From Nitrospira sp. (lineage in GTDB: Bacteria; Nitrospirota; Nitrospiria; Nitrospirales; Nitrospiraceae): 38,077 bases of DNA. The stretch covers positions 1-38,077 of the forward strand of contig JABFSU010000064.1 of NCBI GenBank assembly GCA_013140455.1, read 5' to 3'. Within the stretch, counting starts at the first letter, position 1. Every line of letters begins with the position of its first letter. The notes beneath the pieces are model-generated. The model did no database searches and was not told where the DNA came from. It saw only the letters and a list, made by a program, of their open reading frames with translations. Shown here in pieces: positions 1 to 38,077 of the stretch. Position numbers and translations under genes: made by a program.

Positions 1-52
1 ACGGGTTGAAACGAAAACGAGGGCCCGCAGCTGAGGCCGGGAAGGATGTCGA

Positions 53-1153
53 ATGTCTATCGGAATAGGAATCATCGGTTATGCCGGAGCCGCATCACGG
101 CTACACCTGCCTGTCCTGACCCGTCTCCCCGGAGTACGGGTGACCGCGATCGCCGGAACGACCGGGGAAACCCTTCACGCTATGGCCGATCGCTACGCGA
201 TCCCCGGCCGATACCTCGACTATCGCGCCCTGCTGCGCGATCCATCGGTCGATGCCGTGGCAATCTGTGTCCCCCCGGCCCTGCATGAAGTCATCGGGCT
301 GGCGGCCCTGGAGGCGAAGAAACACCTCTTCATGGAGAAGCCGCTGGCCCTCTCGCTCGGACAGTGCGCCCAGTTGGTCCAGGCAGCCGAATCGGCGCCG
401 GTGACGACCATGGTCGGGTTCCATCTTCGCTGGCATCGGCTCGTGCAAGAGGCGCAGAAACGGATTGCCTCCGGCTGTCTCGGCAGAGTCGAACTGCTCA
501 GGACCGTGTTTACCAGCGGGATCCTCCGGCGCGCGAATGTGCCGGCCTGGCGTCAGCGCCGCGAGGCAGGCGGCGGCGTCCTGATCGAATCGGGGGTGCA
601 TTACTATGACCTCTGGCGTTTCCTCACCGGGAGCCGCGTCGAGGAAGTCCAGGTCGTGAGCCGCTCAGAACAACACAATGACATTACGGCGGCAGTGACG
701 GCGCGACTGGAGAACGGCATCGTTGCCACCGCCGGATTTTGCCAGGGGACTGTGGACGACCTGGAGATCGACATCTACGGATCAGCCGGCCGCCTGCGCA
801 TTTCCGGATACGCGCTCGACGGACTACGCTTCGATCCGTCCGGATGCAAGGGGATAAAGAAACTCATGACCAGGGCTCTCTCCGCCCCGGATCGAGTGCT
901 CCGCGCAGTACGGGGAGCCGCCATCGGAGGATACTACGCCAACGCATATGCCAATCAGTGGCAGAGCTTCGTCCAAGCCATTCACGGCGGCACCCAGGCC
1001 GGCGCCACATTTGCGGACGGCCTGGCGGCCACCCGGGTCGCCCTTGCGGTCACCCAGGCAGCCGACTCCGGTTCGTCGGTTCGCGTCGCCGACTGTGCCG
1101 ATATGATCGCGCCGGTCCGGGAACGGAGCAGCGGCCAGTCGTCCAGGCCCTGA
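53..1153 (+). CDS. Gfo/Idh/MocA family oxidoreductase
   Basis: A 366-residue NAD(P)-dependent sugar or cyclitol dehydrogenase-type protein. The N-terminal Rossmann fold starts at residue 5 with a glycine-rich turn (GIIGYAGAASR), followed by the family's EKP signature (MEKPLALS, about residue 97) that carries the conserved Lys. The C-terminal half has the GVHYYDLWRF segment, matching the family's H-x-x-D active-site helix. The ATG is preceded by GAAGGA at a good distance. It converges on a glycosyltransferase 14 bases downstream on the other strand, so a role in making or modifying a nucleotide sugar for surface glycans is plausible. The substrate cannot be read from the sequence. Confidence 0.9.
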   Translation: MSIGIGIIGYAGAASRLHLPVLTRLPGVRVTAIAGTTGETLHAMADRYAIPGRYLDYRALLRDPSVDAVAICVPPALHEVIGLAALEAKKHLFMEKPLALSLGQCAQLVQAAESAPVTTMVGFHLRWHRLVQEAQKRIASGCLGRVELLRTVFTSGILRRANVPAWRQRREAGGGVLIESGVHYYDLWRFLTGSRVEEVQVVSRSEQHNDITAAVTARLENGIVATAGFCQGTVDDLEIDIYGSAGRLRISGYALDGLRFDPSGCKGIKKLMTRALSAPDRVLRAVRGAAIGGYYANAYANQWQSFVQAIHGGTQAGATFADGLAATRVALAVTQAADSGSSVRVADCADMIAPVRERSSGQSSRP

Positions 1154-1167
1154 TGGCTCCAGCCGGC

Positions 1168-2355
1168 TCACGCAGAAACGGATCGGGCCTTGATCAGTCC
1201 TTCGTAGATGGCAATAAACCGGTCGAGAAATTGCCCCTGATCGAAGGCCATGAGCGCATAGCGCCGCCCGGCCCGGCCGAGGGATTCGGCATACTCCCGA
1301 TCGCCGAGGACTTTGAGCAACAGGCGTCCGAGTGCGGCGTGGTCGCCGGGCGCAACCAGGAGTCCCGTCTCTTCGTGCCGCACGTACTCGGTGAAGCCTC
1401 CGGTGGCGCTGGCCACCAGAGCGGTGCCCCGCATCATTGCTTCGGCTGCTGCATTTCCGAAGGCCTCACTCCCGCGCGAGGGCACGACCTGCACCCAGGC
1501 GGCATCGAACCGGCGTTCGATGATCTCGCGCGGCTGATGGCCGAGAAACTCGATCTTTGCATCGAGTTGCTCCGCGATCTTCCGCAGTCGGCCGCTTTCT
1601 GGCCCTTCCCCGGCAATCAGCAATCGCGTGTCGGGCCGCTGTTCGATGACCAGTCTGTACGCATCTAACAGCGTATCGACCCCCTTCTCGTACGCCAATC
1701 GACCTGCAAACGCGATGGTCGGCGGGCCCGAGAGCGGAGGGCGCGGCTCACGGGCCTTGATGCCGTTCGGAATCACCTCAACACGGGCGATACCGGAAAC
1801 TTCCAGCCACTCGGCGACCGATCGGCTATTGGCGACGACGACATCGAATACGTCACGCCAACGCCGCCAGAGATGCAGTTGCGTCATTAAGAGCGGCCAG
1901 GCGAGGGCCGGCACGCACCCGGATCGATAACAGATGGAACCGGCCGGCTCATGGCAGCCCTTCCCGTCCGGCAACACTCTCGATCCGACCGGACACACGG
2001 TTCGATACCACCCGTCGTGATACACAGCAGGGACCTCGCGCAGTAACGGGAGGATCAGCGGCGACAGTTGGGAGAGAAATAATCGCACGTGCACGACATC
2101 GGGCCGGAAATCGGCCATGGCGCGGCGCAGGCCGAGAAACGCAGACGGATTGCCGCACCACAACGCCGCCCGCAGCGGCGTCGCCGTTCCGAAGCAGCCG
2201 TATTCGGCCGGTTCGGCGCCTGCATCCGCATAGGCGCGGCTCGCAAAGAGACGCACATCATGGCCGCGCGCGCGCAACCCGTCACGGAGCGACAGCGTGA
2301 CCACCTCGTTGCCGCCTCTCGGCACCGAGTAATCGCTGACCAACAAAATCTTCAT
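1168..2355 (-). CDS. Glycosyltransferase family 4 protein
   Basis: A 395-residue GT-B fold glycosyltransferase, probably cytoplasmic or membrane-peripheral. The N-terminus (KILLVSDYSVPRGGNEVV) is the usual acceptor-domain start with its glycine-rich loop. Residues around 205-300 carry the donor-domain features IAFAGRLAYEKGVDTLL and AGEGPES. The EX7E-type retaining motif is seen as EAFGNAAAE, followed by VASATGGFTEYV. A cysteine-rich stretch at about residues 120-148 occurs in a subset of GT4 enzymes. Such enzymes add sugars to lipopolysaccharide or exopolysaccharide; donor and acceptor are unknown. It is convergent with the Gfo/Idh/MocA gene, so the two are not one operon. Confidence 0.9.
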   Translation of the reverse strand: MKILLVSDYSVPRGGNEVVTLSLRDGLRARGHDVRLFASRAYADAGAEPAEYGCFGTATPLRAALWCGNPSAFLGLRRAMADFRPDVVHVRLFLSQLSPLILPLLREVPAVYHDGWYRTVCPVGSRVLPDGKGCHEPAGSICYRSGCVPALAWPLLMTQLHLWRRWRDVFDVVVANSRSVAEWLEVSGIARVEVIPNGIKAREPRPPLSGPPTIAFAGRLAYEKGVDTLLDAYRLVIEQRPDTRLLIAGEGPESGRLRKIAEQLDAKIEFLGHQPREIIERRFDAAWVQVVPSRGSEAFGNAAAEAMMRGTALVASATGGFTEYVRHEETGLLVAPGDHAALGRLLLKVLGDREYAESLGRAGRRYALMAFDQGQFLDRFIAIYEGLIKARSVSA

Positions 2356-2622
2356 GGCTTATACATAACGCACTTGAGGCCGGGAATTGAAGAGATTTGC
2401 CGGTCGCCGGCCCGGATCCTGCGCTCCTCCCGAATAAGAGATCCAACACCTGATGCCACTACATTGTACTGAACGGCATCTCCGCCCAGAGCAGGCTCAG
2501 CGCCACCATTCTACTCCTCCTCGACCCAGACATGATGAATCCACCTCAGGATTTACAGTAGACTTCCCGACATTACATTGACGAGACTGTCGGAAGAAGA
2601 CTGCGTATTGAGGGACGCTGCT

Positions 2623-3444
2623 ATGGCGAAGCAGTTGATGAATGGGCTCGTGCTGTCACTGCTCCTGATGAGCGCGGGATGCAATGTCAGCCAGCCTCGG
2701 CTCGATCGTCCGACGTTGGAGCACTCACGGCTGATCGATCTCACGCATGCGTTCGGAGCGGACACGATTGTCTGGCCGACGGAACATGACTTCCGACTCG
2801 TCGTCCAGCAGGAGGGTGAGACGCCAAGCGGCTACTATTACGCGTCGAACCGCCTGGAAATGGCCGAACACGGAGGAACGCATATCGATGCGCCCATTCA
2901 CTTCGCCAAAGGCGGGCAGAAGCTTGATCAGATTCCGCTTGATAATCTGGTAGGAGCCGGTGTTCGAATCGATGTATCGGAACAATGCGCCCGTGATCGG
3001 AATTACCGCATCACGATCCAGGATTTTGAGCGATGGGAAGCAACGCACGGGCGCATTCCTGACCGGATGATCGTGTTACTCGATACCGGGTTTGCCAGGT
3101 TTTGGCCGTCACGACAGGAATATCTGGGGACAACGCTGCGAGGGCCGGAGGGGGTGCAGGCGCTCCATTTCCCCGGTGTGCATCCTGAAGCCGCTACATG
3201 GCTGGTGCGCGAGCGCCGTATCAAGGCCGTCGGAATCGACACTGCCTCGATCGATTATGGGCAATCCACCCACTTTGAGACGCATATCGCGCTCCTCTCC
3301 CGGAACATACCGGTATTCGAAAATCTCGCCGATCTCCGCGCGCTTCCGGATCTGGGGTTCGAGGTGATCGCCCTGCCGATGAAGATTGCCGGCGGCACCG
3401 GCGGCCCGCTCCGCGTCATCGCGGCGGTTTATCCTCGTCAGTAG
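2623..3444 (+). CDS. Secreted cyclase-family (kynurenine formamidase-like) lipoprotein
   Basis: A 273-residue cyclase-family protein (the fold of bacterial kynurenine formamidase and isatin hydrolase). The metal-binding signature HxGTHxDxPxH is complete (HGGTHIDAPIHF). Further family motifs are the opening LIDLTHAFGADTIVWP, LLDTGFARFW, and FPGVHPEAATWL with AVGIDTASIDYG. The ATG at 2623 is chosen over an upstream in-frame TTG at 2578 because AGGGACG lies just before it and because it gives a clean signal sequence ending in MSAGC, a lipobox-like site. The enzyme is therefore probably tethered outside the cytoplasmic membrane, unlike most family members. The hydrolysed substrate is unknown. Confidence 0.88.
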   Translation: MAKQLMNGLVLSLLLMSAGCNVSQPRLDRPTLEHSRLIDLTHAFGADTIVWPTEHDFRLVVQQEGETPSGYYYASNRLEMAEHGGTHIDAPIHFAKGGQKLDQIPLDNLVGAGVRIDVSEQCARDRNYRITIQDFERWEATHGRIPDRMIVLLDTGFARFWPSRQEYLGTTLRGPEGVQALHFPGVHPEAATWLVRERRIKAVGIDTASIDYGQSTHFETHIALLSRNIPVFENLADLRALPDLGFEVIALPMKIAGGTGGPLRVIAAVYPRQ

Positions 3445-3482
3445 TGTCCGAGCGACGCCACATGGGAAGGCTCTAACGAGGT

Positions 3483-3770
3483 TCACTCGCTCGGCGTCAG
3501 CGTTGCAGGGGTGCGAGCAGGCTTTCTCCGCACTTGAACATCCTGATCGATCATCTTCAGGATATTCAGTTGGGATTCTAATTCGTCAATACGCTTCTCT
3601 CGCTCTCGCAGTTGCTTTTGGAGCGACTGCACGACACTTGACTCCTCGACAACCTGATTGCTTCTGTAAACCACCGGGGTGGCAGGCGCTGTGCCGCAGG
3701 CGCTTAGCACAAGAGCCAGAAACAGGCCGCTTCCCAGACTGCCGCAAAGCTTCCTTCGTAAGTAACTCAT
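3483..3770 (-). CDS. Small coiled-coil lipoprotein
   Basis: A 95-residue predicted lipoprotein. A hydrophobic signal (about residues 10-24) ends in LSAC, a good lipobox. After a Pro/Thr linker, residues about 44-75 form a charged heptad-like stretch (QKQLREREKRIDELESQL) that should be a short coiled coil, with a Pro-rich tail. It may be an envelope structural or adaptor protein. No Shine-Dalgarno is evident before the ATG. It is convergent with the cyclase gene, separated by 38 bases. I do not recognise a named family. Confidence 0.75.
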   Translation of the reverse strand: MSYLRRKLCGSLGSGLFLALVLSACGTAPATPVVYRSNQVVEESSVVQSLQKQLREREKRIDELESQLNILKMIDQDVQVRRKPARTPATLTPSE

Positions 3771-3930
3771 GGTCTACGTGTGCCATTAGACGCCGCATCC
3801 CGCAAGGAGATTCATGATTCGGACCATCTCCAGAAGTGGGCATTGGGCTTGTGCTCCACCACCTTGAGCCGCTCCCAGGAACGGGGTAGAGTATCGCCAT
3901 GGTCGTATATTTCACCAAAGGAACATCCAC

Positions 3931-4389
3931 ATGAATCAGTTATTCACATCTTTCATGGCCATGGTGGTCGGTGCGACGCTTGTGGTTCCTCCCCATACAT
4001 TCGCGCAGAATCTTCCGCCGGTGGTGACGCAGAAGGTTCAAGCGGCGAAAAAGCAGGTCAACACGATCGGCATGGAGGAGTATCGCAAAATTGTGGAGAA
4101 TCCGGGTGAGGCGCTGATCGTGGACGTGCGTGAGCCGAATGAATTTGCCGCCGGACATGTGCCGGGCGCAATCAACATTCCCCGGGGGGTCCTCGAATTT
4201 CAGATCTGGAAGCAGGTGGGATTTCCGGCCAACCCCGATCTGAGCCGGAATATCATTCTCCAGCGCCAGAGTGGCAACCGCGCCTCACTCGCGGCCCAGT
4301 CACTTGCGGAACTCGGGTTCACCCACACGACCGCCGTGGTGATGCCTCTCGAAGACTGGCAACAGGCCGGCCATCCGTTTGTGAAGTAG
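3931..4389 (+). CDS. Secreted rhodanese-like domain protein, catalytic Cys replaced
   Basis: A 152-residue protein with a signal peptide (cleavage expected after HTFA) and one rhodanese domain from about residue 45: EYRKIVENPGEALIVDVREP, then FAAGHVPGAINIPRG. The active-site loop reads LQRQSGNRA where the family has C-R-x-G-x-R-S, so the sulfur-carrying Cys is Arg at residue 112 (codon CGC at 4264-4266). Sulfurtransferase activity is therefore unlikely, and a binding role is more plausible. AAAGGAA precedes the ATG. A 3' remnant of a close paralogue at 5908-6073 has TGC at the same codon. The change is a single transition. Confidence 0.9.
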   Translation: MNQLFTSFMAMVVGATLVVPPHTFAQNLPPVVTQKVQAAKKQVNTIGMEEYRKIVENPGEALIVDVREPNEFAAGHVPGAINIPRGVLEFQIWKQVGFPANPDLSRNIILQRQSGNRASLAAQSLAELGFTHTTAVVMPLEDWQQAGHPFVK

Positions 4390-4824
4390 GCCTTCGCCGA
4401 TACGGTGGACGTACGGCTCAGAGGAAAGTAGCGGCGCCGGCAGTCTATTCCACACAGCATTGCCGGCGTTCAGTGGAATCACTCCGAAAGCACCGGTCGC
4501 TGAGTTGAAGAGTACCGCGCCTCCGGCATCGGCAACCGGCCATTACCGTCTCCGTGCAAACAGCAAACCTCATTTCACAAAAGATTGGAGAGACCGAAGA
4601 AGTTCAACCAGACGCAGGCCAATCACTTAGTTCTCATTCATCGTAGAGCCGACACCCACGCAATTTCTCACTCCATGAGTGTTTTCGCTCGATCCGCACA
4701 GTGCGGATATGGCCATCTTCACACGTGGAACACGAACGGCAGATCAGGGTTGTCTTACAGGAGCAGTCAGTTGCCGAACAGACGCCGTGCAAAAAGCCGA
4801 GACTCTCCGCACGGCTCACGGCGG
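4390..4824. other. Intergenic stretch, possible small Cys-rich ORF only
   Basis: These 435 bases separate the rhodanese gene from the convergent unknown secreted protein. I see no RNA gene or clear terminator. On the minus strand an open frame (4634-4819, GTG start without ribosome binding site) would give a 61-residue cysteine-rich peptide (CSATDCSCKTTLICRSCSTC). The spaced Cys pairs look more ordered than chance, but there is no other support. Confidence 0.3.
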
Positions 4825-5427
4825 TTACTTCATTTTTCGTGGGTCTTGATACACCATGAGGTGCGCATACGGGGTGCCTTCAAACATGATGTAGACACCG
4901 GAAGGGTTCGGAGCAATCGGCAGCTTCGTGCCGGCGGCGTCGAAGGGCCACATGAGCATCCAGTGAGGAGGCTCCGAGACATTCTTTGCCCCCTCCCCCG
5001 ACATAACCACCTGTCCGCCTTTTTCAAAGTGGGAGCCGCCGCGGGCCATATAGGCGATCCCCGGAACCGTGTTCGTCGGCTTCGGCGCATTATTCGTTAA
5101 GTCCGTCACCCATTGCTGTACGGCCGCGTCCATGCACATCGGATCCGGGGCCGGCAGGTTCATGACCGTCGGGATGCACGTGAAACCGTTGGCGCTCTTT
5201 CGCGCCTCCGTCAGCTTTCCATCCGCGCCGAAGACCATCACACCGGCGTCTTTCGAAATATGCGGCGGCGCCGCGCTCAATGCGAGAGCGGTCTGCTCTT
5301 GCACAGACATGGATTTGACTTCCTTCACGGATGCCCCCTTCTTCGGTGGCTTATCTGCGGCGAAGACGAAGACCGGCATGACAAGACAACAGGCAATCAT
5401 ACCGGCAACCAGCATCTGCTTACTCAT
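4825..5427 (-). CDS. Secreted protein of unknown function
   Basis: A 200-residue exported protein. The start is set at the ATG at 5427 because a perfect AAGGAGG lies just upstream and the product opens with a clear signal peptide (MSKQMLVAGMIACCLVMP, cleavage near VFAAD). The mature part has two cysteines (FTCIPTV and DPMCMDAAVQQW), possibly a disulfide, and a C-terminal half rich in Met, Pro and aromatics (HWMLMWPF, GTPYAHLMVYQDP). I recognise no catalytic motif. It is probably monocistronic and faces the DUF2630 gene upstream in the same direction with a gap of about 150 bases. Confidence 0.85.
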   Translation of the reverse strand: MSKQMLVAGMIACCLVMPVFVFAADKPPKKGASVKEVKSMSVQEQTALALSAAPPHISKDAGVMVFGADGKLTEARKSANGFTCIPTVMNLPAPDPMCMDAAVQQWVTDLTNNAPKPTNTVPGIAYMARGGSHFEKGGQVVMSGEGAKNVSEPPHWMLMWPFDAAGTKLPIAPNPSGVYIMFEGTPYAHLMVYQDPRKMK

Positions 5428-5579
5428 CGCAACCTCCTTGGTTAACAGAGCGAAAACATACGAAGGCAAAATCGGCTTTCAGCTTTCAACCTATCTCGGC
5501 GCAAGGCCGGCCGGTTTCTCCCCAGCGTCTCCCCTCCTCGCAATCCATTCAGCCCTTCAACTCTTCCGCCCCTCTGGCC

Positions 5580-5825
5580 CTACTGCTCATAATTCTCGAC
5601 GATCTCCGGCGGGCGCATCTCCGCTTCGTCCGGGTCAAGCCCGACGTCACGAAGCGCTCGTCGCTGGCGCAGGAGATCCCAGCACTGATCCAGTTCGACC
5701 CGGACCTGCGCGAGCCGCTTCCGGTCGGCTTTGGGATGCGCTCTGAGCTCGTGCAATCGGTGCTCTTCTTCGACCAGGCGCTGAATGTAATTGAGGACCG
5801 GCTGATCTTCGATTTGATTCTCCAC
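5580..5825 (-). CDS. DUF2630-like small protein
   Basis: An 81-residue soluble, charged, all-helical protein. It matches the pattern of the DUF2630 family: an opening QPVLNYIQRLVEEEHRLHEL helix, a basic middle, and LDQCWDLLRQRRALRD near the end. The GTG at 5825 is preferred to an upstream ATG because AGGAGG sits five bases before it and because it gives the family's usual length of about 80. Function is unknown. The gene's 5' flank abuts, on the other strand, the rhodanese remnant at 5908-6073, so a rearrangement end lies just upstream of it. Confidence 0.8.
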   Translation of the reverse strand: MENQIEDQPVLNYIQRLVEEEHRLHELRAHPKADRKRLAQVRVELDQCWDLLRQRRALRDVGLDPDEAEMRPPEIVENYEQ

Positions 5826-5907
5826 GAGAACCTCCTCCAGCGCGGATGTAGTCGGTATGAATATAGCTTGATCGTACGCCCGCACCACCCTGCGGTCAAT
5901 CGACGCT

Positions 5908-6073
5908 CCGGCCCATCCCCGATCTTAGCCGGAACGTCATCCTTCAATGCCAAAACGGCAGCCGCGCCACACTCGCGGCCCAGTCGCTTGCGGAACTCGG
6001 GTTTCCTCATTCGACCGCCGTGATCATGAGCTTCGACGACTGGCAACAGGCCGGTCATCCGTTTGTGAAGTAG
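5908..6073 (+). pseudogene. 3' remnant of a second rhodanese gene
   Basis: No start codon, but the frame ending at the TAG 6071-6073 encodes about 54 residues. They closely match the C-terminus of the rhodanese at 3931-4389: PDLSRNVILQCQNGSRATL, then AAQSLAELGF and DDWQQAGHPFVK to the same stop position. Similarity ends abruptly at about 5908, so the 5' two thirds are gone. Unlike the intact gene, the fragment keeps Cys at the active-site position (LQCQNGSRA). It suggests an old duplication followed by deletion. Confidence 0.85.
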
Positions 6074-6084
6074 CGGCCGTACGG

Positions 6085-7428
6085 TCACTGTTTCAGCACG
6101 CATTTTTCGTACAAGTCTTTCAGCTTTGCCGTGGGATCGTATCGTGCTTTGAGTGCTCGGTAGGCTGGCTCGTTGTACAACTGCCAGAAATCTTCGCGTG
6201 AATAGTAGGCAGTCGAGTACAGCGATTTCTTGCCGTATAGCTCCCGGACCTTGGCTTCGACTTTCTTGTCGAAATACCCGTCCTCATGATCGGTGCTCAC
6301 GGCATCCCAGAATCCAAAGTTCACATAGAGCTTCCCGGGAGTCATCGGGTACAGCGGATACGAGGCTGACGGATCATAGGCCATGACCGGACAGATCCAT
6401 ACCGGCGTGATCCCGATCTCGCGGTTAAAAAACCTGGCAAACTCCGCTGCATGCTCAAGCGGGATTTCGACGTCCTGAATCACGGCCTCCTGCCGGCCGG
6501 TCAGCGCTTTGGCCACCCGTTGCGCGAGGGGCGAACGGTTGAATTTGTTTCGAAGCTTCCAATACACCGTCGAACAGAGACGCTTCCTGCCCCAGAGCCA
6601 TCTCACTACAGGACGCTGGACGAAGAAATGCTTTGAGCACCAGAACCAGTCGGTGTCCCATCGCCACAGGTAGTCGTGGATCGTCAGATAATCGACGGTT
6701 TTCTGCTGGATCGATCGATAATAGATAGAACGATAGGTGTAATCGCTGAGCCATTCGGCCCGGTCGACACACTTGCCTGTCGTGAGATAGAGCTCCTGCT
6801 CATCGAACATCGTACCGTCAACAAAATCCCCCTGCCTGTCCTGGCATACGCGCCCTAGCGCGCGAAAATAGGTATCCAGATCTGAGTATCGCTCGTGCCG
6901 GAGCCGGACGAATTTCTCAACGGGGACAAGCTGCACTTTCACTTTGAGCGCATAGCCCAGCGTGCCGTAGGAATTCGCAAAGCCGAAGAACAGATCTCTA
7001 TGTGCATTGTCTTTTGCAGCGGCGACGACCGTGCCGTCAGGCAGGAGGATGTCCATTTCAAGAATCGTTTCGTGCACAAAGCCATACGTGAACGAGGAGG
7101 ACTCGATACCCACTCCAGCCAAGGCCCCGCCGATGGTAATCGACTTGAGCTGGGGAACGACGGCCGGCATCAACTGGAACGGCAGCGTTTCACGTACCAA
7201 GTCCTCGTAGGTCGTCATCCCTTCGACTTCGGCAACCCGCGCCTGCACATCAACGTGAATCACCTGATTGAAGTGGCGCACATCCAGCTTGTGCCGCGGC
7301 TCTGGAATTCGTTGCCGGAACAGATTGGAGGTTGTCTTTTCGAGGGCGAGGGCTCCGGTCTGATTTGAAGCGCGAAGGAATTGGGCGACTGCCTCCCGCT
7401 TTCGCACGTACTCGTCAGGCGAAATCAT
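6085..7428 (-). CDS. FAD-binding oxidoreductase, DHCR24/TmsA-like
   Basis: A 447-residue flavoprotein of the FAD_binding_4 (VAO) class. The FAD domain is seen from KTTSNLFRQR through VIHVDVQARVAEVEGMTTYE to PQLKSITIGGALAGVGIES and the long LLPDGTVVAA strand; these are shared with delta-24 sterol reductase and with TmsA-type flavoproteins. The gene starts five bases after the CFA-synthase-type gene. That pairing is known in actinobacteria (TmsB methylates an unsaturated fatty acyl chain, TmsA reduces the methylene product to a methyl branch). By analogy this protein may reduce a methylene-acyl lipid. The reductase role is inference; FAD binding is well supported. Confidence 0.85.
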   Translation of the reverse strand: MISPDEYVRKREAVAQFLRASNQTGALALEKTTSNLFRQRIPEPRHKLDVRHFNQVIHVDVQARVAEVEGMTTYEDLVRETLPFQLMPAVVPQLKSITIGGALAGVGIESSSFTYGFVHETILEMDILLPDGTVVAAAKDNAHRDLFFGFANSYGTLGYALKVKVQLVPVEKFVRLRHERYSDLDTYFRALGRVCQDRQGDFVDGTMFDEQELYLTTGKCVDRAEWLSDYTYRSIYYRSIQQKTVDYLTIHDYLWRWDTDWFWCSKHFFVQRPVVRWLWGRKRLCSTVYWKLRNKFNRSPLAQRVAKALTGRQEAVIQDVEIPLEHAAEFARFFNREIGITPVWICPVMAYDPSASYPLYPMTPGKLYVNFGFWDAVSTDHEDGYFDKKVEAKVRELYGKKSLYSTAYYSREDFWQLYNEPAYRALKARYDPTAKLKDLYEKCVLKQ

Positions 7429-7433
7429 GACCG

Positions 7434-8543
7434 TTACCGTACTGATTCATAGCCACCCAACAGGCCATGCTTCGACATGACGATCTGCCAGAGATGGATG
7501 GTGCGGGCGCGGAAGGCCCCCGCGAGCGACAGCAGATAGTAACGCCACATCCGGAAAAACCGCTCGTCGAAGGTGGAGTCCCATTCCCCCCGATGCCGAT
7601 CGACATTCTCCTGCCATGCCAGCAGGGTGCGGTCATAGTCGGGACCGAAATTATGCCAGTCCTCCATGACGAAGAGTCCGTCTATCGCGGCGCCCAGTTG
7701 CGCCACCGAGGGCAACATTCCGCCAGGGAAAATGTACTTATCGAACCAGGGATCGCCGATGGTGGTCGAGGCATTATTCCCGATGCTATGGACCAACACC
7801 AAGCCATGCAGCTTCACGGTCCGGTGAGCCACTTCCATGAGCGTGCGGTAATTCTTAAATCCCACGTGCTCGCAAATGCCAATGGCGGCAACCTTGTCGA
7901 ATTCCCCGCTTGCGTCACGATAGTCGCTGTGCCGGATTTCAACCGGAAGCCCGGCACACCAGCGACGCGCATAGGCCACCTGCTGTTCGGAAATATTGTA
8001 GGCCACCACCGAACAGCCATAGTTGGCGGCAGCGAACCTGGCAAACCCTCCCCACCCGCAGCCCAGCTCCAGCACCCGCTCGCCCTTCTTGAGCTGCAGT
8101 TTGCGACAGATCAAATCCAGCTTGTGCTCCTGCGCCTCCGCCAGTGTGTGCGCCTGCTTCCAATAGGCACAGGTGTATTGCATCTGCGGGCCGAGCATCT
8201 GTTCGTAAAACTCGTTGCTCAAGTCATAGTGGCATTGCGCAACCCGTTTCGAGCGGTCCTTATCCTGCAGATTGAACAGGCGAGCCTTGAACGTATTCAG
8301 GAGGAGATGCTTATTGTGCACGGCTTTGTCGAGTTCGGCAGAGTCAACCAGGAAAAAGAACTCGTCCAGTTGCCTGGCATCCCACCAGCCGTCTATGTAG
8401 GACTCCCCGAGTCCAAGCGAACCCTCGGCAAAGACGCGCTTATAGAATCGGTCATCATGGATCAGGATATCCCCAGGATCAGACCCGCCAATGTGCACGT
8501 GGGCCCGTTCGAGTAATTCCTGAATCGTATGTTGTGGGTTCAT
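7434..8543 (-). CDS. cfa: Cyclopropane-fatty-acyl-phospholipid synthase family methyltransferase
   Basis: A 369-residue SAM-dependent lipid methyltransferase that matches E. coli Cfa along its whole length. It has an N-terminal lipid-binding region (EGSLGLGESYIDGWW), MQYTCAYW, the SAM loop VLELGCGWGGFARF, and DPWFDKYIFPGGMLPS. Residues C125, E225, H252, I254 and Y303 line up with the E. coli active-site set C139, E239, H266, I268 and Y317 at a constant offset of 14, so the bicarbonate/active site is intact. It methylates double bonds in phospholipid acyl chains; the product may be a cyclopropane or, with the flavoprotein next door, a methyl branch. GAGGAGCC precedes the ATG. The desaturase lies 139 bases upstream. 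Confidence 0.93.
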   Translation of the reverse strand: MNPQHTIQELLERAHVHIGGSDPGDILIHDDRFYKRVFAEGSLGLGESYIDGWWDARQLDEFFFLVDSAELDKAVHNKHLLLNTFKARLFNLQDKDRSKRVAQCHYDLSNEFYEQMLGPQMQYTCAYWKQAHTLAEAQEHKLDLICRKLQLKKGERVLELGCGWGGFARFAAANYGCSVVAYNISEQQVAYARRWCAGLPVEIRHSDYRDASGEFDKVAAIGICEHVGFKNYRTLMEVAHRTVKLHGLVLVHSIGNNASTTIGDPWFDKYIFPGGMLPSVAQLGAAIDGLFVMEDWHNFGPDYDRTLLAWQENVDRHRGEWDSTFDERFFRMWRYYLLSLAGAFRARTIHLWQIVMSKHGLLGGYESVR

Positions 8544-8682
8544 AGCGAGGCTCCTCGTTCATCCCGCCTCGTTGATGGATGAACGCGTGCAGGTCACACC
8601 AACCCTCCCTCGCCTGACTCACGAGTGACCGTTGATGCGAGCACGAGAAGATCAACCGCACGACTACACGACCCCGGAGTAC

Positions 8683-9543
8683 CTAGTTGCCGGGAGCGTA
8701 GATCTTGGCCTTGATGTGATCGGGAGGGGTTCGGAGATCCCACACAATCCGGAACCAGGACAGCAGGATCAAGAGATAATAGGAAAAGTCTATCTCCCAC
8801 CAGCGCCATCCCTGATTGACCGACGACTGATAGTAGTGATGGTTGTTGTGCCACCCTTCCCCACAACAGAGGATAGCCAGAATGAAGCTATTTCGGCTGC
8901 CATCGCGGGAGTCGTATCGCACACGGCCGACGATGTGGGTCAGTGAGTTGATAAAGAAGGTGCAATGATAGAGCACGGTCGTGGATATGAAGAATCCCCA
9001 GATGAGTCCGGGAAACCCCCACACCATATAGATCAGCAGTGCATACAAAAACGGCGGGACATAGTGAAACCGGTTGAGGAGGCGCAACTCCGGATATTTC
9101 AGCAAATCCTTCACGACGGCGAACTCTGTCCGATCGTATTCGTTGGTCAAGAGCCATCCGACATGGGAGTACCAAAACCCTCGCTGTACAGGGGAGTGTC
9201 GATCTAGGGCCTGATCGGAGTGTTTGTGGTGATGCCGATGGTGGGCGGCCCACCACAACACCCCCTTCTGCGCCGACGTCATGGCACACACGGCCAAGAG
9301 AAATTGAAAGACCCGGCCGGTTTTATAGGAGCGATGGGAAAAGTAGCGGTGATACCCTGCGGTGATGGCCAACATCCTCAGGTAATAACTGGCAATCGCC
9401 AGGAGAACCAACTCAAGGCTGATTCCGGTCTGGATCGCCCACAGGCCCATCAGATGAACAAGAAAGAATGGGATTGCGGTGGCCCATTGAATAGTCTCCG
9501 ATCCAGACTGAGAACTGGTAGAATCGCCGGATAGTCTAGGCAT
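8683..9543 (-). CDS. Fatty acid desaturase (membrane di-iron, acyl-CoA delta-9 type)
   Basis: A 286-residue integral membrane desaturase. All three His boxes are present: HRYFSH (65-70), HHRHHHKH (101-108) and WHNNHH (231-236), plus a His in FFINSLTH (202). Hydrophobic spans lie around residues 23-60, 77-90 and 160-200, as in stearoyl-CoA desaturases. It would insert a cis double bond in C16/C18 acyl chains, using iron, oxygen and an electron donor not encoded here. It is the first gene of the minus-strand lipid set and could supply the unsaturated substrate for the methyltransferase downstream. A plausible promoter and a palindrome lie in its leader. Confidence 0.93.
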   Translation of the reverse strand: MPRLSGDSTSSQSGSETIQWATAIPFFLVHLMGLWAIQTGISLELVLLAIASYYLRMLAITAGYHRYFSHRSYKTGRVFQFLLAVCAMTSAQKGVLWWAAHHRHHHKHSDQALDRHSPVQRGFWYSHVGWLLTNEYDRTEFAVVKDLLKYPELRLLNRFHYVPPFLYALLIYMVWGFPGLIWGFFISTTVLYHCTFFINSLTHIVGRVRYDSRDGSRNSFILAILCCGEGWHNNHHYYQSSVNQGWRWWEIDFSYYLLILLSWFRIVWDLRTPPDHIKAKIYAPGN

Positions 9544-9573
9544 AGATCGCTCTCATCGTTCACCGCCCTCTTC

Positions 9574-9585
9574 ACACGTACGTGT
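9574..9585. promoter_or_regulatory. 12-bp palindrome in the desaturase leader, possible operator
   Basis: ACACGTACGTGT is a perfect palindrome, flanked by CCCT and AGGG, 31 bases upstream of the desaturase start. It lies downstream of the predicted -10, so a bound repressor could act as a roadblock. Palindromes this short also occur by chance; the position is the main argument. Confidence 0.35.
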
Positions 9586-9619
9586 AGGGTTAGAAACGTC
9601 GGCTGTGGGAAGCAGCGCT

Positions 9620-9648
9620 ATTGTACTTTATCGCACGGAGTCTGAAAA
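9620..9648 (-). promoter_or_regulatory. Candidate promoter of the desaturase gene
   Basis: On the minus strand TTTTCA (9643-9648), a 17-base spacer and TACAAT (9620-9625) form a reasonable sigma-70 promoter. Transcription would start near 9613 and give a leader of about 70 bases containing the 12-bp palindrome. Confidence 0.4.
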
Positions 9649-10178
9649 GGAGGTAATTCCCCGGTAAGGAAAATATTTTACCGCCCTAGAAGGCGGCTGA
9701 AATCTGCTCCTTACCCATGTTGCTGTTCACATTTCGACAGCGACCGCACGCCGCTCACCCGTATCAGCCAACGTGCGGGATGAGGCAATACACAACCCTT
9801 CCATGACTTATCTGGCGGCAGAACATGCCGGTGAACGGAACCATCATCCCCGTCCCAATGGGAGCGCCAACATATCGCTTGACCTCGTCTGTCTCCGGGC
9901 ACAGTATGCTCATACGACGTTTCTGCCTCGCCGACTGTATTATCCATCGCGCATCCCGCTCCTTCCTCACGCGATTGATGCTCCAGTCTTCGCCGCCCGA
10001 ACGCCAGCAGCACGAGCAGGCTTTCAGAAAGTACTGATTCGCCCTGCGTTCTGCACGCGTCTTCGACGCGCTGAGGAATCAGCCGGTGATTGGAAAGCCT
10101 GACCCTGCTGAGGCAAGAGGACAGGCTCGTCCAGATATACGTTCGCCGAAGATGACAGATTCATAAGGAGGCATCGCA
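9649..10178. other. Gene-poor stretch upstream of the desaturase
   Basis: No convincing gene. There is an imperfect hairpin (CGGTAA 9662-9667 with TTACCG 9678-9683). A minus-strand frame at 9764-9904 (KRYVGAPIGTG, then PFTGMFCRQISHGRVV) vaguely recalls a zinc-ribbon protein but lacks the usual Cys pairs and ends early; it may be a decayed gene. Confidence 0.3.
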
Positions 10179-10382
10179 ATGGCACAGCAAAGACCCATTA
10201 CCGGCCGGATACTCGAATTCCTTGAAGGCTCAGCGGAATACGAATTCGAAGCCTTGGTCGCACGCTACCCTGAATTCACCTGGAACGAGTTTTTTCAAGA
10301 AGTCGGCCGCTTGAGTCGAGCGGGACAGATCATCATTACGAGAGGGGTAGGAATCTTCACCATCAAACAGGCGACGGCTTAA
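10179..10382 (+). CDS. Small conserved-looking protein, winged-helix-like
   Basis: A 67-residue soluble protein with a strong ribosome binding site (AAGGAGG nine bases before the ATG). The pattern of helices ending in a beta hairpin (GRLSRAGQIIITRGVGIFTI) resembles a small winged-helix domain, so nucleic acid binding is possible, but no family is recognised. It stands alone, about 200 bases before the YajD-like gene. Confidence 0.75.
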   Translation: MAQQRPITGRILEFLEGSAEYEFEALVARYPEFTWNEFFQEVGRLSRAGQIIITRGVGIFTIKQATA

Positions 10383-10579
10383 GCAGACCGGAGAAGGTCC
10401 TACGCCAGAAGGCCATGCTCCTGGCAAAGCACGCCGGCATCTCCTCCTTCTTCTCGCTATTCCCCCAACTACCCGGAGCGACCGGATTATGCCGCGCCTA
10501 CCGCAACAGCGTCGGGATTTCGCTCGCGCCCTGCTGTAGAATAGATCCGTATCAAGTCGCTGTTCACTTCGAGGCTCAT

Positions 10580-10909
10580 ATGGTACCGGACAACCGGCCT
10601 CAACGGAAACAGACCTTTCGCGAGCAGGCACTCAAGCTTTTTCCGTGGGTCTGCGCCCACTGCGGGCGCGAATTTGACGGCAAGAAACTGAGCCAGCTCA
10701 CCGTTCATCATAAGGACCACAACCATCAAAATAATCCGCCCGACGGAAGCAACTGGGAATTACTCTGTCTCTATTGTCACGACAATGAACACCAGCGGTA
10801 TCAAGTGGCTGATGCGCCTGGTGAGGCGCCGACAAGCCAGGCACAGGATCGCCCTTCGACCTTCACGCCCTTCGCACGCTTCGCAGCACTGCTGAAACGC
10901 ACCACCTAA
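10580..10909 (+). CDS. yajD: YajD family HNH nuclease-like protein
   Basis: A 109-residue HNH-fold protein that follows E. coli YajD closely: FREQALKLFPWVCAHCGREF, LTVHHKDHNHQNNPPDGSNW, then ELLCLYCHDNEH. The two Cys pairs (CAHC, CLYC) form the zinc-binding site of the HNH fold, and the HH/N/H residues of the ββα-metal centre are present, so nuclease activity is possible though unproven for this family. The start at 10580 is chosen over a longer frame from 10415 because family homology begins there and GAGG lies a few bases upstream. Confidence 0.9.
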   Translation: MVPDNRPQRKQTFREQALKLFPWVCAHCGREFDGKKLSQLTVHHKDHNHQNNPPDGSNWELLCLYCHDNEHQRYQVADAPGEAPTSQAQDRPSTFTPFARFAALLKRTT

Positions 10910-11100
10910 TCCAACAGGAATGAGAGCCAACAGGCAGCGCACTTGCAACTCTGGAACGCGGTGCTCTTTCACAGCCGAATAGCGCTACGACAGCCCCCCG
11001 TAGACCTTCTCCATATGATGAATGCCCTTCATATATGCAGTAGACTGACCGCATCCAGTATCTCTGTCAGCTGAACCAACTTTTTGCCCTTGGAGTTCGC

Positions 11101-11382
11101 ATGCCGCACGTGCTGATCATTCATGAAGTCGAAGCCTATCCGGCCTGGAAAGTGATTTTTGACCAGGCCGCCGGCATCAGAAAGGTTGCCGGAGAAATCA
11201 GCTACCAGCTTCTGCGATACGATACCGATGCAAACCGCATCGTGCACTTTTCAGAGTGGTCGTCTTTGGACGAGGCGCGCCATTTCTTTGAGTCACCGGA
11301 GCTGGTTGAGATCAGAAAGAAGGCAGGGGTCAAAGCGCCGGACTTTCTGTATCTGCACGAAATCGAGCGCGGCCTGCTCTAA
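11101..11382 (+). CDS. Small dimeric alpha/beta-barrel protein (ABM-like)
   Basis: A 93-residue protein with the ferredoxin-like pattern of antibiotic-biosynthesis-monooxygenase and related dimeric barrels: strand HVLIIHEVEAYPAWKVIFDQ, a helix, ISYQLLRYDTDANRIVHFSEW, then the helix SLDEARHFFESPELVEIRKKA. The FSEW and LDEARHFFES elements are typical of the fold. Enzymatic function is not evident; many members are small ligand-binding or stress proteins. GGAG precedes the ATG. A second small gene follows 58 bases downstream in the same direction. Confidence 0.75.
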   Translation: MPHVLIIHEVEAYPAWKVIFDQAAGIRKVAGEISYQLLRYDTDANRIVHFSEWSSLDEARHFFESPELVEIRKKAGVKAPDFLYLHEIERGLL

Positions 11383-11440
11383 AGTAGGTATGGTTACGTC
11401 ACTGCCCCCATCATGAGGCTACAACCAGGAGGGAACAATC

Positions 11441-11626
11441 ATGCGGTTTGTCAAAGTGAAGAACGAGGAACGTGCCGGTGAGGTGGCGATTAACCTTGAC
11501 CTTGTTCGCGAGGCCCACTTTGGAGGCGGGTTGCTGCATCTTTATTTTGAGCGCAGCTCGTCTGCACAGGACGACATGACCTTCACCGGCGAGAATGCTC
11601 AGAAAATCTGGGCCGCCATGGGATAG
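11441..11626 (+). CDS. Small protein of unknown function
   Basis: A 61-residue soluble protein with a strong ribosome binding site (AGGAGGG before the ATG). The sequence alternates short strands (MRFVKVKN, EVAINLDLV, LLHLYFER, DMTFTGENAQKIW), like small beta-barrel domains that end with a helix. No named family is recognised. It probably forms a transcription unit with the preceding small gene. Confidence 0.7.
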   Translation: MRFVKVKNEERAGEVAINLDLVREAHFGGGLLHLYFERSSSAQDDMTFTGENAQKIWAAMG

Positions 11627-11682
11627 CCCTGCGGGGCAGCGGAATGGGTCGAGAGTCGCCTTTGAAGACAGGTCATCCGCAT

Positions 11683-12174
11683 TCAGACGATAGCGGAGCC
11701 TCCAGCAATAAGAAAATATCCTGTGTTATAGAAAATATGAAGAACGATAGGAGGAACCACCGACCCTGACCGATCGCGCAGGATTCCAAAAACTAGAGAG
11801 GGAAACAGCGTTAGCAACGCCCAAATAAGCGGATGTGTCGGGATGTGGGCACCGATAAATATGATCGACGTCAACAGGTTCGCCGCGCTTATCCAAATGA
11901 CCTTTCGCCTTCCCCATGCACGGCTGGCCAGGACTCCTTGCAAACATCCCCGGAACAAGAGCTCCTCGACAATCGGCTGCCACACTGCAGCCATGAGGAA
12001 GGCCACAGACAACATGCGCTGCCAGGGCACCGGCTGGACGGCCACCAGCAAGGGCAACACACCAAAGAAAGCCGCTCCGACGGCGAGACTGCAAAGAAAT
12101 TCGGGAGAACGATAAAAGCCCCGTATAGGCCTACGCCCCAAGAGCTCAGAGAGAACTGCTGAAACAGGAATCAT
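11683..12174 (-). CDS. CPBP family intramembrane glutamic protease, candidate C-terminal-signal sortase
   Basis: A 163-residue polytopic membrane protein of the CPBP/ABI family. All three family motifs are seen: EExxxR (E70, E71, R75 in VEELLFRG), FxxxH (F106, H110) and HxxxN (H146, N150 in LHIFYN), so the glutamic protease site appears intact. It is short for the family. It lies 80 bases downstream of the S8 protease gene on the same strand, and that protein ends in a Gly-rich, Cys, TM, Arg tail. CPBP proteases (myxosortase and MrtJ-type) are known to process such tails, so a dedicated processing role is inferred. No strong ribosome binding site is seen. Confidence 0.85.
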   Translation of the reverse strand: MIPVSAVLSELLGRRPIRGFYRSPEFLCSLAVGAAFFGVLPLLVAVQPVPWQRMLSVAFLMAAVWQPIVEELLFRGCLQGVLASRAWGRRKVIWISAANLLTSIIFIGAHIPTHPLIWALLTLFPSLVFGILRDRSGSVVPPIVLHIFYNTGYFLIAGGSAIV

Positions 12175-12254
12175 GGATACACTTACGTCCCGCCGAGTCT
12201 CCAGGAGATACGCGAAGACCTCGGCGGGTCATCGACAGAAAGGTTAGATTCACA

Positions 12255-15200
12255 TCAGCAATCCCGATTTCGAGCTCTCCAGCAACACGCACCGAGCGTC
12301 AACAGCAGTACGATCGGCATCATCGCATCGTTCGAGCCAGCCTGCGCAATTGTACAACCTCCTCCACCACCAGAAGAACCCTGAGAGCCTCCACCTCCTG
12401 AAACTGGACCGTCAAACGACGCAGTCACGGTGGCAGCCGTATTCACGACGCAGAGGCCGACTCCCGTGCAACCACCGCCGCTCCAACCGAGAAATGTAGA
12501 GCTTGAATTCGCGGTCGCCGCAAGAGTCACCGTAGTGCCATCCTGAAAATTACTGCTGCAGGTCGCACCGCAGTTAATTCCCGCCGGAGTTGACGTGACT
12601 GTTCCTGATCCGGTTCCCACCGTTGCCACCAAAACATTGAAGGTATTCGGCGGCGGAGGAAGTGCGAAAGTTGCCGTCACTGTCGCATCACCGGTGACCT
12701 GACAGGTTCCTGTGCCGACGCAATTGCCCCCGTTCCACCCGGAGAACACGGACCCGGCCGCAGGGGTCGCGGTGAGTGTCACGGTGGTGCCTTGGCTGAA
12801 TTGATCCGTACAGGTTACTCCGCAGTTGACGCCCCCATTGTTCCCCGGCGGTGCAGACGTCACGGTTCCGCCTCCAGCCCCGCTTTTTGACACCTCCACG
12901 GTAAACGGTGCCGGCGGCGCCAACGTGAAGGTCGCCGTCACTGTCGCATCACCGGTGACCTGACAGGTTCCTGTGCCGACGCAATTGCCCCCGTTCCACC
13001 CGGAGAACACGGACCCGGCCGCAGGGGTCGCGGTGAGTGTCACGGTGGTGCCTTGGCTGAATTGATCCGTACAGGTTACTCCGCAGTTGACGCCCCCATT
13101 GTTCCCCGGCGGTGCAGACGTCACGGTTCCGCCTCCAGCCCCGCTTTTTGACACCTCCACGGTAAACGGTGCCGGCGGCGCCAACGTGAAGGTTGCCGTG
13201 ACGCTAGCGGTCGTGGACAGTGAGCACGTGCCGATACCGGCGCACCCGGCCCCACTCCATCCTAAAAATACTGATCCAGGAGCAGGAGTAGCCGTCAGCG
13301 TCGCGCTCGCTCCTGCGGAAAACTGGAAATTGCAGGTGGCACCGCAGTTGATCCCATTCGGTGCCGATGTGACCGCCCCCAAACCAGTCCCCGCCTTATT
13401 GACGGTGACCGCAAACGCACTGACGCTGTCGAGCGCCGCACGAGCATTGAGCCGACGGCCAGTCAGAGTTTTTCCAGCAAGCGAGGGGAGCACATCGCCA
13501 GTATTGATGATGGCATTGCGGATCTGCGCCACCGTTAGACTTGGATTGACGGAAAGGAGAAGCCCGACGACGCCCGTCACGTGTGCGGTAGCCGACGAAG
13601 TGCCGCCCGTGAAACCATAGTCAGTCGCTCCAGAGGGAGGCCCCGACACGCAGTCAACACGCAGATTGTCAAGATACGCACCGTCATCGGTGCCTGTAGC
13701 GTCCGAGAAGAAGTTGATCCGGAAGCGAGCGGACAGGTTGCCATCGCGTATTTCTTCCAGGGGATCGTTCTTGAATAAGCCGGCCGAGGAGGAGGTAAAC
13801 TTGTTCCCGGTTGTCCACGTCGTGCCTCCATCTCCGGAAGCTTGTACCAGGATACCGTCACCATTGCCGGCAGAAGCCAGGCGCACATCGCCGATCAACA
13901 GACAGCCATGCCGACCAGCCGTACTAAAGACCGGACCCGTGGCAAATGAATTGGTACTGTTTAGATAGTTACCCCCCGGACTGTCCGTGAGGCTGTTCGG
14001 AGGACTCGCAGCTTGCGTATTGGTGAAGGCCCAACCACTATTGGTCCCGCTGAAGGCATACCCCAATCCGGCAGGGTTCGAATCAAAATCGTGGAGAAGG
14101 ACGTTGGTGACATTCTGAGTCGGGTACGTACTATAGGTCTCATCGGTCCCAGGCGCTGCGATTTGAACGGAGGTTGCGCCAAAATTCGAAAAATACGACA
14201 GGCCGTCGTTCTGGTTCGTCGCAGCCACCGCGATGACGTTCGGCAGAGCAGGCCCGCACGGAGTCGCCACGCTGTACTGCGCCGGGTACCATGGCACCAG
14301 TTCGTTGTCCTGAGCATTGTTACCGGCGGCAGCAAGGACCATAATGCCCGCCACGTTGGCGGCACTCAGCATGTTGTACTCTGCCTGACTGCACGCTCCC
14401 CCAAGCCTTCCAAAACTAGCATTGATGACGCGGGCGCCATTTGCGATTGCATAGTTGCCTGCCGGAATGAACCCGGCGGCTGTCACGTGTTCAAACGCTA
14501 CCCCGCTTCCTGCTTTGAGAGCCATGAGTTTTGCTGTCCGCATAACGCCGGTTATGCCGAGACTATTATTCCCTGCCGCTGCCATAGTGCCTGACAACCC
14601 CGTCCCATGCCCCAGCATGCCAGTGGGAAAGTGCACCACGTCCATCGGGTCGCTATCGTTATTGGAAAAGTCATATCCATAATAATCATCCACGTAACCG
14701 TTTCCGTCGTTATCAACACCGTCATTCGGTATTTCTCCAGGGTTCGTCCACATGTTAGGGGCAAGATCTGGATGGTCGTAGGCAATCCCTGTATCGATAA
14801 CCGCAATAACTACGTTGGGACTGCCGGTAGTAACGTCCCAGGCTTCCGCGGCGTGGATATCGGCACCAGCAGTGCCCGTCACACCTCGAACCGTCTGACC
14901 CGTGTTATGAAGCCCCCATAACTGGCTGAACAGTGGGTCATTAGGAACACCGGCTAGTTCATAGAGGTAATTCGGTTCAGCATACTCAACAGCAGGGTCT
15001 TGCCGATAGGTTGCAATGGCATCTTCGACCGAGACTCCCTTCCCCAGCTTGAGATGCTGCAACCGATGGGAGCCTGCGGTGAACGACTTCATCGCATGGG
15101 TGCCTGTCTTTGTTTCGGCAGCTGCAATGGTGGCAGCCGATGCTCCATCGCGGAACTTGACGATCACTTCTCCGTCCTTGAATCGGCCATGCACTTTGTG

Positions 15201-15386
15201 ACCACCAGAAATGGCTGCGAAGCCATGATCTTGGCGGGTGATACGAGCGGTCTCTGCACTGGCCCAGACACACCAGAGTGTGGAAAATGCCACTAGCGAG
15301 CACAGGCTTACCCAGGTCGCCTGTTTTCTCCGCCAAAAGTTACCGATAGTATCGTTGAACCTAGAACATGACCTTCGGCTCGCCAT
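12255..15386 (-). CDS. Secreted S8 (subtilisin-like) protease with bacterial repeats and C-terminal sorting tail
   Basis: A 1043-residue exported protease. The ATG at 15386 is chosen over an upstream GTG because GGAG lies nearby and a signal peptide ending in ASA follows. A propeptide-like region (about 70-145) precedes the catalytic domain, with Asp198 (VIDTG), His260 (GHGTG), oxyanion Asn356 (AAAGNN) and Ser597 (GGTSSATA). Between Asn and Ser about 150 residues are inserted (429-579), with a jelly-roll look. Four repeats with paired cysteines (NCG-TC, then GxGxC) follow from about 658; repeats 2 and 3 are identical. The tail is Gly-rich with GGGCTIAQ, a hydrophobic segment and WRARNR. It is probably surface-anchored, with a CPBP protease encoded downstream. 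Confidence 0.93.
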   Translation of the reverse strand: MASRRSCSRFNDTIGNFWRRKQATWVSLCSLVAFSTLWCVWASAETARITRQDHGFAAISGGHKVHGRFKDGEVIVKFRDGASAATIAAAETKTGTHAMKSFTAGSHRLQHLKLGKGVSVEDAIATYRQDPAVEYAEPNYLYELAGVPNDPLFSQLWGLHNTGQTVRGVTGTAGADIHAAEAWDVTTGSPNVVIAVIDTGIAYDHPDLAPNMWTNPGEIPNDGVDNDGNGYVDDYYGYDFSNNDSDPMDVVHFPTGMLGHGTGLSGTMAAAGNNSLGITGVMRTAKLMALKAGSGVAFEHVTAAGFIPAGNYAIANGARVINASFGRLGGACSQAEYNMLSAANVAGIMVLAAAGNNAQDNELVPWYPAQYSVATPCGPALPNVIAVAATNQNDGLSYFSNFGATSVQIAAPGTDETYSTYPTQNVTNVLLHDFDSNPAGLGYAFSGTNSGWAFTNTQAASPPNSLTDSPGGNYLNSTNSFATGPVFSTAGRHGCLLIGDVRLASAGNGDGILVQASGDGGTTWTTGNKFTSSSAGLFKNDPLEEIRDGNLSARFRINFFSDATGTDDGAYLDNLRVDCVSGPPSGATDYGFTGGTSSATAHVTGVVGLLLSVNPSLTVAQIRNAIINTGDVLPSLAGKTLTGRRLNARAALDSVSAFAVTVNKAGTGLGAVTSAPNGINCGATCNFQFSAGASATLTATPAPGSVFLGWSGAGCAGIGTCSLSTTASVTATFTLAPPAPFTVEVSKSGAGGGTVTSAPPGNNGGVNCGVTCTDQFSQGTTVTLTATPAAGSVFSGWNGGNCVGTGTCQVTGDATVTATFTLAPPAPFTVEVSKSGAGGGTVTSAPPGNNGGVNCGVTCTDQFSQGTTVTLTATPAAGSVFSGWNGGNCVGTGTCQVTGDATVTATFALPPPPNTFNVLVATVGTGSGTVTSTPAGINCGATCSSNFQDGTTVTLAATANSSSTFLGWSGGGCTGVGLCVVNTAATVTASFDGPVSGGGGSQGSSGGGGGCTIAQAGSNDAMMPIVLLLTLGACCWRARNRDC
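12673..13194. repeat. Two tandem 261-bp copies inside the S8 protease gene
   Basis: Copy 1 (12673-12933) and copy 2 (12934-13194) are identical except for the last base (C versus T). The unit is 87 codons, so copy number can change without breaking the frame. Flanking repeats of the same domain family are clearly diverged in DNA, so this pair is a recent duplication or is kept alike by recombination. Confidence 0.97.
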
Positions 15387-16017
15387 TATTGATCTCCAAA
15401 ACCGTCTGGAAAGAAAAGACACACTTGCCGGAATAAGGGGAATCCTTCTTGCACAGTCAGCCCTGCGCATCTTCTGACTAACCACTACAGAAACCGTCCT
15501 TCATGATAGGAGACGCCCTACTTCAACAGCTCTCTAATGTTTTGAAGAGTACCAAGATTGATAACAGGTTAGTACCCCCTCTTCCGAGGAGACAGAGCTT
15601 CTCCAAGAGGGGGGGAGTGCTGCAAGGACATTCTCGAGAGACGTCCTAATAGAGACATCCTCCCATGAATAAGAAGGTAGCTGCGGTCATCAGGCGGTTC
15701 TGAGCCATCCACCTCGTCTTTCTGGGCAAGCACCTCCTAGCGGTCAAAAACTTGGCCGAGTTCGTTAATAGTCCAAGGTTGCGAATCCGAACATCGCCTC
15801 ACGGTCTCCCCTTGTCCCAAACTGTTGAGGCCTGTTCCCGATTGTTACTGCCTATGCAACTATCTGAAATAGTTTATCTTTCAGCCACCAAATCCAAACA
15901 ACCATCCCCTTGATCCACACAGGGGAAACAACTCAACAGGCCCTCCAATCCAGCGGTTTACGATATTTTTTCAAGTGCTACATTTAATAGTGAGCCCTTA
16001 GCTAATGCCTAAGAAAT
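15387..16017. other. Divergent intergenic region between S8 protease and beta-barrel-like gene
   Basis: About 630 bases with no supported gene. It should hold the promoters of both divergent genes, but I cannot assign them with confidence. The clearest structure is an inverted repeat at 15575-15613. Confidence 0.5.
15575..15613. repeat. Inverted repeat with 9-bp perfect arms
   Basis: CCCCCTCTT (15575-15583) pairs perfectly with AAGAGGGGG (15605-15613); the 21-base interior can pair further (GGAG with CTCC). No T run follows on either strand, so it is not a standard terminator. It could be a leader structure or a protein-binding site. Confidence 0.5.
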
Positions 16018-17250
16018 ATGCGCCTGCCCTGGAGTCTCATCCTCACGCTCTCATTGCTACTGCCCGCCTCATCCCTATGGGCTGGAGAAGGGGCGATGCC
16101 TGACCAAACTATTGCGAAATGGAACGCGCTGTTTGCCGATCCCACGCCTCAGACCGATCTCACATCTGCCACCCCCGCCCTCTACCAAACCAGTCTCACC
16201 TCGACATACTTTGCCCCACCGCCCGCTGTGACTCCCACACGGTTGCAGACCCTGACACCGGAAACAGAACAGGCTCGCACCCATGGACTCCTCTCCTCGA
16301 TCAACCTGCTCAACGGCCTGCTTGTGACAGAAGCGGAAATGGCTAAAAGTGAGGGCGGGGCGACCTGGCTACAGAGCAAAATCTCCGGGGACACTCGGGA
16401 AGACGCATCCGGCCAGATGCTGCGTCTCGGCGTCACCGGCACAGCGGGTTCGGTCCGATACGGCATTCTCTACCGCTCCGCCGGACAAGCCTTCATCAAT
16501 GGGCCGGATCAGGCGATGCGTGAAGTCTGGGGGGAATGGAAGTCCGGACAGACAACGCTACGAAGTGCCGTAGGGCAACAATGGAATAACGTGACCGGCG
16601 ACGCCACAAGAACCAGGCTGGGACAAACCTACGGCCGATTAGGACTCGCCTGGAAAAGTCCGGGGTTGCCTGAGTTCATGCTCACCTATTCGAATACAGG
16701 GATACGCAGTTCCGCGGATCCGCTCGGAGTGGCGCCACAACGAAGCCACACGCATACACTCGAAGGAGCTCTGGCCTATACCGGTGCCGCCTGGAATGCT
16801 CGTCTCGCCTCCGCCTATATTCTCGGCAACGATCTACAGCGCAGAGGAGCAGAAAATACCGTTCGCATGCAAACGTTCACCGCCGCGATTCGCCCATTGA
16901 ACACACTGACCATCACGCCGACGTTGGCATACCGAGAGGAACGGCAGGACTGGTCAGGCACCCGAATCGAATCGCCTTCCGCATCCGTGGCGGTGCAGTA
17001 CCGGCATAATCAGCGCGTCTGGCTCAGTGCGGCGGGCAACTACGCCAACATCCATTCAAGCGACGGACTGATCGACTCGCAACAAGTCGGCGGGAAAGGC
17101 ATGCTTGCCTGGGACCTTCAACGCTCGCAAACCTGGGCCACCCTCCTGTCTTTCGAAGCCGGCTATAACCGGCTCACGAACAACGCGTCCCCATCAGCCG
17201 AGGTCGAAGACATCTCCGGCATCATCAAGCTGATACTTGCCGCTCACTGA
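16018..17250 (+). CDS. Putative outer-membrane beta-barrel protein
   Basis: A 410-residue exported protein. The signal peptide is clear (LILTLSLLLPASSLWAG). From about residue 120 the sequence alternates polar and hydrophobic residues in strands with short turns (MLRLGVTGTAGSVRYGILYR, LGLAWKSPGLPEFMLTYSNT, ASVAVQYRHNQRVWLSAAGN), as in an outer-membrane barrel. It ends in His rather than an aromatic residue. The N-terminal 100 residues are Pro/Thr-rich, perhaps a periplasmic part. No specific family is recognised; a surface-exposed or adhesion role is possible. No strong ribosome binding site is present. Confidence 0.7.
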   Translation: MRLPWSLILTLSLLLPASSLWAGEGAMPDQTIAKWNALFADPTPQTDLTSATPALYQTSLTSTYFAPPPAVTPTRLQTLTPETEQARTHGLLSSINLLNGLLVTEAEMAKSEGGATWLQSKISGDTREDASGQMLRLGVTGTAGSVRYGILYRSAGQAFINGPDQAMREVWGEWKSGQTTLRSAVGQQWNNVTGDATRTRLGQTYGRLGLAWKSPGLPEFMLTYSNTGIRSSADPLGVAPQRSHTHTLEGALAYTGAAWNARLASAYILGNDLQRRGAENTVRMQTFTAAIRPLNTLTITPTLAYREERQDWSGTRIESPSASVAVQYRHNQRVWLSAAGNYANIHSSDGLIDSQQVGGKGMLAWDLQRSQTWATLLSFEAGYNRLTNNASPSAEVEDISGIIKLILAAH

Positions 17251-17409
17251 CCCTCCTCGATCACCCCGGCCTGCCGTAGGGAGGGGTGGACCAAACCAAC
17301 TCTGACCACGTAGAATGCGCGACCGGTTTTCATTGACGGCTCCGCCTCCGACGTTGCAGAAACACCGGCAGGGCTTATCTATTATTGCAATGACTATGAA
17401 GGGGTTGTC

Positions 17410-18501
17410 ATGAGTGTGAAATGTGGAATCGTCGGGCTGCCCAATGTGGGCAAGTCTACCTTATTCAATGCGCTGACCAAGTCAGGTATCGCGGCGGAAA
17501 ACTATCCGTTCTGCACAATCGAACCGAATATCGGCATCGTGGAAGTGCCGGATACGCGCATGCAGGCACTGGCCGACATCGTCAAGCCACAACGGATGCA
17601 ATATGCCACGACCGAGTTTGTGGATATTGCCGGGCTGGTGGCCGGCGCCTCCAAGGGCGAAGGGTTGGGCAACCAATTTCTGGCCACGATTCGAGAGACC
17701 GACGGGATCGTGAATGTCGTGCGCTGCTTCGAAGACGACAATGTCATTCACGTGTCGGGCAAGGTCGATCCGTTATCCGACATTGGAACGATCGTGACAG
17801 AGCTGGCCCTCGCTGACCTCACCACCGTGGAAAAGGCGCAGGAAAAAAATCTGAAAGCCGTCCGCGCCGGCGACAAAGATGCGGCGAAGCTGGGCGAATT
17901 GCTCCCGCTGGTCGCCGCCTGCCTGAACGAAGGCAAACCGGCCAGAACGATGAAACTAGACCCGGCGCAACGCGCCTTGCTGAAACCGCTCTGCCTGATG
18001 ACGATGAAGCCGGTGATGTATGTGGCCAATGTCTCTGAAAAGGGCTTCACGAACAATCCCCTGCTGACCCGCGTGGAGGAATATGCCGCGAAAGAAGGCG
18101 CGCCGGTCGTGGCCATTTGCGCCGCGCTGGAATCAGAGATCGCCGTGCTCTCGGATGAAGAAAAGAAAGAGTTTCTCGCCGACACCGGCATGACCGAGCC
18201 TGGTCTCAACCGCCTGATTCGCGCCGCCTATCAGTTGCTGGGCTTACAGACCTATTTTACGGCAGGCGTGAAGGAAGTCCGTGCCTGGACCATTCACATC
18301 GGCGATACCGCCCCGCAGGCGGCCGGCGTCATCCACGGCGATTTTGAAAAAGGCTTCATCCGCGCCGAAGTAATCGGTTACGACGACTTCATTGCCTGCA
18401 AAGGAGAAGCGGGCGCGAAAGAAAAAGGCAAGATGCGGCTGGAAGGCAAAGAGTATGTCGTCCAGGACGGCGATGTGATGCACTTCCGGTTCAATGTCTA
18501 G
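17410..18501 (+). CDS. ychF: YchF, ribosome-associated Obg-family ATPase
   Basis: A 363-residue P-loop ATPase of the Obg/HflX group, conserved in nearly all life. G1 is GLPNVGKST (residues 8-16), G3 is [10 protein letters not shown], and the usual GTP-specific NKxD is replaced by a NVxE-type motif (YVANVSE), which explains the ATP preference of YchF. A C-terminal TGS domain is seen from about residue 278 ([20 protein letters not shown]) with the typical ending. The protein binds ribosomes and influences stress responses. AAGGGG precedes the ATG. The VF530-family gene starts eight bases after its stop, so they are probably co-transcribed. Confidence 0.97.
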
Positions 18502-18509
18502 CTCCGGCC

Positions 18510-18740
18510 ATGGATCAACCGCCGCCCAAGTCTCATCCCCGCGATCCCTTGCACGGGATCACGCTGGAAATGATCGTCACCCAACTGGTCGCGCGCCATG
18601 GATGGGAAGAATTGGGCCGGCGGCTCCCGGTGCGCTGTTTTCTCAACAACCCCAGCATCAAATCCAGCCTCACGTTTCTTCGCAAGACCCCCTGGGCACG
18701 CGAGCGGCTTGAATTGATGTACATCGTGGAACGGAGGTGA
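18510..18740 (+). CDS. VF530 family DNA-binding protein (DUF2132)
   Basis: A 76-residue protein with the full VF530 pattern: DPLHGITLEMIVTQLVARHG, WEELGRRLPVRCFLNNPSIK, and SSLTFLRKTPWARERLE. Members are small helical double-stranded DNA-binding proteins whose cellular role is not settled. The gene follows ychF by eight bases. Confidence 0.93.
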   Translation: MDQPPPKSHPRDPLHGITLEMIVTQLVARHGWEELGRRLPVRCFLNNPSIKSSLTFLRKTPWARERLELMYIVERR

Positions 18741-18808
18741 CAGCGCTATCGAATCACCCTGCCCTGCCGCGCAACTGACTCCTCTTCACTGGAAAGCACA
18801 ACCACGCT

Positions 18809-19357
18809 ATGGCCCCCAATGCCACGATTTTCAAAGCCACGCTGCATATCGCCGACATGGATCGGCACTACTATGAGGATCACACCGTCACGTTGGCGCG
18901 CCATCCGTCTGAGACCGATGAACGCATGATGGTGCGTCTGCTGGCCTTTGCCCTGCATGCCCACGAAGCCCTGGCATTCGGCCGTGGAATCGGCGCCGAA
19001 GACGAACCGGCCCTCTGGCAGAAAGATCTGACCGGGGCCATCGATCTCTGGATTGAGGTGGGTGAACCAGATGAGAAACTGATACGACAGGTCTGTGGTC
19101 GTGCAAAGCAGGTCGTCGTCTACTCCTACGGGGGAAGAGGAACCGATCGGTGGTGGGAGAAAACCCGCCCGCTGCTCGTCCGCTGCCAGAATCTGACAGT
19201 GATCAACATCCCGCAGGACGGAAGCCGAGCCCTGGCTCAACTTGCACAACGCAGCATGGACCTCCATTGCTCCGTCCAGGATGGACAGATCTTGATGGGC
19301 GATGGCACCAACGCCGTACAAATCGAGCTCGCCACCATGCATCCAACGGCAACCTGA
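18809..19357 (+). CDS. yaeQ: YaeQ family protein
   Basis: A 182-residue protein of the YaeQ family, which has a PD-(D/E)XK nuclease-like fold. Typical segments are seen: the start TIFKATLHIADMDRHYYEDH, LARHPSETDERMMVRLLAFA, LWIEVGEPDEKLIRQVCGRA and the acidic-Lys core ending in VVVYSYGG. E. coli YaeQ was linked to RfaH suppression; the biochemical activity is unknown. The gene follows the VF530 gene by about 70 bases in the same direction and may be part of that unit. Confidence 0.95.
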   Translation: MAPNATIFKATLHIADMDRHYYEDHTVTLARHPSETDERMMVRLLAFALHAHEALAFGRGIGAEDEPALWQKDLTGAIDLWIEVGEPDEKLIRQVCGRAKQVVVYSYGGRGTDRWWEKTRPLLVRCQNLTVINIPQDGSRALAQLAQRSMDLHCSVQDGQILMGDGTNAVQIELATMHPTAT

Positions 19358-19522
19358 CCTGCCCGAATATAGTTCAGGCTTAGCGCAAGACACAGCGCTT
19401 CTCTCCGGCCCAACACCATCATCTTCTTCCGTATGACTCAGAATAGCGGTACGGCCACCCGGCCCTAGGCTCCCTCCTCCATACCCAGCTACACTATCTT
19501 TCAATTTTACTGGAGGTCAGTG

Positions 19523-19708
19523 ATGAAGATTAAGGAGGCCGGTCCTTCGTCCAGCAAACACGAACTGCCTGCCAATCCCTCCTGCGCGCACAGCCGCATG
19601 GTCGAGGAGGAACGTACATCCGATGGTAAAGAATCCGGTCGTCTGGTCTGCAGAGAATGTGGCGCCGTGCTCCCTCCTGCAGCTCCACCCAATACCTCGA
19701 CGGACTGA
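19523..19708 (+). CDS. Small putative zinc-binding protein
   Basis: A 61-residue protein with a C-x-H site (CAHSRM) followed about 20 residues later by CRECG, which together could bind one zinc in a ribbon-like fold. The ends are Pro/Ser-rich and likely disordered. The ATG at 19523 is preferred to the GTG at 19520; TGGAGG lies a few bases upstream. Function unknown. Confidence 0.6.
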   Translation: MKIKEAGPSSSKHELPANPSCAHSRMVEEERTSDGKESGRLVCRECGAVLPPAAPPNTSTD

Positions 19709-19816
19709 CCAAGCTGCTTCCCGCTCTCAGACTCACCTCATTCGCCCGCAGACAGGTGCGTAACAGTAGAATATGCCCTCCTTTTCCTCGCAGGGTTTCC
19801 CTAGGCCTCCGGTCGC

Positions 19817-20812
19817 ATGCATGATAGGCTTTCCACCACAATGCATACCCTGCTTCATTTTCTCGCTCTCCCCTTCGCCCTAGTAGCTTTCCTTCTTCCT
19901 GACAAAGGAGTTGCCGCCAGCTCGCCCTATGTTCAGACCACAGATGGGCTTGATCTGAATCGGGTACGGTTTGCCATCTCCGCACCGCCGGAATTCACCT
20001 CTCAGTTAGCCCAGCGCGCCACAGTGCTTTTTGCCAAGGCCGGTCTTCCCCCTCTCCAATCAGATACCTCGCACATGCCATCCATCGCCACACTCACGCT
20101 GACACTCGCCCCTCAACCATTGAAAAACGGCTGCCCGGGACACCTCCTCTATGCCCCTTCGCTCGCACTGACGGAACCAGTCCTCATCCCAAGAAATTCG
20201 GTCATCATGGACAATGTCACCTGGCTCGCCCACACAGGCGCTCAGGTACGGACGTCTGTCACCATCGCTGACTTGGAGCACGACCTTGAAGAATTTATCA
20301 ACCAGTTCATCACAGACTACCGGGCGGCAAATGCCGGATCACACTCCTCAATACCCGGAACTTCCCCTGCAACCCCGCATCCAGGCGCCCCCATCACTGC
20401 TCCGAAGCCCCTTCACAGCGACTCCATATTGAACGCGCTGCCTATCGATCAGCTTCAGATCTCCGTATCGGCTGGGCGATTCAGCCACGCACTCACAACC
20501 CGGGCCCTGCAACAATTCAACGATGCCGGACTTGCCCTCTCGCCCGGCCAGCATCACAACGGCCAACTCACTCTCGGCGTTGAACTGATCCAGCAGCCTC
20601 TGGAGGATCGATGCCCGGGGAAAGTCCTTTATGAGTCTGGCCTCTACCTTGTCGAACAAATTCAGGTCACACGCAACCCGCGAGTATCGATCTGGAGCGA
20701 TACCTGGCTGTATGAAACGACGCTGGTCGTTGCACCACGTTCACAAGAGCAACTCGAGTCCGACCAGGATGCCTTACTCCGACAGTTCATCGATTCATTG
20801 AAGACGCACTGA
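19817..20812 (+). CDS. Exported protein with two tandem copies of an unknown domain
   Basis: A 331-residue exported protein (an ATG at 19841 is an equally possible start). After the signal peptide come two similar domains, about residues 46-170 and 206-331, joined by a Pro/Ser/Thr-rich linker. Matching parts are NGCPGHLLYAPSLALTEP and EDRCPGKVLYESGLYLVEQ, then VTWLAHTGAQVRTSV and DTWLYETTLVV, each ending in a helix with FINQFITDY or LLRQFIDSL. Each domain keeps a single Cys in a CPGxxLY motif. I do not recognise the family. The two copies suggest a periplasmic or surface protein made of two like modules. Confidence 0.8.
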   Translation: MHDRLSTTMHTLLHFLALPFALVAFLLPDKGVAASSPYVQTTDGLDLNRVRFAISAPPEFTSQLAQRATVLFAKAGLPPLQSDTSHMPSIATLTLTLAPQPLKNGCPGHLLYAPSLALTEPVLIPRNSVIMDNVTWLAHTGAQVRTSVTIADLEHDLEEFINQFITDYRAANAGSHSSIPGTSPATPHPGAPITAPKPLHSDSILNALPIDQLQISVSAGRFSHALTTRALQQFNDAGLALSPGQHHNGQLTLGVELIQQPLEDRCPGKVLYESGLYLVEQIQVTRNPRVSIWSDTWLYETTLVVAPRSQEQLESDQDALLRQFIDSLKTH

Positions 20813-20923
20813 CCAGGGTGAGGTCTCTTCATTGCTTCCCCGGTAACTAGGATTTACAATTCTTCAATTCTCTCTCCAACCGCCATTACCGCGCCGACGG
20901 AGAACTGTGGTGGAGTTGAATCG

Positions 20924-21310
20924 ATGAAGGAAAAGAAACGCATTCCCACGGATGGCGAGCCGATCCAATGGAAGAGTCCATTTGCAGCGTTGGGGAAGAT
21001 CACGCCCCCACCGACCACGGCTGAGCAGCCTCCGCCTACGCATGCAGAGCCGGCCCCAAAGAAACACCGCGGACGGGTGGATATCATCAGACAGACCGCT
21101 CATCGAGGGGGAAAGACCGTCACCGTGGTGACGGGTTTCCTCGGAATCAGCCAGGCAGAAAAAGAACGGCTCGCAAAAAATATCCAGACAGCCTGCGGAG
21201 CCGGCGGGACAGTCAAAGAGGGACGGATCGAGATTCAGGGTGACCAGCGAGAACTGATCGCACGCGTATTAACAGACGCCGGATTTCGCCCGGTATTTGC
21301 CGGCGGTTGA
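20924..21310 (+). CDS. yciH: SUI1/eIF1-like translation factor (YciH type)
   Basis: A 128-residue protein with a disordered Pro-rich N-terminus (about 1-50) and a C-terminal SUI1 domain (about 50-126): VDIIRQTAHRGGKTVTVVTG, then LAKNIQTACGAGGTVKEGRI, and EIQGDQRELIARVLTDAGF. The GTVKEGRIEIQGD segment is the family hallmark. Bacterial YciH proteins bind the 30S subunit and can affect start selection and stress translation. It stands alone, convergent with the small gene at 21353-21604. Confidence 0.93.
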   Translation: MKEKKRIPTDGEPIQWKSPFAALGKITPPPTTAEQPPPTHAEPAPKKHRGRVDIIRQTAHRGGKTVTVVTGFLGISQAEKERLAKNIQTACGAGGTVKEGRIEIQGDQRELIARVLTDAGFRPVFAGG

Positions 21311-21352
21311 ACAGCATCCTCACCTTGCCACAGAGGAAAGCACTCCTCACGT

Positions 21353-21604
21353 TCAGATAGAGACGCCCACTGTGGGTGACACTCGCTCCAGCACATGCTG
21401 AGGAAGAAATGATCTCAGATCCTGCGGCTGCATGATGGACAACAGCCGTTCAATCCGCTGTTCGTTGCTTCCCCCCATTGGCATATCTGCCGCCATCAAC
21501 GCATCCATCAATTCTCGCGAAGTGAGCTGACAGAGAACCTCCGGGAGCAAATGATTCGACTGAATCTGTGAAAGATGCTTGTACCCGCCAGCCTGTGCTT
21601 CCAT
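21353..21604 (-). CDS. Small helical protein of unknown function
   Basis: An 83-residue helical protein. The ATG at 21604 is preferred over a TTG at 21610 because AAAGGAG lies six bases before it. The middle part (LTSRELMDALMAADMPMGGS, then NEQRIERLLSIMQPQDLRSF) has the helix-loop-helix spacing of a SAP-like nucleic-acid-binding motif, but the match is weak. Confidence 0.65.
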   Translation of the reverse strand: MEAQAGGYKHLSQIQSNHLLPEVLCQLTSRELMDALMAADMPMGGSNEQRIERLLSIMQPQDLRSFLPQHVLERVSPTVGVSI

Positions 21605-21841
21605 CCCCAACTCCTTTACAATGCGTGTGACCCATCAATAACCGCCAACAATGAAAGAATACCGAACACATTGAGTTTGCACATTACCCGGCAGGGTTAC
21701 CTCAAGAGGAGGGGGGACAAGGCTCCTCGCCAGCGCTTTACGGTTTAATCTCCCTGTGCTTTCAGCCCCTTCCATAGGTAGACATTTCCACCGTGCTTCG
21801 GCTATCATCCCTCCGCAATTCTTCAGCAAATACAATCCAGT

Positions 21842-21917
21842 GGCGGTGTAGCTCAGTTGGTAGAGCAGCGGACTCATAAGCCGCGGGTCTCCCGTTCAAT
21901 CCGGGACACCGCCACCA
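21842..21917 (+). tRNA. tRNA with CAT anticodon (elongator Met, or Ile2)
   Basis: A full cloverleaf of 76 bases including an encoded CCA. The acceptor stem GGCGGTG/CACCGCC, D stem GCTC/GAGC, T arm TCCCG-TTCAATC-CGGGA and a 7-base anticodon loop CTCATAA (anticodon 21875-21877) are all in place. The anticodon stem has an A31-G39 mismatch next to the loop. Sequence alone does not separate elongator tRNA-Met from a lysidine-modified tRNA-Ile2, but the acceptor and loop look like tRNA-Met. The 3' end is the left boundary of the island. Confidence 0.95.
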
Positions 21918-21920
21918 ATC
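21900..21920 (+). repeat. Left attachment-site repeat in tRNA 3' end (attL)
   Basis: Twenty-one bases from the T stem through the acceptor stem, CCA and three bases beyond recur at 27091-27111 with one mismatch. The longest identical core is acaccgccaccaatc (21906-21920). Looser similarity continues for about 110 bases beyond both copies. This is the usual mark of integration into a tRNA gene. Confidence 0.8.
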
Positions 21921-22077
21921 TTCCCTTCCAATCCCCCAAGAATCCCTAATAATTCGATAGATGTTGGCGCCACGCGAGAACGTCAGATCGATTGGCCGTC
22001 CGAACCAAATCGATGAGAACCGGGTGGACCGGTTCAAGAGAGATAGGTCGCACGAAGATCGACGTCATGACATTGTC

Positions 22078-22106
22078 TTGACATCAAGAAATGATCGGGC
22101 TATCTT
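22078..22106 (+). promoter_or_regulatory. Promoter of the toxin-antitoxin pair
   Basis: TTGACA (22078-22083), a 17-base spacer and TATCTT (22101-22106) form a near-consensus sigma-70 promoter 23 bases before the antitoxin start. Autorepression by the antitoxin at or near this site would be expected from the family. Confidence 0.65.
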
Positions 22107-22128
22107 GAACAGCAACAAGAGGTGACCT

Positions 22129-22437
22129 GTGGCAGCCCGTGCACTGCGTACTGAAAAGCTAGATCTTCGAGTAAGCTCCGTCGCCAAGAAAACGCTGGAA
22201 GCTGCAGCCTCTGCCTCGAACCGTACCGTGAGCGCGTTTGTTCTTGAAAGTGCATTGGCTCGGGCAGATGAAGCCTTGGCAGAGCGCCGATCCTTCTCTT
22301 TGAGCAAGGCTCAATGGACTGAGTTCTTGGCTGCACTGGATGCGCCGACTCGCCCTCTCCCCAGGATGCAGCGTCTATTAACGGAGCCGGGCTTCTTTGA
22401 TGCGACACCTGCGCCACGCTCTAAAGAAAAACGTTGA
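22129..22437 (+). CDS. DUF1778/TacA-type antitoxin
   Basis: A 102-residue ribbon-helix-helix antitoxin. The N-terminal RHH (residues 6-45: RTEKLDLRVSSVAKKTLEAA, then NRTVSAFVLESALARADEAL) matches the TacA/DUF1778 pattern; the C-terminal part with FSLSKAQWTEFLAALDAP is the toxin-neutralising region. It starts with GTG behind AGAGGTG. Its TGA stop overlaps the toxin start, so the two proteins are translationally coupled. It would bind and neutralise the acetyltransferase toxin and repress the operon. Confidence 0.9.
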   Translation: MAARALRTEKLDLRVSSVAKKTLEAAASASNRTVSAFVLESALARADEALAERRSFSLSKAQWTEFLAALDAPTRPLPRMQRLLTEPGFFDATPAPRSKEKR

Positions 22438-22928
22438 CGAGGCATATCGAGAAACTTCAACCGCATCACACGGTTGAATCGTTCGACTGCGGACAAGCAG
22501 ATCTCAATCGCTATCTCCAGAAGCACGCGCGACACAATCAACACAGCGGTGGATCGCAGATCTACGTGGGGTTGGCCGATGAAGCCGTCATCGGCTACTA
22601 CGCCCTCGCGGTTGGATCAGTAGAACAGGAACAGGCCCCAGAGCGAGTGAAGAAGGGGCTGGCAAAGCATTCCATTCCCATCATGCTGCTAGCCAGGCTG
22701 GCGGTCGATCTTCGCTGGCAGAAACAAGGAGTCGGGGCTGCGCTATTAAAGGATGCGACTCTGCGGACTCTTCAGGCAGCAGATATTGCAGGAATTCGTG
22801 CCCTGGTGGTCCATGCCAAAGACGATGTGGCAAAACAATTCTATGAACGCTTCAATTTTTTCCCTTCGCCAAGCGATCCCTTGCATCTCTTCATGCTCCT
22901 CAAAGATATTCGGAAGCTCGCTTCATAA
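22434..22928 (+). CDS. GNAT acetyltransferase toxin (TacT-type)
   Basis: A 164-residue GNAT-fold toxin. It opens with the family's SFDCGQADLNRYLQKHARHN, followed by GSQIYVGLADEAVIGYYALA; the acetyl-CoA loop is RWQKQGVGAALLKDA and the conserved C-terminal Tyr lies in FYERFNF. TacT-type toxins acetylate the amino acid on charged tRNAs and stop translation. The start is a TTG inside the antitoxin stop (TTGA overlap). It is the only fully recognisable functional module in the island and may serve to stabilise it. Confidence 0.92.
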   Translation: MTRHIEKLQPHHTVESFDCGQADLNRYLQKHARHNQHSGGSQIYVGLADEAVIGYYALAVGSVEQEQAPERVKKGLAKHSIPIMLLARLAVDLRWQKQGVGAALLKDATLRTLQAADIAGIRALVVHAKDDVAKQFYERFNFFPSPSDPLHLFMLLKDIRKLAS

Positions 22929-23049
22929 ACCTGTCTATCAGCAAGACCGCTAAAGAAGTTGATCGCCTCATCTCGCGACAAGGCCAACATCACCTCAACT
23001 GGGGACATGGTAGACGGCGCCGGAAAATTCAAGACGCAGGGGGCGGGCC

Positions 23050-23253
23050 ATGACATGGGAGTCCTGCCCTCACGATGTACGATTGCAGGACCTACCCTCT
23101 TTTCTTATGCAGCCTGCCTCGGAGCCGGACTTGCTCCAAGTGAGTGCGCAACGGAGATGCCCCTTCGGTGAAGAAGGCTGGGTCCGGCGGATGGCCAAAC
23201 AATTGAGACTGGACTCAATGCTACGCCCACGAGGAAAGCCGATCGGATCTTGA
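23050..23253 (+). pseudogene. C-terminal remnant of a REP-associated tyrosine transposase (RAYT)
   Basis: The 67-codon frame ends in the RAYT C-terminal pattern: RRCPFGEEGWVRRMAKQLRL, then DSMLRPRGKP. The catalytic HUH and Tyr region upstream is absent, and 22929-23049 shows no matching frame. It is a decayed fragment and adds to the mobile character of this interval. Confidence 0.7.
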
Positions 23254-23313
23254 AACGAAAACTACTCCCCCATTTTTTGCCCTCACAATCTACTCGCAGC
23301 CATGTGGGCATAA

Positions 23314-23487
23314 CTGTATCAGGCCGTCCAAGGACAACGTCGGATTGTGGCGTGCAAATATTGTCACGAACTGATGGACGTAACCGGCCAGCGGGCCACC
23401 AAAACAACCCATGAGCGTTGCGCGCTCAATGCGAAAATGAATCGTTATCGGAAGAAGCTCGCCGCGACAGCACGAACGAAAAGATAA
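23314..23487 (+). pseudogene. Short zinc-finger-like frame, probably a remnant
   Basis: The frame ending at the TAA 23485-23487 encodes about 57 residues, with CKYCHELMDVTG and then THERCALNAKMNRYRKKL, which recalls CGNR-type or recombinase-like zinc-finger ends. It has no good start (CTG at 23314 or GTG at 23347) and no ribosome binding site. It ends 15 bases before promoter A of the next gene. Confidence 0.35.
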
Positions 23488-23502
23488 GATGTACCCCCGC
23501 CC

Positions 23503-23531
23503 TTGCGGTTATTTTGTACGCCTCCTAAAAT
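23503..23531 (+). promoter_or_regulatory. Island promoter A
   Basis: TTGCGG (23503-23508), 17 bases, TAAAAT (23526-23531). The same -35, spacing and -10 recur at 24510-24538 and, slightly changed, at 25560-25588, each before one island gene. The sequence just upstream (CCCGCC or similar) is also shared. Confidence 0.65.
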
Positions 23532-23577
23532 ATACCTTCAGCGCGATCATCTTGGCACATTATCAGCTCTCTCCTCT

Positions 23578-24441
23578 ATGAACGTTGCACAGTTTCGCAA
23601 AATGGTGGGTGATACTGTCGTGTTTCGCCCAAGTCCACTCGACGAGAAAGGCCTGGTCAAGAATCCTCACAATTCGTGGATCATCGTGAATGAGGTAGAA
23701 AAAAGAGTTTTTCTGTTCAAGAACAAGATTACGAACCACGAAATTCGCTTAGGCATCGACTGTATCAACAAATTTATCAGCCCTAATTTCGTCATGCTTC
23801 ATGGCGATATCACACTAAAGGACGGAGGAGAAGCTACCTTCGAACCTTCCGTGGCTAGCATCGGCTGGCCAAGTACGGGAAGCCTTAGTGGACGCTCCAG
23901 AAAGGGTGCCATTATTGTAGGGCTATCGGTTCTAGCGGGGCTAAATCTTGCGACTATCGTGTACTTCAACTTCGTCATTCCGACCATCAAGATTCAGGCG
24001 TACCAGACGACAGACTACGAAGCAGGAAAGCCTTTTCCATTTAAGATCATTCTTAAGAACTCCAATACTAGCGAAATGAAATTGCGTGGTCCTTCTGTAA
24101 TGTCCCTTGTCACTCAAACCCAAGATAACTGGCCGTTTATCGAGGAGGGATTGTGGGCAACGGCAATGAGTAAACCGGAAAGTACTTATGATGAATTTAC
24201 GATCTACGCTTCAGATAAGTATCCCAAAATCATATTTAATGGCCCAAGTTTGACCCAAGAGCAAATAAACCAATTGCGAGTCGTCGATCATAAAACTGCG
24301 GTCTATCTTGTCGGTGAACTTAGCTACACGGAATGGTACGGAGTATCACGGAAGTTGAAATTCTGTGGGTCTTACAGGCACGATCCACGTTCGGTTTACG
24401 CGTGTGAGAATCACTCAGACTGGCGCCCTATTGTTAGGTAA
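23578..24441 (+). CDS. Single-pass membrane protein of unknown function (island)
   Basis: A 287-residue protein. Residues 1-105 look cytoplasmic, one clear TM follows (GAIIVGLSVLAGLNLATIVY), and about 150 residues should lie outside. The outer part opens with IKIQAYQTTDYEAGKPFPFK, a beta-sandwich-like pattern, and ends with paired cysteines (LKFCGSY, VYACENH). The ATG at 23578 fits promoter A, though no Shine-Dalgarno is seen and an upstream start at 23503 would begin inside that promoter. No family is recognised. Composition is more AT-rich than the flanking chromosome. Confidence 0.65.
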   Translation: MNVAQFRKMVGDTVVFRPSPLDEKGLVKNPHNSWIIVNEVEKRVFLFKNKITNHEIRLGIDCINKFISPNFVMLHGDITLKDGGEATFEPSVASIGWPSTGSLSGRSRKGAIIVGLSVLAGLNLATIVYFNFVIPTIKIQAYQTTDYEAGKPFPFKIILKNSNTSEMKLRGPSVMSLVTQTQDNWPFIEEGLWATAMSKPESTYDEFTIYASDKYPKIIFNGPSLTQEQINQLRVVDHKTAVYLVGELSYTEWYGVSRKLKFCGSYRHDPRSVYACENHSDWRPIVR

Positions 24442-24473
24442 AGGCGTCTATGATCCTGTACCGTGTTTGTTTA

Positions 24474-24489
24474 GTATCAGTCTTGATAC
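24474..24489. repeat. Inverted repeat upstream of promoter B
   Basis: GTATCAGTCTTGATAC has perfect 6-base arms (GTATCA, TGATAC) and lies 20 bases upstream of the -35 of promoter B. A close relative occurs at 25436-25451 upstream of promoter C. Together they may be operators for one regulator. Confidence 0.5.
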
Positions 24490-24509
24490 GCAAGCGCACA
24501 TGGCCCGCC

Positions 24510-24538
24510 TTGCGGTTTGATTCCTTCTCTTCTAAAAT
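24510..24538 (+). promoter_or_regulatory. Island promoter B
   Basis: TTGCGG (24510-24515), 17 bases, TAAAAT (24533-24538): identical boxes and spacing to promoter A. The start codon of the lipoprotein gene follows 57 bases after the -10. Confidence 0.65.
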
Positions 24539-24594
24539 GATTTTTTTCGTGACTCCCGCATCTTGAATAGGTGTTTCCGTCTTAGACAGATCAT

Positions 24595-25344
24595 ATGAAA
24601 CAACACACAGGACTGTTCTTCTTGTTGGCCCTTCTCTTGTTGTTTGAGTCATCCTGTTCAGGGCTCCCTTCACAAAGAAAGCCGGTTGAGTTCTCACGGA
24701 AAGATGCGCCACCGATTCAATGCTTTGAACCGCCTCCAGATGTTATTGCCAGAAGCAATACCGCATACCTTGATCTTACGGCTAAACGACTCGGAGCCGT
24801 GTTGCAGGGAACAGGAGGGGTTGGATTGGACGTAGAAAGGATTAGGCAGGAGTTACCTCCGGCAGTTTCCATCTTTGAGGTTATTGAGTTTCGGATCTGC
24901 ACTCAGTATGGGAATGGAGTTTTATCCAAGGAAGAATATCACGCATTCACTAAGCAGATTATTCCTGCATACAAAAATGATCCACCTCACGGACAGAGCG
25001 CTATCGGTTTTCTTAGGCCCTTTAACGAATCTCCACAGCCAATAGAAGTCGCATGCGGACCTTCGTTCACGACGAAGAGACCTGCTGCACAATTTGTTTC
25101 CCAGTGGGCAGCAAACATACGGCGATTGCGCACGGAAAGGAATGTCCACGACCTGCAGAACCTTATCGAAGTCCAGGGGCGCATACCCGTTGGACTTACT
25201 GGCAAAGACGTGATTCAAGAAGCCCAATTTACTCTGAGTTGCATGGCGGAAAAAGGCGAGTTGCAAATAGAGAAACTTGGTACTTCTGGCAAATATCATG
25301 GCGAGGAGTTTGAGAATCAAAGAATTATCTTTGGAGACCGATGA
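24595..25344 (+). CDS. Lipoprotein of unknown function (island)
   Basis: A 249-residue predicted lipoprotein. The signal (GLFFLLALLLLFESSCSG) ends with a lipobox-like SSC. The mature part has cysteines in IQCFEPPPD, EFRICTQYG, EVACGPSF and LSCMAEK, possibly two disulfides. The helical middle (AYLDLTAKRLGAVLQGTGGV) and LSKEEYHAFTKQIIPAY show no known motif. It follows the membrane protein gene by 153 bases but has its own promoter B. Genes of this kind in islands are often envelope-acting, but nothing specific can be claimed. Confidence 0.7.
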   Translation: MKQHTGLFFLLALLLLFESSCSGLPSQRKPVEFSRKDAPPIQCFEPPPDVIARSNTAYLDLTAKRLGAVLQGTGGVGLDVERIRQELPPAVSIFEVIEFRICTQYGNGVLSKEEYHAFTKQIIPAYKNDPPHGQSAIGFLRPFNESPQPIEVACGPSFTTKRPAAQFVSQWAANIRRLRTERNVHDLQNLIEVQGRIPVGLTGKDVIQEAQFTLSCMAEKGELQIEKLGTSGKYHGEEFENQRIIFGDR

Positions 25345-25435
25345 CGGCAATCGGCGTATTGAAATTGCCGTGAACTAGGCCGAAACCATTTCCCTCAATA
25401 CCATCTATGGTCCTTGTATCTTTTTCGTTTACTTC

Positions 25436-25451
25436 GTATCGATCCTGATAC
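25436..25451. repeat. Inverted repeat upstream of promoter C
   Basis: GTATCGATCCTGATAC has 5-base perfect arms and matches the repeat at 24474-24489 in 13 of 16 positions. The following bases (CAAGC and CACA) are shared as well. It lies farther from its promoter (about 110 bases) than the first copy does. Confidence 0.45.
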
Positions 25452-25559
25452 AAGCCCACACCACACCCAACCGTTTCTTCGTGCAATCTCCCTGATTCTC
25501 CATTGTGGCGGCCACAACTGGTTCCTGATCCGCGAAGTCGGCATGGCCCCTATCTGCTC

Positions 25560-25588
25560 TTGCGCCTCCTTCGGCATCCTCCTAGAAT
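25560..25588 (+). promoter_or_regulatory. Island promoter C
   Basis: TTGCGC (25560-25565), 17 bases, TAGAAT (25583-25588). It differs from promoters A and B by one base in each box and shares an upstream ATGGCCC with promoter B. Confidence 0.55.
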
Positions 25589-25730
25589 GGCCGGCAAGCG
25601 AGGCGTTCATGTCCTTCATCGTTTATTACTGCCTATGCTCCCCTTTGCAACGCGTCGTCATTTACCACGCCAGAGCAATTGAAAGTTCTGGAATTGTGCG
25701 TGATATCTCACTTCCCGGCTTGCGGTTCAC

Positions 25731-26792
25731 ATGACTTTGATCGCGGGCTTTCCAGCCTATGGTACACCAGTTCTTATCGGTGACTTCCTAACTTCAACTG
25801 ATGCAGGCCCAAGTGGTCACTCGAAGAAGGTCTTGCTCATCAGTGATAACTTTGCGCTTGCATGGACCGGGCATTGGATTGCTGCCAACTCCGTGATTCG
25901 TTCACTCCAATCTTCTCTTGACGTCTCTCACGTTACCCTTGATTCCGTAACAGCGGTTCTCACGGACCCAGAGACATCCGATCTTGGGTCCGGCATTAAC
26001 GTACAGTTAGTCGGTTGGGTCGCAGACGCTCGCGGCAATCATTGCTTCTTCTGGGATAGCGGTAAACCAATGGAGCTCTCACTGGAGGCCCCACGTTACG
26101 CTGGATCAGGAGCAAAAACAGCACTCCACATTGCTGGCACTCATGGTTTGTATCATCGCTCCCCTCCTGACGAGCATGACCCTCACCAGGTTAGCAGGGG
26201 AGCCCTTGGAGTTACGTCTCGACTAATGAGCTATGAAATGTGGGGGCCATCCACAAAACAATGGGGATTTGGCCATGCATACGAAATCCTGCGATTGGTG
26301 GATGGGAGGCGTTTCGAATATTTAGATGACACTCTTTACCTGCCAATCGGTATCGAACTTGATGAACACGGGCGCTATCTCCGTTCCAAGTTCGGCACAG
26401 CATTCTTCAAGTATCAAGCTCATGGCAACTGTAGCATCATACATGTCCATAACCCCACTACCTCAAACCAAGAAGTAGACATTATTACACCGCCTGGCCG
26501 TGAGCCCGCTCAAGCAGAAGAGGTTACGCGAGATCTGAGTCAGCGCATTAGCAATGAAGGATACTCCTATCCTTTCGAATCCGCCTTCTACTGCCACATC
26601 TACCAATTGAAAAGTCCCAACTTTGTCAGTCCGCAGTTTTTTTCTGTGATCCCAAAGGAAGAAGTCGGTTTTCCTGGCTATGGAGTCAAGGTTGATATCG
26701 GAAAAGAAGCAATTTCCGTAGAGATTAAACGTGAGTGGGCTGAGTGGTCCTACAAAACTATCTTCGAGGCCGAAAGTAATTCCAAGTCGTGA
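25731..26792 (+). CDS. Putative Ntn-hydrolase (proteasome beta/HslV-like) protein
   Basis: A 353-residue protein whose first 60 residues follow the proteasome/HslV pattern. It begins MTLIAGFP, so Met removal exposes Thr. Counting that Thr as 1, an Asp falls at position 17 (IGD) and a Lys pair at 31-32 (KKVLLISDN), next to the proteasome catalytic Asp17 and Lys33. ALAWTGHWIAANSVIRSL then matches the glycine turn and helix. No propeptide is needed. The C-terminal half is unfamiliar (HVHNPTTSNQEVDIITPPGR). It could be a peptidase or amidase. Activity is inference; the fold assignment is moderately supported. Confidence 0.65.
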   Translation: MTLIAGFPAYGTPVLIGDFLTSTDAGPSGHSKKVLLISDNFALAWTGHWIAANSVIRSLQSSLDVSHVTLDSVTAVLTDPETSDLGSGINVQLVGWVADARGNHCFFWDSGKPMELSLEAPRYAGSGAKTALHIAGTHGLYHRSPPDEHDPHQVSRGALGVTSRLMSYEMWGPSTKQWGFGHAYEILRLVDGRRFEYLDDTLYLPIGIELDEHGRYLRSKFGTAFFKYQAHGNCSIIHVHNPTTSNQEVDIITPPGREPAQAEEVTRDLSQRISNEGYSYPFESAFYCHIYQLKSPNFVSPQFFSVIPKEEVGFPGYGVKVDIGKEAISVEIKREWAEWSYKTIFEAESNSKS

Positions 26793-27266
26793 CTTTAATG
26801 TACCAGCTTGACTGAGTTGAGAACCATGCCAGTGGCCACTCCTCAAGAATGGCTGGTGCGCTGGTTGTACTAAAATCTACGCCAAGGAACAGCGTTCTTG
26901 AAACGCTAGAGGTGATAGCACGACTAAAGAAACGAGGGCTGTGGATTGATCCGCCTGCATTGACACCGCGAGCTTGGCGGAAGCGGAAATAGCACTAGGC
27001 GGCAGATTTATCTTTTGGCGTTCACGTCCTTGGAGTTGGGCCTTATAGCTCTCAGTGGAACACGGATTGTCGGGCTAAGATAATATTTCTTCCGGTACAC
27101 CGCCACCAATCCTCTCTTCCAGTTATCAAGAATTCCCAATAGTTCTGTAGGTTCTAACTTCACACGAGAACGTCATTTCGATTTGGCTTCCGACCTGGAT
27201 CGATCAAACCAACCGGCCCGACCGTTCCGTCGTCATTCCGTCGATACCCCGGCGTCGATTGGATAA
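26793..27266. other. Right end of the island and flank
   Basis: No firm gene. A 47-codon frame (26849-26992) encodes a basic peptide with LETLEVIARLKKRGLWI, perhaps the tail of a lost gene. From about 27046 a weak tRNA-like stretch (TAGCTC) leads into the right repeat. After the repeat the sequence resembles, at about two thirds identity, the bases downstream of the tRNA at 21921-22030. Confidence 0.4.
27091..27111 (+). repeat. Right attachment-site repeat (attR)
   Basis: A copy of the tRNA 3' end (T stem to CCA plus three bases) with one mismatch to 21900-21920. It is the right border of the putative island. Confidence 0.8.
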
Positions 27267-28718
27267 TTACTGACTACTCTGTGTGCGTTTCAAATAGACG
27301 ACCGCTGCTCCGCCCCAGGGAGGAGTGAAAAAACAAAAGCCATTGCCCCGTACCTCGGCGGCATTTGTCGTCGTGCCATCGGCCGGATTGAAAAGCTGCA
27401 CACGATATTGGCCAGTCCATGAAGAGAGGTCAATATACTTTCTCTCCGCACTCGGCAAGTATATCAAGAACTCAGAGCCGTCGGGATTGTAGAGGCAATA
27501 GCCGGACTCGCAGATCGACGTGCCGGTTTCCGCAACCATGTCCAGAAGATTGGCAATGCGCGTGTTCGCCCAATCCAGCGTTTGCGCTTGTGCGGCGCGC
27601 ACGGCGGCCATCACGGGAGCTGATTCACGCTCGTTGAGGTAACCGAAATAGACCGCGCGCATGAAGTTGCGCCAGGGCACATCGGCCCCGATCGTGCCGC
27701 ACGTCAGTACGGCATGATCCGTGTCGTACCAGGCTATCGCCTTGCGGCCATCATTCGCCGGCGGATTGGCGTCGTAGTTAGTGCCATCACTGGTGCAGGT
27801 CGGCATCACAATATCAGGCCGCGGATTATTGAACAGATACTCATTATTGGTTCGCTGTCCGAAATCGTACGCGCTCTGCATCACGAGATGCCGCACGCTG
27901 TCCTGCTGCCCCTCACATTCACGGATCTGGTCCATCACGTGATCCTGCCAGTCCTCGGAGCCGCGCCTCTGCACCTCATTCGTCACCTCAAACATCACGT
28001 CCCCGATGTCCTTGAAGGTGTCCACGAATTTGCAAATGTATCCGTCTTGAAACGCCGTGACCCCCGGATCGGCCAGGGTCATGGTCTCTTCCACTTTGCC
28101 ATCCCCATTCATATCCGCATCGATTCCATTGGCATTGTTGCCCGCTTGATACGGATGGCCAATGGAATAGTCGTCGTATTCCAGATGACCGCTCGAAAAC
28201 AGCATGACCGACGGATAGACCCCCGCGGCCAAAGTCTCTTGAACTCGGCTCCGCATGCGATCGAAGTAGTCCTGACTGAATCGACTCAAGTCATAGATGC
28301 CGACCGTGACAGGAACGCCCGTGGTCCCGTCGGTCCGCGAGCCAATCCGAAGATACGGCAACTGATCGAGCAGTACACGAAGGTAGGTCCCGTCTTTGAA
28401 ATGAGCAGCCGACGACGATGCCCCCTGCTCCAATTGCCAGAGGCGCATGTGGTTCAGGCGAGCCCCCCTCACAGAAGCCAGAGCCGCCGTGAAGTCAGTT
28501 GTGACCGGGTCCGCACGCTGAATGTCTTGCAGCCCTCGAAATGTCGCATTGAATTGAAGACTCTCCTCAGGTCCTCCGCCAATACTGGAAAAGTAGACCG
28601 CCTTCCCCGTGACACTACTCACAATCCAACGCGGATTGGTCGTGGAGACCGAGAGACTTGCCTGTGCAGGCATGGCCAAGAGTAGTAGCCAAACCAATAC
28701 TCCCACTCTGATCATCAT
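27267..28718 (-). CDS. Secreted glycoside-hydrolase-like protein
   Basis: A 483-residue exported protein (signal VLVWLLLLAMPAQA). It resembles TIM-barrel glycoside hydrolases of the DUF4038 type: NHMRLWQLEQG near the N-terminus, then DVMFEVTNEVQRRG with the Asn-Glu pair expected at the acid/base position, and VLTCGTIGADVPWRNFMRAV. A C-terminal beta domain (GSEFLIYLPSAERKYIDLSS, then GQYRVQLFNPADG) fits the putative collagen-binding domain that often ends such enzymes. An inserted loop, DADMNGDGKVEE, matches an EF-hand/dockerin calcium loop. The substrate is unknown. It lies just outside the island and stands alone. Confidence 0.75.
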   Translation of the reverse strand: MMIRVGVLVWLLLLAMPAQASLSVSTTNPRWIVSSVTGKAVYFSSIGGGPEESLQFNATFRGLQDIQRADPVTTDFTAALASVRGARLNHMRLWQLEQGASSSAAHFKDGTYLRVLLDQLPYLRIGSRTDGTTGVPVTVGIYDLSRFSQDYFDRMRSRVQETLAAGVYPSVMLFSSGHLEYDDYSIGHPYQAGNNANGIDADMNGDGKVEETMTLADPGVTAFQDGYICKFVDTFKDIGDVMFEVTNEVQRRGSEDWQDHVMDQIRECEGQQDSVRHLVMQSAYDFGQRTNNEYLFNNPRPDIVMPTCTSDGTNYDANPPANDGRKAIAWYDTDHAVLTCGTIGADVPWRNFMRAVYFGYLNERESAPVMAAVRAAQAQTLDWANTRIANLLDMVAETGTSICESGYCLYNPDGSEFLIYLPSAERKYIDLSSWTGQYRVQLFNPADGTTTNAAEVRGNGFCFFTPPWGGAAVVYLKRTQSSQ

Positions 28719-29049
28719 GACTTTCTTAACTCCATGGCGAACGTCCCATGTATGTGAGCCTGGACCGGGGAACCGATGTAGAGGTCACTCTCTTTCCTGT
28801 ACTCACTCCAACTTCCTCTAAGCAGCAGGCACTCGCACCCCGGCGATCTCGCAACCCAACAACAGATCTCGGAGATCCGAGCCTTGGCGACACCTCTGCC
28901 AGCGATACTAGAGTTGCTCAGCAACCTGCCCTGTCCATCCGCTTGTCACTTCCAACAGCGTATCTTCACTCATACTGGACACCCTGCTTCAACGTCGTCC
29001 TCTGTTCTCCGCCTTTGCCGGAGATTCAGCGCCCCATATCTTACAGGCT
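28719..29049. other. Intergenic region, nothing recognised
   Basis: About 330 bases between the glycoside-hydrolase-like gene and the polymerase remnant. It should hold the promoter of the former. Open frames here have no ribosome binding site and no familiar content. Confidence 0.4.
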
Positions 29050-29297
29050 TCACTTTGCGCATTTCACACGCAAGGGAGCAAGCAACACTAAAACGGCCTT
29101 CTGAATCAATTTCACATAGGCGTCGATATCGGAGGCAATGGTGCCATCGCCTCCGGCCACGGCGCGCACGCGATCTTCAGGCAATGCCGCCTTGCTGACA
29201 CTGATCACGTAGTGAATCGTCTCTCCCGGCTGCACCGGCACCCCACGACGCTGGAGCTCTTTTGCCGCAATGTTGGTCTGTGTCGCATGGCGATAGT
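29050..29297 (-). pseudogene. C-terminal remnant of a family-B DNA polymerase
   Basis: About 80 codons up to the TGA at 29050-29052. HYRHATQTNIAAKELQRRG, then VPVQPGETIHYVIS, and later DIDAYVKLIQKAVL match the end of PolB/Pol II polymerases (the A-x-L-x-x-x-G, GxxIxYVI and D-x-x-Y elements). Palm and exonuclease parts are missing. It is joined out of frame, at about 29297, to the fragment before it, consistent with an internal deletion that removed most of the polymerase. Confidence 0.6.
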
Positions 29298-29431
29298 GCT
29301 CCGGCGGCAGAGTGACGCCGCGCTGCAGCGAACAATTCATCCAGCGCCTGCTGATCTTCCACCCGCAACGCGCGCCGGTATCGCCGCCAGGAGGCGATCT
29401 CTTGCTGCACTAGCTGAGTAAAGATCGTCAG
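29298..29431 (-). pseudogene. 5' fragment of a small conserved helical protein
   Basis: Starting near a CTG 16 bases after the RecA-like gene, the frame reads TIFTQLVQQEIASWRRYRRA, then LRVEDQQALDELFAAARRHS and AAGA. This has the look of a conserved helical protein found next to such RecA-like genes. Past about 29298 the frame loses sense as the polymerase remnant begins in another frame. The fragment is therefore probably truncated and fused. Confidence 0.5.
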
Positions 29432-29447
29432 TGTCCGTCCCGTGAAA

Positions 29448-30179
29448 CTACCGGGACTCCAATACCGTCTGCGCGACCTCCCATACCTGGCCGGCCTCTC
29501 GGCCATTCGGCTCTTCCTCAAGCCTAATGATCCCCTGGCCCTGCGCCTCGCCAACACGAATGACACGATCCGCCTGACCACAGAGTTGGTCGATGAACCG
29601 ATGCCGCGAAGACATGACCGCCGGGATCGGAGGACAGAGACACACAAGCACATAACCACGTTGAGCCATCCGACGCAGGTGCTGCATCATTCGACTAGCC
29701 AACCGCGCGGCTTCCAGAGACGGTACGGCCTCATCGTAAAATGTTTCAAACAGCCCGGAGATAATGGCGATTCTGGCCTGATACCGCATCAGCGCCTCCT
29801 CCAGGCAATCCGACACCAACCGCTCCATTTGATGACAGGTAAACGCGCGGGCGACATGAACCAGAGAAAGAATCTTTCGAGGAGCCTGGCGATGTGCTCT
29901 GGCCAATCGACCAATCACAAAGGGGTCGAACGTGTTGGCCCCGTCAAGGTACACCACCGGCTCTCCAACCAATGCACGATCCGCAGCCGCATGCAACCCG
30001 AGTCGCAACACCAACGGATGGCCATGCAATACCATCAAGCTGTGATCAGTTTGAAAAGGGATCTGCGCATGACGCAGCGTCAGGAGCCATTCACTGGGTG
30101 CATCGGTTCGTTGCCGACACGTCAGCGGATTATCCAGCCCATCAGGAAACAGCAATAGACTTGATGCAGTCGCCGGCAT
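29448..30179 (-). CDS. RecA-fold protein with degenerate Walker A
   Basis: A 243-residue RecA/Rad51-like core protein. The strand-loop VVYLDGANTFDPFVIGRLAR, then KILSLVHVARAFTCHQMERL and ISGLFETFYDEAVPSLEA, show the RecA-fold order with a Walker B-like YLDGAN. Where a P-loop GxxxxGKT should be, the sequence is HGHPLVLRLGL, with no Lys-Thr, so ATP binding is doubtful. The ATG at 30179 is chosen over an upstream start because CAGGGA precedes it. In related cassettes such proteins partner translesion polymerases (compare ImuA). It lies in the LexA-like operon; the polymerase downstream is a remnant. Confidence 0.65.
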   Translation of the reverse strand: MPATASSLLLFPDGLDNPLTCRQRTDAPSEWLLTLRHAQIPFQTDHSLMVLHGHPLVLRLGLHAAADRALVGEPVVYLDGANTFDPFVIGRLARAHRQAPRKILSLVHVARAFTCHQMERLVSDCLEEALMRYQARIAIISGLFETFYDEAVPSLEAARLASRMMQHLRRMAQRGYVLVCLCPPIPAVMSSRHRFIDQLCGQADRVIRVGEAQGQGIIRLEEEPNGREAGQVWEVAQTVLESR

Positions 30180-30195
30180 TTCCCTGTCCCCCCCG

Positions 30196-30381
30196 TTACC
30201 CGCAACAGCCCGCGCTAAATACCTGCCGTTGTCGATAGGCCTTCCAGCAGGTCGCACAGAGCTCCACCGTCGAATGAGTGGCAGTATCAACACCTGTTAT
30301 GATCAGACACTCGACAAAGTTACCGCAATCAGAGCACGCTATTCCGATTTGGCCCTTGCGCTCAGAGTCATGCACCACCAT
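30196..30381 (-). CDS. Small zinc-ribbon-like protein in the LexA operon
   Basis: A 61-residue protein with two Cys pairs (ACSDCGNF and LCATCWKAY) about 26 residues apart, the layout of a zinc ribbon, and a CC near the C-terminus. AAAGGTGG precedes the ATG. Its start overlaps the end of the preceding 80-residue gene by 14 bases, and it ends 16 bases before the RecA-like gene, so translation is probably coupled. Role unknown; DNA or protein binding is plausible. Confidence 0.7.
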   Translation of the reverse strand: MVVHDSERKGQIGIACSDCGNFVECLIITGVDTATHSTVELCATCWKAYRQRQVFSAGCCG

Positions 30382-30610
30382 GAGACACCACCTTTGTGTT
30401 AGGGCGCACGTTGCGATTACAGACCGTCGACATATATTCCTGTTCGGATCTGCTCCCCACTAGATTGCGCCACAACCTGACCGGCAAGGGCTCCGCCTTC
30501 GTATGTCCGAGTTCCCATCGCACTTCCCGAAGCTGCCCGTTCAGTGAATCAATCGTCCGTTCTAGAGAGACTAACCGCTCCGTCACCAGCGTTCGTCCAC
30601 TTGTCAGCAT
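30368..30610 (-). CDS. Small coiled-coil protein in the LexA operon
   Basis: An 80-residue protein. The ATG at 30610 has a strong AAGGAGG before it and is preferred to an in-frame start at 30640 that would overlap the LexA-like gene. Residues about 9-32 form a heptad-like helix (LVSLERTIDSLNGQLREVRW), followed by a basic region and a disordered tail. It begins 19 bases after the LexA-like stop. Function unknown. Confidence 0.7.
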   Translation of the reverse strand: MLTSGRTLVTERLVSLERTIDSLNGQLREVRWELGHTKAEPLPVRLWRNLVGSRSEQEYMSTVCNRNVRPNTKVVSHGGA

Positions 30611-30629
30611 GGTCTCCTCCTTGGTTGAA

Positions 30630-31175
30630 CTAAATCGCACAATGGCGAATCACGCCAATCAACAATCCTTCGATATGGAACTGATCGTTCGGCCCGACTA
30701 TGATCGGCTGCATCGCCGCATTGGCCGGATGCAGTTCGATGTGCGTCTCTTTCTTGAAATAGGTTTTGATCGTCGCTTCCTGATTCACCAGGGCAACGAC
30801 CGTTTGCCCGTTGCGGGCATGCTCCTGCTTGCGCACGATCACCAGATCACCGGGCAGAATCCCGTCCTCTTTCATCGACTCCCCTTTCACGCGAAGCGCA
30901 AAGGTATCGCCCCCGCGCAACATACTCGGCGGAACGTCGACGAGATCGGACTGCGGCACCGGCTCAATCGGAGATCCGGCTGCCACGATTCCCGCCATGG
31001 GAATTTCCGCTCGGCGCTGAAGCTGCTCTAACGCCACACGCACCATGCCGGGAATCCGTCGCATTCCGGCTTCGTACCGCGCCACCGACACACGGGTTGT
31101 GCTCAAGGCCTCAGCCAATTGCTGCTGCGTGAGCCCTAATCCTTCTCGAATCCGCTTCAGATCGTTCGATTTCAT
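30630..31175 (-). CDS. LexA-like repressor (XRE HTH plus S24 peptidase)
   Basis: A 181-residue self-cleaving repressor. The N-terminal DNA-binding domain (residues 5-50, REGLGLTQQQLAEALSTTRV) is the XRE/phage-repressor type, not the winged helix of canonical LexA. The C-terminal S24 part has the cleavage site Ala66-Gly67 (IVAAGSP), nucleophile Ser100 (VKGESMKEDG) and base Lys137 (ATIKTY). RecA-stimulated self-cleavage would relieve repression after DNA damage. The gene leads an operon of small proteins and a RecA-fold protein. A perfect palindrome lies three bases before the ATG, and no Shine-Dalgarno is present, so autoregulation and leaderless translation are likely. Confidence 0.92.
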   Translation of the reverse strand: MKSNDLKRIREGLGLTQQQLAEALSTTRVSVARYEAGMRRIPGMVRVALEQLQRRAEIPMAGIVAAGSPIEPVPQSDLVDVPPSMLRGGDTFALRVKGESMKEDGILPGDLVIVRKQEHARNGQTVVALVNQEATIKTYFKKETHIELHPANAAMQPIIVGPNDQFHIEGLLIGVIRHCAI

Positions 31176-31177
31176 GA

Positions 31178-31194
31178 TGTAACCAATGGTTACA
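31178..31194. promoter_or_regulatory. Palindromic operator of the LexA-like gene
   Basis: TGTAACCAATGGTTACA is an inverted repeat with 7-base perfect arms around AAT. It covers the predicted -10 and ends two bases before the start codon, so bound repressor would block both promoter and start. No second copy was noticed in the window. Confidence 0.75.
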
Positions 31195-31215
31195 CAGAAG
31201 AATCGCCGCTGTCAA
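31187..31215 (-). promoter_or_regulatory. Promoter of the LexA-like operon
   Basis: On the minus strand TTGACA (31210-31215), a 17-base spacer and TAACCA (31187-31192). Transcription should begin about seven bases past the -10, almost at the ATG (31175), giving a very short or absent leader. Confidence 0.6.
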
Positions 31216-31533
31216 GCGGGAGAATCGCCATGATTTCCTCAGAAATTCGAGCATCCTGTGCATAACTCCCGCGCCAACGGCCGCAATAGGCGTAGGCCGC
31301 TACAGAATTTCAGGCTCTAATCCAGGATTGGATGATTTTCAGGACAAGTTGACCGAAAGGCCCAATATCTAGTGGTGGGCCGCCGTCAGGATTCAATGAC
31401 TAAAAACTAGGCAAGTTGTCAGCTGAATGGTGGATTCAAGCCCATCACGCGGCAAAGACACCGTTGTGAACAGAGTTATCCACAGAAGCTGGGGAGATCG
31501 ACGAGGAGGAGAAATGAGAGTGGACCAGTGCCG
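31216..31533. other. Intergenic region between LexA-like operon and mod operon end
   Basis: About 320 bases with no gene. It has one perfect DnaA-box sequence (TTATCCACA, 31476-31484) and one near match (TGTGCATAA, 31257-31265), too few for an origin. No terminator hairpin with a T run is seen after modC. Confidence 0.4.
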
Positions 31534-32622
31534 TCACTGACGCGAAATCAGATGCACCGAGCCGGCTTTGAATGACGCTCGGACCGATGCGCCGACGGTC
31601 AATCCAAGCTCTGTCAGCGCCGATCGCGTAATGACCGCGACCAGAGGAAACCCGCACTCGATTGTGACCCGCGCCAGGGCTCCGAGCGAGGCAATAGCGT
31701 CTACCGTCCCTTGGAGATGGTTCCGCGCACTGGTGAGCCCGGCGCCCGCTGGTTCGAGCGTCACATCCTCTGCCCTGATGCAGACAAACACGTCGGAACC
31801 AACGCTCTCGACCGCTACCGCCGTCAAAGAGATCTCTCCCACCTGCACGGTGGCCAGCCCTTCACGCGCCTCAACCAACGTTCCCTGCACCACGGTTTCA
31901 ACGCCGACGACTCTCGCAACATCCGCATTAGCCGGCCGACTGAATACTTCTTGAGGCGTCCCCACCTGTAGGATAGCCCCCTCATGCATCACGGCCATCA
32001 CATCACCCAGCGTCAAGGCCTCAGCCCAATCATGTGTCACGATAATTGAAGGGAGCGCCAATTGTTTCAGGAGCCCTCTCAGTTCGCCACGCAGTTGCGC
32101 GCGCGTGGGCGCATCCAAGGCAGAAAGCGGTTCATCCAGCAACAGCAACTGCGGCCGGGGTGCGACGGCGCGAGCCAGCGCCACCCGTTGCTGCTGTCCT
32201 CCGGACAGTTCACGCGGTTTGGCATCCTCAAGTCCGGTCAAATGAAACAGCTCTACCATTTCCTGCACCCGCTTCTGTCGCTCGGCAAGCGTGAGCTCTC
32301 CCAATCCATAGGCGATGTTCCCGGCTACGGAATAATTGGGAAACAGCGCATAGTCCTGCGCCATATAGCCGATGTGCCGGTCTTGCGACGGCACTTTGAT
32401 GCGCGATCCCGTATCCAGCCAGACTCTGGAGACAAACTGAATCGTCCCTTCCTCCGGCCACTCCAAACCTGCCACCGAACGCAGAACCGTCGTCTTGCCG
32501 GACCCGGACGGACCAAACAGGATCAACACGGTCGAGGCTTCAACCGGATAACGAAAGCTGGCGCGGATAGGCGGTCGCCCCGGAAAGGTCTTCGTCACCT
32601 CGACGATTATTTCTGCGGCCAT
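31534..32622 (-). CDS. modC: ModC, molybdate ABC transporter ATPase
   Basis: A 362-residue ABC ATPase. Walker A is GPSGSGKTT (about residue 35), the signature is LSGGQQQRVALARA, and Walker B with D-loop is LLLLDEPLSALD. From about residue 290 comes a molybdate-binding Mop/TOBE domain (NHLQGTVDAIASLGALARVT, ending SVRASFKAGSVHLI), as in E. coli ModC, which supports molybdate or tungstate as substrate. It powers uptake through ModB. Its start overlaps the end of modB by 16 bases. It is the last gene of the operon. Confidence 0.95.
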   Translation of the reverse strand: MAAEIIVEVTKTFPGRPPIRASFRYPVEASTVLILFGPSGSGKTTVLRSVAGLEWPEEGTIQFVSRVWLDTGSRIKVPSQDRHIGYMAQDYALFPNYSVAGNIAYGLGELTLAERQKRVQEMVELFHLTGLEDAKPRELSGGQQQRVALARAVAPRPQLLLLDEPLSALDAPTRAQLRGELRGLLKQLALPSIIVTHDWAEALTLGDVMAVMHEGAILQVGTPQEVFSRPANADVARVVGVETVVQGTLVEAREGLATVQVGEISLTAVAVESVGSDVFVCIRAEDVTLEPAGAGLTSARNHLQGTVDAIASLGALARVTIECGFPLVAVITRSALTELGLTVGASVRASFKAGSVHLISRQ

Positions 32623-33281
32623 ACCGCCCAGACCTTTCGATTCATGGCATAGACCAATAACAGGACGAGATAGGAAATCATGAGGAGAAACGCGGCGGTC
32701 TTTGCCGCCCCGGCATAATTGAGCGCCTGCACCTCATCATAGATATCGATCGAGACGGTGCGCGTCACCCCTTCGATATTGCCGCCCACCATCAGCACCA
32801 CTCCGAACTCTCCTAACGTATGGGCGAAACTCAAGACCGCGCCGGTAATGAGCCCCGCCGTCGACAGTGGCAAAATAAGTTTGAAGAACGTCCGTACCTT
32901 GGATAGCCCCAAGGTCCACGAGGCTTCGATCAATTTCCGATCAACCTGCTCGAAGGCGGTCGCAAACGGCTGGACGGCAAAGGGAAGGCTGTACAAGATC
33001 GACGCGAGGAGGAGACCTTCAAACGTGAACGGCAGCGGATGGCCGACAAGATCTGCATAGAACCGGCCGATCGGACTATGAGGGCCGATGGCGACAAGGA
33101 TGTAAAACCCGAGCACGGTCGGTGGCAGAACCAACGGCAGCGCCACGATTGATTCGACAACAAATTTCCATCGCCAGGTGGAATAGGCCAGCCAATAGGC
33201 AATCGGCAATCCGATCACCAGCAACGCGGCGGCCGTGAGGCTCGCTAATTTGAAGGTGACCCAGATGGCGATCCAGTTCAT
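32607..33281 (-). CDS. modB: ModB, molybdate ABC transporter permease
   Basis: A 224-residue inner-membrane permease. The start is at the MNWIAIW ATG (33281) because upstream codons in the longer frame give Arg/Cys-rich nonsense. Five or more hydrophobic spans are visible. The EAA loop reads EASWTLGLSKVRTFFKLILP, and the region with AHTLGEFGVVLMVGGNIEG is typical of ModB. It begins 13 bases after the small lipoprotein gene and overlaps modC at its end. It passes the oxyanion from the periplasmic binding protein into the cytoplasm. Confidence 0.95.
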   Translation of the reverse strand: MNWIAIWVTFKLASLTAAALLVIGLPIAYWLAYSTWRWKFVVESIVALPLVLPPTVLGFYILVAIGPHSPIGRFYADLVGHPLPFTFEGLLLASILYSLPFAVQPFATAFEQVDRKLIEASWTLGLSKVRTFFKLILPLSTAGLITGAVLSFAHTLGEFGVVLMVGGNIEGVTRTVSIDIYDEVQALNYAGAAKTAAFLLMISYLVLLLVYAMNRKVWAVWPQK

Positions 33282-33294
33282 CTGACGGCACGTC

Positions 33295-33624
33295 CTACTT
33301 GCATATGAACTGCATCCCCCACCTCCGGCCGGTCGCCTCGCCCTCCTGCCCCTCCACGCTGGACATGCTGCCGTAGCCCGGCACTTCACCCTCCTTCAGG
33401 ACGACATACCCAGACGGGCACTTCTTCTCCATCACCTTCAACGCGCCTTTTCGATGGGGTGACCCCATCGGCCCGCCGCGCTCTTCTTTGAAAAGGTAGG
33501 AAACGACTCCACTGGTCTCTGTCTCACGCACCATGGTGACGGCATCGGAGCACCCGGCACTCACACACAACAGCACACCAAGCCACGCCGCATTGACTGT
33601 ATTACCCCGGCAACGTAAACCCAT
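33295..33624 (-). CDS. Small lipoprotein between modA and modB
   Basis: A 109-residue predicted lipoprotein: signal AAWLGVLLCVSAGC with a good lipobox. The mature part has two further cysteines (EKKCPSGYVVL and QFICK) that may pair. The ATG at 33624 overlaps the end of modA by 23 bases and has GAGG at a proper distance inside modA, so translation is coupled to modA. Such a gene is not a standard part of mod operons. It might help dock the binding protein or the porin. No family is recognised. Confidence 0.8.
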   Translation of the reverse strand: MGLRCRGNTVNAAWLGVLLCVSAGCSDAVTMVRETETSGVVSYLFKEERGGPMGSPHRKGALKVMEKKCPSGYVVLKEGEVPGYGSMSSVEGQEGEATGRRWGMQFICK

Positions 33625-34363
33625 ATCGCCTCATGATGTCCTGGCCCTGCGAGCCTTGTAAGAACTCCAGAAAACGCCGCGCCGCGTCCGGACTCTTGGA
33701 TTGTTTGAGAATCACCGCCCCTTGCTCCAGCGGAGGGTAGGCCTCCGCCGGGATTTCCCAGTATACGCCTTTCCCGCTCATGGCAGGCGCCACAGCCAGC
33801 GACAAGGCGATGACTCCGATCTCGCAGGCACCGGATTCGATGAACTGCGCCGCCTGCGAGATATTCTCTCCCAAGATCAGTTTGTCTTTGACCGATTCGT
33901 AGATCTTGGCATGCTCCATCGCCGCCACCGCAGCGCGACCATACGGGGCATGCTTGGGATTCGCAATCGCAATCTTTCGGATACCGGGCTCCCGCAGAAC
34001 GGCGAACCCCTTGGACACATCAAGGCGCGACGCCGTTCCGGCCCACAACACAATCCGTCCGACGGCATAGCGATAGAGCGACCCCGGCACCGTCAATCCG
34101 GCCTCTTCCAGTTTCTTCGGATACCCGATGTCAGCGGAGAAGTAGAGATCGAAGGGCGCGCCATTCTGAATCTGCGCATAAAAGTTTCCCGACGACCCCA
34201 ACGACAGCTTCACATGGTTCCCGGAAGTCTTTTCATATTCGACCACGATCTCCTTCATTGCAAAATTCAGATCCGATGCCGCCGCGATTGTAATGTCCTC
34301 TGCGCTAACCAGGCTCACACCTGAGAGAACGAGCGCACAGATGATGGCGATGATTCGTAACAT
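33602..34363 (-). CDS. modA: ModA, periplasmic molybdate-binding protein
   Basis: A 253-residue substrate-binding protein with a signal peptide (ending near SLVSA). Family motifs: AAASDLNFAMKEIVVEYEK, LSLGSSGNFYAQIQNGAPFD with LYFSAD, and the later IAIANPKHAPYGRAAVAAME; the Ser residues in ASDLN and GSSG are oxyanion ligands in ModA. It binds molybdate or tungstate in the periplasm and delivers it to ModB/ModC. GAGGAG precedes the ATG, 12 bases after the porin stop. Confidence 0.95.
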   Translation of the reverse strand: MLRIIAIICALVLSGVSLVSAEDITIAAASDLNFAMKEIVVEYEKTSGNHVKLSLGSSGNFYAQIQNGAPFDLYFSADIGYPKKLEEAGLTVPGSLYRYAVGRIVLWAGTASRLDVSKGFAVLREPGIRKIAIANPKHAPYGRAAVAAMEHAKIYESVKDKLILGENISQAAQFIESGACEIGVIALSLAVAPAMSGKGVYWEIPAEAYPPLEQGAVILKQSKSPDAARRFLEFLQGSQGQDIMRRYGFTLPG

Positions 34364-34375
34364 AGAGCGGACTCC

Positions 34376-36091
34376 TCAAAAGAATATTTGATAATTAATG
34401 CGCACCGCATTTTCAATCAGCGTCCCCGCGCGCGCATCGAGCGGCACCGTCCCGGACGGGAATGTAGCCCCGACCGCCGGCAACGGCGCGCTACGCCCGA
34501 TCGCAAATCCGCCCTGTCCCATCGCAACGTTGCTATAGGTCAGCATGATCTGGTGATCGTAGGTCCCGCTGAGGAACCAGTTCAACGAGACATCGACTTG
34601 TTTGATCAGATCTCCGCCCGACCGCGTATCCGGATCCCACCAGGCATAGCGGGCCGCCACTTCGACTTTCCGCGGGATCAGGTAGTAGCCGGATTGCACG
34701 TACCACCCGGTCGCATTACCGAACTGCCCCGGCGCAAATACTGTGCAAGGCCCTCCCGCCACCGCTGTCTGCATACAGGGCAGTTCCTTATTGTGCCTGA
34801 TCACGTTTCTAAACCAGTATTCGGCCTGCAACGAGAAGCCACGGTACTTGAAGGCATAGTCCAGCGTCCAGGTGGAAAAATCGACCACCCCCTGCCCCAA
34901 CATCCGTCCGTTGCCCAGCGCGGCGAGTTGGCGCCGGACGCTGAGATTGGCCAGATCGATTCCGACAAAGGCGTTATTGGTGCTGGTGTCGATGGAGGGA
35001 TTGTACGCATAGGCGCCGCCGACAACCATCTGCGGCGTTTCGGAATAGGCCATGTCTCCTTCGCCATATCCGGCCCGCCCCATCAGATTGGCCTGGAGCC
35101 TGGCAACATACATCAGCTGACTCACGTTACTGCGCAGGTTGGCATTCAAACTCCGCTGATTGACCGGGCATCCGGCAGGAGAGGGAAAGGGATTGCCGCC
35201 GGTCTGCCCGCCGGGACACCCCACCGTTGGCTCCTCACTGGAAAATTGCGCAAACCGGTTTACCAACGGACCCGAGCCGTTGAACACACCCAGATAATAG
35301 GTCACCGGATAGACTTCTTCGTCGTTCATGATCGTGATGCCGACGTCGCGCCGGTTCAGTCCGTTTGCCGTGAACGCGTCCATCGCCAGCGCGCGGCTGG
35401 CGAACTGCATCGAGGCGGTCGAATTGATCTGGGACCGGTTGAAGTACACCTTGTACTGACCGACCTGCACATTCAGCCAGGGAATGTGTGTACTGGTCAC
35501 ATTCATATCGAACACGGACAACGCGCCGGGCGCCTGGGCATTCTCCGCCGTTTCCCCGGCCAGCTGAATGTAATATTTGAAATCCGGGTTGAAGAGATGC
35601 CCCATGAAGTACAGTCTCGCGGTTCTCAAGTTAAACGTGGACGCCTGATCACCGGACCGGGCCGCGCGGTAATCCCCGAATACTCCCAACAGCTCAGGAA
35701 AGTTCTTCGAGTCGCCCGACTCGCGATAGGCATCGTTGCGATAGCGCTGAGTAAATCTGGTGGCGAACCGCCCGCGGATTTTGAGAAAGAAATCATTGTC
35801 GTTCATGGAAAAGTTGAAGCCCCGGTCGTACCAAGCCTTAAAGCTGGGCTGTAAAAGGTACGTTCGATCCTGCGACTCCTTGACGACGTGATCGTACTCC
35901 TCCTGCGTGATCGTGCCCTGCTTCACGGCCCGCTGTAGCAACAGCTTGGTGGCCGGATCCATGCTTTCGACAAATACGTAGCGCCCGTCTTTTTCGACCA
36001 GCTTCCCTGTATCCGCCGCCCACGCTGGGCTCATCCAGACAATCAGCAGGAATACCCACCCGGCAAAGAACCATCGAGCGCGATGAGACAT
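34376..36091 (-). CDS. OprP/OprO-like phosphate-selective-type porin
   Basis: A 571-residue outer-membrane porin. After the signal peptide (ending SPAWA) comes a short helical/coiled region (ATKLLLQRAVKQGTITQEEY), then a long barrel with family-like segments: DFFLKIRGRFATRFTQRYRN, LRTARLYFMGHLFNPDFKYY, WLNVQVGQYKVYFNRSQINS and ALAMDAFTANGLNRRDVGIT; it ends in an aromatic pair (NYQIFF) as outer-membrane barrels do. OprP-like channels prefer anions. In an operon with ModABC it probably admits molybdate. GAGGAG precedes the ATG. Confidence 0.9.
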   Translation of the reverse strand: MSHRARWFFAGWVFLLIVWMSPAWAADTGKLVEKDGRYVFVESMDPATKLLLQRAVKQGTITQEEYDHVVKESQDRTYLLQPSFKAWYDRGFNFSMNDNDFFLKIRGRFATRFTQRYRNDAYRESGDSKNFPELLGVFGDYRAARSGDQASTFNLRTARLYFMGHLFNPDFKYYIQLAGETAENAQAPGALSVFDMNVTSTHIPWLNVQVGQYKVYFNRSQINSTASMQFASRALAMDAFTANGLNRRDVGITIMNDEEVYPVTYYLGVFNGSGPLVNRFAQFSSEEPTVGCPGGQTGGNPFPSPAGCPVNQRSLNANLRSNVSQLMYVARLQANLMGRAGYGEGDMAYSETPQMVVGGAYAYNPSIDTSTNNAFVGIDLANLSVRRQLAALGNGRMLGQGVVDFSTWTLDYAFKYRGFSLQAEYWFRNVIRHNKELPCMQTAVAGGPCTVFAPGQFGNATGWYVQSGYYLIPRKVEVAARYAWWDPDTRSGGDLIKQVDVSLNWFLSGTYDHQIMLTYSNVAMGQGGFAIGRSAPLPAVGATFPSGTVPLDARAGTLIENAVRINYQIFF

Positions 36092-36154
36092 GACGATGAT
36101 CTCCTCAATCAGAACAAATGACGTGAGCGATAACGACGATACTGAATATGATGA

Positions 36155-36817
36155 TTACGGCCCTGGAGAAGCGCCGATCTTCGGCGCTTTCAAGAAGGCT
36201 CGATAGTCCAGCGCTGAAAGGCCCTGCTGATCGGCAACCCAGAACCGGCCTGGTTCAAAATAGAGCAGGTACTCGGCTGGCGGCGGCGGCGGGGTGGGAT
36301 AGTTGTAATCGTAGAGGTCCGCTTTTCTCGTTGGAATCTGCACATGCACATATTCAAGCGTCAGGTAGAGATACGGCTCACGGACCGCCGCCCATCCGCC
36401 GACGACATCGCGGCGGACGCTGGGATTGAAACCCGGTGCCCGCAGTTCGAAATGCACGCGTTCCCCAGGCCCGGCGGCGCGCAATCCTTCGGAGAGCCTT
36501 CCTGCCAATGCGTCCAGCTCATCCGGACGAAAGACCGGCTTGGGAGGATTTTCTTCTGCAAACCAGCGTAGCGGCATGCGCTGCTTGGGCCGGAATGAGA
36601 ACCCCTGCAAAATATCCGTCAGCTCCGCCGGGCTGAGTTGAGCCGGATGCGAATAGACCGATGCATCAACTTCCTGTTGAAGCGCAACAACCACGCGAGC
36701 ATCTTCATGCACCACTTTGGTGGTGTACGGCAGCCGCGCGCAGGATGAGGACACACCGATGACAGCCACACAAAGAACCATCCGCCAGAATATGAAGACA
36801 CGGCCTTGATGACACAT
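36155..36817 (-). CDS. Lipoprotein of unknown function in the mod operon
   Basis: A 220-residue predicted lipoprotein: hydrophobic MVLCVAVIGVSSSC with Cys after SSS. GGAGAG precedes the ATG. The mature part includes LSPAELTDILQGFSFRPKQR, then PVFRPDELDALAGRLSEGLR, and a Pro-rich stretch before LLYFEPGRFWVADQQG. No known family; it lies between a binding protein and the porin, so an envelope role in the same uptake path is likely. A strong stem-loop (36169-36189) covers its last codons. Confidence 0.8.
   Translation of the reverse strand: MCHQGRVFIFWRMVLCVAVIGVSSSCARLPYTTKVVHEDARVVVALQQEVDASVYSHPAQLSPAELTDILQGFSFRPKQRMPLRWFAEENPPKPVFRPDELDALAGRLSEGLRAAGPGERVHFELRAPGFNPSVRRDVVGGWAAVREPYLYLTLEYVHVQIPTRKADLYDYNYPTPPPPPAEYLLYFEPGRFWVADQQGLSALDYRAFLKAPKIGASPGP
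36169..36189. repeat. Stem-loop at the end of the lipoprotein gene
   Basis: AAGCGCCGA (36169-36177) and TCGGCGCTT (36181-36189) pair perfectly around three bases, inside the last codons of the lipoprotein and about 80 bases before the porin start. No T run follows. It may tune mRNA decay or read-through between the two genes. Confidence 0.6.
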
Positions 36818-36878
36818 ATATTTCTCTCCGTGATATAGAAGAAGACGCCACTGACAATGAACTCGCCAGACCGCTATG

Positions 36879-37736
36879 TCAGAGAACCGGAACGCGAACC
36901 GGACTTTCCGGTGGCTTGCCAGGCCCGTACCCCAGCCGTTTCAATACCGACTGCCCCTCCAGGCTCGTGACAAAACGCAAAAACTCCTCGCAGAGCGGAC
37001 GATCCGGGCAGTACCGCTCCATCGAAATGGAATGCGGAACCGGCTTATAGAGGCTGGTTGGAGCCATGGCTACGATGCGCACCCGCTGCTGAATCCGCAT
37101 GGCATCCTGTCCGAACATGACACCGACATCGGCCTGGCCGCTCAACACATGATCGAGAATCCCGGCCTGATCGTTGGTCAGATCGATTCGCGCCCCCTCC
37201 ACACTGTTGAGTCCCAAAGCGGACAGCAGCCGACTGGTTTCCACACCCAGTCGCGTCTTCTGATCGGCAATCGCGATCCGCACGGTCGTCATCTTGGCCA
37301 ATGCCTCAAACGACTCGGGAGCCTCGCTCAGAGATTCCGGCGCCACAAGCACCAGCCGCTCCGTCGCATAGAGGGCTTTTGCCTCCGGCAGCAGATAATA
37401 TTTCTGCTCCATACGGGTGAGGACCTCATCCCCGCCCGGTGCCACCAGGTAAATAGGCCCTGAGCCGATGAAGAACTTTCCCCGATTCTCCATTGCAGCG
37501 ACGGTCCGCCGAAGATCGAGCGACGTATCGACCGAGAGCTGGACACGTACATTGGGGTGGCCGGCCTCGAATGCCTGGCCGAGTTTCGCCATGGCCTCTT
37601 CCACAGACGGCGATGTGGCAATGACCAGCACCCGAGTCGCTCCTGAATCTCGAACAGGCCCTTCCGCAGGCGCACAACTCATGCTGACCACGGCACAGAA
37701 ACCCAGGGTCACAGCACTCATCCATCGAATAGTCAT
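36879..37736 (-). CDS. ModA-like substrate-binding lipoprotein
   Basis: A 285-residue solute-binding lipoprotein. The ATG at 37736 gives a signal ending in VSMSC; upstream codons in the same frame look unrelated. The body has the type-2 periplasmic-binding-protein pattern: VLVIATSPSVEEAMAKLGQA, VQLSVDTSLDLRRTVAAMEN, IAIADQKTRLGVETSRLLSA, then LSGQADVGVMFGQDAMRI, and a C-terminal FVTSLEGQSVLKRLGYG like that of ModA. It could bind a second oxyanion or hand molybdate to the uptake path. It starts 19 bases after the regulator gene. Confidence 0.85.
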   Translation of the reverse strand: MTIRWMSAVTLGFCAVVSMSCAPAEGPVRDSGATRVLVIATSPSVEEAMAKLGQAFEAGHPNVRVQLSVDTSLDLRRTVAAMENRGKFFIGSGPIYLVAPGGDEVLTRMEQKYYLLPEAKALYATERLVLVAPESLSEAPESFEALAKMTTVRIAIADQKTRLGVETSRLLSALGLNSVEGARIDLTNDQAGILDHVLSGQADVGVMFGQDAMRIQQRVRIVAMAPTSLYKPVPHSISMERYCPDRPLCEEFLRFVTSLEGQSVLKRLGYGPGKPPESPVRVPVL

Positions 37737-37755
37737 TCGATTCCCGTCCTCACCA

Positions 37756-38077
37756 TTACAAAATCTGAAGCTTACCCGTGTCCGTCGTGTCATACCCGCC
37801 AATGGCGGCGATCTCGGACCGGAACGGGCGACTGGCCAGCGTGTCGAAGAAATGATTCAAAGACGGATGATTGGAGAGGTAGGCTTTGGGCACCACTAAA
37901 TCGTAGCGCGCTGACTGTAACGGAATGAATTCAAGACCGTAGGATTGCGCGGCGGATCTGATTCCCATCCCCACATCCGCCTGCCCTTCCGAGACCAGAC
38001 GGGCGACATGGAGATGGGACGCCGCCGTGCGGTCATATCCTTTGACCTGCGAACCGACGAAACCCGCGGCGCGCAGC
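37756..38077 (-). CDS. PBP-like domain protein, probably a molybdate-responsive regulator (partial)
   Basis: Only the C-terminal 106 residues are in the window; the gene continues beyond 38077. The visible part (HLHVARLVSEGQADVGMGIR, SYGLEFIPLQSARYDLVVPK, then NHFFDTLASRPFRSEIAAIG and GGYDTTDTGK) is the PBP-like domain that follows a helix-turn-helix in molybdate-linked regulators or a MoeA-like domain. The GYD-TGK end is typical. As first visible gene of the operon it could sense molybdate and control the genes downstream. The DNA-binding part is not seen, so this is inference. Confidence 0.75.
   Translation of the reverse strand, partial: LRAAGFVGSQVKGYDRTAASHLHVARLVSEGQADVGMGIRSAAQSYGLEFIPLQSARYDLVVPKAYLSNHPSLNHFFDTLASRPFRSEIAAIGGYDTTDTGKLQIL

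What the first reader, a model, noticed from the sequence alone, without database searches (positions are those of the whole stretch)
6085..9543. Possible pathway for mid-chain methyl-branched fatty acids
A desaturase, a CFA-type methyltransferase with its full active site, and a DHCR24/TmsA-like flavoprotein lie together on one strand; the last two are five bases apart. In actinobacteria TmsB plus TmsA make 10-methyl fatty acids from oleate. Nitrospira species are known for 11-methyl-hexadecanoate and cis-7/cis-11 hexadecenoate, whose genes I do not know to be assigned. Here the methyltransferase is much closer to E. coli Cfa than expected for TmsB, so the route may have arisen independently.
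Basis: partly seen in the sequence, partly recalled or inferred. Interest (0 to 1): 0.75.

Follow-up and report, generated by a model that had tools for sequence, protein, structure and literature searches.

The report
Nitrospira operon for methyl-branched fatty acids
Some Nitrospira carry a three-gene operon (desaturase, methyltransferase, reductase) that very probably makes mid-chain methyl-branched membrane fatty acids: the reductase belongs to the family known from actinobacteria, but its partner methyltransferase was recruited from the E. coli-type cyclopropane synthase and carries altered active-site neighbours that recur in unrelated methyltransferases of such pathways.

Summary
Window 6085-9543 (- strand) encodes an acyl desaturase, an E. 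coli-type Cfa and a flavoprotein, with 139 and 5 bp gaps. The pair Cfa + flavoprotein is intact in 17 other Nitrospiraceae genomes, always in this order with a 4-5 bp gap; in two genomes both are lost together while the desaturase stays. The flavoprotein is a true BfaA/TmsA relative: 51% identical over its full length to Thermomonospora curvata BfaA, whose operon is experimentally proven. So the route did not arise wholly independently: only the methyltransferase half is a separate recruitment. It sits inside the E. coli Cfa clade (33% identical to T. curvata BfaB) in a subclade made only of BfaA-linked enzymes. New here: all 83 BfaA-linked methyltransferases, from several lineages, have Thr at E. 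coli Ser138 and lack Phe238, the neighbours of catalytic Cys139 and Glu239. Every solved synthase aligned has Ser/Phe. Three further Cfas with this signature proved to be followed by a TmpA-like reductase. Not supported: that this operon explains the 11-methyl-hexadecanoate of N. moscoviensis, whose genome lacks BfaA. The pure cultures N. japonica NJ1 and strain KM1 carry the operon, so the prediction is testable now. Product and regiochemistry remain unproven.

The parts
8683..9543 (-). membrane acyl desaturase (DES), 286 aa, SCD1/DesC-like, three histidine boxes; presumed source of the monounsaturated substrate
   Evidence: PF00487; acyl-CoA desaturase 4ymk E 9e-33
7434..8543 (-). E. coli Cfa-type SAM methyltransferase, 369 aa; predicted to make a methylene branch rather than a cyclopropane
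   Evidence: NF008686 533 bits, cut-off 400; 6bqc E 1e-114; tree
6085..7428 (-). BfaA/TmsA-family FAD reductase, 447 aa, VAO/PCMH fold
   Evidence: PF01565; 51% to T. curvata BfaA; DprE1 Z 28.9, rmsd 3.0, 356 aligned
7429..7433 (-). 5-bp gap between Cfa stop and flavoprotein start, 4-5 bp in all Nitrospiraceae copies: co-transcription, probably translational coupling
8551..8556 (-). Shine-Dalgarno GAGGAG before the Cfa start
   Evidence: read from sequence
8169..8174 (-). codons T124-C125 (E. coli S138-C139): signature Thr beside the catalytic Cys
7869..7874 (-). codons C224-E225 (E. coli F238-E239): signature loss of Phe beside the bicarbonate-binding Glu

Best explanation
A bfa-type mid-chain methyl-branched fatty acid operon. 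The desaturase supplies cis-monounsaturated acyl chains. The Cfa-type enzyme transfers a methyl from SAM to the cis double bond of phospholipid acyl chains but, with the altered pocket around C125/E225, lets the cation lose its proton as a methylene branch instead of closing a cyclopropane ring. The BfaA-family flavoprotein reduces that methylene to a methyl branch with reduced flavin (NADPH in T. curvata). Shown here: gene content, conserved order and co-loss, family membership of the flavoprotein, placement and residue signature of the methyltransferase. Inferred: the chemistry, substrate chain and branch position (C16 with a Delta9-11 double bond is the guess).
For: (1) The flavoprotein is 51% identical over 449 columns (E 1e-151) to the BfaA of T. 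curvata (genome identified by exact length 5,639,016 bp, PMC3072092), whose operon turns oleate into 10-methylstearate in E. coli (PMC7791843). (2) BfaA homologues lie next to a same-strand CMAS gene in 66 of 80 loci. (3) The pair is kept with a 4-5 bp gap in 17 other Nitrospiraceae genomes and lost together in G025 and G364 while the desaturase remains. (4) The methyltransferase has Thr at E. coli 138 and no Phe at 238, as do all 83 BfaA-linked CMAS; unlinked: 47/52 Ser138, 39/52 Phe238; the five solved synthases aligned are all Ser/Phe. On a tree built without these columns, 4 of 4 supported independent contrasts go the same way. (5) Outside the discovery set, the three unlinked Cfas with the signature (L270-L272) are directly followed by a geranylgeranyl-reductase-type flavoprotein as in tmpBA; no other unlinked Cfa locus has one.
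Against: No biochemistry. The methyltransferase scores above the NCBIfam cut-off for cyclopropane synthase. The signature was found post hoc, rests on only 4-5 independent origins (best possible sign-test p 0.125) and linkage is a proxy for product. N. moscoviensis, the best-known methyl-branched Nitrospira, lacks the gene pair. TmpA reductases, the nearest functional analogue, were inactive in E. coli (PMC7791843).
Confidence: 0.78

Rival explanations
1. The methyltransferase is an ordinary cyclopropane fatty acid synthase and the flavoprotein does something else (another lipid or a redox function).
For: It is above the NF008686 cyclopropane-synthase cut-off, in the E. coli Cfa clade, with the full catalytic set.
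Against: Its subclade consists only of BfaA-linked enzymes (99/99); it has lost Phe238 and gained Thr138 like the BfaB enzymes; the two genes are lost together; stand-alone Cfas keep Phe238 in 23/23.
Confidence: 0.12
2. The pair makes unsaturated methyl acids (11-methyl-12-ene type) and the flavoprotein oxidises further, as in the furan fatty acid (Ufa) pathway.
For: UfaM also methylates cis-vaccenate without forming a ring (PMC7380195); VAO-fold flavoproteins are often oxidases.
Against: UfaD is described as akin to phytoene dehydrogenases/desaturases (PMC7380195), a family different from the FAD_binding_4 protein here; the nearest tested relative, BfaA, is a reductase. This genome has a separate CMAS cluster with amine-oxidase, DUF1365 and DUF1295 genes that suits the furan role better.
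Confidence: 0.06
3. The operon is the source of the 11-methyl-hexadecanoate marker lipid of Nitrospira in general.
For: Right lipid class and genus; one branch-forming pathway per organism would be simplest.
Against: N. moscoviensis (G060, exact genome length) makes more than 20% 11-methyl-16:0 (PMC3660363) but has no BfaA homologue and only BfaB-like CMAS. The operon is in only 7 of 79 genomes of its genus.
Confidence: 0.04

Closest known systems
bfaAB (tmsAB) operon of Actinomycetota (M. chlorophenolicum PMC5660069; T. curvata PMC7791843)
   Same: BfaA-family FAD reductase (51% to T. curvata) beside a SAM methyltransferase of the CMAS family; Thr138 and no Phe238 in both methyltransferases
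   Different: Opposite gene order (methyltransferase first); the methyltransferase is of the E. coli Cfa clade, 33% to T. curvata BfaB; a desaturase leads the operon; Gram-negative nitrifier
tmpBA operon of Desulfobacteraceae, Marinobacter, Thiohalospira (PMC7791843)
   Same: Methyltransferase first, then flavoprotein; methylene intermediate predicted
   Different: TmpA is geranylgeranyl-reductase-like, unrelated to the FAD_binding_4 protein here
E. coli Cfa (6bqc)
   Same: 50% identity, full catalytic set, same two-domain length
   Different: S138T and F238C equivalents beside the catalytic residues; linked to a reductase
ufaM-ufaD-ufaO furan fatty acid pathway (PMC7380195)
   Same: CMAS-family methyltransferase acting on cis-monoenes plus a flavoprotein
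   Different: UfaD belongs to another flavoprotein family; no UfaO-like gene in this operon
Desaturase-CMAS-CMAS cluster of N. moscoviensis (L194)
   Same: Same genus, desaturase beside CMAS
   Different: BfaB-like methyltransferases, unrelated desaturase, no BfaA

Membership tests
bfaAB pathway | Flavoprotein homologous to BfaA over its full length | tested here: met
   51% identity, residues 5-444, to T. curvata BfaA; shared WRWDTDWFWC and YVNFGFW-type blocks
bfaAB pathway | Adjacent CMAS-family methyltransferase with intact bicarbonate site | tested here: met
   5 bp away; C125 E225 H252 I254 Y303
bfaAB pathway | Methyltransferase orthologous to BfaB | tested here: not met
   Falls in the E. 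coli Cfa clade (100/100), apart from the actinobacterial BfaB clade (100/100)
bfaAB pathway | Converts oleate or another monoene to methyl-branched acid | not testable with these tools
   needs expression and GC-MS
tmpBA pathway | TmpA-type geranylgeranyl-reductase-like flavoprotein | tested here: not met
   FAD_binding_4 only; no geranylgeranyl-reductase model among matches
Cfa cyclopropane synthase (NF008686) | Score above the curated cut-off | tested here: met
   533 bits against 400
Cfa cyclopropane synthase (NF008686) | Phe beside the catalytic Glu (E. coli F238), kept in all stand-alone Cfas of the discovery set and in the five solved synthases aligned | tested here: not met
   C224 in the window enzyme; C or T in Nitrospira orthologues
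Cfa cyclopropane synthase (NF008686) | Forms a cyclopropane ring | not testable with these tools
   needs expression
ufaMDO furan pathway | UfaD-type flavoprotein desaturase and UfaO beside the methyltransferase | tested here: not met
   flavoprotein is PF01565; downstream genes are DUF2630 and a hypothetical protein

The most novel reading that the evidence does not exclude
An E. coli-type cyclopropane synthase was converted, at least twice independently within its own clade (once beside BfaA, once beside a TmpA-like reductase), into a methylene-forming methyltransferase through the same two changes next to the catalytic Cys and Glu (S138T and loss of F238) that also mark the unrelated actinobacterial and beta/gammaproteobacterial partners. 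The two residues would then be a predictive switch between cyclopropane and methyl-branch chemistry across the CMAS family.
Probability: 0.5. Interest if true: 0.75.

Novelty: new variant of a known kind. Interest (0 to 1): 0.62.

Why it matters
It assigns genes to a probable methyl-branched lipid pathway in a major nitrifier family and says which available pure cultures (N. japonica NJ1, strain KM1) should contain the lipid. It separates this from N. moscoviensis, whose 11-methyl-hexadecanoate, a biomarker, must come from other genes (candidates named). It gives a two-residue hypothesis for what decides between cyclopropane and methyl-branched products in one of the most widespread lipid-modifying enzyme families; that is testable with a pair of point variants and would help annotate many genes now all called cyclopropane synthase.

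Tried and rejected
N. calida and Ca. N. bockiana, two further 11-methyl producers, could not be identified: V-ATPase and NrfA fingerprints were meant for the g17 genomes, two of which turned out by exact length to be N. japonica and KM1, so the gene content of calida and bockiana is untested. A reductase for N. moscoviensis near its CMAS genes: none seen (MFS transporter, glycogen debranching enzymes, kinase). Sterol (DHCR24-like) role of the flavoprotein: rejected because relatives lie beside CMAS genes in 66 of 80 loci. Fold search of the flavoprotein gave DprE1, galactonolactone dehydrogenase and cytokinin dehydrogenase: it confirms the VAO/PCMH fold but does not separate oxidase from reductase; DHCR24 did not appear among the rows shown, which excludes nothing. 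The promoter scan found no more than shuffles give. No validated TmpB or UfaM sequence could be fetched, so the signature was not checked on them. Lipid profiles of N. japonica or KM1: none found.

Full report
WHAT IS THERE. Three genes lie on the minus strand: desaturase 9543-8683, Cfa-type methyltransferase 8543-7434, flavoprotein 7428-6085. Gaps are 139 and 5 bp; the Cfa gene has a GAGGAG ribosome site. Families: FA_desaturase (nearest solved structure SCD1), CMAS / NF008686 at 533 bits, FAD_binding_4. Downstream lie a DUF2630 gene and a hypothetical gene, upstream an HNH gene on the other strand.

CONSERVATION. In the window's genus 7 of 79 genomes have the flavoprotein; in a sample of 396 Nitrospirota 18 do, all in three genera of one family. 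In 17 genomes other than the window's the pair is intact in the order Cfa-flavoprotein with a 4-5 bp gap, and in 15 the desaturase precedes it. Two genomes show deletion: G364 keeps the desaturase joined to a flavoprotein tail, G025 keeps the desaturase with scraps of the other two genes. In the 60-genome sample the window-type Cfa (80% identity or more) was found only where the flavoprotein is. So Cfa and flavoprotein behave as one unit and the desaturase can live without them.

THE FLAVOPROTEIN IS A BfaA. A scan of 84,980 species genomes returned full-length relatives at 47-56% identity in Actinomycetota, beta/gammaproteobacteria, Acidobacteriota and others. In 66 of the 80 loci kept, a CMAS gene lies beside it on the same strand. 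All 216 complete Streptosporangiaceae genomes searched have it. One of them is T. curvata (contig 5,639,016 bp; length in PMC3072092), the source of the best proven bfaAB operon (PMC7791843). Identity of the window protein to that BfaA is 51% over 449 columns; the methyltransferases share 33%. The AlphaFold model (pLDDT 88) has the VAO/PCMH fold, nearest DprE1 (Z 28.9, rmsd 3.0, 356 aligned).

THE METHYLTRANSFERASE IS A RECRUITED Cfa. In a 78-row tree the window enzyme lies in a 43-row clade with E. coli Cfa (100/100) and inside it in a 19-row subclade (99/99) whose members are all BfaA-linked: Nitrospira, Acidobacteriota, Myxococcota, Verrucomicrobiota and two probably misbinned contigs. The actinobacterial BfaB clade and the main beta/gamma partner clade are separate (each 100/100). 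The BfaA tree groups partner types similarly, with one clear swap (L102). So BfaA has been combined with at least three kinds of CMAS enzyme.

A SIGNATURE BESIDE THE CATALYTIC RESIDUES. Comparing linked with stand-alone enzymes inside the Cfa clade gave ten differing positions; two flank the catalytic C139 and E239. Thr replaces Ser138 in 19/19 linked Cfa-type enzymes and in every actinobacterial and beta/gamma partner. Phe238, present in 23/23 stand-alone Cfas, is Cys/Thr, Leu or Thr in the three groups. Over the de-duplicated set: linked 83/83 Thr138 and 0/83 Phe238; unlinked 47/52 Ser138 and 39/52 Phe238. Five solved synthases aligned to the window protein (6bqc, 7qos, 5z9o, 1kp9, 1tpy) are Ser/Phe. 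A check outside the discovery set: in an Acidobacteriota sample three Cfas without BfaA had Thr/Met; each is directly followed by a geranylgeranyl-reductase-family flavoprotein (TIGR02032; one copy frameshifted), that is, a tmpBA-like operon, while no other unlinked Cfa locus has one. Their sister L268 without a reductase is Ser/Phe. On a 90-row tree built without the two columns, 47/47 reductase-linked and 0/43 unlinked enzymes bear the signature; all 4 supported independent contrasts agree, which cannot give p below 0.125. Limits: post hoc choice, few origins, linkage used as a proxy for product.

THE NITROSPIRA LIPID LINK. Genomes were named by exact length (PMC7522533 Table 2): G060 is N. 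moscoviensis (4,589,485 bp), G232 N. japonica NJ1 (4,084,817), G265 strain KM1 (4,509,223). N. moscoviensis has more than 20% 11-methyl-16:0, as do Ca. N. bockiana and N. calida; N. defluvii lacks it and N. marina has a trace (PMC3660363). G060 has no BfaA. Its CMAS enzymes are BfaB-like (43% and 40% to T. curvata BfaB) with Ser138 and Cys/Val238, one beside an acyl-lipid desaturase and a second CMAS. So the classic 11-methyl lipid has other genes, and the window operon predicts methyl-branched acids in N. japonica and KM1, for which no profile was found.

MECHANISM. Desaturation gives the cis-alkene (inferred). Methyl transfer from SAM gives a cation; in Cfa a bicarbonate held by E239, H266 and Y317 takes a proton so that the ring closes (PMC11387697). 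With the pocket changed at 138 and 238, proton loss from the chain or methyl leaves a methylene (inferred from the signature and from BfaB and TmpB products). BfaA reduces it; NADPH is the donor in T. curvata (PMC7791843). Chain length and branch position are unknown.

VERDICT. A real, conserved operon; most likely a bfa-type pathway with a recruited Cfa. It is a new variant of a known kind; the residue signature is the part most likely to interest specialists.

Noticed in passing
L194 8674-12029 and L195 8481-9791 (N. moscoviensis genome, G060): Desaturase-CMAS-CMAS cluster and a second CMAS gene, both main CMAS enzymes 40-43% identical to T. curvata BfaB but no BfaA in the genome: candidate genes for 11-methyl-hexadecanoate with an unknown reductase.
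   Followed up: partly
L280 4523-6653, L281 8960-10917, L282 9501-11585: E. coli-type Cfa with Thr138/Met238 followed within about 10 bp by a geranylgeranyl-reductase-family flavoprotein: tmpBA-like operons in an Acidobacteriota sample; the reductase in L281 is frameshifted.
   Followed up: partly
L197 7852-15010 (own genome, contig C3): A second CMAS cluster: CMAS, DUF2878, DUF1295, amine-oxidase-type flavoprotein, DUF1365, CMAS; resembles the furan/singlet-oxygen-response gene set.
   Followed up: no
L089, L092, L093, L095, L096, L099, L100, L127, L151: Gammaproteobacterial BfaA homologues with no CMAS gene in the flanks held; in L113 and L118 only CMAS fragments remain just upstream.
   Followed up: partly
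L088, L090, L103: Contigs binned as Magasanikbacteria, Woesearchaeota and Patescibacteria carry Cfa-BfaA pairs; probably misbinned, and L103 has the reversed gene order.
   Followed up: no
window 12255-15485: S8-like serine peptidase with tandem repeated beta domains at its C-terminus and a C-terminal tail of sorting-signal type (read from the translation only).
   Followed up: no
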